NCBI GenBank assembly: GCA_902577525.1
Contig: CACGZG010000001.1
Coordinates: 62,001 to 126,000, forward strand
DNA length: 64,000 bases
Reading direction: 5' to 3'
Source: an uncultured Pelagibacteraceae bacterium
GTDB lineage: Bacteria; Pseudomonadota; Alphaproteobacteria; Pelagibacterales; Pelagibacteraceae
The notes beneath the pieces were generated by a model. It did not search any database. It was given only the letters and a program-made list of their open reading frames with translations, and was not told the DNA's origin. The first letter of the stretch is position 1; each line of letters starts with the position of its first letter. Below are positions 1 through 64,000 of the stretch, one piece after another. The translations under genes and the position numbers were made by a program.

Positions 1-1311
1 AATAATTCTTCGCAGACTCATTTCTTTCTCAATTCATCCTTAAATAGTAATTTTGAGATATTTGATTTTTCAAAATTTGATTTGCAATTTCAAAATGTTT
101 CAAATGAAAAATATTTAAAAACATTTAATCTCAGATCCCCAATTATTGATTCTTTGACCGACTTGAGATCATTCCTTACTTTTAAAGGATATTCAGATGA
201 TATGGAGTTATCAATATCATCTGAAATTTACGAGGACTTAAATAAAGAAAAAGATAGTGATAGATTTGAACATGTAGCACCAAATTTTAGTTTTTCTAAA
301 ATTTTCAAAACTAATTTAAGTGGAACATTAACTATGATAAACACTGGATATAATAAATTATTTGATACAAATAGAAATGAAAAAACTTTGATAAATAATT
401 TAAATTACAAATCTTTAGATTATATTAATTCCAGAGGTATTATTAATAATTTTGAAATTTTTTTTAAAAATTTTAATGCAGACTCAAAAAATTCAAAATC
501 ATTCAAAAACAAAAGTGAACATAACTTACAAGGTTTGATTCAACTTAACTCTAAATTACCACTTAAGAAAGAAGGTGATAAGTATTTAAGCACATTGACG
601 CCAATTTTGTCAGCTAAGATTAACCCTAATCCAAACAAAGATATTTCAAATAACAGCCGAATAATAGATTATTCAAATATTTTTTCAACTAACAGAATTA
701 GTTCAAATGAAACATTAGAAGGTGGAGAGTCAATTACAATAGGTAATGAATACAAAATTTTTAGCACTAAAAAACCTGATCATGAAATTTTTGGATTAAA
801 TTTAGGTACATCTTTTAGAAGAAACGAAAATGATGATCTGCCGACAAATAGTTACTTAAATAAAAAAACGTCAAATATAGTAGGTCAAATGAATTTAAAG
901 ACAAATGAATTTATTGAGTTCAATTATGATTTTTCATCTGACAATAATCTTGGAGAAATGAACTATCACAAAATAAATTCAACCTTCAAAGTAAATAATT
1001 TCGTCAGTACTTTTGAGTTTATTGAAGAAAATAATGAAATTGGAGATGAAAGTTTTATTTCAAATGAAACTACTTATAACATTAATGAAAACAATAATAT
1101 CAAATTTAATACAAGAAAAAATAAGAAAACAGACCTCACAGAGTATTATAATTTATTATATCAATACAAGATTGATTGTCTTGTAGCTGGAATTGAATAT
1201 AATAAAAAATATTATAGTGATGGTGGATTAAGACCTGAAGAAAGTATATTTTTCTCAATAACACTTTTGCCATTTGACAATACTATAGACTTACCTGGAA
1301 TTGATAAATGA
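1..1311 (+). CDS. lptD: LPS-assembly outer-membrane protein LptD, C-terminal part (5' end outside window)
   Basis: The frame is open from base 1 with no stop, so the gene begins upstream; 436 residues are visible. It is rich in Asn, Lys and alternating hydrophobic strands (for example the GMNYHKINSTFKV and YNLLYQYKIDCLVAGIEY segments), as expected of the beta-barrel part of LptD, which inserts lipopolysaccharide into the outer leaflet of the outer membrane. Identification rests mainly on position: lptD-surA-pdxA-rsmA is the standard alphaproteobacterial order. The stop overlaps the surA start in an ATGA. An internal TTG at 82 could be mistaken for a start, but codons before it read on in the same style. 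Another outer-membrane barrel cannot be excluded from sequence alone. Confidence 0.78.
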   Translation, partial: NNSSQTHFFLNSSLNSNFEIFDFSKFDLQFQNVSNEKYLKTFNLRSPIIDSLTDLRSFLTFKGYSDDMELSISSEIYEDLNKEKDSDRFEHVAPNFSFSKIFKTNLSGTLTMINTGYNKLFDTNRNEKTLINNLNYKSLDYINSRGIINNFEIFFKNFNADSKNSKSFKNKSEHNLQGLIQLNSKLPLKKEGDKYLSTLTPILSAKINPNPNKDISNNSRIIDYSNIFSTNRISSNETLEGGESITIGNEYKIFSTKKPDHEIFGLNLGTSFRRNENDDLPTNSYLNKKTSNIVGQMNLKTNEFIEFNYDFSSDNNLGEMNYHKINSTFKVNNFVSTFEFIEENNEIGDESFISNETTYNINENNNIKFNTRKNKKTDLTEYYNLLYQYKIDCLVAGIEYNKKYYSDGGLRPEESIFFSITLLPFDNTIDLPGIDK

Positions 1312-2273
1312 TAGTTAATTTTTTTCTAAAAAATTTATTTATTACAACATTTTTTATATTTATATTTTGGATATCATTAATTAATCCATCTCTTGCAATT
1401 CAAGAAGCTAAAATTGTTAAACGAATAGATAATAAAATTATAACTAACATTGATATATATAGAGAATATGATTATTTGGTAGCTTTAAATAATGATCTAA
1501 AAAAAATTAATAAGAACGAAGGTTTAAAAATTGCTGAAGAATCTTTGTTGAGAGAAAAAGTCAAATTAAATGAAATTGAAAAATTTCTTTCAATTGATAA
1601 ATTTAATAATGATAATTTAATCAAAAAAATAATAGCAGATTTTTACAAAAAATTAGACATAGCTAATCTTGAAAATTTCAAATTATATTTGAATGAATTT
1701 GATATATCCTTAGATGAAGTAGAAAATAAAATAAAAATCGAAATTTTATGGAATCAGTTAATATCATCAAAATTCAAAAATCAAATTGATATAGATATTT
1801 CAAAATTAGAAAAAAAAATTCAAAATGAAGACTTAAATATTGAGAATTTTATTGAATATGATTTGTCTGAAATTGTTTTTCAAACTTCGAATAAAGAAGA
1901 ATTTGATAAAAAGTCAAAAGAAATTATACTAAGTATCCAAAAGGATGGTTTTAATATTTCTGCTAATAAATTTAGTGTTTCAAGTACTTCTAAGTTTGGA
2001 GGTAAAATAGGCAAAGTTAAAGAGTCTCAATTATCAAAGTTTATAAAGGATGAATTAAAAAAAATTGAAATTGGTGAACACACTAGACCAATAAAGGTAG
2101 CTAATGGTTTTTTAATTCTTTTAATAAATAATAAAGAAAAGATAAGTAAAAAAATAAATAAGGAAGATCTTTTGGATAAAATGATCGAATTTGAAAGAAA
2201 TAAGCAATTCGAAAAATTTTCTCAAATTTATTATAATAAAATTAAGTTGAATACTATGATCAATGAGAAATAA
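1308..2273 (+). CDS. surA: Periplasmic chaperone / peptidyl-prolyl isomerase SurA
   Basis: 321 residues. A hydrophobic N-terminus (residues 5-30, ending near NPSLAIQ) is a signal peptide. The SurA N-terminal helical domain follows, starting with the typical I-V-x-R-I-D-N-x-I-I-T pattern where homologues have V-A-V-V-N-x-x-x-I-T. One parvulin-type domain lies at roughly 180-280, with the FGGKIGKV stretch matching the family GGDLGW/GG-LG core. E. coli SurA (428 residues) has two parvulin domains, so this is a shorter one-domain version, common in alphaproteobacteria. It helps outer-membrane barrels such as LptD fold. It is coupled to lptD by a 4-base overlap and to pdxA by an 11-base overlap. 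Confidence 0.85.
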   Translation: MIVNFFLKNLFITTFFIFIFWISLINPSLAIQEAKIVKRIDNKIITNIDIYREYDYLVALNNDLKKINKNEGLKIAEESLLREKVKLNEIEKFLSIDKFNNDNLIKKIIADFYKKLDIANLENFKLYLNEFDISLDEVENKIKIEILWNQLISSKFKNQIDIDISKLEKKIQNEDLNIENFIEYDLSEIVFQTSNKEEFDKKSKEIILSIQKDGFNISANKFSVSSTSKFGGKIGKVKESQLSKFIKDELKKIEIGEHTRPIKVANGFLILLINNKEKISKKINKEDLLDKMIEFERNKQFEKFSQIYYNKIKLNTMINEK

Positions 2274-3234
2274 ACCTATATTAATACTTTGTGGAGAACC
2301 GAACAGTATTTTTTCAGAAATTCTTGTTAAATCAATTAATAATTACAAAACAAAAAAACCAATAATTTTAATTGGTTCATATAAATTGTTAAAAAGCCAA
2401 TTTAAACAATTAAAAATGAAATTAATTTTAAATCAAATTTTTTTAAAAAATAACAAAGTTTTTAATTTAAAATTAAATCGAGTAAATATCTTAAATGTTG
2501 ATTATAAATTCAAAAAACCTTTCGAAAAAATTTCTTCTAAATCTAACAAATATATAGAGGAATGTTTTCAAAAATGCTTTCGAATTATAAAATATAATGA
2601 TATTGCCGGACTTATAAATGGTCCAATTTCTAAAAAAACCTTCTTGAAAAAAAATTTCCAAGGAATCACTGAATATTTATCAAATAAATTCAATATTAAG
2701 GATAAATTTGCAATGTTGATATTCAATAAATCATTATCAGTTTCTCCCATTACAACTCACTTGCCAATAAGTAAGGTTTCAAAAAATTTAGATAAAAAAG
2801 ATATAATTTTAAAGACTATTCTTATTAACGATTTTTATAAAAAATATTTTCATATAAGACCGAAGTTCGCTGTATGTGGATTAAACCCACATTGTGAAAA
2901 CTTTTTTGATAAAAGCGAGGAATTAAGAATAATTAAACCAGCAATAAAAAATCTAATAAAAAAAAAAATTAATATTGATGGACCTTTTCCAGCTGATACT
3001 GTTTTTATGAAAAATATTCTTAACAAATACAATGTAATCATAGGAATGTATCATGATCAAGTTTTAGCACCAATTAAAACTTTATATAATTTTGACGCAA
3101 TCAATATTACTCTTGGTCTACCAATTTTAAGGATATCACCAGATCATGGGCCTAATTTTGAAATGTTGGGTAAAAATAAATCAAACTCTAAAAGTCTTTC
3201 TGAGTCTATAAGATTTTTAGACAAAATTAAGTGA
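2263..3234 (+). CDS. pdxA: 4-hydroxythreonine-4-phosphate dehydrogenase PdxA
   Basis: 323 residues, normal for PdxA. It oxidises 4-phosphohydroxy-L-threonine in the DXP-dependent pyridoxal phosphate pathway. The three metal-binding histidines of the family sit at H166 (TTHLP), H210 (LNPHCEN) and H264 (MYHDQ), almost the same numbering as E. coli PdxA. GPFPADTVF and NITLGLPILR-x-SPDHG are also diagnostic. Bases 2958-2968 contain a run of eleven A that stays in frame (codons for Lys-Lys-Lys in a surface loop before NIDGPFPAD), which matters when judging the A9 frameshifts in panB and icd. The gene overlaps surA and ends inside the GTG start of rsmA. Confidence 0.93.
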   Translation: MRNKPILILCGEPNSIFSEILVKSINNYKTKKPIILIGSYKLLKSQFKQLKMKLILNQIFLKNNKVFNLKLNRVNILNVDYKFKKPFEKISSKSNKYIEECFQKCFRIIKYNDIAGLINGPISKKTFLKKNFQGITEYLSNKFNIKDKFAMLIFNKSLSVSPITTHLPISKVSKNLDKKDIILKTILINDFYKKYFHIRPKFAVCGLNPHCENFFDKSEELRIIKPAIKNLIKKKINIDGPFPADTVFMKNILNKYNVIIGMYHDQVLAPIKTLYNFDAINITLGLPILRISPDHGPNFEMLGKNKSNSKSLSESIRFLDKIK

Positions 3235-4019
3235 AGATTAAAGCTAAAAAAAGTCTAGGTCAAAATTTTTTACATGATAAAAAAATTCTTAAGTTTATAT
3301 CTGAATGCACAAAAATAGAGGGAAAAGAGATTTTAGAGGTTGGACCCGGTACTGGAAATTTAACATCTGAAATTCTTAATAAAAAACCCAAAAAAATTTT
3401 TGTTGTTGAAAAAGATAGAAATTTAATAGTTTTATTGAAAAAAAAATTTGATAATAAAGTTTATTACATAAATGAAGATATCTTAAATATTTCAGAAAAA
3501 AACTTAACTAAAAATAAATTACTTGTTTTTGGAAACTTACCATATAATATTTCAACTGAAATACTTACAAAATGGATAGTAAATCTTAATACAAATTTTT
3601 GGTTTGAGAAATTGATATTAATGTTTCAAAAAGAGGTAGCTGATAGAATTATTAGTACTTATAATTCCTCAAAATACGGAAGATTATCTATTATTTCAAA
3701 TTGGAAATTGGATGTAAAAAAAATTATTGATATAAAGCCAATTTCATTTACACCAATACCAAAAGTTGACAGCACATTATTAATTTTTGAACCAAAAAAA
3801 AATTTTTTTAAATTGAAAGAAGCTAAATCTCTTGAAAAAATAACAAGAGTTTTTTTTAATCAACGTAGAAAAAAAATAAAAAAACCAATGAAGACTTTAT
3901 TTAACAATTATGAAAATATTGCTAAAAAATTAAATTTAAATCTTGATCTTAGACCCCAAAATCTTGACTTTGAGACTTATTTCAAGATAACTGAAGAATT
4001 TGAAAAACTAAGAAAGTAA
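3231..4019 (+). CDS. rsmA: 16S rRNA (A1518/A1519-N6) dimethyltransferase KsgA
   Basis: 262 residues, GTG start overlapping the pdxA stop (GTGA). It dimethylates two adjacent adenines in the 3' hairpin of 16S rRNA late in 30S assembly. Seen: the N-terminal KKSLGQNFL signature, the SAM-binding motif EVGPGTGN, and the catalytic GNLPYN motif. The C-terminal helical domain carries [13 protein letters not shown], the usual R/K-rich RNA contact. It is the last gene of the lptD operon and runs 12 bases into the convergent gmk. Confidence 0.95.
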
Positions 4020-4640
4020 TTTATCAACATGTTTTTTAATGAAGTTCCTATCATAATCTTTTGAGCCATTATTAATCTCTGCGTCAATTAATTTTTGAAT
4101 TCTGTTAAAGCAATCATTTAGATTGTCGTTTATCACCACATAGTCATAATTTATCCAATGCAGCACATCTCTATCAAATTTTTTCATTCTTTCCTCAGCA
4201 ATTAATTTGTCTTTCATATCTCTATTAGATAATCTTTCCAACAATATTTCCTTACTTGGAGGTAAAATATAGAAAGTAATTAATTTATAGTCTAATTTCT
4301 TGTTTTTTATTTGATCCGCACCTTGCCAATCTATATCAAAGATAACATTGGAATTATTTTCTAAATTTTGAATAACTGGGGTTCTTGTCGTTCCATATGA
4401 GTTGTCGAATACCTTTGCGTATTCTAAAAATTCATCATTTTTAATTAATCTTTCAAATTCTTGATTTGTAACAAAAAAATAATCTTTTCCATTAGTTTCA
4501 TTTGGTCTAGGTTTTCTAGTAGTATGTGATGTAGAAATAAAAAAATTATTTTTTTTAGACAATAATTTTACGAGTGTAGTTTTTCCAGCTCCAGATGGGG
4601 ATGATAAGACGATCATTATCCCACCTTTTTTTTGAAGCAT
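4008..4640 (-). CDS. gmk: Guanylate kinase
   Basis: 210 residues. Phosphorylates GMP/dGMP to GDP/dGDP with ATP. The P-loop [10 protein letters not shown] is at about 13-22, the GMP-binding [20 protein letters not shown] region follows, and the lid includes [10 protein letters not shown]. There are two possible starts: 4640, giving MLQKKGGIM, or the ATG at 4616, which has an AGGTGGG just upstream. Alphaproteobacterial homologues usually carry a short RRGLM-type leader before the P-loop strand, so I keep the longer form. It follows acpP by 7 bases; the fabF, mltG and yicC genes often found between acpP and gmk are absent here. Confidence 0.95.
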
Positions 4641-4647
4641 TTATTAT

Positions 4648-4887
4648 TTAATTACTTTTACTTTCTATAAATTTTACTGCGTCACCAACTGTTAATATTT
4701 TTTCCGCCTCTGTGTCCGAAATTTCAGACCCAAACTCTTCTTCAAAAGCCATTACTAATTCTACTGTGTCTAAACTATCTGCTCCTAAATCATCTATGAA
4801 ACTAGACTCTTCTGTAACTTTCGCTTCATCAATCCCTAAATGATCAGCAACTATTTTTTTAACTTTGCTTGAAATATCTTCCGACAT
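4648..4887 (-). CDS. acpP: Acyl carrier protein
   Basis: 79 residues, very acidic, normal length. The 4'-phosphopantetheine attachment serine is S38 in [10 protein letters not shown]. It carries growing acyl chains for type II fatty acid synthesis. It lies 52 bases downstream of fabG in the order fabD-fabG-acpP. The gap (4888-4939) contains a short A-rich leader with AAGGATC before the ATG as ribosome-binding site. Confidence 0.97.
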
Positions 4888-4939
4888 AATGATCCTTATT
4901 TTTTGGTTTAAATTCTTAATAGTTTAAAAACTTGTTTTG

Positions 4940-5677
4940 TCAAGCCATATACAAGCCTCCATTAACATGTATTGTTTCACCATTTATATAATTTGATAGA
5001 TCTGATGCTAAAAAAAGTACTGCATTAGCCACATCTTCTGGCTCACCTAACCTCTCAGAAGGTATTTTTGAAATAATCATATCTTTAAATTTATCATCTA
5101 TTTTATCTGTCATTGCGGTTTTAATGAAACCTGGTGAGATACAGTTAATATTAATATTCTTTTTTGCATATTCTATTGCTAGACTTTTTGACATTGCAAT
5201 TATACCTGCTTTTGAAGCAGTATAATTTGTCTGACCTAGATTACCAGTATGACCAACTACCGATGTAATATTAATAATTTTTCCAGATTTTTTTTTTAGC
5301 ATCTTTTTTAAAGCAAATTTGCTTAACAAAAAAGTTGAAGTCAAATTAATATCTAAAACTTTATTCCATTCCTCAAGTGACATTCTTATTGCTAAGTTAT
5401 CTCGGGTAACTCCAGCATTGTTTATTATGCAATCTAAACTTCCTCCAAGTTGATCGGTAGCATCATCAATAAATTTTTCTATATTTTCTTTTTTTAAAAA
5501 ATCTAATTGTAATATTTTTACTCCACTATATTTAGATTTTATCTCTTTGAGTTTTTCAATTTTAGTACCTGATGCTAAAATATTTGCCTTGGTATTATTC
5601 AAAATTTTAATAATTGAATTGCCTATACCTCCAGTTGCACCTGTAACAATTATATTTTTATTTTCTAGATTTATCAT
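4940..5677 (-). CDS. fabG: 3-oxoacyl-[acyl-carrier-protein] reductase
   Basis: 245 residues, classical short-chain dehydrogenase. It performs the first, NADPH-dependent reduction of the fatty acid elongation cycle. Seen: the nucleotide-binding TGATGGIG near residue 12, NNAG near 87, and the Ser-Tyr-Lys triad in NITSVVGHTG and NYTASKAG. The C-terminus NYINGETIHVNGGLYMA is typical of FabG. The start overlaps the fabD stop by 4 bases, indicating translational coupling. Confidence 0.96.
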   Translation of the reverse strand: MINLENKNIIVTGATGGIGNSIIKILNNTKANILASGTKIEKLKEIKSKYSGVKILQLDFLKKENIEKFIDDATDQLGGSLDCIINNAGVTRDNLAIRMSLEEWNKVLDINLTSTFLLSKFALKKMLKKKSGKIINITSVVGHTGNLGQTNYTASKAGIIAMSKSLAIEYAKKNININCISPGFIKTAMTDKIDDKFKDMIISKIPSERLGEPEDVANAVLFLASDLSNYINGETIHVNGGLYMA

Positions 5678-6600
5678 ATTTTTAAATTTTCTATATCATT
5701 TTCATTATTAATAGTATCTATTTTAACATTCCTATCTATTCTTTTTACAAGACCAGATAAAACTTTTCCAGGTCCTATTTCAATAAAATGATTGATATTA
5801 CTTTTTATCATATAAATAACACTTTCTCTCCAACGAACTCTACTTTCTATTTGTCTTGTTAAAAGCTCTCTCAAGTCATTAGAATTTGAAATTTCTTTAG
5901 CTGTGACATTAGAAATTAATTTAAATTCAGATTTATTGAAATTTAATTTTTCTAATTCCTCTTTCATTATTTTTGTAGCATTATTCATTAACTTAGAATG
6001 AAAAGGAGCACTGACTGGTAGTTTTATATTTTTTATTGAATTATCTTTTAATATCAAAATCAAATTTTTTAAGTCTTCATTTTTACCACTTAAAACTATT
6101 TGTCCTTCAGAATTATCATTTGCTATTTCAACTTTAAATCTATGCTCATTTTCTAAAAGTAATTTTTCAATTATTTCTACTTTTGATCCTAAAACTGCAA
6201 CCATACCACCTTGTCCACTAGGAACTGAATTTTGCATTGCCTCCCCTCTAACTCTTAAAATTTTTAAGGTATCTGAAAAGCTTAAATACCCCGCACAACA
6301 TAATGCTGAATACTCTCCTAAAGAATGCCCTGCAAAATATTGGGCTTTGCTCAGATCGATGTTATATTCTTTTTTAATTAAATTAAAAATAGAATAACTC
6401 AGTAGAAATATTGCTGGCTGAGTATTAATGGTTAAATCAAGCTTTTCTTTGGGTCCATCAAGGATTATTTTTGATATAGGGAAATTTAAAATTTCATCTG
6501 CTTGTTTAAATACTTTTTTTATAATTTCAAATTTATCATAAAGATCTTTTCCCATGCCTACAACTTGAGATCCTTGACCTGGAAAAATTACTGAAAACAT
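5674..6600 (-). CDS. fabD: Malonyl-CoA:ACP transacylase
   Basis: 308 residues. Moves malonyl from CoA to ACP to supply chain extension. The N-terminal FPGQGSQ motif (7-12), the nucleophile S93 in GHSLGEYSAL, and the catalytic His in APFHSKLM (about 201) are all present, with IEIGPGKVL near the C-terminus. It is first in the fabD-fabG-acpP-gmk operon and divergent from rpsF across 87 bases (6601-6687), which must hold both promoters. Confidence 0.95.
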   Translation of the reverse strand: MFSVIFPGQGSQVVGMGKDLYDKFEIIKKVFKQADEILNFPISKIILDGPKEKLDLTINTQPAIFLLSYSIFNLIKKEYNIDLSKAQYFAGHSLGEYSALCCAGYLSFSDTLKILRVRGEAMQNSVPSGQGGMVAVLGSKVEIIEKLLLENEHRFKVEIANDNSEGQIVLSGKNEDLKNLILILKDNSIKNIKLPVSAPFHSKLMNNATKIMKEELEKLNFNKSEFKLISNVTAKEISNSNDLRELLTRQIESRVRWRESVIYMIKSNINHFIEIGPGKVLSGLVKRIDRNVKIDTINNENDIENLKI

Positions 6601-6626
6601 ATAAAAAAAACTTATTATTTTGCCTT

Positions 6627-6655
6627 TTTAACTATTGTAATTGAACTTTTATAAT
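6627..6655 (+). promoter_or_regulatory. Candidate sigma70 promoter for the rpsF operon
   Basis: A perfect TATAAT at 6650-6655 lies 17 bases after TTTAAC at 6627-6632 (three mismatches to TTGACA at most), 33 bases before the rpsF start. It sits in the only gap between two divergent operons, where a promoter is required. A+T-rich sequence yields chance matches, so this is a candidate only. Confidence 0.4.
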
Positions 6656-6687
6656 AGTATATCCTCATTTTTTATTAAAGAATTTAA

Positions 6688-7041
6688 ATGAATTTATACG
6701 AACATACTATTATTGCTAGACAAGATACTTCACCAGGTGAATTAAAGCAATTAACAGAGAAATACTCAAAAATTGTTGAAAAAAATGATGGAGAGATAAT
6801 TAAAACTGAAAATTGGGGACTATTAAATTTGTCTTATTTAATTAGAAAAAATAAAAAAGGTAGTTACATTCATTTTAAGATAAAAGGTAAAGGTAATATG
6901 ATTTATGAATTAGAGAAAAATGAATCAATTGATAAGAAACTATTAAGATATATGACCGTAAAAGTTAAAAAATTTGACTTAGAGACTAACTATTTCAATA
7001 TTAAGGATGAAGTTGACAATAAAGAAAAAACAAAAAATTAA
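6688..7041 (+). CDS. rpsF: 30S ribosomal protein S6
   Basis: 117 residues. Central-domain 30S subunit protein that binds as a heterodimer with S18. It begins [12 protein letters not shown], the S6 pattern YE-x-x-x-I-x-R, and contains [20 protein letters not shown], matching the family LAYPI-KK-GHY stretch. It heads the rpsF-rpsR-rplI-dnaB operon, with rpsR 2 bases downstream. Confidence 0.94.
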
Positions 7042-7043
7042 AA

Positions 7044-7319
7044 ATGCCTAAAAGACAAAGAAACTCAAGTGGAAAAAGTAAACAAAGTAATTTCGCCAAG
7101 CTAAGTATATTTCAACCAAATAAGTACAGATTTAAAAAGGCATGTCCTCTATCTATAAAAGGAGCACCAAAAATTGATTATAAAAATATTAAACTCTTGA
7201 AAAAATATATTTCTGAAAATGGAAAAATATTACCTTCAAGAATAACTAATGTAAGTCAAAAAAAACAAAGAGAATTATCTTTGTCAATTAAAAGAGCAAG
7301 AAACCTTGCGTTGTTATAA
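7044..7319 (+). CDS. rpsR: 30S ribosomal protein S18
   Basis: 91 residues, basic. The core [19 protein letters not shown] followed by [16 protein letters not shown] and [10 protein letters not shown] is the S18 signature (DYK-x-x-x-L-x-x-F-I-x-E-x-G-K-I-x-P-x-R-x-T-x-x-x-x-x-x-Q-R). It partners S6 in the 30S platform. Its stop overlaps the rplI start by one base (TAATG). Confidence 0.96.
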
Positions 7320-7777
7320 TGAAAATCATTTTATTAGAAAATGTTAAAAAAATTGGATCAATTGGAGAAATAATTGATGTTAAAAGAGGTTTTGCAAGAA
7401 ATTTTTTAATTGCCAATAAGAAAGCATTATATGCTTCAAAAGATAATATCTCTCGAGTTCAAAAAATTAAATCAGAACTTACAAAAAAAGATAATGAAAA
7501 AAAACAAGATGCTAAAGGTATATTTGAAACAATTAATAAAAAAGAATATTCTGTAAAGAAATTATGTACTGAAAACAGTGAACTTTATGGATCAGTCAAA
7601 CCTACAGAAATAGCAAAATTAATTTTTGAAAAAGATAAAGTAGATGTAAAACCATCCATGATACAACCTGTAAAGGATATAAAGTCTTTAGGAAAATTTA
7701 AAGTAAAAATTTCATTACACTCTGAAGTTGATGCTGAAATAAGTATTAAAGTGGAAACGGCTGAAACAATTCAGTAA
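7319..7777 (+). CDS. rplI: 50S ribosomal protein L9
   Basis: 152 residues. The N-terminal domain reads [31 protein letters not shown], matching L9's L-L-E-D-V-x-x-L-G-x-x-G-x-x-V-x-V-K-x-G-Y-A-R-N-F-L. A long connecting helix (about 40-75) and the C-terminal rRNA-binding domain (LYGSVKPTEIA) follow. It is in the usual place between rpsR and dnaB. Confidence 0.96.
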   Translation: MKIILLENVKKIGSIGEIIDVKRGFARNFLIANKKALYASKDNISRVQKIKSELTKKDNEKKQDAKGIFETINKKEYSVKKLCTENSELYGSVKPTEIAKLIFEKDKVDVKPSMIQPVKDIKSLGKFKVKISLHSEVDAEISIKVETAETIQ

Positions 7778-7845
7778 TTATACAATTTTTTCCCCAACAC
7801 ATTTTTTTAATTTTCAAATTTAAAGTTTATTGTAGGATAAGATTT

Positions 7846-9264
7846 ATGGATAACAGTTTAACTTTAGTTAAAAATACTTTTAAAGAGTTACCAAACAATA
7901 TTGAGGCGGAGCAAGCTGTTATTGGCTCAATTTTGGTCACAAATGAAACTTTCGATGAAGTAAATACTATTATAGAAAGTTCTAATTTTTTTGATCCCAT
8001 GCATCAAAAAATTTATGGAGCTATCGAAAACCTTATTTATAAGGGTATGCTTGCAAATCCAATAACACTCAAAAATTACTTTGAAGATGAAAAAGATGAA
8101 TTAGATGTACCAGAATATTTAGTAAAAATTACAAAATTTTCAACTTCGGTCAGACAAACAATTGAATATTCAAAAATAATTTATGACATGTTTGTCAGAA
8201 GAGAATTAATTAAAATTTCAGAGGAAACAATTGATACAGCAAAAATTAATGATCTTGATACAAATGGTCAAAATATAATAGAAAAATCCGAACGTTTGTT
8301 ATTTGATTTAGCTGAAAAAGGTTCGTTCAGTTCATCGTTGGTAAAATTTGATAGCGCTATGAAGCAAACTATAGAAATGGCATCAGCTGCATATAAAAAT
8401 GAGGGTGGTATTGTTGGTGTTCCTACAGGATTGAGAGATCTGGATGACAAGTTAGGAGGACTTCATCAATCAGATCTAATAATAATTGCTGGTCGCCCCT
8501 CAATGGGTAAAACTTCTTTGGCAACTAATATAGCTTTTAATGCAGCAAAGAATATCCAAGACACTGGAAAAAAATCTTCAATTGCTTTTTTTTCTCTTGA
8601 GATGTCATCAGAGCAATTATCAACGAGAATTCTTTCTGAACAAGCGAGAATAGGCTCAAATGACATAAGACGTGGAAGAATTTCTAATGAGCAATTTGAT
8701 CAATTTTTAGAAACATCAAAAAATATTTCTGAACTTCCTTTGTTTATAGATGAAACTCCAGCAATCAATATTGCAGCTATGAGTAATAGAGCGAGAAGAA
8801 TAAAGAGGTTACATGGCCTCGACATGATTGTCGTTGATTATATTCAATTAATGAAAGGAACATCAACAAACAAAGATGGTAGAGTTCAGGAAATTTCTCA
8901 AATTACTCAAGGTTTGAAGGCTATAGCTAAAGAGTTAGCTATTCCAGTTTTAGCTCTCTCACAATTATCGAGACAAGTAGAGCAAAGAGATGACCACAAA
9001 CCTCAACTTGCTGATTTAAGAGAATCAGGATCAATTGAGCAAGATGCAGATGTAGTCATGTTTGTTTATAGAGAAGGATACTATCTTCAAAGAAAAGAGC
9101 CTAGAGAAGCCACAGTAGAACATGCAGAATGGCAAGCAAAAATGAATGAAGTTTCTCATTTAGCAGAAATAATTATAGGAAAACAAAGGCATGGTCCAAT
9201 TGGTAAAGTTACATTAGAATTTGAGGAAAGATTTACTAAATTTAAAGATACTCAAAATAGATAA
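7846..9264 (+). CDS. dnaB: Replicative DNA helicase DnaB
   Basis: 472 residues. The hexameric 5'-3' helicase at the replication fork. The N-terminal primase-interacting domain (about 18-120) starts NIEAEQAVIGSIL. The RecA-like C-terminal domain has a Walker A GRPSMGKTS at 216-224, a Walker B MIVVDYIQLM, and PQLADLRESGSIEQDADVVMF near 385-405. No intein is present. It follows rplI after 68 bases, the standard arrangement. Confidence 0.97.
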   Translation: MDNSLTLVKNTFKELPNNIEAEQAVIGSILVTNETFDEVNTIIESSNFFDPMHQKIYGAIENLIYKGMLANPITLKNYFEDEKDELDVPEYLVKITKFSTSVRQTIEYSKIIYDMFVRRELIKISEETIDTAKINDLDTNGQNIIEKSERLLFDLAEKGSFSSSLVKFDSAMKQTIEMASAAYKNEGGIVGVPTGLRDLDDKLGGLHQSDLIIIAGRPSMGKTSLATNIAFNAAKNIQDTGKKSSIAFFSLEMSSEQLSTRILSEQARIGSNDIRRGRISNEQFDQFLETSKNISELPLFIDETPAINIAAMSNRARRIKRLHGLDMIVVDYIQLMKGTSTNKDGRVQEISQITQGLKAIAKELAIPVLALSQLSRQVEQRDDHKPQLADLRESGSIEQDADVVMFVYREGYYLQRKEPREATVEHAEWQAKMNEVSHLAEIIIGKQRHGPIGKVTLEFEERFTKFKDTQNR

Positions 9265-9284
9265 ATTCAAATATAAAAGGGTTA

Positions 9285-11678
9285 ATGATCATCGCCCAAT
9301 TGTATCAAAATATCATACTAAAAAACCCAAAATCGGTATTTATAGCTTTATTAATAGCACTTTTTAGTTTTGGATATTTCTCTAAAGATTTTAGACTGGA
9401 TGCGTCGTCTGAAACTCTATTAATCGAGGGTGACCCTGATTTGAAATATCTTCAAGAAATTTCAGAAAGATACGGTTCAAAAGAATTTTTAATCTTAACA
9501 TATACTCCTAAAGATGGAATGGTTTCTGACAGTTCAATTAATAATCTTTTAAGTTTAAAATATAAAATTCAAAGTTTAGATTGGGTACATAGTGTTGTAA
9601 CTTTATTAGATATTCCTTTATTAGATAATTCAGAGGCACCATTACAAGAAAGACTTAAAAATTTTAAAACTCTTAAAGATGAAGATGTAAACAAAGATAG
9701 AGGTTTTAGAGAAATAATTAGTAGTCCAGTTTTCAGGAATTTTGTAATTAGCGAAGATGGTAAAACAAGTGGAATAATAGTTTATATAAAAAAAAACAAA
9801 CAATCAAATAATCTTCAAAATAAATCAAAAAAAGAAATTGAAATTTATAAAGATCAAATAAAAAAACAGAATCATAATAATATTCTTGAGATAAGAAATG
9901 TAATTAAAAGTTATGAGGATATTGGAAAAATTCATTTAGGTGGAATACCAATGATTGCTGATGATATGATGACCTTTATAAAAAGTGATATACTTGTATT
10001 TGGTTTAGGAGTTTTAATATTTATAGTTTTAACTTTATGGTATGTTTTTAGAAAATTAATTTGGATTATAGTGCCAATTAGTAGCTGTCTTTTCTCAGTG
10101 ATAATTATGACGGGTTTACTTGGTCTACTAGGTTGGAAAGTAACAGTCATTTCCTCAAACTTTATTGCCTTAATGCTTATTCTAACTATGGCAATGAATA
10201 TTCATATGAGTACTAGATTTCTTCAATTGAAAGAAAGTATGCCAGATAAAAATATTTTGGATTTAATTATTTTGACTACTAATAAAATGTTTTGGCCAAT
10301 ATTATATACTGTTTTAACAACAATTATTGCTTTTCTCTCATTAATCTTTTCTGAAATTAAACCAATTATAGATTTTGGTTGGATGATGACAATGGGTTTA
10401 ATAACATCATTTATCATTACTTTTACTTTACTCCCTACTCTAATTAATTTTATGCCAGAGAAAAATGTTTTTTTAACAAAATACAAAGACTCCAAAATAA
10501 CATCATTATTTTCAAAAGCTTCACAAAATTTTCAAAGAGTAATTTTTTTAATTACAGGGGTGATTATAATCTTAAGTTTAGTTGGTATCAGTCGGCTTGA
10601 AGTAGAAAATAGTTTTATAAATTATTTTAGTAAAAATACAGAAATTTATAAAGGAATGAAACTTATTGATGAAAAATTAGGGGGCACAACTCCACTAGAA
10701 GTAATTCTTAAATTTGGAGAAAAAGAAAAAAACAATGAAGATGTAGAAGATGAATTTGAAGATTGGGATAACGAAGATAGTAGTGAAAATGAGAAAAAAT
10801 ATTGGTTTACTAAAGATAAAATAGAAAGAATTTCAAAAGTGCATAACTATCTTGATAGTCTTCCTGAAGTTGGAAAAGTTTTGTCTTTTTCATCTATTAT
10901 TGATGTTGCAACTTCATTAAATAAAAATAAGCCATTGGGAACATTAGAAATGGGCGTTCTTTATTCTAAAATTCCTGAAAGTATTAAAACTGAAATTATA
11001 GATCCTTATATTTCAATAGAAAATAATGAAGCAAGAATTAGTTTAAGAATCATCGACTCTCAAGAAGATTTGAGAAGAAATAATTTAATTAAAAAAATAA
11101 ATTATGATCTTAAAAATGAAATTGGTTTAAATGAAAAAGAATTTAAACTTGGTGGAGTTTTAATTTTATTCAATAACTTACTTCAAAGCCTATTCAAATC
11201 TCAGATTTTAACTTTAGGGCTAGTTATGATTGGTATATTTGGAATGTTTATAATTCTATTTAAAAATTTAAAATTATCTTTAATTGGTGTTATACCAAAT
11301 TTTATAGCAGCTTTTTTTATACTTGGAATAATTGGATTACTTGGAATTCCTTTGGACATGATGACTATTACGATTGCGGCAATTACTATTGGAATAGCTG
11401 TTGATAATAGTATTCATTATATTTACAGATTCAAAGAGGAATTTAATAAGTTAAATGACTATAATAAAACAATCATTAAGTGTCATTCAACTGTTGGTAA
11501 AGCAATTTTAAATACATCTATTACAATAGTATTTGGTTTTTCAATATTGATTTTATCAAAATTTATTCCAACGATATATTTTGGAATTTTTACAGGTATA
11601 GCAATGTTATTAGCTATGATATCAGTGCTTACTTTACTTCCATCTTTAATATTATTGATCAAACCTTTTGAAAAATAA
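9285..11678 (+). CDS. RND-superfamily (MMPL/SSD type) membrane exporter
   Basis: 797 residues with two repeated halves: one membrane helix (about 18-34), a large periplasmic domain (35-230), five helices (about 233-385), then helix 7 (about 420-438), a second periplasmic domain, and five C-terminal helices. TM4 of the second half carries GIAVDNSIHYIYRF, the conserved Asp-containing proton-relay region of MMPL/RND proteins. The second periplasmic domain contains a very acidic segment (about 479-505, with EDEFEDWDNEDSS). Relatives export lipids or hydrophobic compounds; the substrate here cannot be told. It lies between dnaB and cvpA in the same run of genes. Confidence 0.82.
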   Translation: MIIAQLYQNIILKNPKSVFIALLIALFSFGYFSKDFRLDASSETLLIEGDPDLKYLQEISERYGSKEFLILTYTPKDGMVSDSSINNLLSLKYKIQSLDWVHSVVTLLDIPLLDNSEAPLQERLKNFKTLKDEDVNKDRGFREIISSPVFRNFVISEDGKTSGIIVYIKKNKQSNNLQNKSKKEIEIYKDQIKKQNHNNILEIRNVIKSYEDIGKIHLGGIPMIADDMMTFIKSDILVFGLGVLIFIVLTLWYVFRKLIWIIVPISSCLFSVIIMTGLLGLLGWKVTVISSNFIALMLILTMAMNIHMSTRFLQLKESMPDKNILDLIILTTNKMFWPILYTVLTTIIAFLSLIFSEIKPIIDFGWMMTMGLITSFIITFTLLPTLINFMPEKNVFLTKYKDSKITSLFSKASQNFQRVIFLITGVIIILSLVGISRLEVENSFINYFSKNTEIYKGMKLIDEKLGGTTPLEVILKFGEKEKNNEDVEDEFEDWDNEDSSENEKKYWFTKDKIERISKVHNYLDSLPEVGKVLSFSSIIDVATSLNKNKPLGTLEMGVLYSKIPESIKTEIIDPYISIENNEARISLRIIDSQEDLRRNNLIKKINYDLKNEIGLNEKEFKLGGVLILFNNLLQSLFKSQILTLGLVMIGIFGMFIILFKNLKLSLIGVIPNFIAAFFILGIIGLLGIPLDMMTITIAAITIGIAVDNSIHYIYRFKEEFNKLNDYNKTIIKCHSTVGKAILNTSITIVFGFSILILSKFIPTIYFGIFTGIAMLLAMISVLTLLPSLILLIKPFEK

Positions 11679-11680
11679 TA

Positions 11681-12226
11681 ATGTCACAAATTTTTCAAGA
11701 ATTTTTAAAATCTATATCAATTTTAGACTTAATCTATTTAATCATAACAATTTTTTCATTGATAAAATGTTATAGCAAAGGTTTTGTTTTAAGTGTTCTC
11801 TCAATGGCTAAGTGGATTTTAGCATATATTGTTACATTGATAATATTCCCGAGAGCCAAACCATTCTTCAAGGATATAATTGATAACGAGTATGTTCTTG
11901 ATATAATTTTAGGTATAACAATATTTGTTATCGTAATATTTTTGATTTTAATGATAAACAGAGGTATTAGCAAAGCTGTCCGATTCACTGGTCTTGGCAA
12001 TTTAGATACAATGTTTGGATTCTTTTTTGGGTTTATCAAAGCTTATATAATCTCTGTCTGTATTTTTTCAGGAGTTCATATTGTTTATAATCATGATAAA
12101 TGGCCAATAAATAATACTAAATCATTAATCTTTCCATATTTAGAAAAAGGTAGTAATTATTTATTAGAAAAATTTCCTGATGAAAAAACATATCAAAAAT
12201 CAAAAGATAAAATTGAAAATATTTGA
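11681..12226 (+). CDS. cvpA: CvpA family inner-membrane protein
   Basis: 181 residues, four membrane helices (about 16-34, 40-58, 72-92, 108-130). The family signature FSLIKCYSKGFV, AKWILAYIV and the GLGNLDTMFGFFFGFIKAYII stretch are present. CvpA-type proteins are required for colicin V production in E. coli and affect envelope homeostasis; the biochemical function is unsettled. Its position directly before purF matches many proteobacteria. The 3' end overlaps purF. Confidence 0.85.
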   Translation: MSQIFQEFLKSISILDLIYLIITIFSLIKCYSKGFVLSVLSMAKWILAYIVTLIIFPRAKPFFKDIIDNEYVLDIILGITIFVIVIFLILMINRGISKAVRFTGLGNLDTMFGFFFGFIKAYIISVCIFSGVHIVYNHDKWPINNTKSLIFPYLEKGSNYLLEKFPDEKTYQKSKDKIENI

Positions 12227-13661
12227 TCCTAAGCTCAAAGAAGAGTGTGGTATATTTGGAATCAGTAATACCAAAGATGCTTCTGCACTAACAGCTTTGG
12301 GACTTCATGCTCTTCAGCATAGAGGTCAGGAAGGATGTGGAATTGTAACTTTTGATGGAAAACAATATTTTTCTGAAAAAAGATTTGGTTTGGTGGGAGA
12401 TAATTTTAACAAAGAAAAAATATTAAAAAAGCTTCAGGGAGATTATGCTATTGGACATAACCGATATAGTACAACAGGTGAAAATACTCTAAGAAATATC
12501 CAGCCTTTTTTTGCTGATACTAATGCTGGAGGAATAGGAGTGGCTCATAATGGAAATCTAACCAATTCAATTTCATTGAGAAAAAAATTAGTTGATGAGG
12601 GTGCAATTTTCTACACCACGTCTGATACAGAAACAATAGTTCAATTAATTGCTAAATCAAAACGATCAAAAACTATAGATAAAATTGTTGAAGCGATTTT
12701 TCAAATACAAGGTGGATATGCTTTAGTAATGCTAACTCAAACTTCATTGGTTGGTGTTAGAGATCCTTTTGGTATAAGACCCTTAGTAATTGGAAAATTG
12801 AAGAATAGTTATGTGCTAGCGTCAGAAACTTGTGCTTTAGATATAATAGGTGCAAAATTTATTCGAGAAGTTGAAAATGGTGAGATTGTTTTAATTGAAA
12901 ATAATGAATTAAAAAGTATTAAACCATTTCCACCAAGAAAAGTTAGGCCTTGTGTTTTTGAATATATTTATTTTGCAAGACCAGATAGTATGCTTGATGG
13001 GAAAACTGCATACGAACATAGAAAAAATCTTGGTTCAGAACTTGCAAAAGAAAATGATATAAAGGCTGATATAGTTGTGCCGGTGCCAGACTCTGGAAAT
13101 GCAGCTGCTTTAGGATTTGCACAATCTTTAAATGTAAAATTTGAACTTGGTTTGGTAAGAAATCACTATGTAGGAAGAACGTTTATTGAACCAAGTCAAA
13201 AAATTAGAAGTCTGGGGGTTAAATTAAAATTAAATGCTAATCAATCTACTATTCAAGGAAAAAAAATAATTTTAGTTGATGACTCATTGGTCAGAGGCAC
13301 CACATCTCATAAAATAGTTAAAATGTTATACGATGCTGGCGCAAAAGAGGTTCATGTTAGAATTGCTTGTCCAGAAATAAAATTTCCTGATTTTTATGGA
13401 GTAGATACTCCAACTAAAAAAGAATTGCTTGCAGCTAATAAAAGTAATTTAGAAATATGTGAGTACATAGGCGCAAAATCATTAAAATTTTTGTCAGTAA
13501 ACGGAATGTATCGAGCAATTGGTTTTGATAAAAGAAATGAAAGCTATCCTCAATTAACTGATCATTATTTTACTGGAGACTATCCTGTTAAACCTATCGA
13601 TGAACTTGGTGATAGTAAAATCACACAACTTTCATTATTAAATACTGCATCAAATAATTAA
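12180..13661 (+). CDS. purF: Amidophosphoribosyltransferase
   Basis: 493 residues from the ATG at 12180. First step of purine synthesis: PRPP plus glutamine gives 5-phosphoribosylamine. The glutaminase nucleophile is the Cys of EECGIFG (residue 23 from this start), after a propeptide that would be removed. A TTG at 12213 would leave an 11-residue propeptide, the length known for B. subtilis PurF, and would shorten the overlap with cvpA from 47 to 14 bases. HRGQEGCGIVTFDG and the PRPP-loop IILVDDSLVRGTTS are clear. The C-terminal cysteine pair that binds an Fe-S cluster in B. subtilis is replaced by TDHYFTGDYP, so no such cluster is expected. Confidence 0.96.
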   Translation: MKKHIKNQKIKLKIFDPKLKEECGIFGISNTKDASALTALGLHALQHRGQEGCGIVTFDGKQYFSEKRFGLVGDNFNKEKILKKLQGDYAIGHNRYSTTGENTLRNIQPFFADTNAGGIGVAHNGNLTNSISLRKKLVDEGAIFYTTSDTETIVQLIAKSKRSKTIDKIVEAIFQIQGGYALVMLTQTSLVGVRDPFGIRPLVIGKLKNSYVLASETCALDIIGAKFIREVENGEIVLIENNELKSIKPFPPRKVRPCVFEYIYFARPDSMLDGKTAYEHRKNLGSELAKENDIKADIVVPVPDSGNAAALGFAQSLNVKFELGLVRNHYVGRTFIEPSQKIRSLGVKLKLNANQSTIQGKKIILVDDSLVRGTTSHKIVKMLYDAGAKEVHVRIACPEIKFPDFYGVDTPTKKELLAANKSNLEICEYIGAKSLKFLSVNGMYRAIGFDKRNESYPQLTDHYFTGDYPVKPIDELGDSKITQLSLLNTASNN

Positions 13662-14228
13662 ATGAAAAAAGTAAGTTTTACGGAGATGAAAAATGGTACT
13701 AAAGAAGATTACCTTCTTTTAGATAAGCATGAAAAAGATTTTGCCAGTAAAACTGCTGAAAGAATATTGAAATTTATGTCTAATCTAACTGAAACTTTAG
13801 AGGGTTATCAAGTTTCAAGGCTTGAACACTCACTTCAAAGCGCCACAAGAGCACATAGAAATGGGGAAACTGAGGAAATGGTGGTAGCTTGTCTGTTACA
13901 TGATATTGGTGATGAATTAGCACCAATGAATCATGCAGAGTATGCTGCTACAATTCTTAAACCATACGTATCAGAAAAAACTCATTGGATAATTGAAAAA
14001 CATGGTGAGTTTCAAATGTATTATTATGCTCATCATTTAGGTGGTGATAAAAATTCAAGAGATAAATATAAAGATCATAAGTATTTTCAAGATACTGTAG
14101 ATTTTTGTGAAAAATATGATCAAAATTCATTTGATCCCAAATACGAATCTTTGCCATTGGAGTTTTTTACACCAATTGTAAAAAAAATTTTTTCAAGAAA
14201 ACCTTATTCTTCTCTCAAAAAAAATTAA
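13662..14228 (+). CDS. HD-domain protein of the PhnZ-like diiron oxygenase group
   Basis: 188 residues. The HD fold is shown by LLHDIG (H80-D81). Alignment by eye with PhnZ of the phosphonate pathway is good across LEHSLQ-x-A. Residues H56, H80, D81, H91, H114 and D153 fall where PhnZ has its six iron ligands (from memory H34, H58, D59, H80, H104, D161). PhnZ's substrate-contact Tyr/Glu pair and Lys after the fourth His are not kept (here Leu/Tyr and Gln), so a different substrate is likely. It begins directly after the purF stop and is followed 17 bases later by gshA. No PhnY/TmpA-type hydroxylase is adjacent. Best described as a candidate mixed-valent diiron oxygenase of unknown substrate; an ordinary phosphohydrolase remains possible. 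Confidence 0.75.
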   Translation: MKKVSFTEMKNGTKEDYLLLDKHEKDFASKTAERILKFMSNLTETLEGYQVSRLEHSLQSATRAHRNGETEEMVVACLLHDIGDELAPMNHAEYAATILKPYVSEKTHWIIEKHGEFQMYYYAHHLGGDKNSRDKYKDHKYFQDTVDFCEKYDQNSFDPKYESLPLEFFTPIVKKIFSRKPYSSLKKN

Positions 14229-14245
14229 GAGTAAAATAAATAATA

Positions 14246-15541
14246 ATGATTATAAAAAAAGAACAAATAATAGAATATTTCAGATCCGGAATTAAAAATG
14301 AAAAAAATTTTAAAATTGGTATCGAACACGAGAAATTTCTTTTTAACAGTCAAAACAACAAAAGAATTGATTATCAAAAAATAAAAGACATGTTTTCGAC
14401 TTTACTAGAATTTGGTTGGAATCCGGTTTTAGAAAATAATAATATTATTGGTCTTAATAAAGGTGGCAAAAATATAACTCTTGAGCCAGGTAATCAAATC
14501 GAATTGTCTGGTGATAAACTTACGAATATTCATGAAGCATGTGCGGAATCTTATGATTACTTATTTGAGCTTAAACAAGTCACAAAAAAACTTAAAATAA
14601 AAATCGTTAGCGCAGGTTTTGATCCAATATCTAAACTAAGCGAAATCCCTAATAATCCAAAAAAAAGATACGAACTGATGACAAAAGATATGCCCTTAGG
14701 TGGAAAATTGAGTCTAGATATGATGTATCGAACATGTGGCACACAATTAAATTTAGATTATAAATCAGAGGAAGATTTCAAAAAAAAATTTAAGATAATC
14801 AATTCCCTTGTTCCTATCTCAATTGCTTTATTTGCAAATTCTTCAATTGTTGAAAAGAAAAAAAGTAATTATTTATCTTATAGATCAAAAGTATGGCAAA
14901 ATACTTCCAGGGGCGGTTTACCTAAATTTTTTCTGGAAAAATTAGATTTTGAAAAATATGCAGATTTCGTAATTAATTTTCCAATGCTATTTATAAAAGA
15001 AAAGGATAATTATTTTTCAGGTAAAGGTTACAACTTTAATGATTTTATGTCTGGAAAAATTAAAGAGATAAATAATCGTCTTCCAGATGAAAATGATTTA
15101 ACAATTCATTTAAGTACAATTTTTACAGAGAATAGATTAAAAAAATATATTGAACTAAGGTCAATGGATACTTGTGGTTGGGATTGTCTGTGTGCAGGTC
15201 CAGCATTCAATGTTGGAATGTTATACGGAAATTTAGATGAAGTTTATGAGTTAATCTCAAATTGGGATAATGATAAAATTATGAATGCATATTTAGAAGC
15301 ACCACAAAAAGGTTTTAATACTCAGCTTATGGGTAAAGATCTACTTTATTGGTCTTCAATATTATTGAATTTATCAAAAAAAGGATTGGAAAAAAGAGAT
15401 ATAGTAAATAAAAGTGGAAAAAATGAGACCATATTTTTAAATCATTTACAAAAAGTGATTGATAATAAAACTACAAACGCACATCATATGATTATTAAAT
15501 TTTCTAAAGATGAAGATTTAACTGAATTATATGACAAATAA
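14246..15541 (+). CDS. gshA: Glutamate-cysteine ligase, plant/alphaproteobacterial type
   Basis: 431 residues. Joins glutamate and cysteine to gamma-glutamylcysteine with ATP, the first step of glutathione synthesis. The N-terminal FKIGIEHEKFLF is the GCS2-family metal/substrate motif, followed by NITLEPGNQIELSG and MYRTCGTQLNLDY, all characteristic of this branch rather than the E. coli GshA type. ELRSMDTCGWD is near residue 300. Slightly shorter than plant homologues. It overlaps gshB by 11 bases, giving a gshA-gshB pair. Confidence 0.93.
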   Translation: MIIKKEQIIEYFRSGIKNEKNFKIGIEHEKFLFNSQNNKRIDYQKIKDMFSTLLEFGWNPVLENNNIIGLNKGGKNITLEPGNQIELSGDKLTNIHEACAESYDYLFELKQVTKKLKIKIVSAGFDPISKLSEIPNNPKKRYELMTKDMPLGGKLSLDMMYRTCGTQLNLDYKSEEDFKKKFKIINSLVPISIALFANSSIVEKKKSNYLSYRSKVWQNTSRGGLPKFFLEKLDFEKYADFVINFPMLFIKEKDNYFSGKGYNFNDFMSGKIKEINNRLPDENDLTIHLSTIFTENRLKKYIELRSMDTCGWDCLCAGPAFNVGMLYGNLDEVYELISNWDNDKIMNAYLEAPQKGFNTQLMGKDLLYWSSILLNLSKKGLEKRDIVNKSGKNETIFLNHLQKVIDNKTTNAHHMIIKFSKDEDLTELYDK

Positions 15542-16457
15542 AATTGTTGCCATCCAAGGAAATCATCCTTCTAAACTTAACCCATTTACTGATACTACTA
15601 TTTTTTTAGCTCATGAAATACAAAAAAAAAATTATAAAATTTTTTATTATGATCCAAAAGATTTATCTATTATAAATTTTAAAGTAATTGCTAAAGGATT
15701 TTTCATCAAATTTGATTATACAAAAAAAAAATTTTTTGAAATAATAAGAAGACAAAAACTAGAGCTTATAAAATGTAAATTTTTACTTATTCGTCAAGAT
15801 CCACCATTTAATTTAGAATATATTTGTTCAACTCTTATTTTAGACAAAATAAAGCAAAAAATTAAAATTATTAATGATCCAACTGCAATTAGAAATATAT
15901 CTGAAAAACTTTATTCCATGAAATATCAAAGGTTCATGCCAGATACTATCTTTTCACAAAATATTGATGAAATTAAAAAGTTTTTTAAAAAATATAAAAA
16001 AGTAATTATTAAACCTATCAATAGCTATAGTGGAAACGATATATATTTACTAAATAAGTTTAATTTAAAGTTTTTTCAAAAATTTATTAAAAAACACAAT
16101 CATATAATGTGTCAAAAATATTTGCCAAAGATTGAATTGGGAGATAAGAGGATTTTTTTAATAAATGGCAAAGTATGCGGTGCAATATCAAGAATTCCAA
16201 AAAAAGGTTCTTTTTTAAGTAATTTAAGCAAAGGTGCTAAACCGGTAAAAATAAAATTAACCAATAAAGAAATGAAAATATCAAAATTAATTAGCCAGGA
16301 TTTAAAAAAAGAGAAAATTTTCTTTGCAGGTATCGACTTTATAGATGAACAACTCAATGGTGATATTAATGTAACATCACCCACTGGATTAAAAACTTTA
16401 TATGACCTTTCAAAAATAAATCTAGCCTCAACTTTCTGGAAAGAATTGAAAGCGTGA
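15531..16457 (+). CDS. gshB: Glutathione synthetase
   Basis: 308 residues, prokaryotic GshB/ATP-grasp type. Adds glycine to gamma-glutamylcysteine. Visible: RQDPPFNLEYI (family RQDPPFD), NDPTAIRNISEKLYSMK, the ATP-grasp lysine region VIIKPINSYSGNDIYLL, QKYLPKIELGDKRIFLING, and FAGIDFIDEQLNGDINVTSPTGL near the C-terminus. Very A+T-rich and Lys-rich. It overlaps gshA by 11 bases and the next gene by a GTGA. Confidence 0.94.
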   Translation: MTNKIVAIQGNHPSKLNPFTDTTIFLAHEIQKKNYKIFYYDPKDLSIINFKVIAKGFFIKFDYTKKKFFEIIRRQKLELIKCKFLLIRQDPPFNLEYICSTLILDKIKQKIKIINDPTAIRNISEKLYSMKYQRFMPDTIFSQNIDEIKKFFKKYKKVIIKPINSYSGNDIYLLNKFNLKFFQKFIKKHNHIMCQKYLPKIELGDKRIFLINGKVCGAISRIPKKGSFLSNLSKGAKPVKIKLTNKEMKISKLISQDLKKEKIFFAGIDFIDEQLNGDINVTSPTGLKTLYDLSKINLASTFWKELKA

Positions 16458-17314
16458 AAAATCTTACAAATCAACAAAAAGGATCGTTGTTAGCTTTTGT
16501 TGCTGTATTGTTCATTACACCAGACTCGTTATTTATAAGACTATCAAGTTTAGATACTTGGGGTTTAGTTTTTTATAGGGGAATTATTCCTTTTTTTACA
16601 GTTTTGTTAGGAATGTTAATTATTTATAGACTAAATTTTTTTAAAATTCTTTTCACTAGTGGTTATCATGGAATATTTTATGTAATTACTTTTAGTGTAA
16701 CTAATATAACTTTTGTTGTTTCTATTCAAAATACAAACGTTGCCAATACATTAGTTATGATAGCGACTGCTCCGATGTTGTCAGCTATTCTTGGTGCCAT
16801 ATTTCTGAAAGAACCACCAGATAAGAAAACATGGATTTCAATAATAATTACCTTTTTAGCAATAATATATATTTTTTATGACTCTTTAAAATTAGGTAAT
16901 TTTTTTGGAGATGTTTTGGGATTTGTTACTGCAATTGGTTTAGCAGTTGGAGCAGTCATAATTAGATCTGCTAAAAATAAAAATCTAGTTCCTGCTGCAG
17001 TAGTTGGTAAATTATTTGTAGCAACTTTTGCATTACTTTTTATAGAAAGTTTTGTGTTAGTTGGTAAAGATCTTTTGATTGTGCCATTGATGTGTATTTT
17101 ATGCGTAGCAATACCTTTTGTATTAGTCACTATTGCACCCAGATTTATACCTGCTGCAGAAGTAAATCTTTTTTTTCTTCTAGAAACTATAATTGGTCCA
17201 ATTTGGGTTTGGTTCATCATAAAAGAACAGCCTAGTTTAGAGACACTTCAAGGGGGTATAATCATAATAGTAACAATAGCTATACACTCATTTTTAAAGC
17301 TTAAAAAAACTTAA
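16454..17314 (+). CDS. EamA/DMT-family permease
   Basis: 286 residues, ten predicted membrane helices in two EamA repeats (about 10-140 and 150-280). PDSLFIRLSSLDTWGLVFYRG and ANTLVMIATAPMLSAILGAIFLKE are typical of the family. The GTG start overlaps the gshB stop, so it is probably co-expressed with glutathione synthesis; export or import of a thiol or amino-acid-like compound is possible but not shown. It is a paralogue of the permeases at 23771-24676 and 44861-45739. Confidence 0.85.
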   Translation: MKNLTNQQKGSLLAFVAVLFITPDSLFIRLSSLDTWGLVFYRGIIPFFTVLLGMLIIYRLNFFKILFTSGYHGIFYVITFSVTNITFVVSIQNTNVANTLVMIATAPMLSAILGAIFLKEPPDKKTWISIIITFLAIIYIFYDSLKLGNFFGDVLGFVTAIGLAVGAVIIRSAKNKNLVPAAVVGKLFVATFALLFIESFVLVGKDLLIVPLMCILCVAIPFVLVTIAPRFIPAAEVNLFFLLETIIGPIWVWFIIKEQPSLETLQGGIIIIVTIAIHSFLKLKKT

Positions 17315-17372
17315 GCTTGTCACAATTAAGACTTGATTTAATAATACATCGCAAATATTTAAAGCGAATTTT

Positions 17373-18707
17373 ATGGATAAAGTTTTAAAAAACTCTTGGG
17401 CACTATTCCTCGGTATGGGATTTATTATGATGGCTTATGGCTTTCAAGGTTCTCTTCTTGGAGTAAGAGCAGTTCAAGAAGAGTTTAGTTTAACCTCGAC
17501 TGGATTTATGATGTCAGGGTATTTTGTTGGTTACTTTATTGGTGCAGCAACTATTCCTAATATTATTTCACGAGTTGGACATATAAGAGTTTTTGCAGCT
17601 TTTGCTTCATTAGCATCATTGGCAATTTTAATTCACTCAATTTTAGTAAATCCTTTCATCTGGTTTTTGTTGAGAGTGTTAACTGGGATAAGTATGGTCT
17701 GTATTTATACAGTAGCTGAAAGCTGGTTAAACGATAGATCAAGTAATAAAAATAGAGGTAGCGTTCTATCAATTTATATGGTGATACTTTATGGATCTTT
17801 AGGAATTGGAATGTTTTTACTAAATTTTAGTAGTCCAAAAAACTTTCAACCTTTCATATTAGTTTCTGTGATAACATCAGCAGCATTAATACCAATTCTT
17901 TTAACTAAAAAAAAACCACCAAATTTTAAAAGCATTAAAGCTATGAAGCTAAAAGAACTGTACGATGCCTCTCCATTTGGTATGGTAAGTTCCCTTTTTT
18001 ATGGAACTATTCAATCTGCTTTATTTACATTGTTAGCGGTTTACGCAACCTCAATGAATTTCACAATTTTAGAAATATCTATTGTAACTTTTCTTTTAGC
18101 TGTTTCAGGTGCAATAGCTCAATTTCCAATTGGAAAAATATCTGACATGTATGATAGAAGAAAAGTAATTGTTTTTAGCTCATTTGGTGCAGCAGTATTT
18201 TCAATTCTTGCAATTTTAGTATCAAGACAGATGTATTTGCCAGGTGGTCTTGCTACTAGTAAGACATGGTTTTATATTTTTTTCATTTTATTTTCTTTTT
18301 GTAGTTTACCAATGTTTTCGTTAATTTTAGCTCATACAAATGACTATATATCAAAAGAAAAATTTGTTGCAGCTGGTGCAGGTCTTCAATTTGTATTTGG
18401 ATTAGGTGCAATGAGTGGGCCTTTTTTATGTTCAATATTTATGGATTTAGTTGGCTCAAATGGTTTTTTTATTTTTTTATTTTTTTTTCACTCAGTAATT
18501 GGAATTTTTGGAATTTACCGAATGAAAGTAAGACAAACAATTGACAACCCTGACTCTCAATTTGTTGCAATGCCTCAAACAATTACACCTGCAGGAATAG
18601 AATTAAATCCTACTACAGAACATATTGAGGAACCTTACTCAGAAAAAGTTAGAGAAATATTGGAAAGAAAAGGGGTAAAATATAAAAAAGAAGAAAATGA
18701 AATCTAA
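17373..18707 (+). CDS. Major facilitator superfamily permease, YcaD-like
   Basis: 444 residues with twelve predicted helices. Early residues GFIMMAYGFQGSLLGVRA and the loop PIGKISDMYDRRKVIV (the MFS motif A region at the second-half/loop position) mark it as MFS; the layout, with RVLTGISMVCIYTVAESWLND, matches the YcaD-like subgroup. A soluble C-terminal tail of about 55 residues ends in ERKGVKYKKEENEI. Substrate unknown. It has its own leader of 58 bases after the preceding permease and overlaps cmk by 4 bases tail to tail. Confidence 0.85.
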   Translation: MDKVLKNSWALFLGMGFIMMAYGFQGSLLGVRAVQEEFSLTSTGFMMSGYFVGYFIGAATIPNIISRVGHIRVFAAFASLASLAILIHSILVNPFIWFLLRVLTGISMVCIYTVAESWLNDRSSNKNRGSVLSIYMVILYGSLGIGMFLLNFSSPKNFQPFILVSVITSAALIPILLTKKKPPNFKSIKAMKLKELYDASPFGMVSSLFYGTIQSALFTLLAVYATSMNFTILEISIVTFLLAVSGAIAQFPIGKISDMYDRRKVIVFSSFGAAVFSILAILVSRQMYLPGGLATSKTWFYIFFILFSFCSLPMFSLILAHTNDYISKEKFVAAGAGLQFVFGLGAMSGPFLCSIFMDLVGSNGFFIFLFFFHSVIGIFGIYRMKVRQTIDNPDSQFVAMPQTITPAGIELNPTTEHIEEPYSEKVREILERKGVKYKKEENEI

Positions 18708-19348
18708 ATTAATTTATCTATATGTTTTGACATAATAGATAAAACTTTAATTTTAGATAGCTTATCGGTTCTAATTAAAATCGCATCTTTTACTTTTACG
18801 AGTGGGCTATTTTTTCTTGTTTTATCCATTGTTGTTCTATCTTTTAAAGATTTCTTCACACTTTTTAATGAGACTTTTTTTTTTAAATCAAGCCATCTTC
18901 TATAACTAGCCACATCCAGTTTACATTTAAAATAAAATGCCAAATCATATTTTGGATTTTTTGATAAAATTTTACTCGCTATATCTCTTCCCTCTACACA
19001 AATTCTATTATTTGATAGTATTAATTCTTTTTGAAATTTGTTCACAATATTTCTTATTTTTGCATCTTTTGCTATTATTGCAACATGTTTGCTTATTATT
19101 TCGCTGTGGAGTGAATATTTTTTAATTTTCTGATAAGAGATTTTTCTAAACTTATTCGTTAAAAATTTGATCTTATTTTTGGGATTTGATTCTATGATTA
19201 ACTTGCTACAATATCTATAAAGTAATCCGGAATTGATTAGTAGTAAATTATATTTTTTTGATATGAGTTTTGCAGCAGTGCTTTTGCCACTTGCCGACTC
19301 TCCATCGCACGCTATTATCAATTTTGATTTTTTTCTAGTTTTTTGCAT
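18704..19348 (-). CDS. cmk: Cytidylate kinase
   Basis: 214 residues. Phosphorylates CMP/dCMP. The P-loop is CDGESASGKSTAAK (about 14-27; most Cmk have DGPSASGKGT, so Pro is Glu and Gly is Ser here). Further Cmk features are INSGLLYRYCSK, CVEGRDIASKIL (family GRDIGT), a lid with RRWLDLKKK, and DRTTMDKTR (family RD-x-x-D-x-x-R). The substitution in GRDIGT to GRDIAS is unusual. No rpsA is next to it, unlike many proteobacteria. Confidence 0.85.
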   Translation of the reverse strand: MQKTRKKSKLIIACDGESASGKSTAAKLISKKYNLLLINSGLLYRYCSKLIIESNPKNKIKFLTNKFRKISYQKIKKYSLHSEIISKHVAIIAKDAKIRNIVNKFQKELILSNNRICVEGRDIASKILSKNPKYDLAFYFKCKLDVASYRRWLDLKKKVSLKSVKKSLKDRTTMDKTRKNSPLVKVKDAILIRTDKLSKIKVLSIMSKHIDKLI

Positions 19349-19419
19349 TTAAGTAATAACTTTATATTATTATGTTTATAATGTAGAAACTAATAAATAA
19401 TGACAAAAAAATTAATTTT

Positions 19420-20286
19420 ATGTCTTTGAAAAGAAAAATATTTAAATTTTTTTTAAAAAACCTTCCTACAAACAAATTTTTTGACAATCTATTATCATTC
19501 ATTCAATTCACATACATCCACAAAAGACTTCCTTCAAAAAAGAAATATTTTAATGATGTTTTATATCAAATCAAAACTTCTGATATTATTGATGATCCAT
19601 TAAGAATTTTTGTTACTGATAAGGAATATTGTAAGATTTTTTTAAAAGAAATTATAGATCATAAGCATGTCATCAAAAACCTATTAGTAACTGATAAAAT
19701 TCAAGAATTGATCAATTTTAATTCAGAAATAGATTATATTATTAAACCAACTCATCTTGCAGGAAAATATATTATCAAGAAAAAAAACGAAAAATTAACC
19801 ACCGAAGATATAAATTCAATAAAAAACAATTGGCTTATTGAAAATCAATACTTTGGTCACAGAGAGAGAAATTATCTCAATCTTAAACCAAAAATTATAA
19901 TTGAACCTTTGCTTTTTAGTGATGACAACATTAAAGACTATAAAATTTTTTGTAACAACGGAGTAGCTAAAGTTATTCAAGTCGATTTTAATCGATCTTT
20001 TGACCATTCAAGAAGCATTTATACTCTAAATTGGGAAAAGCTTAATATGTCAATTGATTTTAAAATGAATGATTTTGACCTTGAAAAACCAAATAATCTA
20101 TCTGAAATGCTAATTCTAGCAGAAAAAATATCTAAATTTTTTAGTTTTATAAGAATTGATATGTATTCAAACAACAATGAGATATTTATTGGAGAAATTA
20201 CACACATTCATGGCGGAGCTTGCGAAAAATTTTTACCTAAAAAGTTTGAGACTGAAAAAGAATTTAGTAAAATATTATTTGACTGA
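19420..20286 (+). CDS. TupA-like ATP-grasp protein
   Basis: 288 residues. The pattern matches TupA-like ATP-grasp proteins: YIIKPTHLAGKYII (family K-P-x-H-x-S/A-G), NNWLIENQYFGHRERNYLNLKPKIIIEPLL, DYKIFCNNGVAKVIQVDFNR, FSFIRIDMYSNNNEIFIGEITHIHGGA. Family members are usually linked to cell-surface polysaccharide or teichuronopeptide synthesis, ligating an amino acid or similar group. No other polysaccharide gene is adjacent. It is separated from neighbours by 71 and 124 bases and is the first of three poorly known genes, so it may be an acquired cargo gene. Confidence 0.72.
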   Translation: MSLKRKIFKFFLKNLPTNKFFDNLLSFIQFTYIHKRLPSKKKYFNDVLYQIKTSDIIDDPLRIFVTDKEYCKIFLKEIIDHKHVIKNLLVTDKIQELINFNSEIDYIIKPTHLAGKYIIKKKNEKLTTEDINSIKNNWLIENQYFGHRERNYLNLKPKIIIEPLLFSDDNIKDYKIFCNNGVAKVIQVDFNRSFDHSRSIYTLNWEKLNMSIDFKMNDFDLEKPNNLSEMLILAEKISKFFSFIRIDMYSNNNEIFIGEITHIHGGACEKFLPKKFETEKEFSKILFD

Positions 20287-20347
20287 AAATAAAGTAATAT
20301 AAATTATCACTCACTAGTTGAAACTCAAAATAAACACTGAGAAAAAA

Positions 20348-20373
20348 TTTATTCAAACTTCTGGTTGAATAAA
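20348..20373. other. Inverted repeat in the gap after the ATP-grasp gene
   Basis: TTTATTCAA (20348-20356) and TTGAATAAA (20365-20373) can form a 9-bp stem with an 8-base loop. A run of A precedes it on the plus strand, so read on the minus strand the stem is followed by T6 like an intrinsic terminator, but no minus-strand gene ends here. On the plus strand it has no T-tract. The rest of the gap 20287-20410 shows nothing else recognisable. Confidence 0.3.
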
Positions 20374-20410
20374 AGTAAAAATTTTGCTCAAATAACAATT
20401 ATAAAAAAAA

Positions 20411-21160
20411 ATGCCGTTAAAAAATAAAAACAAAAACAGAAATAAAAGAGTTAGAAATAAAGATAATAATGGATTAGCTAAATTGGCTAGCATTACCACG
20501 AAATCTATAAGCAACGCATATTTAAATTATAAAAAGAATCAAGAACAAAAAAAAATAAAAGAGATAAAACTCAAAAAGCTTCAAGAAAATAATAATATAA
20601 TTAAAGAAAAGAAAGAACTCAAAACGTGGGAGGAAAGATTAAAAAAAGAGGATAATAAAATTAAGGCTAAAGAAGAAGAGCTAAAAATTAAAGAAAAAGA
20701 ATTAAAATCAAAAGATGAAATTCAAAAAATTGAGAATGAAAGGTTAGTTAAAAAGGATGAGAACCTAATTTTAGTAGCGAATGATTTAAGAAATAAAGAG
20801 AAATCATTAAAGCAAAGAGAAGAAGAACAGAATAGAAAAGACATAGATCTAAAAGTCAGAGAAGAAGAACAAAAGAATGCAGAATTGAAAGAAAAAAGAC
20901 GAAGAGAAAGAGCTTTGAAACTTATTAAAGAAGAGGAAGAAAAACAAAAGCAATTGGAATATATTAAAATTAAAGAATGGGAAGAAAAATTTGATAGAGA
21001 TCAAAAAGAGAGGGAGCATAAGGAAAACCTAAGGGAACAAAAATTAAGACAAAAAGAATTAGAAAAGCTAAGAGCTTTTGAAGAAAAAGAAGATTTAGTG
21101 GATAATAATTTTTCTAAAAGTTTAGAAGAGTTTGATGTTGATAAAACAAAAGAAAATTAA
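20411..21160 (+). CDS. Lys/Glu-rich coiled-coil protein, unknown function
   Basis: 249 residues. A basic N-terminus (MPLKNKNKNRNKRVRNK) is followed by an almost continuous charged helix from about 42 to 230, made of E, K, R, Q and L with heptad-like spacing. There are near-repeats such as KEEELKIKEKELKSKDE and LKVREEEQKNAELKEKRRRER. There is no signal peptide, membrane helix or known domain. Low-complexity coiled coils like this can be scaffolding, cytoskeletal or phage-related; sequence similarity to other coiled coils would be uninformative. It is followed 32 bases later by a 75-residue gene in the same orientation. Confidence 0.6.
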   Translation: MPLKNKNKNRNKRVRNKDNNGLAKLASITTKSISNAYLNYKKNQEQKKIKEIKLKKLQENNNIIKEKKELKTWEERLKKEDNKIKAKEEELKIKEKELKSKDEIQKIENERLVKKDENLILVANDLRNKEKSLKQREEEQNRKDIDLKVREEEQKNAELKEKRRRERALKLIKEEEEKQKQLEYIKIKEWEEKFDRDQKEREHKENLREQKLRQKELEKLRAFEEKEDLVDNNFSKSLEEFDVDKTKEN

Positions 21161-21192
21161 AAAATTTTCTCTTTTAAAATTAAAATCAAATC

Positions 21193-21420
21193 ATGAATAA
21201 AGAAAATGCAAATAAGTTATGGAAAATTATACAGAAAACTGGAGACGATCTAAAAGGTAAATTACCGGCCCATCCTAATCATCCAAAAGGAAGAAATTCC
21301 TATGCGCATATCGCACTCTCTATAAAAGAAAAATTTAATTTAAGTTATAAAGATATACCAGACGATAAATTAACCGAAGTTATAGATTATATTAATTTTT
21401 TAAAACAGAACCCTAATTAA
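21193..21420 (+). CDS. Small protein of 75 residues, unknown
   Basis: 75 residues, soluble, starting MNKENANKLWKIIQ. The core HPNHPKGRNSYAHIALSIKEKFNLSYKDIPDDKLTEVIDYI resembles, by eye, the helical C-terminal region of phage ORF6C/antirepressor-type proteins (pattern Y-x-x-I-x-x-x-x-K-x-x-F-x-x-x-x-Y-K-D-I-P-x-x-x-x-x-x-x-x-x-x-I). That likeness is tentative. Composition and codon use look like the rest of the window. It ends 1 base before the convergent amidinotransferase gene. Confidence 0.6.
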   Translation: MNKENANKLWKIIQKTGDDLKGKLPAHPNHPKGRNSYAHIALSIKEKFNLSYKDIPDDKLTEVIDYINFLKQNPN

Positions 21421-21421
21421 T

Positions 21422-22537
21422 TTATTGTTTTGGAAAATAATCTTTTAATTCACCTTCTCTGTATACATCTGCAGTGCAACAATGAAGTCCTCCTCCAAAA
21501 GCATAAGCATCTCTTAATTCTACAGGAATAACTTCCATACCAAGTTTATCTAACTGTTCAGCTTGATATATTTCACTTTTCTCTACACATACTGTTTTTG
21601 GATCTAAAACTAAAACATTCATAGATAACCAAACTGATGAATAACAAAGTGGAGGCGGCTCATTATGAGCTGGTTGAGCAGCATCAATTATTTTCCAACC
21701 ATTTTTTTCAAATAATTTTCTCTGTTCATTCGGCAATCTTCTCTGCGGGTTATTGATTATTAAGCCTTCCTTAATAGGTGTGAATGTTGCATCTATATGT
21801 ATAGGGTAAGGATCTCCTGGAAAGTTGACTGCGTGCACCCTATGATTTTTATAATGTCTCTTAAGCCAATCAATACCTTTTAAATTTGTAGTAAATCCGT
21901 GTTGTACAACTAAATCTTTTCCAAATCTTAAAACGTCAGCTGCATCAAAAAGGGGTTCCTCTTCAGTTGTAACAAAAAATTTTTCCTCAGTCCACTTAAG
22001 TCTTTTTTCAATCCCTATTTTGTCAGACAAATAATCTTTATGATAATCATCATTAGTAAGTCTTGGTTTTGGAGCAGACTCATGTCTCATGTTTGGATCC
22101 AAATTATAATAATTTTTGAGTAATGGCCTGTAACAAAGATATTCAAACCATCTACAACGATAACTCATTGTCGCTTCTAAAATTTCATTACCAACAGTTA
22201 ATAATACATCTCGAGGAGGCATACAACCAAACATAGTTTCTGTCTCCCAGTCTGGAGTTGAGGTTTTTTGATTAAAATTTATAGGTGTTGGTCTATCTAC
22301 CTTTATACCTCGCTTAATTAACATATCTGAAAAATCATTTAAAAGCTGATTTGCTTTATCAACTGTATCTTTTGTTCTTGGACCAAATTTACCTCTCATA
22401 TCTGAATCTTCAGGTACTTTTGCATCTAATGCAGGTTCTGGGGCGGGAATACATGTGCCATCTGCTCTTCCAACAATTACATGTTTAAGTGGATCCCACT
22501 CATTCCAGCTATTAACAATTATTTTTCTATCCATCAT
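21422..22537 (-). CDS. Glycine amidinotransferase-like enzyme
   Basis: 371 residues. Arginine:glycine amidinotransferase family (guanidino-group-modifying superfamily). Catalytic positions are recognisable: FDAADVLRFGKD (Asp 198/201), H247 in PIHIDATF, and C353 in FGGGLHCCTADVYR, compared with the human enzyme's GGGFHCWTCDV. The classical reaction moves an amidino group from arginine to glycine, giving guanidinoacetate and ornithine; the acceptor here is not proven, and other amidinotransferases share these motifs. It is last in a tight minus-strand group: permease, creatinase, this gene (gaps of 10 and 5 bases), which strongly suggests guanidino-compound metabolism. Confidence 0.85.
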   Translation of the reverse strand: MMDRKIIVNSWNEWDPLKHVIVGRADGTCIPAPEPALDAKVPEDSDMRGKFGPRTKDTVDKANQLLNDFSDMLIKRGIKVDRPTPINFNQKTSTPDWETETMFGCMPPRDVLLTVGNEILEATMSYRCRWFEYLCYRPLLKNYYNLDPNMRHESAPKPRLTNDDYHKDYLSDKIGIEKRLKWTEEKFFVTTEEEPLFDAADVLRFGKDLVVQHGFTTNLKGIDWLKRHYKNHRVHAVNFPGDPYPIHIDATFTPIKEGLIINNPQRRLPNEQRKLFEKNGWKIIDAAQPAHNEPPPLCYSSVWLSMNVLVLDPKTVCVEKSEIYQAEQLDKLGMEVIPVELRDAYAFGGGLHCCTADVYREGELKDYFPKQ

Positions 22538-22542
22538 TAAAT

Positions 22543-23760
22543 CTAATTTTTTATAATATTATGTTCTGGGCCAAACGGAAATTTGGTAATATTTTCAGCT
22601 CCTTCCTTACCTATCACTAAAATATCATGTTCTCGATATCCGCCTGCTCCTGGATTTCCCTCAGGTATCATTATCATTGGTTCCATAGAAATAACCATAT
22701 TTTCCTCTAAAACTGTATCAATATCTTCTCTTAACTCTAAGCCCGCCTCTCTTCCATAGAAATGCGAGAGCACTCCAAACGAATGTCCATAACCAAATGT
22801 TCTATATTGTAGATAGCCAAGTTCAGCAAATAATTCATTTAATTCATGGCAAATTTCTGAGCATTTGACACCAGGTTTGATTAGTTCCAATCCTTTCTTA
22901 TGAACTTTCACATTTGCTTCCCACGCTTTTAAGGAAGCATCATCAGCATGATCTAAAAAAAGTGTTCTTTCTAAAGCAGTGTAATAACCTGAAATCATTG
23001 GAAAAGTATTTAGAGATAATATATCTCCTTTTATTAATTTTCTATTTGTTTTAGGATTATGAGCTCCGTCAGTATTAACTCCTGACTGAAACCAAACCCA
23101 AGTGTCCATATATTCTGCATCAGGATAAGTTTTTGCTATCTCTCTTTCCATTCGATCTCTTCCATTAATAGCTATTTCAATTTCAGTATTACCTTCTGCA
23201 ATATTTTTTACTATTTCTTCTCCTCCTAAATCAGCAATTCTAGCCCCACTTTTTATTATTTCTATTTCCTCTCTAGATTTAATCATTCTTAACTGCATTA
23301 AGTCTTTAGAAACATCCGAAAAAATTGAAAAAGTGAAAATAGTACCTATTTTTTCTCTGATGTCTAATGTGACATGGTCATTTTCAATTCCAATACTTTT
23401 TGGAGGTTCATCTCTTCCAATTAAAGAAACAATCGCTCTTAAAAAATTATCTCTTTTCCAATCAGTATAAATTATATTATCACAATGTGATCTTCTCCAT
23501 GGTTGTGATGCATCAATATTTGCTGAAATTGTCGAAATCTTATCTTTTGTTATCACACAACCATAGGGTCTTCCAAAAGAGCAATAAATAAAACCAGTGT
23601 AGTAAGCAACATTATGCATTGAAGTCAAAATAATCATATCTAGATTTTTTTTATCCATTACTTGTCTTAAATTACTAACTCTTCTATTGTATTCTTTATT
23701 TGAGAAAGGGAGTTTTACTTTTTTTCCATTTTTTAAGGTAAAAAAATCTGGTCTTTCCAT
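22543..23760 (-). CDS. Creatinase (creatine amidinohydrolase)
   Basis: 405 residues. Pita-bread (M24) fold, but a match to pseudomonad creatinase rather than to peptidases. From memory, long blocks agree with the P. putida enzyme: YCSFGRPYG, TYPDAEYMDTWVWFQSG, DGAHNP, RTFGYGHSFG and LSHFYGREAGLELRED. The catalytic H234 (H232 in P. putida), E264 and E360 are present, each shifted by two. The metal-ligand Asp of M24 metallopeptidases is Asn (SLNTFP), as expected for the metal-free creatinase. It cleaves creatine to sarcosine and urea. It is followed 5 bases later by the amidinotransferase and preceded by a permease. A related guanidino substrate is possible. Confidence 0.85.
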   Translation of the reverse strand: MERPDFFTLKNGKKVKLPFSNKEYNRRVSNLRQVMDKKNLDMIILTSMHNVAYYTGFIYCSFGRPYGCVITKDKISTISANIDASQPWRRSHCDNIIYTDWKRDNFLRAIVSLIGRDEPPKSIGIENDHVTLDIREKIGTIFTFSIFSDVSKDLMQLRMIKSREEIEIIKSGARIADLGGEEIVKNIAEGNTEIEIAINGRDRMEREIAKTYPDAEYMDTWVWFQSGVNTDGAHNPKTNRKLIKGDILSLNTFPMISGYYTALERTLFLDHADDASLKAWEANVKVHKKGLELIKPGVKCSEICHELNELFAELGYLQYRTFGYGHSFGVLSHFYGREAGLELREDIDTVLEENMVISMEPMIMIPEGNPGAGGYREHDILVIGKEGAENITKFPFGPEHNIIKN

Positions 23761-23770
23761 AAATTTAATA

Positions 23771-24676
23771 TTAATTTAAAGCGATAAATCTTTTATTCCA
23801 TCTCATTATTAGACTATAATAGACAAGTGATACAAAAAGAAAAAATCCACCTACAATCGTGTTGGTAGACGGAACTTCATTTATTCCGAAAAGCGGTAGC
23901 CAAACCCAAAAAATTCCTCCTATTACTTCCGTTAAAGATAATAATGTCAATTCTGCAGCCGGAATAGCCTTGGAACCAATAGAATATAAAATAAGACCTA
24001 AACAAACTAATGTACCATGTAAAGAGAACATAGATCCATTGTAACTGGTAGAAAAAAACGGTTGTTTTGTGATCAAAATTACAATAGTTGCAAAAATAAA
24101 ACAAAATAAACCTGCTATTGCAACTGTTGTAAACTTTGGTGTTTCTTTTCTCCACCTTAATGATACTGAGAATACCGAAAAACCAATTGAGGAAGTGATA
24201 CCAAATAGAAAACCTAATAAAGAGTTTTTCTCTGTGTTTCCGACAGCCATAATGATTATTCCAACAGTAGCTATTAAAATTGAAATCCAAACATTCAAAG
24301 AAATTTTTTCCTTTAAAAATAAATAAGCTAAAATTGCTGTAAAAAAGGGCATAGCAGCTAGACATAACAGGGTAACAGCTGCTGTAGTATTGGTAATTGA
24401 ATAAATAAAAGAAATCATAGCAACACCAAGACCACAACCACCAATCACTCCAGATCTACCAATTTTTTTATAATTTTTATAAAAATTTATTCCTTCTTCG
24501 AAATAGAGATATAAGTTAAGAAGAATAAAAATTGTCAAACCACGTCCAAATATATACTGCCAAGGAACCATATGTGGATTATCCATATATCTAACCACTA
24601 AAGGCCCGAATGACCAGAGAATGCCTGCAAATAAAACAACAGGGATTGCAATTTTTTCATTTTTAAGTTCGATCAT
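23771..24676 (-). CDS. EamA/DMT-family permease of the guanidino cluster
   Basis: 301 residues, ten predicted helices in two EamA halves. It starts IAIPVVLFAGILWSFGPLVVRYMD and has TTAAVTLLCLAAMPFFTAILAYLFLKEKI in the first half and ELTLLSLTEVIGGIFWVWLP in the second. It ends 10 bases before the creatinase start on the same strand, so transport of creatine, a guanidino compound or a breakdown product is plausible by context only. moeA lies 51 bases upstream on the same strand. Confidence 0.85.
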   Translation of the reverse strand: MIELKNEKIAIPVVLFAGILWSFGPLVVRYMDNPHMVPWQYIFGRGLTIFILLNLYLYFEEGINFYKNYKKIGRSGVIGGCGLGVAMISFIYSITNTTAAVTLLCLAAMPFFTAILAYLFLKEKISLNVWISILIATVGIIIMAVGNTEKNSLLGFLFGITSSIGFSVFSVSLRWRKETPKFTTVAIAGLFCFIFATIVILITKQPFFSTSYNGSMFSLHGTLVCLGLILYSIGSKAIPAAELTLLSLTEVIGGIFWVWLPLFGINEVPSTNTIVGGFFLFVSLVYYSLIMRWNKRFIALN

Positions 24677-24727
24677 AATAAATGTTTAATTGTAAATACT
24701 TTGAACTACAACAAAATTAAATAAGTG

Positions 24728-25978
24728 TTAAAAAATTTTATTTGAGTAATTAAGAAAAAAACAATCTACAACATTCCCCTTTTTAAATTTTGATTTTCCC
24801 GATGGCAGTAAAGTCCAAATATTTGATTTATTAAATGATTTGATCCTAAAAGACTCTTGTCCTTTTAAAATTTCAACTTCAATTTTACCATTTTTAGTTG
24901 TATTGATTTTACTTTTTATGAATCTGGTAAAATTAACTTTTTTAATAAAATCATTTTTCAGAATTCCTTTAAAAGATTTTTCTTTTTTTATACCTAGTGA
25001 TTCTAATAAATATGGATAAACAAAAAATCTGAGACAAGCTGCAGATGAGATTGGATTTCCAGGAAGACCAAAAATAGCTTTTTGTTTTCCTTTTATCTTT
25101 GCAAATAAAATTGGCTTTCCAGGTCTAATTGCAACACCTTTAAAATAATTTGAGAGTTTAAATTTTTTTACAACATCTGGAATGTAATCAAACTTTCCAG
25201 CTGAAACTGCACCAGATGTAACAATAATATCTATTTTTGAATTCAGCATTTTTTTAATTTTTTGTGAAAATAAGTTTGCATCTTTATCACGCAAAATTCC
25301 TCCATCTTTATAGTTATATAAAAAACTTTTACTCAATGAATTGACATAATGGCTATTTGAATTTCTGACTTGCCAATTTGATATTCTACTTTTATCTGTA
25401 ATTTCATTACCAGTGGAAAAAAATAAAATATTTGGTGTCTTTTTGACTTTAATACTTTTTATTCCTAAAGTTTTTAATAACAAAATATGACTAGGATTTA
25501 AAATTGTCCCCTTTTTGATTATTAAATCATTTCTTTTAAAATCTGAACCTTTAAACCTAACATGTTGAAATTTTTTTATCTTTTTATCAATCAAAATGCT
25601 TCTAGGATTTTTTTTATTAGGATAGAATATAATTTGCTCAATTGGAATTATTGTATTTAAACCTTTTGGAATAACTCCACCAGTCATTATTTCTACAGTC
25701 TCAAACTTTTTTATTTTTTTTTTAAAAGGTCTATCCCCTGCTGCTACTATTCCTAAAATTTTAAAAAGTTTACTTTTTTTTGAATTTAAATATTTTGTAT
25801 CATCACTATTTATTGCAAAACCATCAAATGCAGCATTATCTTCAGCTGGATTATTCATCTTAGTGAAAACATTTATGGAAGACACTCTATTTAAACAATT
25901 ATTATTTTTTATGATTTCATCATCAATTTTTAATCTAGATTTTTTAAGTTGATATAAAGAATTTTTATAGCTAATCAT
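24728..25978 (-). CDS. moeA: Molybdopterin molybdenumtransferase MoeA
   Basis: 416 residues. Inserts molybdate into adenylylated molybdopterin, completing the molybdenum cofactor. Visible: PAEDNAAFDGFAI (family D-S-A-M-D-G-Y-A), GDRPFKKKIKKFETVEIMTGGVIPKG, VTSGAVSAGKFDYIPDVVKK (family G-G-V-S-V-G-x-x-D-x-x) and IFGLPGNPISS. It overlaps mobA by one base. Both serve the formate dehydrogenase encoded divergently at 28349-32772, the only molybdoenzyme in the window. Confidence 0.93.
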   Translation of the reverse strand: MISYKNSLYQLKKSRLKIDDEIIKNNNCLNRVSSINVFTKMNNPAEDNAAFDGFAINSDDTKYLNSKKSKLFKILGIVAAGDRPFKKKIKKFETVEIMTGGVIPKGLNTIIPIEQIIFYPNKKNPRSILIDKKIKKFQHVRFKGSDFKRNDLIIKKGTILNPSHILLLKTLGIKSIKVKKTPNILFFSTGNEITDKSRISNWQVRNSNSHYVNSLSKSFLYNYKDGGILRDKDANLFSQKIKKMLNSKIDIIVTSGAVSAGKFDYIPDVVKKFKLSNYFKGVAIRPGKPILFAKIKGKQKAIFGLPGNPISSAACLRFFVYPYLLESLGIKKEKSFKGILKNDFIKKVNFTRFIKSKINTTKNGKIEVEILKGQESFRIKSFNKSNIWTLLPSGKSKFKKGNVVDCFFLNYSNKIF

Positions 25979-26577
25979 TATTTTACTTTCATAGCATTAT
26001 CAAAGTCTTCTTTTGTATTAATATTAAAGAAAGGATCAATATTTTTATAGTCAATATTAATTACATTTACACCAATAGAATTTGCCCAAGTTTCAACTTT
26101 TCTTTCACCAACGGATAGGTCTTTTTCTAACTGTTTTAATAAATCTAATGACCAAAGACCAAAAATATTATGCCTTGTATTCTTACTTTTAACAAAAAAT
26201 AATTTACTATCCTTAATATTAATTTTTTCATAAAATTTTTTTAGTTCCTTTTTAGTGAAAAAAGGAGTGTCTATAGGAAAAGTTGATATCCAATTGTATT
26301 TTTTATTATTATTTTTTATCCATTTCATTGCTGAAAGAACACCACCCAAGGGGCCTAATCCCTCTTTAAAATCTTTTGTTAAAGAAATTTTTTTTGATTT
26401 CGTAAAACTAATTGGCTTATTAACAACTATCAATGTCTCATTAAATTCATCAACTATTTCTGATAGAATATGGTCAATTAACATTTTTCCTTTAAATCTA
26501 ATCTGAGATTTATCCTTACCAAATCTTTGTGACTTTCCTCCTGCTAGCACTACAGCTAAAATATTGTTATGATCCAT
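25978..26577 (-). CDS. mobA: Molybdenum cofactor guanylyltransferase MobA
   Basis: 199 residues. Attaches GMP to Mo-molybdopterin, giving the MGD cofactor that formate dehydrogenases need. The N-terminal VVLAGGKSQRFGKDKS is the nucleotidyltransferase signature (L-A-G-G-x-S-x-R-x-G-x-D-K), and WISTFPIDTPFF supplies the metal-binding Asp. Its start is 43 bases from the divergent NifU-like gene, so the two Mo-related operons share one control region (26578-26620). Confidence 0.93.
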   Translation of the reverse strand: MDHNNILAVVLAGGKSQRFGKDKSQIRFKGKMLIDHILSEIVDEFNETLIVVNKPISFTKSKKISLTKDFKEGLGPLGGVLSAMKWIKNNNKKYNWISTFPIDTPFFTKKELKKFYEKINIKDSKLFFVKSKNTRHNIFGLWSLDLLKQLEKDLSVGERKVETWANSIGVNVINIDYKNIDPFFNINTKEDFDNAMKVK

Positions 26578-26620
26578 TAAACAAAATATAAAACATTAAA
26601 ATTTGATTTAAAGAGATAAT

Positions 26621-27025
26621 ATGGATTTAAGAATTTTAGAAATAGCCTCAAATACAGAGAACAATAAGACTCTTAAAAAACATACTCATAAATCAAAAAA
26701 TAAAAATCCAATTTGTGGTGATGAGATGGAAATTAGTCTTATCGTAAAAAATGATAAAGTAATAGATATGGGCTATCAATGTAAATCATGTATTTACTGT
26801 CAAGCATCTGTAAGTCTTCTCTCACAAAATATTAAAAATAAACATTTAAATGAAATAAAAAATTTTATAAATACAAGTGAAAATATTTTTGAAAACACAA
26901 AAATCAATCTAGAAAAAAATTGGATTAGTTTTAAAGAACTTTTTCATAAAAAAAATATATCAAGAAAAGAATGTTTGTTGCTTCCTTTAAAAACTGTTAC
27001 TAAAGCGCTTAATGATAAAATTTAA
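26621..27025 (+). CDS. NifU/IscU-like iron-sulfur scaffold protein
   Basis: 134 residues. The NifU N-terminal-domain pattern is visible: ICGDEMEISLIVKNDKVIDMGYQCKSCIYCQASVSLL, with the first Cys in CGD, the second in the CKSCIYC cluster, and a third in KECLLLPLKTVTKAL, where IscU has its last ligand and helix. The double C-x-x-C-x-x-C around residue 57-63 is unusual. It probably supplies clusters to the Fe-S-rich formate dehydrogenase encoded just downstream. It overlaps the next gene by 14 bases. Confidence 0.75.
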   Translation: MDLRILEIASNTENNKTLKKHTHKSKNKNPICGDEMEISLIVKNDKVIDMGYQCKSCIYCQASVSLLSQNIKNKHLNEIKNFINTSENIFENTKINLEKNWISFKELFHKKNISRKECLLLPLKTVTKALNDKI

Positions 27026-27488
27026 TAAACAAATTTTTAAAAAAGCTTTAATAGCTGGTTTCTTTTCAACTTTAACAATAGGTTTGTTAACTGTTCTAAC
27101 TTACAAAAGTGCTTTGGGTTTATTTTTGGCTGGATCATTTGGATCATCAATGGTTTTATTATTTGGCTTCCCAGAAAGTCCATTTGCTCAACCACGTAAT
27201 GTTTTTTTTGGACATCTTGTGACAGCCTTAGTTGGAGTTATTTTTGTAAATTTAAATCCCCTACCAATATTCATTAATATAGCTCTTGCTGTTGGTGTAG
27301 GAATTTTTTTCATGATTTTACTAAATGTTGTGCATCCTCCAGCTGGTGGAAATCCTATAATGGTTATCATTGGCAGTGTATCATACGACTACTTGCTTTT
27401 CCCAGTAATCTCAGGATGTTTTATAATCATCCTGATGGCAATTATTGTTAATAAATTTATATTAAAAAAAAAATATCCTCTTAAGTAA
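27012..27488 (+). CDS. HPP-family integral membrane protein
   Basis: 158 residues, four predicted helices (about 10-30, 35-55, 63-100, 115-150). The family-naming His-Pro-Pro is in NVVHPPAGGNP, with AGSFGSSMVLLFGFPESPFAQPRNVFFGH before it. HPP proteins include chloroplast nitrite transporters in plants; bacterial roles are poorly known. Its place between the Fe-S scaffold and fdhD suggests a link to formate or another small anion. Confidence 0.82.
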   Translation: MIKFNKQIFKKALIAGFFSTLTIGLLTVLTYKSALGLFLAGSFGSSMVLLFGFPESPFAQPRNVFFGHLVTALVGVIFVNLNPLPIFINIALAVGVGIFFMILLNVVHPPAGGNPIMVIIGSVSYDYLLFPVISGCFIIILMAIIVNKFILKKKYPLK

Positions 27489-27492
27489 TTAA

Positions 27493-28332
27493 ATGAATTT
27501 TAAATATAAGGTTACAAAATTTAAAAAAGGTAAACTAGAAAATGTTAATGATTTAATATCTATAGAAGAACCATTAGAGATTTCTATAAAATTTAAAGAA
27601 AAAGATAAATGGATAACACAAAGCTTATCTATAACAATGAGAACTCCAGGGCATGATAAAGATTTGGTAAGAGGTTTTTTATTTAATGAACAAATTATTC
27701 AAAACTTAAAAGATATTGAAAATATAGAAAGTTTTGGTGATAAAGTAGGTCAATATAATATTCAAAATAAAATTATTATTACATTAAATAACTCTCAAAA
27801 TGTAAACATTTCTAAAATAAAAAGAGATTTTCTAACAAATTCATCTTGTGGTGTGTGTGGAAAGTCTTCACTAGATTCTTTAGAAATTATTAAAAAGGAA
27901 AAAACTCCAAAATCAAGTCCAAAATTATCTGAAGAAATAATAATTAATTCACCATCGATACTCAGAAAAAATCAGTCTGAATTTGCAAAAACTGGTGGTA
28001 TTCATGCTAGTGGATTATTCTCATCAAATGGCAATCTAATATCTTTAAGAGAAGATGTGGGTAGACATAATGCTCTAGATAAAATGATTGGTGACTCATT
28101 AATAAACAACTATCTCAATCCTAATGACCAATTTATAACCTGTTCTGGACGTTTAAATTTTGAATTAGTTCAGAAAGTTTTGATGACTAATATTGGCTTA
28201 ATGATTGGAGTAGGTGCGCCAACTAGCCTAGCAATTGACCTTGCGAATAGATTTGACATGACCTTAGTTGGTTTCGTAAAAGAAGATAGTTTTAATATTT
28301 ACACAAATAACCAAAAAGTTATTGTAGGTTAA
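27493..28332 (+). CDS. fdhD: Formate dehydrogenase sulfurtransferase FdhD
   Basis: 279 residues. Passes sulfur from a cysteine desulfurase to the molybdenum centre, which is needed for formate dehydrogenase activity. The essential Cys pair is C119/C122 in SSCGVCGKSS. Other family blocks are TMRTPGHDKDLVRGFLF, GGIHASGLF, REDVGRHNALDKMIG and CSGRLNFELVQK. It lies 4 bases after the HPP gene and 16 bases before the beta subunit. Confidence 0.94.
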   Translation: MNFKYKVTKFKKGKLENVNDLISIEEPLEISIKFKEKDKWITQSLSITMRTPGHDKDLVRGFLFNEQIIQNLKDIENIESFGDKVGQYNIQNKIIITLNNSQNVNISKIKRDFLTNSSCGVCGKSSLDSLEIIKKEKTPKSSPKLSEEIIINSPSILRKNQSEFAKTGGIHASGLFSSNGNLISLREDVGRHNALDKMIGDSLINNYLNPNDQFITCSGRLNFELVQKVLMTNIGLMIGVGAPTSLAIDLANRFDMTLVGFVKEDSFNIYTNNQKVIVG

Positions 28333-28348
28333 AAAAGGAATTTTTGCG

Positions 28349-30004
28349 GTGTCAAAAAATATAAGTAATTTATCTGGAAGGATTGGTTTAAAGGACAATT
28401 TATTTAAAAAAATGTCCGAAAATGCTCTTAATGATTCACCAAAAGATATTAAAGAAATTGCGAAAGAATATAATTTAGGTGTTTCAACCATTCATGGTGC
28501 TGAAAGTTTCTACGAATTTTTAAGACCATCGCACAGAGAAAAAAAAGCTTTTGTTTGCAATGGAAGTGCTTGTATGTGTGCAGGAACGCAGGAAAAATTA
28601 AAGGACAAACTTAAAGAAAAATTAGGTGATGACAAGGTTGGAGAAATGTTTTGTTTAGGACATTGTTATGAAAATCACGCATTTCACTATGATGGAGAAA
28701 ATTATGCCGGAAAAGACATTGAAAAAATTGATCAAATTTTAAAAGGTGAAAATATTCAACAAGAAAAATTTTTTTCAAAAAGTTATGCGACCACAAGTTT
28801 TTTAATGGATGATAAACTTTCTTCTGCTGAGCAATTCAAAGATCAATTAAATAAATTCTTAAAAAAAGATAAAAAAGAAATAATTAAATCTCTTCTAGAC
28901 TCAAATTTAACTGGAAGAGGTGGTGCTGGTTTCCCTACTGGAATGAAATGGGATTTTTGTAGTAAAGCAAAAGGAGATAAAAAGTATGTTATTTGTAATG
29001 CAGACGAAGGTGACTCGGGTGCTTTTTCAGATAGATATTTATTAGAAGATCAACCACTAAAGGTTATTTTTGGAATGGTAATGTGTGGCCTTGTTATAGG
29101 AAGCAATGAAGGAGTTCTATATATTAGAGGAGAATATCCAAAATCTATTGAAGCTTTAAACGGAAGTATCAATGAACTTAAAAAATTAGGACTCTTAGGT
29201 GAAAATATACTAGGAACAAATTTTTCATTTGATTTAGGAATTTGTATTGGACAAGGTGCTTATATATGTGGGGAAGAAACAGCATTAATTGCATCAATTG
29301 AAGGAAGAAGAGCTGAAGTGGATGTAAGACCACCCTTCCCAGTCACAGAAGGACTTTATAAAAAACCAACAGTTGTAAATAATGTAGAAACTTTAGCTGC
29401 AGCATCTGGAATTTTAATCAATGGTGCAAATAAATTTTCTTCAATTGGAAATAAAAAATCAGCAGGTACAAAATTAGTTTGTTTAGATAGTTTTTTTAAT
29501 AATCCTGGTGTTTATGAAATTGACATGGGAACATCTATGAAAAAAATATTTTATGAAATTGGTGGAGGTTTTAAAGAAAAAATAAAAGCATTTCAAATTG
29601 GTGGTCCTTTAGGAGGTGTTGTTCCTGTGGCAGAAATAAATAATTTAAACTTAGATTTCCAAGAATTTACTGCTAAGGGATTTATGTTAGGTCATGCGAG
29701 TGTCGTGAGTATTCCAAAAGATTTTCCAATGACAGAATATATTCATCATTTATTTGAATTCTCAGCAGAAGAATCATGTGGTAAATGTTTTCCAGGAAGA
29801 CTTGGATCATATAGAGGTAAGGAAATGTTTGATCAGGCAAAGAAAAAAACTGCCAAAATTCCACTAAAATTATTAAATGAGTTATTAGTTACTATGAAAA
29901 AAGGCTGTTTATGTGCTCTTTGTGGTGCCATACCAACTCCCATTATGAACATCTTAAAGTATTTTGGTGATGAAATGAAAAGTGATATGGTGAAAGATAA
30001 TTAA
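28349..30004 (+). CDS. NAD-dependent formate dehydrogenase beta subunit (NuoE-NuoF fusion)
   Basis: 551 residues, GTG start after AAAAAAGGAA. The first 130 residues are NuoE-like with a thioredoxin-type [2Fe-2S] site (CNGSACMCAG and CLGHC). The remainder is NuoF-like: GRGGAGFPTGMKW (NADH site), NADEGDSGAFSDR (FMN site), CGEETALIASIEG, ending in a [4Fe-4S] region. That region is odd: the canonical C-x-x-C-x-x-C reads CGKCFPGR, with Gly at 483 replacing the third Cys, while the last ligand region has three cysteines (C520, C522, C525 in CLCALCG). It moves electrons from formate to NAD+. It abuts the alpha subunit. Confidence 0.92.
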   Translation: MSKNISNLSGRIGLKDNLFKKMSENALNDSPKDIKEIAKEYNLGVSTIHGAESFYEFLRPSHREKKAFVCNGSACMCAGTQEKLKDKLKEKLGDDKVGEMFCLGHCYENHAFHYDGENYAGKDIEKIDQILKGENIQQEKFFSKSYATTSFLMDDKLSSAEQFKDQLNKFLKKDKKEIIKSLLDSNLTGRGGAGFPTGMKWDFCSKAKGDKKYVICNADEGDSGAFSDRYLLEDQPLKVIFGMVMCGLVIGSNEGVLYIRGEYPKSIEALNGSINELKKLGLLGENILGTNFSFDLGICIGQGAYICGEETALIASIEGRRAEVDVRPPFPVTEGLYKKPTVVNNVETLAAASGILINGANKFSSIGNKKSAGTKLVCLDSFFNNPGVYEIDMGTSMKKIFYEIGGGFKEKIKAFQIGGPLGGVVPVAEINNLNLDFQEFTAKGFMLGHASVVSIPKDFPMTEYIHHLFEFSAEESCGKCFPGRLGSYRGKEMFDQAKKKTAKIPLKLLNELLVTMKKGCLCALCGAIPTPIMNILKYFGDEMKSDMVKDN

Positions 30005-32772
30005 TGAGCTCAGAAAAAAGAAAAGTTGCTTATATAGACGGTAAACCATATGAAATTGGTGTAAATCATACTTCTATTTTAAAATTTGTTAAAAGTTATG
30101 TTGGAGAAAAAAAGGTTCCAACTCTTTGTGATGATCCAAATCTTGCTCCATATGGTGCGTGTAGAGTTTGTTCTGTTGAGGTGGCTTTAGAAAAAGATGG
30201 GCCAACAAAAGTTGTAGCTTCATGTCATACCCCAGTCACTGAAAATCAACATATTTTTACTTCGAATGAAAATCTTCACAATTTAAGAAAAAACATAGTT
30301 GAATTAGTACTAACTGATCATCCAATGGAATGTAATACATGTGAAGTAAACAATAACTGTGAACTCCAAACAGTTGCTAATGATTTAGGTATTTCTGATC
30401 ACAGATACAACAGTCCAAAACAACATAAAGGAATTCCAAGAGATACTTCCCATGATTATATGAGAATGAATTTAGATAACTGTATAAATTGTGGAAGATG
30501 TGTAAGAGCTTGTGATGAAATTCAAGGATCATTTGTACTTACAATGTCAGGTAGAGGTTTTGAATCTAGAATTACAACTGATAATGATATGATGTTCGGT
30601 GACTCATCATGTGTATCATGTGGAGCTTGTGCACACACATGTCCAACTGATGCTATTTCAGATGTTTTTCAATCAAAATCAGCAGCTGTAGATAAAAAAG
30701 TAAGAACTACATGTTCTTATTGTGGTGTTGGATGTAATTTAGAAGCATCAATTAAAAATGACAAAGTTGTTGCAATAGATACTCCAAAACAAACTGAGGT
30801 TAATGCGGGACATACTTGCATTAAAGGAAGATATGCTTTTGGATTTTATGATCATCCAGATAGACTAAAGTCTCCTTTGATAAAAAAAAATGGTAAATTT
30901 GAAGAAGTAAGTTGGGATGAAGCATATGATTTTATTAAAAAAGAAATGCAAAGAATTGTTAAAGATCATGGACCTGATGCGTTTGCTGGGATTTCTTCTG
31001 CAAGATGTACTAATGAAGAAAACTATGTTTTTCAAAAAATGATAAGAGCAGCGGTTGGAACTAATAGTGTAGATTGTTGTGCTAGAATTTGTCATTCACC
31101 TACTGCTTGGGGAATGCAACAAACTTTTGGAACTGGTGCTGCAACTAATTCTACAGAAGATATCTATCATGCTGATTTATTTTTAGTTATTGGTGCAAAT
31201 CCAACTAATGCACACCCTGTAACAGGTGCAAAAATAAAACAACAAGTCATGAAAGGAAAAACATTAATCGTTTTAGATCCTATAACAACAGAAATTGCAA
31301 AACTTGCAGACTATCATATCAAATTAAGACCAGGAACTAACGTTGCAGTTCTTAACATGATGTTACATTTCATAGTTAAATCAAAATTATATAATGAAGA
31401 TTTCATAAGAGATAGAACAGAAGGATTTGACAATTTTTTAAAAGAAATTAAAAGACAAGACATTGATCATTTAGCAAAAGTTGCCGGTGTCGATAAACAG
31501 TTGGTTAAAGAAGCAGCAATAGCATATGCAACTGCAAAAAATTCTATGGAATTTCATGGACTAGGAGTTACGGAACATGAACAAGGATCAAAGACGGTTA
31601 TGTTGATTGCTGATCTTGCAATGATCACAGGAAATATTGGAAGAAAAGGTGTTGGTGTAAATCCATTAAGAGGTCAAAATAATGTTCAAGGGGCAGCTGA
31701 CATGGGATGTCAACCACATCAAGGTGCTGGATATTTTGAAGTTGCAGATGAAAAAAATCAAAAATTTTATTCTGAAAAATATGGTGTTACACACCCAACT
31801 AAAGCAGGTTTAAAAATTCCTCAAATGTTTGATGCCGCGATTAAAAAAGAAATAAAAGGTATTTGGATTATTGGTGAAGATATTGTTCAAACGGATCCTA
31901 ATAGCGCCCATGTTGTAGAGGCAATGAACTCATTAGAGCTTTTGGTGGTACAAGAAATTTTCATGAGTGAAACCGCTAAACTGGCTACAGTCGTTCTTCC
32001 TGGAACTACATTTTTAGAAAAGGATGGTACATTTACAAACACTGAGAGAAGAGTACAGAGAGTTAATAGAGCAGTCCCTCCGTTACCAGGAACAAAACCT
32101 GATGGAGTTATAGTTACAGACATGATGCAAAAACTAGGGTTTAATCAACCAGATTATGATGCTGATCAAGTGCTAGCAGAAATAGCTGATATAGTTCCAT
32201 TTTTTAAAGGGATTACTAGAGAAAGATTAGGAAAATTTGGATTACAATGGCCAGTAAAAGAAGACGGAACAGATACTCAAATACTACACACAGAGGAATT
32301 TAAGTTAGGAAAAGGTCGATTAAAAAGTTTTGATTGGAAGGAATCTACTGAAATAAAGAATAATCAAAAAGATTATCCTTTAATTTTAACAACTAGCCGA
32401 GTTTTACAGCATTATAATGCTGCTACAATGACTAGAAGAACAAATAATATTAACATAGTGAATGAAGATGTGTTGTTAATACATCCTAAAGATGCAGCTG
32501 ATAGAGATCTAAACACTGGTGATATTGGAAGATTATATTCAGGTAGAGGTGAAGTTGCTCTTAAAGTAGAGGTTACTGATAAAGTTAAGGAGGGTATTGT
32601 GTTTACAACATTCCATTTCCCTGAACATATGGTCAATATGGTAACTGGACATGGAAAAGATGAGGAAACAATGTGTGCAGAATATAAAGTTTCATCAGTT
32701 CAAGTTCAAAAAATTTCAAATCAATTTAAAACTGAAGTTAAACCTAAAGAACATCAAACAGAAGTAAGTTAA
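30004..32772 (+). CDS. NAD-dependent formate dehydrogenase alpha subunit (molybdenum)
   Basis: 922 residues. Domain order: NuoG-like [2Fe-2S] (about 1-90, CDDPNLAPYGACRVC), a His-Cys [4Fe-4S] site (HPMECNTCEVNNNCELQ), a double [4Fe-4S] ferredoxin region (CINCGRCVRACDE, CVSCGACAHTCP), a further [4Fe-4S] (CSYCGVGC), then the molybdopterin domains. The metal ligand is a cysteine, not selenocysteine: C363 followed by H364 in CCARICHSP. NPLRGQNNVQGAADMG and ATVVLPGTTFLEKDGTFTNTERR follow, and an MGD-binding C-terminal domain ends the protein. It oxidises formate to CO2. It follows the beta subunit with a 1-base overlap. Confidence 0.95.
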   Translation: MSSEKRKVAYIDGKPYEIGVNHTSILKFVKSYVGEKKVPTLCDDPNLAPYGACRVCSVEVALEKDGPTKVVASCHTPVTENQHIFTSNENLHNLRKNIVELVLTDHPMECNTCEVNNNCELQTVANDLGISDHRYNSPKQHKGIPRDTSHDYMRMNLDNCINCGRCVRACDEIQGSFVLTMSGRGFESRITTDNDMMFGDSSCVSCGACAHTCPTDAISDVFQSKSAAVDKKVRTTCSYCGVGCNLEASIKNDKVVAIDTPKQTEVNAGHTCIKGRYAFGFYDHPDRLKSPLIKKNGKFEEVSWDEAYDFIKKEMQRIVKDHGPDAFAGISSARCTNEENYVFQKMIRAAVGTNSVDCCARICHSPTAWGMQQTFGTGAATNSTEDIYHADLFLVIGANPTNAHPVTGAKIKQQVMKGKTLIVLDPITTEIAKLADYHIKLRPGTNVAVLNMMLHFIVKSKLYNEDFIRDRTEGFDNFLKEIKRQDIDHLAKVAGVDKQLVKEAAIAYATAKNSMEFHGLGVTEHEQGSKTVMLIADLAMITGNIGRKGVGVNPLRGQNNVQGAADMGCQPHQGAGYFEVADEKNQKFYSEKYGVTHPTKAGLKIPQMFDAAIKKEIKGIWIIGEDIVQTDPNSAHVVEAMNSLELLVVQEIFMSETAKLATVVLPGTTFLEKDGTFTNTERRVQRVNRAVPPLPGTKPDGVIVTDMMQKLGFNQPDYDADQVLAEIADIVPFFKGITRERLGKFGLQWPVKEDGTDTQILHTEEFKLGKGRLKSFDWKESTEIKNNQKDYPLILTTSRVLQHYNAATMTRRTNNINIVNEDVLLIHPKDAADRDLNTGDIGRLYSGRGEVALKVEVTDKVKEGIVFTTFHFPEHMVNMVTGHGKDEETMCAEYKVSSVQVQKISNQFKTEVKPKEHQTEVS

Positions 32773-32776
32773 ATTA

Positions 32777-34225
32777 ATGACCATTGGATGGTGCTTTGAT
32801 AATACTTATTCTAGATTACCAGAATCATTTAAAGAAGACATAAAACCTGTCCCAGTCAAAAAACCAGAGCTAGTGGTATTAAATAAAAATCTCGCAGAAA
32901 AACTGAACCTTAATTTTTCAAATTTAAATGATAAGGAAATTTCTGAATTATTTGGGGGTAACTCGCTTCCACCAGAGAGTAATAGTATTGCTCAAGCTTA
33001 CGCAGGGCATCAGTTTGGACATTTTACCATGTTGGGTGATGGTAGAGCTGTTCTAATTGGAGAACATTTATCAAAAAAAAAAGATCGATACGATATTCAG
33101 TTTAAAGGTTCTGGAAAAACTGCTTTTTCTAGAAATGGAGATGGTAGGGCTGCACTAGGACCAATGTTAAGAGAGTATCTAATTAGTGAAGCAATACACA
33201 ATTTAGGTATCCCATCAACAAGAAGTTTAGCAGTTGTTAAAACTGGAGAAAATGTAATGAGAGAAACTTTGTTACAAGGAGCTATACTGACAAGAGTTGC
33301 TTTAAGTCATATTAGAGTTGGAACTTTTCAGTATATTGCTGCTAGACAGAATAAAGATGAATTACAAATAATTTTAAATTATGTGATTGATAGACACTAC
33401 CCTGATATTAAAAACTCAAAAAATAAACCTTTAGATCTTTTAAAAATTATTTTAGATAAACAAATTGATCTCGTTGTTAATTGGATGAGAGTTGGTTTCA
33501 TTCATGGAGTTATGAATACAGATAATATGAGTATATCAGGTGAAACAATTGATTATGGACCATGTGCTTTTATGGATGTTTACGATCCTAAAACTGTATT
33601 TAGTTCAATTGATCAAATGGGAAGGTACGCTTATTGTAATCAACCAGTTATTACAAAATGGAACCTTTCAAGATTTGCAGAATGTCTGATACCACTTATC
33701 GATAAAAATCAAAACAAAGCAGTTGAGATAGCAACTGAAATAATTAATTCTTTTGAAAAAAAATATGAGGAAAAATGGCTTAATATGATGAGAAATAAAT
33801 TAGGCTTATTTGGTGTTGACGAAAAAGATAAATATTTGATTTTAGATTTGTTAACTTGGATGCATAAAGAAAAAATGGATTATACAAACACTTTTTGTCA
33901 TTTAATGAATTTTGAATTTGCAAATAAAGAAAATTTTAAAAAAGCTAATTTTGAAGATTGGAAAAAAAGATGGCAAGAAAGATTAAAAATTAACAATAAC
34001 ACTCCTGACAAATATTTAAAATTGATGAGAAGTGTTAACCCTCTTGTTATTCCAAGAAATCATAAAGTAGAAGAGGTTTTGAATGAGGCTAATAATGGAA
34101 ATATCAAACCTTTTAATCAATTTTTAGAAGTATTGAATAAACCTTATTTAGAGCAAAAAAATATAATCAATTATCAAATGCCAATATTTTTAAATGAAAA
34201 ATATCAAACTTTTTGTGGAACTTAA
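32777..34225 (+). CDS. selO: SelO-family pseudokinase, protein adenylyltransferase
   Basis: 482 residues, close to E. coli SelO (YdiU). The family AMPylates proteins and is tied to redox stress. Blocks: AQAYAGHQFGHFTMLGDGRAVLIGE, FKGSGKTAFSRNGDGRAALGPMLREYL, MNTDNMSISGETIDYGPCAF (Mg/ATP site NTDN and DYG). The C-terminus ends TFCGT, keeping the conserved Cys position (Sec in some SelO) three residues from the end. It lies 4 bases after the formate dehydrogenase alpha subunit, so it is probably expressed with it. Confidence 0.92.
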   Translation: MTIGWCFDNTYSRLPESFKEDIKPVPVKKPELVVLNKNLAEKLNLNFSNLNDKEISELFGGNSLPPESNSIAQAYAGHQFGHFTMLGDGRAVLIGEHLSKKKDRYDIQFKGSGKTAFSRNGDGRAALGPMLREYLISEAIHNLGIPSTRSLAVVKTGENVMRETLLQGAILTRVALSHIRVGTFQYIAARQNKDELQIILNYVIDRHYPDIKNSKNKPLDLLKIILDKQIDLVVNWMRVGFIHGVMNTDNMSISGETIDYGPCAFMDVYDPKTVFSSIDQMGRYAYCNQPVITKWNLSRFAECLIPLIDKNQNKAVEIATEIINSFEKKYEEKWLNMMRNKLGLFGVDEKDKYLILDLLTWMHKEKMDYTNTFCHLMNFEFANKENFKKANFEDWKKRWQERLKINNNTPDKYLKLMRSVNPLVIPRNHKVEEVLNEANNGNIKPFNQFLEVLNKPYLEQKNIINYQMPIFLNEKYQTFCGT

Positions 34226-35329
34226 TTAAAGAACATAAGGTTCTGGTCTAGCTTTTTTTCCTAAAACTCTTTCAACTGCCATATTTGATATATCAATCGA
34301 TTGATATGCACCAGTTGTAATTAATTCTGTGAGAGCCCTACCTATTCCAGGTGCTTGCATTAAACCTCTGCCAGTAAAACCTGTAGCTAAATAAACATTG
34401 TCAAACTTTGGGTGTTTTCCTACAACGGCATTATTGTCTAATCTATTACAATCATAATACCCTGCCCATCCCCCAGTTAATTTAAGTTCTTCCATAGCAG
34501 GTATTCTATTTGCAAGCGCAGGCCACACAAGTTCCTCAAAATCATCCCAAGCAGGTTCAAGATCCTCTGCATCAAATACTGATTTAGGTGATCCTGCCAA
34601 GTATTCCTTCCCTTCTGGTCTCCAATAAACACCTGTTGTTAAATCTCCTGTTAATGGCATTTCAGGAATATGTTTTGGGCATTTAACTCTAAATACTGTA
34701 TGTTTTTGTGGTTCAACAGGTATGTCTTCTAAAAGTTCTTTAGTCCAACATCCTGCAGCTGAGATAATAGTTTTTGCTTTTATTTCTGAAAGAGATTTTA
34801 CCTCACCCTTAGTAAATTCTGCTCCAAGTTCTGTAGCTTTACTTTTGAGAGCACTATGAAACATGAAGGGATCAATCCAACCTTCACTTTGATTATCAGT
34901 AAAAGTTGCTGTTTCGATGCCCTCACTTTTTATATATGGAAAAAATTTGGATAATTCTGATCCTTTTATATTTTTTGTTCCAGCTTCACATGCTTTATGA
35001 TTTTCTAAAGCTTTATATTGCTCATCAGCGTGTTCAGGGCCAAACATTAATAAGTATCCATTTGTAACCATGCTAGCAGTAGGTTTTGGATTTTTTTCTG
35101 TTTTGAGTAATTCGGGAATTTGAAAAATAAATTCTCTCGCAAACTTACCTAGTAAAATATTTTCTTTTTGAAAAAATTGTCTTCTGAATCCGCCTAAAGA
35201 AAGTGGAAACGAAGCAGATTTATAAGTTGGATCTCTTTCTATTACTTTTACTTTCCTGCCCTCTTTAGATAAAAAATAAGCTGTAGCAGCACCTATAATT
35301 CCACCACCAACTATTACTACATCATTCAT
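34226..35329 (-). CDS. FAD-dependent oxidoreductase, DAO family
   Basis: 367 residues. The N-terminal dinucleotide-binding VVIVGGGIIGAATAYFL (about 4-20), GGFRRQFFQKENI, and the C-terminal VYLATGFTGRGLMQAPGIGRALTELI mark the DAO (glycine/sarcosine/D-amino acid oxidase) family, near FOXRED1-like members. The substrate is probably an N-methyl or secondary amino acid. Sarcosine, the product of the creatinase in this window, is an attractive but unproven candidate. It converges with selO with no gap; tspO is immediately upstream. Confidence 0.82.
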   Translation of the reverse strand: MNDVVIVGGGIIGAATAYFLSKEGRKVKVIERDPTYKSASFPLSLGGFRRQFFQKENILLGKFAREFIFQIPELLKTEKNPKPTASMVTNGYLLMFGPEHADEQYKALENHKACEAGTKNIKGSELSKFFPYIKSEGIETATFTDNQSEGWIDPFMFHSALKSKATELGAEFTKGEVKSLSEIKAKTIISAAGCWTKELLEDIPVEPQKHTVFRVKCPKHIPEMPLTGDLTTGVYWRPEGKEYLAGSPKSVFDAEDLEPAWDDFEELVWPALANRIPAMEELKLTGGWAGYYDCNRLDNNAVVGKHPKFDNVYLATGFTGRGLMQAPGIGRALTELITTGAYQSIDISNMAVERVLGKKARPEPYVL

Positions 35330-35812
35330 TTAATTTAATATAAATAGGTTAATATTCAGAAATAATGCATAGCAACACCAAAGTAAATAGGGAATCATTA
35401 AATAATAACTTACAAAATTGACACGTTTAAACCTTATAATAAGAATGATTATCAATAAGATAAGAATTATTAATATTACTAATGCAAAAAATATTTGATG
35501 TAGACCAAAAAAGACAATACTCCAAGTTGTATTAAAAACTATATGAATAAAATAAATGTAAACTGTATTCATATCTCGATTCTTTGTATGCCAATAAAAC
35601 CAAATAGCTAGAGTCATCATCAAATATAGTATTGTCCATACAGGAGCGAAAATCCAATCTGGAGGATTATAATTGGATTTTACAAGTTGTGAATACCATG
35701 GCTCTTTGAAGCTAATCGATGCTAAACCCCCAATAAATGATGCTGAAAAAGTGATTACAAAAAAAAGAATAAATGATAAAAATTTATTTTTTAACATATA
35801 AGTATTATACAT
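35330..35812 (-). CDS. tspO: TspO/MBR-family membrane protein
   Basis: 160 residues, five helices. The family signature NPPDWIFAPVWTILYLMMTLAIWFYW is at about 47-72. TspO binds porphyrins and related tetrapyrroles and is involved in oxidative-stress and light responses in other alphaproteobacteria. An internal Met at residue 6 is an alternative start. It is divergent from the SDR gene across 9 bases and just upstream of the DAO oxidoreductase. Confidence 0.9.
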   Translation of the reverse strand: MYNTYMLKNKFLSFILFFVITFSASFIGGLASISFKEPWYSQLVKSNYNPPDWIFAPVWTILYLMMTLAIWFYWHTKNRDMNTVYIYFIHIVFNTTWSIVFFGLHQIFFALVILIILILLIIILIIRFKRVNFVSYYLMIPYLLWCCYALFLNINLFILN

Positions 35813-35821
35813 CTTTATATT

Positions 35822-36583
35822 ATGAATAAAAAAACAATTTGGATAACTGGTGGTAGTACAGGTATTGGTAAAGCTTTAGCTATTAAATTTTCCAATGAGG
35901 GTTGGAATGTGGCAATTTCAGCAAGACGTGAAAATCTTCTCAAGGAAATTTCAGATCAATATGAAAATATAAGTTCTTTTCCATTAGATGTAACAGATAA
36001 ATCTAAATGTAAGGAGGTATTTAATAATATTAAAAAAAAGTTTGGTGAAGTAGATATTTGTTTTTTTTCTACAGGAACATGGAATCCAAAAAAAGAAAGA
36101 GATATTGATGTTGAACAAATTGAAGATGTTTTTAAGATAAATTTTTTTGGAACATTGAACAGTATTAAAGCTGTAGAAGAATATTTCAAAAATAAAAAAA
36201 GTGGAATTATCACAATTGTTTCATCGATTGCAGGTTATCGTGGATTACCAAATTCTACTGGATACGGACCCTCAAAATCAGCCCTTAATAATTTAGCAGA
36301 AAGTTTATATTTTGATTTTGGTAGATCAAATGTACGTATTTGTTTAGTTTCACCAGGTTTTATAAAAACTCCAATGACTGATAAAAATGATTTTAAAATG
36401 CCTTTTTTAAAATCACCTGAATATGCGGCTGCAAAAATCTATGATGGATTAATTAATAAAAAAGTTTTTGAAATTCATTTTCCAAAATCACTTACAATCA
36501 TACTTAAAGTTTTAAGTTTTCTTCCTGATAAAATTTATTTTGGTTTAGTTGGAAAACTCACTAAATATCAAAAAAACAGTTAG
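35822..36583 (+). CDS. Short-chain dehydrogenase/reductase
   Basis: 253 residues. Classical SDR: WITGGSTGIGKALA near the N-terminus, CFFSTGTWNP in place of the usual NNAG, and the Ser-Tyr-Lys triad in VSSIAGYRGLPNSTGYGPSKSAL. The C-terminal membrane-proximal segment (LTIILKVLSFLPDKIYFGLVGKL) is typical of SDRs found with the Cfa/DUF1365 cluster, where lipid substrates are expected. It overlaps the DUF3833 gene by 4 bases tail to tail. Confidence 0.85.
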   Translation: MNKKTIWITGGSTGIGKALAIKFSNEGWNVAISARRENLLKEISDQYENISSFPLDVTDKSKCKEVFNNIKKKFGEVDICFFSTGTWNPKKERDIDVEQIEDVFKINFFGTLNSIKAVEEYFKNKKSGIITIVSSIAGYRGLPNSTGYGPSKSALNNLAESLYFDFGRSNVRICLVSPGFIKTPMTDKNDFKMPFLKSPEYAAAKIYDGLINKKVFEIHFPKSLTIILKVLSFLPDKIYFGLVGKLTKYQKNS

Positions 36584-37128
36584 TCTTTAACAAAAACTAC
36601 TGTTAACTCAGCAACTTTAATTCCAAATTTTGTCATTGTAGCTCTATTAATAGCAACACGATCATCTTGTTTGAAAATCCAGTCATCAAATGTTATTTTC
36701 ATTTCTCTTCCTTTGACAGGAACTAATAAAACATATTCAAATTTAAATGCTGGACCATAAGAATATCCTTTAGCCTTTCCAACTACATCTCCTGCTGTAC
36801 CCTCATAATTGTTATCATCAATTTTAGTAATTTGCCATTGTCGAGTTTGAATTTCACCATCATCCCAATTAAATTTTTCATCAAGAATTAATTGTTTTCC
36901 ATCCCATTTTCCATTTAAATCTGCAGAAAATTGTCTTGTTACTTTTCCAGATCTGTTTTGGAGAACACCCCATGCTTTAACATTTCCAGAGAGATAATTT
37001 TCAATTATTAATCTTGGCTCTTTATTTTTAAAATCTTCAGGATTCATAGCACCATTATTTGAGCAGTTTGTAATTAAGAATAATGAGATTATCAATAAAA
37101 TTGATTTGAAGTTTCTTATTTTGCTCAC
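36580..37128 (-). CDS. DUF3833 lipoprotein
   Basis: 182 residues, GTG start with AAGGAG four bases upstream (the ATG two bases earlier runs straight into TGA). The signal peptide ends in a lipobox LFLITNC (Cys near residue 22), so it is an envelope lipoprotein. DUF3833 features include LNGKWDGKQLILDEKFNWDDGE, TRQWQI and FDDWIFKQDD. Function unknown, but it is regularly found with the Cfa-like/DUF1365/FAD oxidoreductase genes, as here. Confidence 0.85.
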   Translation of the reverse strand: MSKIRNFKSILLIISLFLITNCSNNGAMNPEDFKNKEPRLIIENYLSGNVKAWGVLQNRSGKVTRQFSADLNGKWDGKQLILDEKFNWDDGEIQTRQWQITKIDDNNYEGTAGDVVGKAKGYSYGPAFKFEYVLLVPVKGREMKITFDDWIFKQDDRVAINRATMTKFGIKVAELTVVFVKD

Positions 37129-37142
37129 ATATCTCCTTTTAG

Positions 37143-38321
37143 TTATTTATTTTGAAGTGAAAATTGAATTAAATCAATATTTTTTGATTTAAATCCAGCC
37201 TCACAATAAGAAAGGTAAAATTCCCACATTCTTTTAAATGTTGAGTCAAAACCTTGATTTTTTATTAAATCCCACTTTTTATTAAATTCATTTCTCCATA
37301 AAGCTAAAGTGTTTGAGTAATGGTTTGCATAAGAGTCATAAGACTTTATTATTAAACCATTCTCAGATACATATTTATTTATACTATTTTTGCTTGGAAG
37401 AAATCCTCCTGGAAAAATATACTTTTGAATAAAATCTTGTTTATTTTTATATCTATCAAATAAACTATCATCTATTGTAATTGCTTGAATAGCTGCTGTG
37501 CCGTTATTTGCTAAGTTCCCTTTTAAAGTTTTAAAATAACTTTCTAAGTAGTTTTGTCCAACTGCTTCGATCATTTCAATTGATGCTATTGAATTATATT
37601 TATCCTTTAAATCTCTATAATCTTTTATTTGAATATTAACTTTTTCATTTAAGCCACATTTATAAATTCTTTCTTTGGCGTATTCATATTGCTTTTTGGA
37701 AATTGTAATACAATCTAATTTTACGTCATATTTTTTTCCTAGATACTCCGCAAAACCTCCCCAACCACACCCAATTTCCAAAACTTTGTCTCCATTTTTT
37801 GGATTAATTAAATTAATTAATTTTTGATATTTATTTTTTTGGGCCTCAGACAAATCTTGAGTTTTTTTTTCAAAAATAGCACTTGAATAAGTTAACGTTT
37901 TATCAAGCCATAATGAAAAAAATTCATTTCCTAAATCATAATGTTTCGAGATATTCTCCTTACTTCTAATTTTTGTATTCTTAATAAAAATGTTTTTTAT
38001 AAAATTTATGATTGGTAAATCCAATAAACCTGAAAATTTATGAATAACCTTTATATTTCTCGCAGTTATTTCAATAAGATTTGATAAATCATCAGTTTCA
38101 AATTCATCTCTCATATATGACTCTGCAAAACCAATACTCCCACCTTTAATTAAATTAAAAGTAAAATTTGGTTTTTTTATTTTAATACTTGCTTTTAAAG
38201 TTTCATCTTTAGTGCCAAATTTAATTAATCTCCCTTGATATGTTTTAATTTCCAGATAACCGTAATCAATATCTTTTAAAATATTAAATACAATTTTGTC
38301 TGATAAAGTATACAAACTCAT
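37143..38321 (-). CDS. Cyclopropane-fatty-acyl-phospholipid synthase family methyltransferase
   Basis: 392 residues. SAM-dependent enzyme acting on unsaturated acyl chains of phospholipids. Seen: NISKHYDLGNEFFSLWLDKTLTYSSAIF (family substrate region), the SAM motif VLEIGCGWGGFAEYL, SIEMIEAVGQNYLESYF, QKYIFPGGFLPS, and WEFYLSYCEAGF. In the FAD oxidoreductase-DUF1365-Cfa-DUF3833 arrangement such enzymes make non-cyclopropane products, such as methylated or furan fatty acids, in some alphaproteobacteria; which applies here is not shown. It overlaps DUF1365 by one base. Confidence 0.88.
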   Translation of the reverse strand: MSLYTLSDKIVFNILKDIDYGYLEIKTYQGRLIKFGTKDETLKASIKIKKPNFTFNLIKGGSIGFAESYMRDEFETDDLSNLIEITARNIKVIHKFSGLLDLPIINFIKNIFIKNTKIRSKENISKHYDLGNEFFSLWLDKTLTYSSAIFEKKTQDLSEAQKNKYQKLINLINPKNGDKVLEIGCGWGGFAEYLGKKYDVKLDCITISKKQYEYAKERIYKCGLNEKVNIQIKDYRDLKDKYNSIASIEMIEAVGQNYLESYFKTLKGNLANNGTAAIQAITIDDSLFDRYKNKQDFIQKYIFPGGFLPSKNSINKYVSENGLIIKSYDSYANHYSNTLALWRNEFNKKWDLIKNQGFDSTFKRMWEFYLSYCEAGFKSKNIDLIQFSLQNK

Positions 38322-39079
38322 TAATTTTCAAAAGTTATATTGTTTTTTATTTTTAATTTCTTTTTGATAAATTTTAATCCTTTGGTCCATAATTTAAACG
38401 CTTCAAAATGTATCGCTGAAATGATTTTAAAGGTCATTAACGGATGTTTTAGATATGACTTTATTAACTCTCTGCTTGTAAAATCTGCTCTTTTTCCATC
38501 TTGTGAAGCATACAATAATTTTTCATTCAACTGGTACTGATCAATTATAACAGAAATTTTTTCACCTGGTTTAAGGATTTTAAAATAATAATTACAATTC
38601 ATCTCTATAAATGGTGAAACATGAAATTTTTTTGAGCAACTATGTTGTAAAATATTACTATTTTTTACCTTAAAAATGTAAGTATGCTGTTCTCCGAAAG
38701 TGTTTTTAACTTCGTATAATATTGAAATTAAATTATCCTTTTTATCATATACATAGAAAACACTTAGAGGATTAAAAACATATCCTAAGATTCTCGGATA
38801 ACATAATAATTTAATTTTGATATCTTCAAAAAAAATATTATTTTTTTTTAAATTTCTTTTTACCCAATCAATTAGTGACGAGCCATCTCTTTCACCATGA
38901 TCTTTGTCAAAAAAACTTATTAGATTAAAACTGTTATGAGAGAAAAAATTAATTTTTTTTTCCAAAATATCTAATTCAGAAAGATCAATTAGTAATGAAA
39001 AGACTTTATATTTAAAAAAATGTTCTTTTGGTTTAAATCTTTTATGAATTACAGTGCCATTATAAATTGAGCTAGTCAT
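38321..39079 (-). CDS. DUF1365 protein
   Basis: 252 residues from the ATG at 39079 (MTSSIYNGTVIHKRF); an ATG at 39100 would lengthen the overlap with the upstream gene to 29 bases. Family blocks: HKRFKPKEHFFKYKVFSLLIDL, ILGYVFNPLSVFYVYD, YEVKNTFGEQHTYIF, and KFHVSPFIEMNCNYYF. Function unproven; it always accompanies an amine-oxidase-like FAD protein and a Cfa-like enzyme and so probably acts in fatty-acyl modification. Confidence 0.87.
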   Translation of the reverse strand: MTSSIYNGTVIHKRFKPKEHFFKYKVFSLLIDLSELDILEKKINFFSHNSFNLISFFDKDHGERDGSSLIDWVKRNLKKNNIFFEDIKIKLLCYPRILGYVFNPLSVFYVYDKKDNLISILYEVKNTFGEQHTYIFKVKNSNILQHSCSKKFHVSPFIEMNCNYYFKILKPGEKISVIIDQYQLNEKLLYASQDGKRADFTSRELIKSYLKHPLMTFKIISAIHFEAFKLWTKGLKFIKKKLKIKNNITFEN

Positions 39080-40313
39080 TAAGGTTTTTAAGCATTTCAA
39101 TAGATGATTTTATTCCATCTTCATGAAAACCGTAACCAAAATAACTACCACAAAAAAGAATATTTCTTTTATTTTGTAAATTTTGAAGCTCTCTTTGATG
39201 ATCTAGAGCAGATTGATCAAAGTATGGATGAGTAAATTTTACTTTTTTTAAAATTTTAGATTGATCAATTTCAAAATGAGGATTCAAAGTAAGAAATATA
39301 TCTTCGTTACATTTTAAATTTTGTAACAAATTTAACCAGTAAGTTATTGAGCTTTTATTCACTTCATCTTTTTTTAAAGAAGAATTCCATGAACTCCATG
39401 CTTTCTTATTTTTTGGCATAGCGGTTTTATCTGTATGAATATAAGCAATATTTTCTCGGTAATTAAACTTTGATAAAATTTCTTTTTCTTCATTTGTTGG
39501 ATTATCAATTATAGATAGTGCTTCATCGGCATGAGTTGCTATAACAACTTTATCATAATTAAAAAATTCACTCTCTCCACCGTAATATAAATCTATACCT
39601 GAAGATTTACTTTTAATTTTATTAACAATATAATTTTTAAAATGTTCTCCACTTATTTTAGAAAGAATATTTTGTACATAAGATCTACTTCTATTGGAAA
39701 CTGTAAACCATTGTGGTCTATTTTTTAATTTAAATAATCCATGATTTTGAAAAAATTTTAAAAAAAATTTTAATGGCATTTGATTAGCTTCATAAGGTGG
39801 CATAGACCAAATAGCAGAAACCATTGGAATTAAGTGGTAGTTTATGAATTCTTTTGAAAGTTTTTCTTTCTCTAAAAAATTACCAAGTGTTATGTTTTCA
39901 TCAAATTTATCAAAATGATCACACTTTTTATAAAATTTAATAATATCAAAAAACATTCTTAAGAATTTGAGATTGAATAAATTAGATCTATTTGAAAAAA
40001 TTCCATCTAATCCTTTTCCACAATATTCAAACATAGTATTTCTTAATGAGACAGAGAAAGACATGTCACTTTTTTCTATTTCAATTTTATTTTCATTGAA
40101 AAATTTGATTAAATTAGGATATGTTTTAAAATTAAATACAATAAAACCAATATCTACTGCAATCTTTTTAGTGCTAATGTTAAGATCTATTGTATGTGAA
40201 TGACCCCCGAAATGATCTTCTTTTTCAAATAAATCCACATGATGATTTTTAGATAGATAATATGCAGCACTTAAACCTGAAATTCCTGAGCCAACTACAG
40301 CAATTTTCATCAA
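39072..40313 (-). CDS. FAD-dependent (amine-oxidase-like) oxidoreductase of the lipid-modification cluster
   Basis: 413 residues. N-terminal IAVVGSGISGLSAAYYLSK is the FAD-binding Rossmann motif, then LFEKEDHFGGHSHTID. MVSAIWSMPPYEANQMPLKFFLKFFQNHGL and a C-terminal FCGSYFGYGFHEDGIKS match the NAD(P)/FAD-binding proteins found beside DUF1365 and Cfa. Expected role: desaturation or oxidation of an acyl chain. Its start lies 3 bases after the gcvP stop, so it may be read through from the glycine cleavage operon. Confidence 0.85.
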   Translation of the reverse strand: MMKIAVVGSGISGLSAAYYLSKNHHVDLFEKEDHFGGHSHTIDLNISTKKIAVDIGFIVFNFKTYPNLIKFFNENKIEIEKSDMSFSVSLRNTMFEYCGKGLDGIFSNRSNLFNLKFLRMFFDIIKFYKKCDHFDKFDENITLGNFLEKEKLSKEFINYHLIPMVSAIWSMPPYEANQMPLKFFLKFFQNHGLFKLKNRPQWFTVSNRSRSYVQNILSKISGEHFKNYIVNKIKSKSSGIDLYYGGESEFFNYDKVVIATHADEALSIIDNPTNEEKEILSKFNYRENIAYIHTDKTAMPKNKKAWSSWNSSLKKDEVNKSSITYWLNLLQNLKCNEDIFLTLNPHFEIDQSKILKKVKFTHPYFDQSALDHQRELQNLQNKRNILFCGSYFGYGFHEDGIKSSIEMLKNLND

Positions 40314-40316
40314 ATA

Positions 40317-43187
40317 TTAAGCTGCATCTTCTTTAAATTCATCCATGCTTGGGCAAGTGCAAAAAATATTCTTATCACCATATACATTGTCAACTCTTGC
40401 AACAGGTGGCCAAAATTTATTAGCTCTTAAAAATTTCGATGGATAAGCTGCTTCTTGTCTCGTGTATTTGTGTTCCCAATTATCTGAAGCAAGCTCAGTG
40501 TCTGTATGAGGAGCATTTTTAATTGGATTATCTAATTTATCAAATTCACCTGATTTTATTTTTTCAATTTCTTGTTTAATCTTAATTAAAGTGTCACAAA
40601 ATCTATCGATTTCTGATAAGCCCTCACTTTCCGTCGGCTCTATCATCATAGTACCAGATACAGGCCATGACATAGTTGGTGCATGAAATCCAAAATCTAT
40701 TAATCTTTTTGCAATATCTTCCTCCGTTACCCCTGTCTCTGATTTAATATTTCTGATATCAATAATACATTCGTGTGCAACATTACCATTTGATCCTTTA
40801 TACAAAATTGGAAAATGATCTTTTAGTTTATGGGCAATATAATTCGCATTTAAAATTGCAACTTGAGAAGCAAGTTTTAATCCTGCTGATCCCATCATTT
40901 TAATGTACATCCAAGAAATAGATAGAATACTTGAACTGCCCCAAGGAGCAGCCGATACCGCCCCAATACCAGTAGTCGGCCCACAATCTTTTATTACTGG
41001 ATGATTAGGTAAATAAACTTGTAAATGTTTTTTACATGCAATAGGTCCCATTCCAGGTCCTCCCCCTCCATGAGGAATACAAAATGTTTTATGTAAATTG
41101 ATATGACAAACGTCTGGACCAAAATTTCCAGGCTTTGCGACTCCGACTAAGGCGTTTAAATTTGCTCCATCCATATAAACCTGTCCACCATGTTTGTGAA
41201 CTAACTCACAAATATCAATTATTTTTTCCTCAAATACTCCGTGGGTAGACGGGTAAGTTACCATTAACGCTCCAAGGTTTTCTGAATGTTGCTCCACTTT
41301 TTTCTTTAAATCATCAAAATCAACATTTCCCTCTTTATCACAATTAACAACTACAACCTTCATTCCAACCATTTGTGCACTTGCTGGGTTAGTGCCATGT
41401 GCTGAACTTGGGATTAAACATATATTACGATTAGCCTCACCTCTATCTAAATGATATTTTCTAATAACCATTAAACCTGCATATTCACCTTGAGCACCTG
41501 CGTTAGGTTGTAAAGAGACACCTGAAAAACCTGTTATAGATCTTAACCAATTTTTTAAATCAGTGAATAAATCTCTAAATCCCTCCATTTGTTCAATTGG
41601 AACAAAAGGATGAGGTTCTGCAAATTCTTTCCAAGAAATTGGTATCATTTCAGCTGCAGCATTTAATTTCATTGTACATGAGCCAAGTGCTATCATAGTT
41701 CTATTCAATGCTATATCCTTATCCTCTAACCTTTTTAAATATCTTAGCATTTCAGTTTCTGAATGATATGAGTTGAATACTGGATGTTCTAAATATTTTG
41801 AAGTTCTTAATAAATTTTTTGGAAGATTAGGTAATCTTACCGATGGATCTTCTTTTTTAATTGACTCTGCTGCATTAAAAATTTTTAATAATTGATTTAC
41901 TCTATAAACATTTTTTCTTTCATCAAATGAAACAGCTAGCATTTCAGAATTTACTCTTCGAATGTTAACTCTCTGGTTCAGAGCATTCTTATAAATTTGA
42001 TCAGTTTTTTCTTTGGTGATAATCGTAACAGTATCAAAAAAATTATTCGAATAAAGCTCGTATCCAGATTGTTTTATTTTGTCAGCAAAACTTTTTGCTA
42101 ATTGAGACACTCTTTCAGAAATATTTCTAATTCCATTTGGACCATGATAAATAGCATATGCAGCTGATACAATTGCTAATAAGGCTTGAGCAGTACAAAT
42201 GTTACTTGTCGCCTTATCTCTTCTAATATGTTGCTCTCTAGTTTGTAAAGATAATCTATATGCCTTATTACCATGCCTATCAACTGACACACCGACAATT
42301 CTTCCAGGCATCGATCTTTTGTATTCATCTTTAGTCGCAAAAAAAGCTGCATGAGGACCTCCATATCCCATCGGAATACCAAATCTTTGAGAGCTTCCAA
42401 CTGCTATATCAGCGCCAAGTTCCCTTGGCGTTTTTAGTTTTGCTAACGCTAATAAATCACAAGCTAATATCGCCTTCCCATTCTTTTTATGAATTTTGCT
42501 AATCGCTTCACTCGGGTCTTTTATATCTCCTAAAGTTCCAGGATATTGTAAAATTCCACAAACTAAATCTTCTTTTAATTGATCTAAAACCTCATCTTCT
42601 TTTCCTACTAGAACTTTTAAACCCATTGGTTCAGCTCTTGTTTGAATTACATTTATTGTTTGGGGGTGGCAATCCTCAGATACAAATACTAAATTACTAT
42701 CTTTTTTATTTAATCTATGACTAAGACCCATGGCCTCTGCTGCAGCCGTACCCTCATCTAATAAAGAAGCATTAGCAATATCCATTCCTGTAAAGTCAAC
42801 AATCATTTGTTGAAAGTTTAATAACATCTCAAGTCTTCCTTGAGCTACCTCAGGCTGATAAGGTGTATAGGAAGTGTACCAACCTGGATTTTCTAATATA
42901 TTTCTTAAAATAACATATGGTGTATATGTTCCATAATAACCCATACCAATAAAATTTGAGTAAACTTGATTTTTTTTCGAAATTGCTCGTAACTTTCTTA
43001 AAGCCTCGTACTCTGAGTTAGAATCACCAATATTAAGTTCACCTTTAAACTTTATTTTTTCTGGAACAGTGCTGTCAATTAAATCATCTAATGATTTATA
43101 ATTTAGTTCTTTTAACATTTTTAATTGATCTTCTTTTGATGGACCAATGTGTCTTTTTAAAAAATCTTTTTCAGAATTTGGTAACAT
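40317..43187 (-). CDS. gcvP: Glycine dehydrogenase (decarboxylating), P-protein
   Basis: 956 residues, the single-chain (fused) form. PLP enzyme that decarboxylates glycine and loads aminomethyl onto GcvH. Seen: FIGMGYYGTYTPYVILRNILENPGW, EGTAAAEAM, and the PLP-lysine region NLHKTFCIPHGGGGPGMGP in the C-terminal half. Its start overlaps the gcvH stop by a base, and it is third in gcvT-gcvH-gcvP. Confidence 0.97.
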   Translation of the reverse strand: MLPNSEKDFLKRHIGPSKEDQLKMLKELNYKSLDDLIDSTVPEKIKFKGELNIGDSNSEYEALRKLRAISKKNQVYSNFIGMGYYGTYTPYVILRNILENPGWYTSYTPYQPEVAQGRLEMLLNFQQMIVDFTGMDIANASLLDEGTAAAEAMGLSHRLNKKDSNLVFVSEDCHPQTINVIQTRAEPMGLKVLVGKEDEVLDQLKEDLVCGILQYPGTLGDIKDPSEAISKIHKKNGKAILACDLLALAKLKTPRELGADIAVGSSQRFGIPMGYGGPHAAFFATKDEYKRSMPGRIVGVSVDRHGNKAYRLSLQTREQHIRRDKATSNICTAQALLAIVSAAYAIYHGPNGIRNISERVSQLAKSFADKIKQSGYELYSNNFFDTVTIITKEKTDQIYKNALNQRVNIRRVNSEMLAVSFDERKNVYRVNQLLKIFNAAESIKKEDPSVRLPNLPKNLLRTSKYLEHPVFNSYHSETEMLRYLKRLEDKDIALNRTMIALGSCTMKLNAAAEMIPISWKEFAEPHPFVPIEQMEGFRDLFTDLKNWLRSITGFSGVSLQPNAGAQGEYAGLMVIRKYHLDRGEANRNICLIPSSAHGTNPASAQMVGMKVVVVNCDKEGNVDFDDLKKKVEQHSENLGALMVTYPSTHGVFEEKIIDICELVHKHGGQVYMDGANLNALVGVAKPGNFGPDVCHINLHKTFCIPHGGGGPGMGPIACKKHLQVYLPNHPVIKDCGPTTGIGAVSAAPWGSSSILSISWMYIKMMGSAGLKLASQVAILNANYIAHKLKDHFPILYKGSNGNVAHECIIDIRNIKSETGVTEEDIAKRLIDFGFHAPTMSWPVSGTMMIEPTESEGLSEIDRFCDTLIKIKQEIEKIKSGEFDKLDNPIKNAPHTDTELASDNWEHKYTRQEAAYPSKFLRANKFWPPVARVDNVYGDKNIFCTCPSMDEFKEDAA

Positions 43188-43567
43188 TATGCTGAAGTCT
43201 CCTTTGCAAATTTATCATAATCGTCTTTATTCATTAAAGTATCCATTTCTGATTGATCTTTTATTTTCAGTTTAAAAAACCACGCCGAATCCTCTGGATC
43301 TTGATTTATCTTTGATGGATCATCTACTATAGCTTGATTGGTATCAACTACTTCACCACTCACAGGGGTATATACATCACTAGCTGCTTTGGTTGACTCC
43401 ACGACACCAGCTGTTCCATCTTTCTCTACACTAGAACCTTTTTCTGGTAGTTCCGCAAACACTATATCCCCTAGCATCTCTGTTGCATGTTTTGTGATAC
43501 CAATGGTTGCAATATCTCCATCTAATTTAATCCACTCGTGTTCTTTTGAATACTTTACTTCACTCAT
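43187..43567 (-). CDS. gcvH: Glycine cleavage system H protein
   Basis: 126 residues. Lipoyl carrier that shuttles aminomethyl between GcvP and GcvT; the lipoylated lysine is K60 in VESTKAASD. Starts [10 protein letters not shown], as in most GcvH. It has a clear ribosome-binding site (AAAAGGAG) inside the end of gcvT and abuts both neighbours. Confidence 0.97.
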
Positions 43568-44670
43568 TAGTTTACTCCTTTTACATAACTTTTTTTATAA
43601 AATGGTAAGCTGCAAATACTTGCAGGATGTTTTTTACCTCTAACTTCTAAAAATACTTTAGTATTTTTTTTTGAAAATTCATTTTCCACATAACCCATTG
43701 CAACAGGTCCATTAACACTTGGTCCAAATGTACCACTTGTGATTTCTCCAATATGAACATCTGATTGATTAAATATTTTTGTTTTTTCTCTAGCAATAAT
43801 TCTTCCCTCAGGTTTAATTCCAACTCTTATTTTGCTGACACCATCATTTAATTGTTTAATAATTATGTCAGAGCCAATAAAATCTCCCTTAGAGATTCTT
43901 TCTTTTGAAATAGCCCACTTTAAATTTGCTTCCACTGGAGTTTTGTCTTTATCAAGATCATGACCATAAAGACATAAACCAGCTTCCAATCTTAATGTAT
44001 CTCTCGCTCCAAGACCAATTAATTTAGATCCTTTGTTAATTAATTCTCTAGTTAATTTGTCTACAAAATTATTTGCAATTGATATCTCAAAACCGTCTTC
44101 ACCTGTATAACCAGATCGCGTAATATAAACTTTCTGATTTTCAAATGTAAACCAGTTTCCAGACATAAAATTAAGATCTTTCACACCATTGATAACTTCA
44201 TTAAGAATTTCTGATGATTTAGGACCCTGAATGGCAATTAGAGATCTACTTTCATCCAAAACCATTTTATATTTCTCTTTAAGTAGCTCTTTTAAAATTT
44301 TAAAGTCATTTTCTTTGCATGCTGCATTAAGGATTATCAAAAAGCCTTCATTTGTTTTTGTGATAATTAAATCATCATGTATCCCAGCATCTTTATCCAT
44401 TAAGAAGCTGTATTTTGAATGATTTAGTCTCAATTTTTTAAGATCTAAAGGAAAAATTTTTTCTAAATCTTTAATTAAGTCTTCACCACCGTAAATAAAT
44501 AGTTGACCCATATGAGAAACATCGAAGATACCTGAATGATTTCTTGTGAATTTATGCTCTTCTACAATACCTTCCGAATATTGTATCGGCATTTGATAGC
44601 CAGCAAATTCAACAAATTTTGCATTACAATCTTGATGTAATTGGTACAACGATGTTTTTTTTATTTCCAT
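43567..44670 (-). CDS. gcvT: Glycine cleavage system aminomethyltransferase (T protein)
   Basis: 367 residues. Transfers the one-carbon unit from GcvH to tetrahydrofolate, releasing ammonia. N-terminal [42 protein letters not shown] and [13 protein letters not shown] are all GcvT blocks. The start ATG (44668-44670) is part of the extended P1 helix of the upstream glycine riboswitch. It is first in gcvT-gcvH-gcvP. Confidence 0.97.
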
Positions 44671-44836
44671 ATTAACTCTTTGTACCCATCTGTATATTTG
44701 CCTGAGAGTTTTGCTCCTTCGGCGAGAATTAAATCTCTTTCCAGAGTTAATATGTTACGGTCCTTTTTGCCTGAGAGATTCCTGGGTGGTTGCTCCTTCG
44801 GCGCTACGATATTCTGTAGTCTCTCCCGTAGCAGGA
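44668..44836 (-). promoter_or_regulatory. Tandem glycine riboswitch controlling gcvTHP
   Basis: On the minus strand two glycine aptamers follow each other. The conserved GCCGAAGGAGCAA core occurs at 44790-44802 and 44711-44723, each followed by CTCTCAGGC (44769-44777 and 44700-44708). Aptamer 1 begins GCTACGGGAGAG and closes at CCGTAAC; aptamer 2 begins ACTCTGGAAAGAG. The P1 stem of aptamer 2 is a perfect 12-bp pairing between 44743-44754 and 44668-44679. This stem includes the AGAG ribosome-binding site and the gcvT ATG, so control is probably at translation initiation. Glycine riboswitches before gcvT are common, including in SAR11. Confidence 0.95.
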
Positions 44837-44864
44837 TAATCTTACATGTATGGAAAAAAGTCAA
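44836..44864 (-). promoter_or_regulatory. Promoter of the glycine riboswitch / gcv operon
   Basis: Read on the minus strand: TTGACT (44864-44859, one mismatch to TTGACA), 17 bases, then GATTAT (44841-44836, two mismatches to TATAAT). Transcription would start near 44830, right at the P1 stem of aptamer 1, which fits a riboswitch leader with no spare 5' sequence. The -35 box overlaps the stop of the upstream permease gene. Confidence 0.6.
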
Positions 44865-45739
44865 TCAGAAACAATTTTTTTTTGTTTACTTAGAAGCGAA
44901 TAAAATTGTAGTAAAACTGCAAAAAGTATAATCGCGCCACCAATTAATCCAAATGCAGAAGGTCTTTCACTTACAAAAAGGAATGCCCATATCGGTCCTA
45001 GGACAGATTCGGATAACATTATGATTCCTACCATGGCAGACGGTGTTGTTCTTGCACCGATAGTTATAAATATAAAACCAAAACCAACTTGAAAAAAACC
45101 TGCGAGAAAACCCAAAAAAATATCATGAGGAGAAATCATAATTTTTGTAGAAAGCAAAAAACCAATTAAACACGAGCTCACGCCGGCAACAAATTGAGCT
45201 GGCACCATATCCACAGAGGGAAATTTTCTCACAATCATTATTAAAACCGCAAAAGTAATTGGCATTGTAAAAGCTGCCAAGTTTCCAGATAATTCTCCAG
45301 GAGATAATGAATTTCCAACCATTAATAAAACTCCTGTCATCGCCAGACAGATTGAAAACAGAGTAATTAAATTTATTTTTTCCTTTAGAAAGAAATACCC
45401 AAATATAGCAAGAAATAGTATTTGTAGTGAAATGATAAAATTAGTATTGGCAACAGTAGTATTATACATAGCAAATACATATCCACAAAAACCAAAAGAT
45501 AAGATAATTCCACCAACAAATCCTGGTAATCCAGATTTATAAAATGACTCAATTGTTTTTCCTCTATAACTGATAATTAAGAAAGCTAAAACTGTTAAAG
45601 AAAAGAATAAAGATCTCCAAAATAGAATTTGCCATAATGTAGCTCCCTCAAAAGATTTTACAATTAAACCGCCAAAACTTAAACTTAATGCGCCTAAAAA
45701 AATTAATAATGGTCCAGGTAAGTTTCTTATAAAAGTCAT
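44861..45739 (-). CDS. EamA/DMT-family permease linked to pxpBC
   Basis: 292 residues, ten predicted helices. GALSLSFGGLIVKSFEGATLWQILFWRS at the start and MVGIIMLSESVLGPIWAFLFVSERPS in the second half are typical of EamA. It overlaps pxpC by one base, so it is third in pxpB-pxpC-permease. Context suggests movement of an amino acid or pyroglutamate-like compound. Its stop carries the -35 box of the gcv promoter. Confidence 0.85.
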   Translation of the reverse strand: MTFIRNLPGPLLIFLGALSLSFGGLIVKSFEGATLWQILFWRSLFFSLTVLAFLIISYRGKTIESFYKSGLPGFVGGIILSFGFCGYVFAMYNTTVANTNFIISLQILFLAIFGYFFLKEKINLITLFSICLAMTGVLLMVGNSLSPGELSGNLAAFTMPITFAVLIMIVRKFPSVDMVPAQFVAGVSSCLIGFLLSTKIMISPHDIFLGFLAGFFQVGFGFIFITIGARTTPSAMVGIIMLSESVLGPIWAFLFVSERPSAFGLIGGAIILFAVLLQFYSLLSKQKKIVSD

Positions 45740-46683
45740 TAAATTTGTGAAATTAAATTTTGTGTCTCCAAGTCATATAGTTTAAATAATGTTTCTGCAT
45801 CAGCCAGTTCAACTTTTTTAAATTTAATTTTTGAACCTGGGGTTAATTGAACTAACTTGTCATAATCTGCACTGATAACAACTCCTATTTTTGGATAACC
45901 TCCAATAGTACCATGGTCTGATAGCATAATAATCGGATTTCCATCTGCTGGTACTTGAATAACACCTTTTAATAAACCTTCCGATTTAATGTTGGTATCA
46001 ACAATATTTTCTATTTTTGGTCCCTCTAATCTCATACCCATACGATCTGACAATTTTGATACTATAAATTCTTTTTCAAAAAAAATCTTTTTTCCTTCGT
46101 CAGAAAAATAATCAAAGTTTGTACCTTGGATAACTCTAATATTTTCAATTTTTGTATTAATATAATTTAATTTTTTATCACTTAAATTTTTATTGATTTT
46201 AGAAATATAAATCTTTTGTCCATCTTGTATTTTTTTTCCATTATTTGCACCTATGTTTGCTTTTGTATTAACAGAACAACTTGACCATTGATAATTTACA
46301 TCAAATTCACCACTTATTGCTAAATATCCATAAACAGATTTATTTGTGCTTATAATGTCTAATTCATCACCATTTTCTAAAGTGAAAGATTGATAACAAT
46401 TTCCATCAATAGCATTGTTTGTTTTTCTTATTATAAATTTTACATCTCCTGCAATTGCAAAATTAATATTATCACCAAAATACTTTAACAAAGGACCTTG
46501 ATAGGCAAATTCAATTGTTGGAAAATTAACCTCATTACCAACAAGTTTGTTAGAAATTTGAAAGTTTCTATTATCCATTGCTCCACTAAATGGAATACCA
46601 ATATGATAAAGGTTGCCTCTACCTTGATCTTGAAATGTTGTGTTTATTCCGGCTCTTCTTATTTCAAAATAATTTTTATTCAT
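45739..46683 (-). CDS. pxpC: 5-oxoprolinase subunit PxpC (biotin-dependent carboxyltransferase-like, AHS2)
   Basis: 314 residues from the ATG at 46683 (MNKNYFEIRRAGINTTFQDQGR); an ATG at 46734 would add 17 hydrophobic residues within the pxpB coding region and is unlikely. Family blocks: TTFQDQGRGNLYHIGIPFSGAMD, NFPTIEFAYQGP, LSDRMGMRLEGP, MLSDHGTIGGYPKIGVV. With PxpA and PxpB it hydrolyses 5-oxo-L-proline to glutamate using ATP. It overlaps pxpB by 8 bases. Confidence 0.93.
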   Translation of the reverse strand: MNKNYFEIRRAGINTTFQDQGRGNLYHIGIPFSGAMDNRNFQISNKLVGNEVNFPTIEFAYQGPLLKYFGDNINFAIAGDVKFIIRKTNNAIDGNCYQSFTLENGDELDIISTNKSVYGYLAISGEFDVNYQWSSCSVNTKANIGANNGKKIQDGQKIYISKINKNLSDKKLNYINTKIENIRVIQGTNFDYFSDEGKKIFFEKEFIVSKLSDRMGMRLEGPKIENIVDTNIKSEGLLKGVIQVPADGNPIIMLSDHGTIGGYPKIGVVISADYDKLVQLTPGSKIKFKKVELADAETLFKLYDLETQNLISQI

Positions 46684-47350
46684 TGTTATTATAATATTGA
46701 TCTTTAGTAATTTGTTCAAAAGTAACCACATCACCTGGATTTATTAAATTTGGATTATTCTCTTTAGTGCTATCAAAAATAACTTGTGGCGTATTTCCAA
46801 TGATATTCCATCCACCAGGACTTTCAAATGTATAAACATTTGCAAATTGTTCTGTTAATCCAACCGAACCCTTAGGTACTTTTACTCTTGGTGTTTCCAA
46901 ACGTTTTGCCTGTAGCTCATTTTCTAGGTCACCCAGAAAAGGCATACCTGCAATAAATCCAGTCATGTAACAAAAAAATTCCTTACCAAAAAATTTCTCA
47001 TAGATTTTATCACGAGTTATTTGTAATTTTTCTTCTAATCTTTTTATATCTAATGAAAAATTTTCTTCACAACAAACAGGTATTTTAATCTTATTAGTCT
47101 TTAATTTATCATCATTTATAACATTTAAATTTTCTATTAATTTTTTGATAGTTTGAAAATTTTTTTTTCGAAGATCAAATGAAATAATTAATTTATTATA
47201 TGAGGGGGTTAAGTTATTTATCCCATCAATATTTTCTTTTTGAATACTTTTAAAATATCTTATTACTTTACTATTTATTTCTTTGTTTACCTCAGTCCCA
47301 AAATCACAATACAAAGCTGCGTCACCAAGATTTGATATATTTTTAATCAT
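46676..47350 (-). CDS. pxpB: 5-oxoprolinase subunit PxpB (AHS1/KipI family)
   Basis: 224 residues. Family blocks: NLTPSYNKLIISFD, KIPVCCEENFSLDI (family IPV-YGGE-GPDL), FCYMTGFIAGMPFLGDLENELQAKRLETPR-x-KVPKGSVGL, and TFESPGGWNIIGNTPQVIFD. PxpB pairs with PxpC to form the ATP-using part of bacterial 5-oxoprolinase. Divergent from pxpA, with only about 20-27 bases between the likely starts. Confidence 0.94.
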   Translation of the reverse strand: MIKNISNLGDAALYCDFGTEVNKEINSKVIRYFKSIQKENIDGINNLTPSYNKLIISFDLRKKNFQTIKKLIENLNVINDDKLKTNKIKIPVCCEENFSLDIKRLEEKLQITRDKIYEKFFGKEFFCYMTGFIAGMPFLGDLENELQAKRLETPRVKVPKGSVGLTEQFANVYTFESPGGWNIIGNTPQVIFDSTKENNPNLINPGDVVTFEQITKDQYYNNNE

Positions 47351-47371
47351 GCCATGTTATACTTACAAATT

Positions 47372-48151
47372 ATGAGTATGGAAATTAATATAAATTGTGA
47401 TTTAGGTGAAAAATCAAAACATCACTCGAATAAGTATGATCCAGATTTATTAGAAATCGTCAATTCAGCCAATGTCGCTTGTGGTTATCATGCTGGGGAT
47501 GAAGAAACCATGAATAATGTAGTAAAAATTTCAAAAAAGAATGGTGTAAGTATTGGTGCACATCCATCTTTTAAGGATCCAGAAAATTTTGGAAGAGAAA
47601 GAATGAATCTCTCCGAAAATGAAATAAAAAAACTTATAATTGATCAATACGAAATTTTGCAATTAATTGCCTCAAATCACGATGAAAAAGTTTCTCATGT
47701 TAAACCTCATGGAGCATTAAATAATATGGCATGTGAAGATATTGGATTAGCCACAATATTAGCCAAAACTATTAAGGAAATTGATAAAGATTTAATCTAT
47801 CTAGTCCCAACTGGATCAAAAATGCAAGAGGCAGCAAAAAAATTAGATATGAAGTTTGCTTGTGAAATATTTGCCGATAGAAATTATGAGGATGATGGCA
47901 ATCTTGTATCCAGAAAAAAATCACATGCTTTAATAACAGATCCTGAACAAGCAAAAAAACATGTTTTAAAAATGGTTCAAACTCAGTCGCTTAATTGTCA
48001 CAGTGGGAAGCAAATACCTTGCGAAATTGACTCTGTTTGTATACATGGGGATAATTTTAGTTCACTAGCTACAGCTAAATCTATTAAAAAAAATTTAGTT
48101 GAAAACGGCTTAGAACTTAAAACTTTAAACAAAATGAAAAAATTTATTTAA
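47372..48151 (+). CDS. pxpA: 5-oxoprolinase subunit PxpA (LamB/YcsF family)
   Basis: 259 residues from ATG 47372 (MSMEININCDLGE); the ATG at 47378 is equally good, whereas 47354 lies 3 bases from the divergent pxpB start and is less likely. Family blocks: NINCDLGE, VNSANVACGYHAGDEETM, GAHPSFKDPENFGRE, VKPHGALNNMA, FADRNYEDDGNLVSR, CIHGDN. The three pxp genes flank a shared control region. 5-Oxoproline forms spontaneously from glutamine and glutathione precursors; recycling it fits the gshAB genes upstream. Confidence 0.93.
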   Translation: MSMEININCDLGEKSKHHSNKYDPDLLEIVNSANVACGYHAGDEETMNNVVKISKKNGVSIGAHPSFKDPENFGRERMNLSENEIKKLIIDQYEILQLIASNHDEKVSHVKPHGALNNMACEDIGLATILAKTIKEIDKDLIYLVPTGSKMQEAAKKLDMKFACEIFADRNYEDDGNLVSRKKSHALITDPEQAKKHVLKMVQTQSLNCHSGKQIPCEIDSVCIHGDNFSSLATAKSIKKNLVENGLELKTLNKMKKFI

Positions 48152-48152
48152 T

Positions 48153-48641
48153 ATGAAACAAATTATTTTAACTTTATCTATTGTATTTTTTTTAACTACA
48201 AATATTTTTGCAGCTGGCTCATCAAGTAGTTCATCAGGTAATGACACTAAATCAAACTATGATCAGGCAGTAAAATTAATAAAATCAGCAAAAAAAAATG
48301 AAGAAAAGGGAAAAAAAGATAAAGCACAATCTAATTATAAAAAAGCATTTAAACTCTTAGTCAAATCAAATAAAAACAAACCTAACAAAGCTGATACATT
48401 AAATTATCTTGGTTTCACATCTAGAAAACTAGGTGATTTTGAAAACGGTGAAAAATATTATCTTCAAGGTTTAGCTATTAATCCTAATCATAAAGGTATA
48501 AATGAATATCTTGGTGAATTGTATGTAGCTACTAACAGACATAATTTAGCAGTGGAAAGACTTGAGGTCTTAAAAGGTTGCAATTGTGAAGAGTATGATC
48601 AGCTTAAAGCAGTTATAGCTGGAGAAAAGTCAAAATATTAA
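48153..48641 (+). CDS. Periplasmic TPR-repeat protein
   Basis: 162 residues. Signal peptide about 1-21 (cleavage near IFAAG), a Ser-rich stretch GSSSSSSGND, a basic linker, then TPR-like helices (KADTLNYLGFTSRKLGDFENGEKYYLQGLAINPNHKGINEYLGELYVATNRHNLAVERL) and a CNCEEYDQL end with a CxC pair. It begins 1 base after the pxpA stop. Likely a protein-interaction module in the periplasm; partner unknown. Confidence 0.8.
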   Translation: MKQIILTLSIVFFLTTNIFAAGSSSSSSGNDTKSNYDQAVKLIKSAKKNEEKGKKDKAQSNYKKAFKLLVKSNKNKPNKADTLNYLGFTSRKLGDFENGEKYYLQGLAINPNHKGINEYLGELYVATNRHNLAVERLEVLKGCNCEEYDQLKAVIAGEKSKY

Positions 48642-48659
48642 TTTCTATAAATATTTATT

Positions 48660-49970
48660 TTAACTAATATTTTTTATCATTTGTTCTGGCATCCATAGAG
48701 CAATCTCAGGAAAAATCACAACTAAAATAACCGCTAAGACCATCAATAAAAATAATGGAAATGCACTTCTGGCAATATATCCCATATCTTTTTTTGCCAT
48801 ACCTTGAAGAACAAATAAATTAAAACCTACTGGTGGTGTAATTTGAGCCATTTCAACAACAATAACTAGAAATATACCAAACCAAATCATGTCAAAACCT
48901 GCTTGTCTTATCATTGGTTCAATTATTGCCATTGTTAATACAACAGCCGAAATTCCATCAAGGAACATTCCTAAAATTATATAGAAGATCATTAAAACAA
49001 AAATCAAAACATAAGGTGATAAATCCATATTTTGTATCCAAAGAGCTAAATTTCTAGGCAATCCAGTAAATCCCATTGCTAAAGATAAAAACGTTGAACC
49101 CGCTAAAATAAATGCAATCATACAAGATGTTTTAGTTGCACCAAGTAAAGAAGATTTAAATGTTTTGAATGTCAAACTTTTTTGAAAATAAGACAATATT
49201 AATGCTCCAACTACTCCCAGAGATGCAGCTTCTGTAGCTGTTGCTATACCAGTATATATAGATCCTATAACAGCTAATATTAAAATAATTACTGGTAAAA
49301 GCTGTTTTGATCTTTTTATTTTTTCTAAAAATGAATACTCTTCAATAATTTTTGGCATCGATTTTTTATTTATTAGTGACCAAATGATTACATAAGACAT
49401 GAATATCAGAGCAATCATTATTCCAGGTATAATTCCAGCTATGAACAATTTTGCTATGGATTCTTGGACTGCAACTCCATAAATAATTAAGATAATTGAT
49501 GGTGGAATAAGCAACCCTAATGTACCTGAGCCAGCCAAACTACCAAGTAAAATTTTTTCTGGATAATTTCTTTTTCTCAGTTCAGGAATTGACATTTTGC
49601 CGACTGTTGCAACTGTGGCTGCTGAAGAACCTGATATTGCTGCAAATAATGCACATCCCACAACGTTCACATGGATTAAGCCGCCAGGTAATTTTTGCAT
49701 CCATGGCGATAAACCTTTAAATAAATTTTCAGAAAGTCTTGTCCTAAATAAAATTTCACCCATCCAAACAAATAATGGTAATGCTGTCAGTGTCCAAGAG
49801 GATGATGTGCCCCATATTGTTGTGGCCATTGCATCACCAACAGGCCTTGAGGTAAATAACATCATTCCTATTGCTGATACACCTATCATGCTTAAAGCAA
49901 CCCAGATTCCAGACCCTAAAAAAAATAATAAAACACTAATGAAGAAAATCGTTAGAAGTATCTCAGCCAT
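48660..49970 (-). CDS. dctM: TRAP transporter large membrane subunit (DctM)
   Basis: 436 residues, about twelve helices. Family blocks: PLFVWMGEILFRTRLSENLF, AISGSSAATVATVG, LLGSLAGSGTLGLLIPPSIILIIYGV, TATEAASLGVVGAL and ITPPVGFNLFVLQGMA. Couples solute uptake to a sodium or proton gradient. Last gene of dctP-dctQ-dctM. Confidence 0.94.
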   Translation of the reverse strand: MAEILLTIFFISVLLFFLGSGIWVALSMIGVSAIGMMLFTSRPVGDAMATTIWGTSSSWTLTALPLFVWMGEILFRTRLSENLFKGLSPWMQKLPGGLIHVNVVGCALFAAISGSSAATVATVGKMSIPELRKRNYPEKILLGSLAGSGTLGLLIPPSIILIIYGVAVQESIAKLFIAGIIPGIMIALIFMSYVIIWSLINKKSMPKIIEEYSFLEKIKRSKQLLPVIILILAVIGSIYTGIATATEAASLGVVGALILSYFQKSLTFKTFKSSLLGATKTSCMIAFILAGSTFLSLAMGFTGLPRNLALWIQNMDLSPYVLIFVLMIFYIILGMFLDGISAVVLTMAIIEPMIRQAGFDMIWFGIFLVIVVEMAQITPPVGFNLFVLQGMAKKDMGYIARSAFPLFLLMVLAVILVVIFPEIALWMPEQMIKNIS

Positions 49971-50453
49971 TTAATTCTTTTTGATTGTTAAAAGTAATTG
50001 GTGAAAAACGCTTATAAAAAATATAGTTGAGCCAATAGCAACGCTAGTCTGAGGGATCCAAATTAAAATTTCATCAGCTCCCTCACTGCGTTCTTGAAAT
50101 TTATAAGAAACAATTAACATTTTAATAAAATAAAATGCTAAATAGCCTGAAAAAAAACTTGCCATACTTAGACACCAAATTTCAACAAATTTTTTTTTAA
50201 ATCCTGATAATTTTTCTAAAAAAAGTGTGATTCTGATATGTCCTCCTTCAACAAAGGTAAATGCTAGTGCAAAAAAAGATGCTGCCGCCATGCAATAACC
50301 AGAATATTCAGCAAGTCCTCTTATATAAAAACCAAAAATTCTTGATGAGATACCTATTAAAATAAAAACAGCTACAAAAATTAAAAATATTGCAGCAATA
50401 TATCCTGAAAACTTATAAAGTTTATTTAAATTTCTATTTAATGATTCAAACAT
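49971..50453 (-). CDS. dctQ: TRAP transporter small membrane subunit (DctQ)
   Basis: 160 residues, four helices. RGLAEYSGYCMAAASFFALAFTFVEGGHIRI is the DctQ signature. No good ribosome-binding site precedes the ATG; instead a 12-bp hairpin ends 8 bases upstream. The stop abuts the dctM start. Confidence 0.9.
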   Translation of the reverse strand: MFESLNRNLNKLYKFSGYIAAIFLIFVAVFILIGISSRIFGFYIRGLAEYSGYCMAAASFFALAFTFVEGGHIRITLFLEKLSGFKKKFVEIWCLSMASFFSGYLAFYFIKMLIVSYKFQERSEGADEILIWIPQTSVAIGSTIFFISVFHQLLLTIKKN

Positions 50454-50461
50454 AATGATTT

Positions 50462-50487
50462 AAGGCCACTAAAAATTTAGTGGCCTT
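50462..50487 (-). terminator. Hairpin between dctP and dctQ
   Basis: AAGGCCACTAAA and TTTAGTGGCCTT form a perfect 12-bp stem with a 2-base loop, 15 bases after the dctP stop and 8 bases before the dctQ start. There is no T-tract on the minus strand, so it is more likely an mRNA-stabilising or attenuating stem that raises dctP expression above dctQM than a full terminator. Confidence 0.75.
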
Positions 50488-50502
50488 AATTAAAGATCAA
50501 AA

Positions 50503-51474
50503 TTATTTATATGCAGATAATACAGCTGCTCCTCTTGATCCAGCTTTTTGAGACCATTCTTTTGCCATTGTCTCTCCCACCTTTTCAAAATGAGCTTGCA
50601 AAGGTGCATTCACTTTACCGACTACCATTCCAGCGTCAGCCAAAGCTTTTTTATCTCCTACATTTCCTTGTTTTGATAACTGCCAACCTTTTCTCTCGGC
50701 TAAAGCTGCTTGATTCATAACTAGATCTTGGGTTGCTTTATCTAATTTATTCCAAGCATCTTTATTTACAATAATCATATTTTTTGGAAACCAGGCTGCA
50801 ATATCGTAAAAATATTTCACACCATTTTCCCAAATTTTGGAATTTTTTCCAGTAGTGGGTGATGTGATCATACTTTCAACAGCTCCAGTAGAAAATGCCT
50901 GACTTATTTCAGCGGCTTCTATTTTTGTTGGAGCCATTCCAGTCAATTCAGCAATTCTTATTGTAGCAGAATTGTAAGCTCTAAATTTTAATCCTTTTAA
51001 ATCATCAACAGAATTAATTTCTTTTTTACTATATAACCCTTGAGCTGGCCAAGGCACTGCATATAAAAATATCAAACCTTTTTCGTCTAATCCTTTTATA
51101 ATTTCAGCTTTTGAAGCCTTATACAATTTCATAGCATCAGAGTATGATGTTGCTAAGAATGGTTGCGAGTCTACTTCTAGTAACGGATCTTCTTTTCCTA
51201 AAGCTGACATAAATCTCTCACCAATTTGAGCTTGTCCAGTTCTAACTGCTCTAAAGATCTCTCCACCTTTAAATAATGAACCACCAGGGTGAGTAACAAT
51301 TGTTAATTTTCCTCCACTTTTTTCAGTTACATTTTTTGCAAACTCAGCTGCATTAGCAGAATGAAAATTTCCAGCTCCATAAGCAAGAGCCATATCCCAC
51401 TTCTCTGCTACTGCAAGATTTATTGACAAAAATATTGAAACTAAAATAGTAAATAAATATTTAATAAACTTCAT
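50503..51474 (-). CDS. TRAP transporter solute-binding protein (DctP family)
   Basis: 323 residues. Signal peptide 1-23 (cleavage after LAVA). DctP blocks: THPGGSLFKGGEIFRAVRTGQAQIGE, LKGLKFRAYNSATIRIAELTGMAPTKIEAAEISQAFSTGAVESMITSP. The usual Arg that binds the substrate carboxylate is present in LKFRAYN. A strong GGAGG lies before the start. The substrate is a carboxylate; its position beside pxpABC suggests 5-oxoproline or a related acid, by context only. Confidence 0.92.
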   Translation of the reverse strand: MKFIKYLFTILVSIFLSINLAVAEKWDMALAYGAGNFHSANAAEFAKNVTEKSGGKLTIVTHPGGSLFKGGEIFRAVRTGQAQIGERFMSALGKEDPLLEVDSQPFLATSYSDAMKLYKASKAEIIKGLDEKGLIFLYAVPWPAQGLYSKKEINSVDDLKGLKFRAYNSATIRIAELTGMAPTKIEAAEISQAFSTGAVESMITSPTTGKNSKIWENGVKYFYDIAAWFPKNMIIVNKDAWNKLDKATQDLVMNQAALAERKGWQLSKQGNVGDKKALADAGMVVGKVNAPLQAHFEKVGETMAKEWSQKAGSRGAAVLSAYK

Positions 51475-51587
51475 TTATCCTCCATTTTTATTAAAAGCAT
51501 TTCATTATGTATTAAAATAATTATCAATAAAAAAATAATACTACTTTTAATTGAATTATAGGAAATATTTATTAATATGATCTTACT

Positions 51588-52199
51588 TTGTTAGAAGAAT
51601 TAATCATATTAGCTCAAATTATATTCATTACGATTATCTTAACAGCAGATAATGCGATCATCATTGGTGTTATTTCAGCTAATTTTATACCGAAAAATAA
51701 AAGACAAATTATTTTATGGGGTGTTTCTGGCGCTCTGGTTTTTAAAATTATTTTTGCAATATTTGCTACTTATTTATTTGAATTCTACTTTGTAAAAATA
51801 TTAGGTGGTTTACTTTTAATTTGGATAGTAAATGATTTAAGAAAAGATCTTTTTGAAATTAAAAAGATCAAATCTCCTACAAAAAAATCTAAAGAACCTT
51901 CATTTATAGATAGTGTTTTTAAAGTTTTATTTGCTGACATAATGATTAGTTTTGACAATGTAATTGGGGTAGTAGGAGCATCTAAAGGAAATTTTGGTTT
52001 TATGATCTTTGGACTTGTTCTTTCTGTCATCCTTACAGGAGCTTTAGCAACATATCTTGCAAACTATATACAAAAACATTTATGGATTGTTTACGTTGGT
52101 TTAGTTTTTATTTTATTAGTTGCAATTCAACTTGTAATAGGTGGTCTCGTAGATTTAGAAATTCTATCAATCAATGAACAGTTTAAAAAATATTTCTAA
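51588..52199 (+). CDS. TerC/YjbE-family integral membrane protein
   Basis: 203 residues, TTG start (an upstream ATG at 51577 meets a stop after five codons). About seven helices. The two family metal motifs are TADNAI (about 20-25) and SFDNVI (about 122-127), with acidic residues inside the membrane. Relatives are implicated in manganese or other metal handling. The leader (51475-51587) shows no yybP-ykoY motif that I recognise. It overlaps panB by 4 bases tail to tail. Confidence 0.8.
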   Translation: MLEELIILAQIIFITIILTADNAIIIGVISANFIPKNKRQIILWGVSGALVFKIIFAIFATYLFEFYFVKILGGLLLIWIVNDLRKDLFEIKKIKSPTKKSKEPSFIDSVFKVLFADIMISFDNVIGVVGASKGNFGFMIFGLVLSVILTGALATYLANYIQKHLWIVYVGLVFILLVAIQLVIGGLVDLEILSINEQFKKYF

Positions 52200-52970
52200 T
52201 AAGAATGTTTTTTTGTTGGATATTTTTTAGACCTAACTTCTGAAGCAAATTTTTTCAATCCTAAATTAATATGTTTCTTTAAATTAATAAACTTTTTGAC
52301 AAATTTAATTTTTGAGGAATTCAATCCCAATAAGTCATCCGTTACGAGAACTTGACCATCACAATATACAGAAGAACCAATACCAATTGTTGGAATCTTT
52401 AATTTTTTAGTAATTTGTTTTGCAATTGGTGTTTTTACACATTCCAAAACAATTGCAAAAACTCCATTTTTTTGAAGTAACAGAGCATCATTCATTAATT
52501 GATTAATTTCTTTGGAGGTTTTACCTTTAGATTTAAATTTTCCTTTAACAGTTTGTGGAAGTAATCCAATATGTCCCATAACTGGTATCTTGTTCTTTAT
52601 TAGAACCTTAATTTGATCAATAACTTTTTTTCCCCCTTCTAATTTAACAGCATCACATTTAGTTTCTCTTATTACTTTTCTTGCATTTTTAAGTGCTAAT
52701 TTTTTTGTATTATAAGTTTTATATGGCATATCTACTACCATTAAGCTTTTTTTAATTCCTAATTTTACACTTTTTGAATGATTAATCATTTCTGTTAAGG
52801 TTACCTTTCTAGTTGTTGAATAATTATATAAAACTGATCCTAAAGAATCTCCAACTAATACAATATCAACATACTTATCTATTTCCTCTGAGAAATTTTT
52901 TGAATAAGCTGTAAGACAAACTATTTTAGATTTATTTTTTTTATTTAGAATTTTTTTTTATCTTATTCAT
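52196..52970 (-). pseudogene. panB: 3-methyl-2-oxobutanoate hydroxymethyltransferase, frame broken at a run of nine A
   Basis: The ATG at 52970 overlaps the guaA stop (ATGA), as in a coupled operon, but after MNKIKK the frame breaks at a run of nine A (52951-52959 as T on the plus strand). With eight A it continues ILNKKNKSKIVCLTAYS and on through the PanB motif VLVGDSLG to the end, giving 257 residues (E. coli 264). Without a frame change only 197 residues from ATG 52789 remain, missing the first beta strands and the Asp of GDSLG that binds Mg. Other catalytic parts are intact (MVVDMPYKTY, VKLEGG, IVLECVKTP). It makes ketopantoate for pantothenate and CoA, using methylene-tetrahydrofolate. 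May be functional; see findings. Confidence 0.85.
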
Positions 52971-54529
52971 TCTAATTCAATAGTGCTTGGTGGTTTAGAT
53001 GTAACGTCATAAACTACCCTATTTATTCCTCTTATACTATTAACAATTTTATTTGAAATCATTTGAATAAATGTTTTTTTAAAATCATAAAAATCTGCTG
53101 TCATTCCATCTTCTGAAGTAATAGCTCTAAGCAAACACAAATATTCATAAGTTCTATTATCACCCATTACTCCAACTGTTTTTACAGGGAGCAAGGCTGC
53201 ATAAGCTTGCCAAATTTTATCGTATAGACCATGGTCTTTTAGAGCTTTTATGAAATAGTGATCTGCCTCTCTTAATATATTAATCTTATTTTTTGTTATA
53301 AAACCTGGCATTCTAATAGCTAAACCAGGACCAGGAAAAGGATGTCGGGAAATAATTTCTTTACTTAAACTAAGCTCTAAACCTAATCTTCTTACTTCGT
53401 CTTTAAATAAAAACTTAAGTGGTTCAACTAATTTAAGTTTCATCTTTTTTGGCAGTCCGCCTACATTATGATGAGATTTGATCTTAGATGTTTGACTCCC
53501 AGTAACTGATTTACTTTCAATTAAATCTGGATATAGAGTGCCCTGAGCTAAAAACTTAACGTCTCTTATTTTTTTTGCATAACGTTCAAAAATTTTTATA
53601 AAAAGATTTCCAATCATTTTTCTTTTTTTTTCTGGATCTGAAATATTTTTAAGTTTATTTAAGAATTCATTTTCTGCATTTACATAAATTAAATTTATTT
53701 TCAATTTTCTTTTAAAAGTCTCAATAACTTGCTTTTCCTCGTTTTTTCTTAAAAGTCCTGTATTAACAAAAATGCAATATAATTTTTTTCCTATTGCTTT
53801 ATTCAACAATTGAGCAACAACGCTACTATCAACACCACCAGATAAGGCACATATCACTTTTTTATCTCCTACTTGATTTCTAATTTCTTTTATTAATTTT
53901 ATCTTTTGATTTTTGACTGACCAATTTTTCTTTACCTTACAAATCAAAAAAACAAAATTACTTATAATTATTTTTCCATTTTCAGTGTGAGTCACTTCTG
54001 GATGAAACTGAACTCCATAAAATTTTTCATATCGATTTTCAACCATTGCAAATTTTGAATTTTGACTTGAAGCTATTACTCTAAAATTTTTTGGTAATTT
54101 AGATACCTGGTCAGTATGGCTCATCCAAACTTTAATTGAATCTTTTCCTTTGAAAAATTTTTTTGTTAAAAGGCTGTCTTTCTTTTTAGAAATATTTGCC
54201 AAACCAAACTCTCGATGCTTTGATTGCTTTACCCTGCCTCCATTAATTTTGGAAAGTATTTGATGTCCAAAACATATTCCTAATACAGGTAATCCTTGTT
54301 GTATTATTTTTTTATCAAATGAGTACTTTTTAATTTCATAAACATTTAATGGACCGCCTGACAAAATAATTCCTTTAATAGTTTTATCAATGTTTTTTAT
54401 TTTTATCTTTTTATGACTAATTATTTCAGAAAACACACCAAGTTCTCTAATTCTTCTAGCGATTAATTGGGTAAATTGTGATCCAAAATCTATTATTAAG
54501 ATTTTATCTAAACTTTGATCAAGACTCAT
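52967..54529 (-). CDS. guaA: GMP synthase (glutamine-hydrolysing)
   Basis: 520 residues. Converts XMP to GMP. Glutaminase domain with C86 in LGICFGHQ and [11 protein letters not shown]-PPase domain with [10 protein letters not shown] (P-loop); C-terminal dimerisation domain ending [17 protein letters not shown], which is fully conserved. Overlaps the TPR gene by 11 bases and panB by 4. Confidence 0.97.
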
Positions 54530-54956
54530 TTTTTGGTTCTATATTTTCGAGAGTCTCTAAAATTTTTTTATTTTCGTCACATAATTTTTTACAAACTTGA
54601 GAAAAAGTCTGAGACAAATCTTTTATTTTTGAATAATTTGATTTCTCCAAACCTATTCTCATTAACATCAAAATTGCTTCTTCATTATTTGGATCGATCA
54701 ATAAAGTTGCATCTAAGTTTTTTTCCTCTTTATTTTGATCTTCTTGTTGATTATAAATTTTTGCTAAATACAAGTATGAATTAGAGTCTTTTGGATTAAA
54801 AACAATGCTTCTTTCAAACATAAATTTCGCATCATCATATTTTTCATTTTCAAAAAGTTTTAAACCTTTTTGAAAAAAATTTTCATTACTTAAAGAAATA
54901 CTTAAAGTATTCAAAATGATGTAAAAAAAAATTGTAAATTTAATAATCTTATTCAT
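54519..54956 (-). CDS. TPR-repeat exported protein between guaB and guaA
   Basis: 145 residues. A hydrophobic N-terminus (about 5-22) looks like a signal peptide or anchor. TPR-like helices follow: [73 protein letters not shown] pair is near the end. It overlaps guaB by 1 base and guaA by 11, so it is firmly inside the guanine nucleotide operon; its role there is unknown. Confidence 0.78.
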
Positions 54957-56032
54957 TAGTATTTATTATTAGTTTTAACAATATCCACATTATGAACCAT
55001 GCTTTCATAAAATCCAGCCTTAGTAATTTTAACAAATTGTGGATTTTTTCTCAGATATTTAATCTGTTTTGACCCAAGATACCCCATTGATGACTTAAGA
55101 CCGCCTATAAGTTTATATATTACATTCCCTACCCTTCCTTTATATTTTGCTAAACCTTCTACGCCTTCAGGAACATATTTTGATATATCTTTTTGCTTAT
55201 TTTGAAAATATCTATCTGCAGATCCTTTGTTCATAGCACCAACTGAGCCCATTCCTCGAAAACTTTTGAATAATTTACCATTTTTTTTTATAAGCTTCCC
55301 TGGAGTTTCATCTGTGCCTGCAAACAATGAACCTATCATGACAGCATCAGCACCAGCAGCAAATGCTTTAGCCAAGTCTCCTGAATATTTAATACCTCCG
55401 TCAGATATAATTTTTACCTTTTTATTTTTAACTCCATTTCTCACATTTAAAATTGCGCTTAATTGAGGAACTCCAATACCTGCAACGAGTCTTGTAGTAC
55501 AAATTGAACCAGGACCTATACCAACTTTAATTACATCAACTCCCAATTTATTTAAGTATTTTGCTGCCTCTGCTGAAGCAATGTTTCCAGCACATAATGC
55601 GGTCTTTTTATTTTTTTTCTTTTTAATGAATTTTATTATTTCAAGGACTTTTTTTGTATGACCATGAGCTGTATCCACAACTATCATATTAATATTTTCT
55701 TTTAAAATAGCACTTGCTCTCTCATACTCATTTGGACCTGCTCCCACAGCAGCTCCTACTAAAAGTTTTAGCTTTTTTACTTTTTTTATTTCTTGAACTT
55801 GTTTCTTAATATCTAAGTTTCTATGAATTATTCCAAGACCTCCAGCTTTTGCGATTGCAATAGCCATTTTACTCTCAGTAACTGTATCCATCGCTGAGGA
55901 TATAAGGGGGATTTTTAATTTTAGATAATTTGTTAATTTAATACTTGTGTCTACTTGTGAAGGCAGAACTTCTGAGTATTTTGGAACTAAAGTTACGTCA
56001 TCAAAGGTAAGTGCTTCTTTTATAGGAACCAT
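54956..56032 (-). CDS. guaB: Inosine-5'-monophosphate dehydrogenase lacking CBS domains
   Basis: 358 residues against about 490 for typical bacterial IMPDH. N-terminal [21 protein letters not shown] is intact, catalytic C178 lies in [11 protein letters not shown], and [36 protein letters not shown] and the flap YFQ[16 protein letters not shown] follow. The roughly 120-residue Bateman (CBS pair) module normally between [10 protein letters not shown] and LLVGAAVGA is missing, with no sign of a frameshift. It oxidises IMP to XMP with NAD+. It lacks the module through which ATP/GTP usually act. First in guaB-TPR-guaA-panB. Confidence 0.95.
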
Positions 56033-56069
56033 AATCCTTTATATATGATTCCTTTTATTTTAAAAGAGC

Positions 56070-56681
56070 CTATCTAATTTTTTTACAAATAATAAAACTT
56101 TCCTTAGAGTCCTTCCGACTAGATTTTGGTTTAAAAACCCTAACTTCTTTAAAAATTTTTTTTCCAAGTGCGACAATTTCATTGAAAGTACTTCCCATAA
56201 AAATTTTTGAAACAAAAAAACCATTAATAGAAATTACATCTTTTGAAAAATTCATAGCTTCTTTGCATAATTCGCCTGTTTGAATTGAGTCAATATCTTT
56301 AATACCTGTAGTATTTACGGCCATATCAGAAATTATTACATCTATTTTATTAGTTAAATTTTCTTTAATTTTTTTTTGAATTTCTAGCTCTGTAAAGTCA
56401 CCTTTTATTTGAATCGTATTTTCAATTTTTTTCATTTCTTTTAAATCTAAACAAATTATTTTTCCATTTTTAACAATTTTAGATACATACTGCGACCAGC
56501 TTCCTGGAGCTGCTCCTATATCTAAAACTGTCATCCCTCCCTTAAAAATTTTGAATTTTTCATTTATTTCAATTAACTTATATGCAGATCTTGCTCTATA
56601 GCCATCAACTTTGGATTGACGTACATATATATCTCTATGTTGTTTGTTAATCCAGTTTTTTGAAATTTTATTTTTTTTCAA
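56070..56681 (-). CDS. rlmE: 23S rRNA (U2552-2'-O) methyltransferase RlmE (FtsJ)
   Basis: 203 residues. SAM motif TVLDIGAAPGSWSQYV; the K-D-K-E catalytic set can be placed in RSAYKLIE, ISDMAVN, FVSKIFMG and KESFIICKK. Methylates U2552 in the ribosomal A-loop late in 50S assembly. It immediately follows the glycosyltransferase gene (1-base gap) on the same strand. Confidence 0.93.
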   Translation of the reverse strand: MKKNKISKNWINKQHRDIYVRQSKVDGYRARSAYKLIEINEKFKIFKGGMTVLDIGAAPGSWSQYVSKIVKNGKIICLDLKEMKKIENTIQIKGDFTELEIQKKIKENLTNKIDVIISDMAVNTTGIKDIDSIQTGELCKEAMNFSKDVISINGFFVSKIFMGSTFNEIVALGKKIFKEVRVFKPKSSRKDSKESFIICKKIR

Positions 56682-57593
56682 CTATTTATTATATCTTAAG
56701 CTCTTAAGAGTTTTTTTATTATCTAAAGTTTCAATTTCAATTTTTATAGTTTCGTCAATTCTCATGTCTTTTCCATCTTTCCAAATTCCAGCAGCAAGAT
56801 GTATAATACCAATTTTATAATTTGGTAAATATGGTTCAACAAATGTTTTTTTATTTTGATCAAATTTAGGAAGCAGATTGCTTGTAATCCAATTACAATT
56901 AAGAGGTAAAAATTCAGTTTTTAATTCATCAATATAAACTGACATATTAATAGCTAAACCCTCAGAACCAAAAATATTGCCAGCCTTAAGTGTCAATTTT
57001 AAATTGTCTTGCCAAATTTTCCATCCAGGTGAATTTTTCTCTAACGAAAAAACTCCAATATTTATATGAGGTGCAAATGCTAATTTTCTAGCTTTATTAT
57101 AAGGAACATTTGATTTTATAGCATGTTTAAAATTTTGTGATTTTATGATGGCTAATTTTCCAATTAGCCAATTCACTTTTGAAGTTATCTTGTATCCTGG
57201 TCCTATAGTTTGGGTTATACCTAATTTACCATTATCACAGGCTCTAAAATACAATTCAACAGATGACCAATCATTTACCCAAGCGTCACAATCTATCCAT
57301 AAATATTTATTATAATTTGGAAAATACTTTGGTAAAAACGCTCTTGATACTTGACTTTTTAACCATTCTTTACCTTTAACTTTATAAGCAGGTACTTCAA
57401 TGTCCCATTCAGCGGGTTTAATTTCATCAACTTTTTTTAATAATGAATTTTTCTGATTATCGGTCAAACCTGCATCTAAAATGCATATAGAAATGTTTTC
57501 ACTTTCTTTAAATCTTTTAATGGAGTCTACTAATTCTTCTAATAAAGGAAAGTAATTAGCATCTGCTAATGATACGATTGTTTTATTTTTCAT
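56682..57593 (-). CDS. GT-A-type (GT8-like) glycosyltransferase, unknown specificity
   Basis: 303 residues. TIVSLADANYFPLLEELVDSI opens a GT-A fold. YNKYLWIDCDAWVNDW carries the metal-binding DxD (DCD). HINIGVFSLEKNSPGWKIWQ and IGIIHLAAGIW (late His ligand) resemble GT8-family ends. No signal peptide or membrane helix. It is coupled to pssA (1-base overlap) and adjacent to rlmE, an odd location for a sugar transferase. Confidence 0.75.
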   Translation of the reverse strand: MKNKTIVSLADANYFPLLEELVDSIKRFKESENISICILDAGLTDNQKNSLLKKVDEIKPAEWDIEVPAYKVKGKEWLKSQVSRAFLPKYFPNYNKYLWIDCDAWVNDWSSVELYFRACDNGKLGITQTIGPGYKITSKVNWLIGKLAIIKSQNFKHAIKSNVPYNKARKLAFAPHINIGVFSLEKNSPGWKIWQDNLKLTLKAGNIFGSEGLAINMSVYIDELKTEFLPLNCNWITSNLLPKFDQNKKTFVEPYLPNYKIGIIHLAAGIWKDGKDMRIDETIKIEIETLDNKKTLKSLRYNK

Positions 57594-58396
57594 TAAAGTA
57601 CGTCTTCAAGATCATCTTCGTCTTGAATTCTGTCATTTTCATGTTGTTTCTTAATTCTTTGATAATGTATAAAGCTTATAGGCAATAACAAAACGTATAT
57701 AACAGAGCTTAATGCAATTACATTAAATGTATAAATAAGTAGAAGTCCAAAAAATAAAATTATACTAAATAATAAAAAAATAGTTGTTCTTCTAGGAATA
57801 ACTATTTTTTTAAAAGAATACGTCGGAAATTTACTAATTAATAAAAATGATGTTAAAATAAAAAATACTGGAACAATGATATCATAATTTAGTTTAAAAT
57901 AATTAAATCCACTTAAGCTTATGATAAGTGGTGTAAGGACTAAAATTCCCCCAGCAGGTGATGGAACACCTTCAAAAAAATTATCTCTCCAAGAGGCTTC
58001 TTGATTAGAATTAACATTAAACCTAGCCAATCTAAGAGCAACACAAATTACATAGACCAAACAAAGCAGCCAACCAAATCGACCAAGAGTATTAAGCTTC
58101 CAAAAAAACATTATGAAAGCTGGGGCGACTCCAAAACTAATCATATCTGTAAGAGAGTCTAGTTCTTTTCCAACTTTAGATGTTCCTTTAATTAATCTTG
58201 CAATTCTTCCATCTAAACCATCAATTAAAGCAGCAAAAATAATTGCTATAATTGCTAATTCAAATTTACCATCTAATGCAAATCTTATTGAAGTTAAACC
58301 TATACAAACTCCTATCAGAGTTAACATATTTGGTAAAATTACTCTTGCACTTTTTTTATCTGAAACAATCTTAAAATTTTTTTTTTGTGGTTCCAT
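57593..58396 (-). CDS. pssA: CDP-diacylglycerol-serine O-phosphatidyltransferase
   Basis: 267 residues, type II Pss with about eight helices. The CDP-alcohol phosphotransferase motif (D-G-x2-A-R-x8-G-x3-D-x3-D) is exact: DGRIARLIKGTSKVGKELD plus SLTD. Makes phosphatidylserine, the precursor of phosphatidylethanolamine. The C-terminal 20 residues are acidic (ENDRIQDEDDLEDVL). It starts at the psd stop with a 1-base overlap. Confidence 0.94.
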   Translation of the reverse strand: MEPQKKNFKIVSDKKSARVILPNMLTLIGVCIGLTSIRFALDGKFELAIIAIIFAALIDGLDGRIARLIKGTSKVGKELDSLTDMISFGVAPAFIMFFWKLNTLGRFGWLLCLVYVICVALRLARFNVNSNQEASWRDNFFEGVPSPAGGILVLTPLIISLSGFNYFKLNYDIIVPVFFILTSFLLISKFPTYSFKKIVIPRRTTIFLLFSIILFFGLLLIYTFNVIALSSVIYVLLLPISFIHYQRIKKQHENDRIQDEDDLEDVL

Positions 58397-59043
58397 TATT
58401 TTTTAGCTAGTAAAGTTTCTCCAGCTATTGCAGTTTGACCAACTTTTACTAAAGGTTCATAGTTTTCATAATATACATCTGCTCTACTTCCAAATCTAAT
58501 CATACCTACTCTATCACCTTGATTCAAATCTTGATCTTTATCAGACTCACAAACTATTCTACGAGCTACCAAGCCTGCTATTTGAACAAGTATTATATCA
58601 TTATTTTCTCGGTCTTTTATTTTGTAATAATTTCTTTCATTATCTTCACTGGCTTTGTCTAGGGAAGCATTTAAAAATTTTCCAGGTTTATATAAAATTT
58701 CCTCAATTTTTCCACTACATGGTGTTCTGTTTACATGGCAATCAAAAACATTCATAAAAATACTTATTTTTTTAAATTTCTTATTTTCCAAACTTAATTC
58801 TTTAGGACCATCAACTTCCTCAACTTTTATAATTTCTCCATCAGCAGGACTAACAAGATAATTGTCATCATTGATTATAATTCTATCTGGATCTCTGAAA
58901 AAATAATAAACCCAAATAGTTAAAATTAATCCTATTAAACCCAAAAAATTACTAAAAACATAAAAGATAATAGTAATTATTACTGCTATAACTAAAAATT
59001 TATAGCCTTCAGCGTGTATCTTTGGAAAAATCTTAGTAAACAT
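58396..59043 (-). CDS. psd: Phosphatidylserine decarboxylase, short type
   Basis: 215 residues, the short archaeal/alphaproteobacterial form. N-terminal membrane helices (about 15-50), then SPADGEIIKVEEVDGP, MNVFDCHVNRTPCSG and GMIRFGSRADVY, where self-cleavage at the Gly-Ser bond creates the pyruvoyl group. Makes phosphatidylethanolamine. psd-pssA-glycosyltransferase-rlmE form one minus-strand run. Confidence 0.94.
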   Translation of the reverse strand: MFTKIFPKIHAEGYKFLVIAVIITIIFYVFSNFLGLIGLILTIWVYYFFRDPDRIIINDDNYLVSPADGEIIKVEEVDGPKELSLENKKFKKISIFMNVFDCHVNRTPCSGKIEEILYKPGKFLNASLDKASEDNERNYYKIKDRENNDIILVQIAGLVARRIVCESDKDQDLNQGDRVGMIRFGSRADVYYENYEPLVKVGQTAIAGETLLAKK

Positions 59044-59118
59044 ATTCTTCTATTTGATAATTTGTCATTAATATGTATATAAAATCGCGAAATTCAATTA
59101 TTAAGATAATAAAATAAA

Positions 59119-60334
59119 GTGAGTAAAATTAACGTTAAAAACCCTATTGTAGAGTTAGATGGTGATGAAATGACCAGAATAATCTGGGAATTCATTAAAA
59201 AAAAATTAATTCTTCCCTACCTTGATCTTGGTATCGAATATTACGATTTAGGAATGAAAAGTAGAGATAATACTGATGATAAAATTACAATAGACTCAGC
59301 TAATGCAATCAAAAAAATTGGTGTAGGTATTAAGTGTGCAACTATTACACCTGATGAGGCTCGAGTTGAGGAATTTAAATTAAAAAAAAATGTGGAGATC
59401 ACCAAACGGAACGATCAGAAATATTATTGGGGGTACAGTCTTTAGAGAGCCAATAATTTGCAATAATATTCCTAAGTTAGTCCCTTCTTGGTCAGATCCG
59501 GTGGTTATTGGAAGGCATGCTTTTGGAGATCAATATAGAGCAACTGACTTTAAGGTTCCTGGTAAAGGAAAAATGGAAATTAAATGGACTTCTGAGGATG
59601 GGAAAGAAGAAATTAAACATGAAGTTTTTAATTTTACAGGTCCAGGTGTTGCACTTTCAATGTACAACTTAGATAAATCAATTGAAGATTTTGCTAGATC
59701 TTGTTTTAGTTATGGATTGATTAAAAATTGGCCTGTCTATTTATCAACTAAAAATACAATTTTAAAAAAATATGATGGTAGATTTAAAGATATATTTGAA
59801 GATGTATTTAACAAAGAATTTAAGAAAAAATTTGAAGATGCAAAAATTACTTATGAACATAGATTAATTGATGACATGGTAGCTTGTGCTATGAAATGGA
59901 GTGGTAAATATATATGGGCATGTAAAAATTATGATGGTGATGTTCAGTCAGATACTATGGCTCAGGGTTACGGTTCATTGGGTTTAATGACTAGTACTTT
60001 GTTAACACCTGATGGAAAAATAATGGAAGCAGAGGCTGCGCATGGGACTGTTACAAGGCATTATAGAATGCATCAACAAGGAAAGGAAACATCTACTAAT
60101 CCTATTGCATCAATTTTCGCTTGGACACGTGGATTAGCTCATAGAGGTAAGCTTGATGGGAATAATGAACTTATAAAATTTGCAAATACGATTGAGCAAG
60201 TATGTATTGAAAGTGTTGAAAATGGATCAATGACTAAAGATCTTGCAATATTAGTTGGACCTTCAAGTAAATATCTCACAACTAATCAATTTTTAGATGT
60301 GATAGATAAAAATCTTAAAAAAAAATTAAATTAA
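59119..60334 (+). pseudogene. icd: NADP-type isocitrate dehydrogenase, frame broken at a run of nine A
   Basis: GTG start at 59119. The first part ([15 protein letters not shown] to [10 protein letters not shown]) and the second part ([22 protein letters not shown] to the end) lie in different frames, joined at nine A (59382-59390). With eight A the reading is one 404-residue protein, [15 protein letters not shown], exactly as in homodimeric eukaryotic-type IDH. Read literally, the first frame stops at 59445 after 108 residues. All other active-site parts are intact ([32 protein letters not shown]). It oxidises isocitrate to 2-oxoglutarate in the TCA cycle. Loss would be surprising; see findings. 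Confidence 0.9.
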
Positions 60335-62992
60335 AGATTTTATTTTCTCAAAAGCTTCATTAATTTTACTTTGATGCTGGCCACCAGCTTGAGCAAAATC
60401 TTTTCTTCCACCCCCACCTTGACCTCCAATTACTTCAGAGCATATCTTTACAAATTTAACAGCGTCAAATTTTGAAGTTAATTTGTCTGTAATGCCTACA
60501 GCAACTCCAACTTTATCATCTTTGCTTGCAAAAACAATTATAATTCCATTACCTAAATCTTTTTTTCCGTTATCGACAAGTTTTCTTAATTCTTTAGGAG
60601 GAAGACCATCTACATTTTGAAATCTTACTTTTATACCTTTAATCTCCTCATCTTTAATTTTATTTTTATTCTTGTCATTTAATATTGTTTTCACAGATAA
60701 AGTTTCTAATTGTTTAGTTAAATTTTTTATTAACAATTTTTGATCTGATTGATCTAAAGTTGGTTTACCTCCTAAACTAGTTATCTGTTGAGTAAGATCA
60801 TTTATAATTTCATCATTCTTTTCAGAAGATTGATTAAATAATTTCTCTTTATTCTTTAGATAATCCTCTAATTGATTATCTCTTAAAGCCTCTATTCTTC
60901 TTATTCCTGCTGCTATTGAAGATTGACTGGTTATTTTAAATTTTCCGATATCACCAGTATTTTTTACGTGAGTTCCACCACAAAGTTCAGTAGAAAAATA
61001 GTTACCATTATCACCTCCCATCGAAAGAACCCTAACTTCATCACCATATTTTTCACCAAATAAAGCCAATGCACCATTTTCTACAGCTTCATCAGGGGTC
61101 ATTAAACGAGTTCGTACTTCTGTTTTTTTCGAAACCATTGAATTCACAAATTGTTCAATTTTATCTATTTCATCATCAGAAATAGGCTTCATATGACTAA
61201 AATCAAATCTTAATCTACTTGGCTCAACTAAGGAACCTTTTTGAGTAACATGTGTACCCAAAACTCTTCTTAAAGATTCATGTAACAAATGAGTTGCTGA
61301 ATGATAAGCTCTAGTATCATTTCTTCTTGTTTCATTTATTTTCATCTCAACACTATCATTTAATTTTATAGATCCACTTTTTACTTTTCCATAATGAACA
61401 AAAAGATCTCCTAATTTCTTTTGTACATCTGATACTTCAAATCTGAAATCTCCAGAAATAATTTCCCCAGTATCGCCAACTTGTCCACCTGACTCTCCAT
61501 AAAAGGGTGTTTGATTAGTTATTATCATTCCCTCATCATTTGATTTCAAATCTTTTACTTCTTTATTATCTTTTAATAATGATAAAATGACACCCTCAGC
61601 CTGATTTGTTTCATAGCCTAAAAATTCTGTTGCGCCTAATTTATCCTTTATTCCGAACCAAACATCTTCTACTGCAGCATCTCCTGATCCTTTCCAATTT
61701 TTTTTGGCAAGCTCTCTACTTTCTTGCATCAATAATTGAAATTTTTTTGTATCAATTGATAAAGATTTATTTCTCAAGATATCTTCAGTAAGATCTAAAG
61801 GAAATCCATAAGTGTCATACAATTTAAAAGCAACATCACCAGGAAGAACTTTATCTATTTTAGTTATTTCATCATTTAATATTTTAATTCCTCTATCTAA
61901 AAGAATTAAAAATTTTTCTTCCTCCATTTTAAGAGTTTCTTTAATCAATGACTCAGCTCTTTTTAATTCAGGATAGTTTCCTGACATTTCATTTTTTAGT
62001 GTTTCAAATAAATTGTAAAAAACAGGATTTTTAGATCCTAACAAATGTGAATGTCTCATTCCTCTTCTCATAATTCTTCTTAGAACATAACCCCTGCCTT
62101 CGTTAGATGGTAAAACTCCTTCAGCTATTAAGAATGAGCTTGCCCTTAAATGATCTGCAATAACTCTAAAACTTGAAAGATTATTTTGATCTGGTTTTTT
62201 CTTAACAATTTCAGAAGTTGATTGAATTAGTTTTTGAAAATGATCTGTTTCATAATTATCATGAGTACCCTGAAGTAAAGCTGCAATTCTTTCTAATCCC
62301 ATACCTGTATCGACTGAAGGCTTTGGCAAATTAATTCTTTTATCTTTTGAAACTTGTTCATATTGCATGAAAACAAGGTTCCAAATTTCAATAAAACGAT
62401 CACCATCTTCATCTTTTGAGCCTGGTAAACCACCTTTTAAATGATCTCCATGATCATAAAATATTTCAGAACATGGACCACAAGGTCCTGTCTCTCCCAT
62501 TGACCAAAAATTATCTGAAGTTGCAATTCTTATAATTCGATCATCGTTGAAACCCGCTATTTTCTTCCAAATATTGAAGGCTTCATCATCTTCATGAAAA
62601 ACTGTTACATAAAGTCTATTTTTATCTAAACCAAAGTCTTTAGTAATTAAATCCCATGCATAATGGATAGCTTTCTCTTTGAAATAATCACCAAAAGAAA
62701 AATTTCCTAGCATCTCAAAAAAAGTGTGGTGCCTTGGTGTATAACCAACATTTTCTAGGTCATTATGTTTTCCACCTGCCCGCACACATTTTTGTGAAGT
62801 GGTTGCCCTTTGATAATCTCTTTTTTCTAAACCAGTAAATACATTCTTAAACTGTACCATTCCAGAATTAGCAAACATCAATGTAGGATCATTATTTGGA
62901 ACTAGATTGCTCGACTCAATAATCTTATGATCATTCTTCTCAAAATATTTTAAGAATGTTTCTCTAATTTGATTTAGTGTTTTTTGAGCCAT
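60326..62992 (-). CDS. alaS: Alanyl-tRNA synthetase
   Basis: 888 residues. Catalytic domain with [31 protein letters not shown] and [19 protein letters not shown]; editing domain with [11 protein letters not shown] and [17 protein letters not shown] (zinc/editing His and Cys); C-terminal DHH-linked domain with [13 protein letters not shown]. Its 3' end runs 9 bases into the convergent icd. Confidence 0.97.
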
Positions 62993-63043
62993 ATTTTTAA
63001 AATACAGCTTTTTTGTTCTATGTCTAGATAGCGGTAAAGGGGC

Positions 63044-63068
63044 AAAGGCGCTTATTATAAGCGCCTTT
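63044..63068 (-). terminator. Intrinsic terminator downstream of recA
   Basis: AAAGGCGCTTA and TAAGCGCCTTT form a perfect 11-bp, G+C-rich stem with a 3-base loop, 26 bases after the recA stop and before alaS on the same strand. The T-tract is short, but G+C-rich stems are rare in this sequence, so it stands out. It separates recA from alaS transcription. Confidence 0.75.
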
Positions 63069-63093
63069 TATAATTTAAAGATGACCTTTAATT

Positions 63094-64000
63094 TTAGTTC
63101 TTTTTTGAGGGTGTAGTTTCTTTTGCAGCCTCTTCTTTTTCAGCTACTTTCTTCTCTTTTTCAATCTTTTCAGGACTTAATGGATTTCCCTCAATTTTCT
63201 TTGAAATCACACCAGCTTTTTCTCTAATTGCCATTTCTATTTCTGCAGCAACTTTAGGATTTTGAGCAAGATAAGTTTTTGCGTTTTCTCTACCTTGTCC
63301 AATCTTCTCACCTTTATAAGCATACCATGCACCTGATTTTTCAATAATATCAGCTTTAGCACCTAGGTCGACTAATTCACCCATTTTACTAATTCCTCTG
63401 CCATACATTAAATCAAACTCAACAACTTTGAATGGTGGTGCAACTTTATTTTTAACTACTTTTACTCTTGTAGTATTTCCAATAATTTCATCTTTATCTT
63501 TAATAGCACCAATTCTTCTAATATCCATTCTCACAGATGAATAAAACTTAAGTGCATTTCCTCCTGATGTCGTTTCAGGACTTCCAAACATTACTCCAAT
63601 TTTCATTCTAATTTGATTGATGAAAATCATCATTGTGTTTGTATTTGAAATTGAACCAGTTAATTTTCTTAAAGCCTGACTCATTAATCTTGATTGAAGA
63701 CCAACGTGATGATCACCCATCTCTCCTTCAATTTCAGCTTTTGGAGTTAAAGCTGCAACAGAGTCAATTACGATAACTGAAATAGAGCCTGATTTTACTA
63801 GCGTATCAGCGATTTCTAAAGCTTGCTCACCTGCATCTGGTTGAGAGATTAAAAGCTCTTCAGTATTTACTCCTAATTTTTTTGCATAAACTGGATCTAA
63901 AGCATGCTCTGCATCAACAAAGGCACAAATTCCACCTGCCTTTTGAGCTTCAGCAACAACTTGTAATGCTAATGTTGTTTTTCCAGATGACTCTGGTCCG
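63094..64000 (-). CDS. recA: Recombinase RecA (N-terminal part outside window)
   Basis: The frame is open on the minus strand to base 64000; about 301 residues are visible. It enters in the Walker [10 protein letters not shown], then [36 protein letters not shown], the L1/L2 DNA-binding loops ([39 protein letters not shown]), and an acidic/basic C-terminal tail ending ETTPSKKN. Central to recombination and the SOS response. A start at 63720 would be an internal Met only. Confidence 0.97.

What the first reader, a model, noticed from the sequence alone, without database searches (positions are those of the whole stretch)
21422..24676. Compact guanidino-compound cassette: permease, creatinase, amidinotransferase
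Three genes with 5-10 base gaps. The creatinase keeps H234, E264 and E360 and long matches to the pseudomonad enzyme; the amidinotransferase keeps its Cys/His/Asp. Together they could take up creatine, release sarcosine and urea, and exchange amidino groups with arginine/ornithine. Pairing a biosynthetic-type amidinotransferase with a degradative creatinase is unexpected and may instead run in reverse to salvage guanidinoacetate nitrogen.
Basis: partly seen in the sequence, partly recalled or inferred. Interest (0 to 1): 0.62.

Follow-up and report, generated by a model that had tools for sequence, protein, structure and literature searches.

The report
SAR11 creatine and guanidino-compound operon
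In SAR11 ocean bacteria, a transporter gene and an enzyme that moves guanidino groups form a conserved pair, and some strains carry a creatine-splitting enzyme between them; together they may help these glycine-requiring cells obtain glycine and nitrogen from creatine-like compounds.

Summary
The window is a Pelagibacter-type (SAR11) genome. On the minus strand it carries an EamA-type transporter, a creatinase and an AGAT-family amidinotransferase (AT), with gaps of 10 and 5 bases and the catalytic residues kept. The trio is conserved: AT directly follows creatinase in 50 of 51 loci with room, and EamA directly precedes it in 50 of 52.

The trio is not the core unit. Of 247 genomes drawn from the order, 189 have AT (E 1e-20) but 54 the creatinase (E 1e-60). 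In 20 AT loci without creatinase, EamA sits directly beside AT in 16. On an AT tree, creatinase within the genus fits one gain and several losses. In 72 of 149 loci a threonine-aldolase-type gene follows AT.

Best reading: an optional glycine-yielding operon. Creatinase gives sarcosine plus urea; AT run backwards would give glycine plus arginine. SAR11 subclade I needs external glycine; this genome shows no full-length SerA and no urease alpha. Direction and substrate of AT and EamA are inferred; the AT acceptor flap differs from human AGAT. A SAR11 creatinase gene was already in print.

The parts
23771..24676 (-). EamA (DMT-type) transporter, 301 aa, first gene of the cassette; substrate and direction unknown
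   Evidence: ORF; PF00892; directly upstream of creatinase in 50 of 52 loci with room, directly upstream of AT in 16 of 20 creatinase-free AT loci
22543..23760 (-). creatinase (creatine amidinohydrolase), 405 aa; predicted creatine + water to sarcosine + urea
   Evidence: phmmer to 1chm E 2.2e-161; H234/E264/E360 invariant in 53 of 53
21422..22537 (-). AGAT-family amidinotransferase (AT), 371 aa; predicted reversible amidino exchange with arginine/ornithine; acceptor-site flap DPYPI where human AGAT has DPNPM
   Evidence: phmmer to human AGAT E 1.4e-85; residues; in 189 of 247 genomes drawn from the order
24728..26577 (-). moeA and mobA (molybdenum cofactor genes), same strand upstream with a 51-base gap; common but not constant neighbours, probably not part of the system
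   Evidence: MoeA next to EamA in 43 of 50 creatinase loci and 4 of 16 creatinase-free loci

Best explanation
The cassette is an optional salvage operon of SAR11 that turns dissolved guanidino acids into glycine or its precursors. Inferred: the EamA protein moves the guanidino compound or a product across the membrane. Predicted from close homology: creatinase splits creatine into sarcosine and urea. Sarcosine can then go to glycine through the sarcosine/dimethylglycine dehydrogenase-type enzymes present in this genome, releasing one-carbon units. Inferred: the AT runs in reverse, guanidinoacetate + ornithine to glycine + arginine, so guanidino nitrogen is kept as arginine instead of being lost as urea. 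In about half of the loci read, though not in the window, a threonine-aldolase-type enzyme, another glycine-forming type, follows directly. The common currency would be glycine, which SAR11 subclade I cannot make by the canonical route. Shown: gene content, conserved residues, conserved adjacency, EamA-AT present without creatinase. Not shown: substrates, direction, expression.
For: Creatinase and AGAT identity. Trio conserved while flanks change. EamA-AT pair in 16 of 20 AT loci without creatinase. On the AT tree, creatinase inside the genus is confined to one subclade, with about four later losses. A threonine-aldolase-type gene starts a few bases after AT as first downstream ORF in 72 of 149 loci; counted by homology, in 23 of 51 creatinase loci of the order genomes, 6 of 20 creatinase-free loci, and 47 of 75 named loci with at least 200 bases of room; its best PDB matches are an aldolase and threonine aldolases. 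Sarcosine/dimethylglycine dehydrogenase-type genes in the own genome; gcvT/H/P-type genes with a glycine riboswitch in the same window. No SerA match at E 1e-80 in the own genome, where 9 of 247 genomes reach the family cut-off, and no urease alpha. SAR11 glycine requirement: PMC6775983, passages. AmtA was shown reversible and amidinotransferases are described as reversible (PMC4887976 and PMC3684758, passages); in vitro constant about 1 for hog kidney AGAT (PMC9950171, passages).
Against: No activity data. The AT flap differs from human AGAT at the two positions tied to substrate handling (Y244 and I246, each in 86 of 97), so the acceptor may not be glycine. The glycine link also fits the forward direction (glycine as acceptor). 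EamA proteins are often exporters (recalled). The aldolase gene is absent beside the cassette in the window and no match was found in its genome (no positive control). Genera g5 and g6 show neither AT nor a SerA over the cut-off, so glycine need does not demand AT. Outside the order, of 17 AT loci fetched only one (L124) showed a creatinase in the stretch, and neighbours vary widely; second-copy and f2-family loci in the order also have other neighbours.
Confidence: 0.45

Rival explanations
1. The AT acts on another acceptor (for example another amino acid, taurine-type amine or polyamine), and the EamA protein imports or exports that compound. Creatinase is a separate creatine-use gene that settled in the same operon.
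For: The 300-flap is DPYPI, unlike human DPNPM, AmtA DMHPM and CyrA DIFPS (the three known flaps from PMC4887976, passages). Positions 300/302 are tied to specificity in CyrA (PMC3684758 and PMC4887976, passages). EamA-AT is common without creatinase. EamA genes of a different subfamily (about 25% identical to the window's) follow AT in second-clade loci.
Confidence: 0.3
2. The AT works forward (arginine + glycine to guanidinoacetate + ornithine) and EamA exports guanidinoacetate, or the cell keeps it as a solute; creatinase is unrelated creatine catabolism.
For: AGAT is classically biosynthetic; EamA proteins are often exporters (both recalled); the aldolase could supply glycine.
Against: Spending glycine in a glycine-requiring cell is costly (requirement: PMC6775983, passages). 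Whether the genome has a guanidinoacetate methyltransferase was not searched.
Confidence: 0.2
3. Mere syntenic hitchhiking: streamlined SAR11 genomes keep gene order, so adjacency says little about shared function.
For: Several flanking genes are also often conserved; MoeA is beside EamA in 43 of 50 creatinase loci and 67 of 67 named loci with room.
Against: Flanks vary more than the pair or trio: MoeA beside EamA in 4 of 16 creatinase-free loci, the coiled-coil gene near AT in 5 of 48 and 5 of 19. Creatinase is present or absent exactly between the two genes.
Confidence: 0.05

Closest known systems
Creatinase (creatine amidinohydrolase, EC 3.5.3.3), e.g. PDB 1chm, 7yto, 1kp0
   Same: Match over residues 4-404 of 405, E 2.2e-161 to 1chm; catalytic H/E/E kept
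   Different: Setting: SAR11, between an EamA gene and an amidinotransferase gene, no urease alpha found
L-arginine:glycine amidinotransferase (AGAT/GATM, human; bacterial relatives CyrA, AmtA, StrB1, SxtG, HsvA)
   Same: Near full-length match, E 1.4e-85 to the human enzyme; Asp/His/Cys kept
   Different: Acceptor-site flap DPYPI; the residue after the catalytic Cys (human W408) is C in 72 of 97; linked to a degradative gene instead of a toxin or antibiotic cluster
SAR11 creatinase gene cluster SAR2086 in PMC3686209 (2013; passages read)
   Same: A creatinase in SAR11 subgroup 1a and genes for conversion of creatine to glycine are already stated there
   Different: 'amidinotransferase' has 0 occurrences in the text; the passages say nothing of EamA or an operon
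Creatine use in marine AEGEAN169 (Ca. Indicimonas; PMC11366302, passages read)
   Same: Creatine to sarcosine with sarcosine oxidase proposed in another marine alphaproteobacterial group
   Different: 'guanidino' has 0 occurrences; the passages mention no amidinotransferase

Membership tests
Creatinase (EC 3.5.3.3) | Full-length similarity to characterised creatinases well above other M24 proteins | tested here: met
   540 bits to 1chm, 527 to 7yto, 494 to 1kp0; next M24 protein 94.9 bits
Creatinase (EC 3.5.3.3) | Catalytic His and two Glu | tested here: met
   H234, E264, E360; invariant in 53 of 53; roles recalled
Creatinase (EC 3.5.3.3) | Hydrolysis of creatine to sarcosine and urea | not testable with these tools
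   needs enzyme assay
Creatinase (EC 3.5.3.3) | Loss of the M24 metal-ligand set | not tested
   no explicit metal-ligand alignment was made
AGAT-type amidinotransferase | Asp/His/Cys catalytic set (human D254, H303, C407) | tested here: met
   window D198, H247, C353; human set from PMC3684758, passages
AGAT-type amidinotransferase | Full-length similarity to solved members | tested here: met
   all 7 distinct PDB sequences matched at E 0.001 are AGAT, SxtG, HsvA or inosamine-phosphate amidinotransferase
L-arginine:glycine amidinotransferase (glycine as acceptor) | Human-like 300-flap with N300 and M302 | tested here: not met
   Y244 and I246; but CyrA, characterised as an arginine:glycine enzyme, also differs there (F, S), so this does not exclude glycine
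L-arginine:glycine amidinotransferase (glycine as acceptor) | Amidino transfer to or from glycine | not testable with these tools
   needs enzyme assay
EamA/DMT transporter | EamA domain above curated cut-off | tested here: met
   PF00892 69.4 bits, cut-off 28.2
Carboxylate/amino acid/amine transporter TIGR00950 | score above curated cut-off | tested here: not met
   53.9 bits, cut-off 230.2

The most novel reading that the evidence does not exclude
An AGAT-type amidinotransferase is used catabolically in much of SAR11: together with an EamA transporter it strips the amidino group of dissolved guanidino acids onto ornithine, giving glycine and arginine without loss of nitrogen. Creatinase and a threonine-aldolase-type enzyme were added later to the same operon, so animal and algal guanidino compounds relieve the glycine requirement of some of the most abundant ocean bacteria.
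Probability: 0.38. Interest if true: 0.72.

Novelty: new variant of a known kind. Interest (0 to 1): 0.5.

Why it matters
SAR11 subclade I isolates depend on outside glycine, serine or their precursors; glycine betaine and, in some strains, glycolate are known substitutes (PMC6775983, passages). A conserved operon for creatine and related guanidino acids would add a nitrogen-rich source, link zooplankton and algal metabolites to SAR11, and give a degradative role to an enzyme family known mainly for biosynthesis. Several single-contig genomes carry it, so growth tests may be possible.

Tried and rejected
Urease in the own genome: no urease alpha match. Arginase as a partner to recycle ornithine: the only arginase-family match in the own genome scores over the agmatinase cut-off and lies beside a 1,9-bis(guanidino)-5-aza-nonane synthase gene, so it is better read as polyamine synthesis. 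Riboswitch control of the cassette: at gathering thresholds Rfam gave one hit in the whole window, a glycine riboswitch upstream of gcvT, not at the cassette. DMSP lyase DddP for the M24 protein: 25 bits against a 600-bit cut-off, rejected. Viral carriage of AT: 5 pattern hits, none a relative; creatinase was not searched in viral contigs. Pattern of AT with full-length SerA: 8 of 9 SerA genomes lack AT against 50 of 238 others (lists compared by eye; Fisher p 4.6e-5), but those 8 all lie in three genera of one family and genera g5 and g6 lack both, so I do not count it as evidence of function. The gene between creatinase and AT in L154 and L226 is a 570-aa protein that I read by eye as TPR plus sulfotransferase (no family search), probably a passenger. 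Neighbour genes outside SAR11 gave no consistent theme beyond osmolyte and amino-acid genes. No structure was predicted. The genome-contig scan keeps only the best 80 of 518 relatives, all Pelagibacter, Pelagibacteraceae or Pelagibacterales by title, so it says nothing of wider distribution. In the first AT tree six divergent rows were dropped and the careful search did not finish, so the quick tree was shown. In the careful tree I left out 15 near-identical creatinase rows and all f2-family and more distant rows; its bootstrap had not settled.
Full report
OBSERVATION. The window lies in a 1.14-Mb, 30-contig genome (90.5% complete). The nearest relatives of its creatinase in named contigs are all Pelagibacter, Pelagibacteraceae or Pelagibacterales (80 loci kept). 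Three minus-strand ORFs sit at the stated places: EamA 23771-24676, creatinase 22543-23760 and amidinotransferase (AT) 21422-22537, with gaps of 10 and 5 bases. The M24 protein is a creatinase by sequence: 540 bits to 1chm against 94.9 for the best non-creatinase; H234, E264 and E360 are invariant in 53 of 53 aligned sequences. The AT matches human AGAT at E 1.4e-85 and keeps D198, H247 and C353. The transporter is EamA family. dN/dS is low for all three, with near-saturated synonymous sites.

CONSERVATION OF THE TRIO. Creatinase was found in 54 of 247 genomes drawn from the order at E 1e-60. I fetched the 53 loci of the genomes other than the window's own; in 52 the creatinase match covered at least half the query. 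AT follows directly in 50 of 51 with room and EamA precedes directly in 50 of 52 with room. Exceptions: L049, a solitary creatinase in another family of the order, and L086, where EamA is in two pieces. In the 80 named loci AT is adjacent in 73 of 76 with room and EamA in 77 of 77. Of the three AT exceptions, two have a 570-aa gene in between and one has an AT that reads as two ORFs. The named and unnamed sets overlap (for example G190:C5 and CACJMB010000005.1 both have 101460 bases), so they are not independent.

THE CORE IS EamA PLUS AT. AT occurs in 189 of 247 genomes drawn from the order at E 1e-20; comparing the two lists by eye, all 54 creatinase genomes have it. I read 20 AT loci without creatinase, 19 from creatinase-free genomes and one (L107) a second copy in a creatinase genome. 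In 16 of 20, EamA lies directly beside AT with nothing between. The other four (L091, L105, L106, L107) are AT genes of a divergent clade in other surroundings; three of them are followed by EamA genes of a different subfamily (L091, L107, and L106 as far as its contig end). The remaining members of that clade read, L103 and L104, have the usual EamA beside AT. Flanking genes vary more than the pair.

OUTSIDE THE ORDER. AT relatives are uncommon: 12 of 385 genomes of the class and 17 of 398 of the phylum at E 1e-30, the order's own genomes included. Of the 17 loci fetched from outside the order, one (L124) has a creatinase beside AT, back to back and 58% identical to the window's. Other neighbours include GcvT and MttB types (L125), ectoine-type genes (L128) and an agmatinase-family gene (L135).

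HISTORY. On a careful AT tree of 64 thinned rows, all creatinase-bearing Pelagibacter rows fall inside one supported clade (45 rows, 100/97, of which 8 lack creatinase); basal lineages have EamA-AT only; the label needs 6 changes in all, L124 included (bootstrap range 4-7). The simplest reading inside the genus is one insertion of creatinase between EamA and AT followed by about four losses. Inner support is modest and the bootstrap had not settled.

A FOURTH GENE. The first ORF after AT, a few bases on and on the same strand, is a threonine-aldolase-type enzyme in 72 of 149 loci; PDB matches are an aldolase (1v72) and threonine aldolases. By homology it is present in 23 of 51 creatinase loci and 6 of 20 creatinase-free loci of the order genomes, and in 47 of 75 named loci with room; in none of the 25 f2-family and outside loci. 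It is absent in the window, where a 75-aa ORF on the other strand follows, and one search found no match in the own genome (no positive control).

PHYSIOLOGY. SAR11 cells lack canonical serine and glycine synthesis genes and need outside glycine or precursors (PMC6775983, passages); PMC10030771 (passages) says the same of subclade I isolates, notes serABC in some subclade I/II genomes, and reports urease in a minority of SAR11. The own genome has no SerA match at E 1e-80 and no urease alpha match. It has 11 places matching a sarcosine/dimethylglycine dehydrogenase-type query, two of them nearly full length. The window also holds gcvT, gcvH and gcvP-type genes (names from my reading; gcvT supported) with a glycine riboswitch upstream, and formate dehydrogenase-type genes near the cassette (from sequence and recall, no family search).

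MECHANISM. Creatinase to sarcosine and urea is a close-homology prediction. For the AT, direction is open: AmtA was shown to be reversible (PMC4887976, passages), and hog-kidney AGAT has an in vitro constant of about 1 (PMC9950171, passages), so supply decides. In a glycine-requiring cell without urease, guanidinoacetate + ornithine to glycine + arginine would yield both glycine and arginine, while creatinase would lose urea. The repeated company of glycine-forming enzymes (creatinase, aldolase) supports a glycine link, not the direction. The flap DPYPI (human DPNPM) leaves the acceptor open. EamA direction and substrate are unknown.

PRIOR WORK. PMC3686209 (passages) already lists a creatinase cluster in SAR11 subgroup 1a and genes to convert creatine to glycine. 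PMC3160333 (passages), the SAR11 one-carbon paper, has 0 occurrences of creatin- and amidinotransferase. The listings of searches for creatinase/amidinotransferase/SAR11, glycine amidinotransferase with Pelagibacter, SAR11 with creatine, and Pelagibacter with creatinase showed no title or abstract start on the EamA-AT pair or the operon; most listed papers were not opened. The library holds open-licence papers only; a paper on creatine use in seawater was seen only as a reference.

VERDICT. Real and conserved. The enzymes are known kinds; the combination and its likely glycine-supply role are a new variant. Confidence in the mechanism is moderate.

Noticed in passing
window 44748-44838 (-), with 40317-44670 (-): Glycine riboswitch (RF00504, 67.5 bits) upstream of gcvT-gcvH-gcvP type genes.
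   Followed up: partly
L105:2479-10559: Second-clade AT between a sarcosine/dimethylglycine dehydrogenase-type protein and a homocysteine-methyltransferase-type protein on one side, and a small methyltransferase, a Rieske oxygenase resembling GbcA and a DddP-like M24 protein on the other. Possible betaine/guanidino cluster.
   Followed up: partly
L091 and L107: Second-clade AT followed by one or two EamA genes, a 2-oxoglutarate/Fe oxygenase and a luciferase-like monooxygenase, near choline dehydrogenase and TauD-type genes.
   Followed up: partly
L117:5992-8273 and L118:4823-7104: In another family of the order, AT is followed a few bases on by a DoeA-like M24 protein (L117: 445 bits, below the 613 cut-off): an independent AT-M24 pairing.
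   Followed up: partly
L128:7998-16572: AT heads a run of Amdase, PALP, ornithine cyclodeaminase-type, M20, M24 and proline racemase genes, resembling ectoine utilisation genes (likeness recalled).
   Followed up: no
L135:3434-9107: AT lies directly after an agmatinase-family gene, with a flavin reductase gene and an aldehyde-dehydrogenase-like gene upstream.
   Followed up: no
L049:2205-3422: Solitary creatinase, 84% identical to the window's, in a genome whose AT is 73% identical to the window's: suggests gene transfer.
   Followed up: no
L048:7227-7664: A second, partial AT match on the other strand near the contig end, perhaps an assembly artefact.
   Followed up: no
L141:392-2313: The own genome pairs a 1,9-bis(guanidino)-5-aza-nonane synthase gene with an agmatinase-type gene, probably homospermidine synthesis.
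   Followed up: partly
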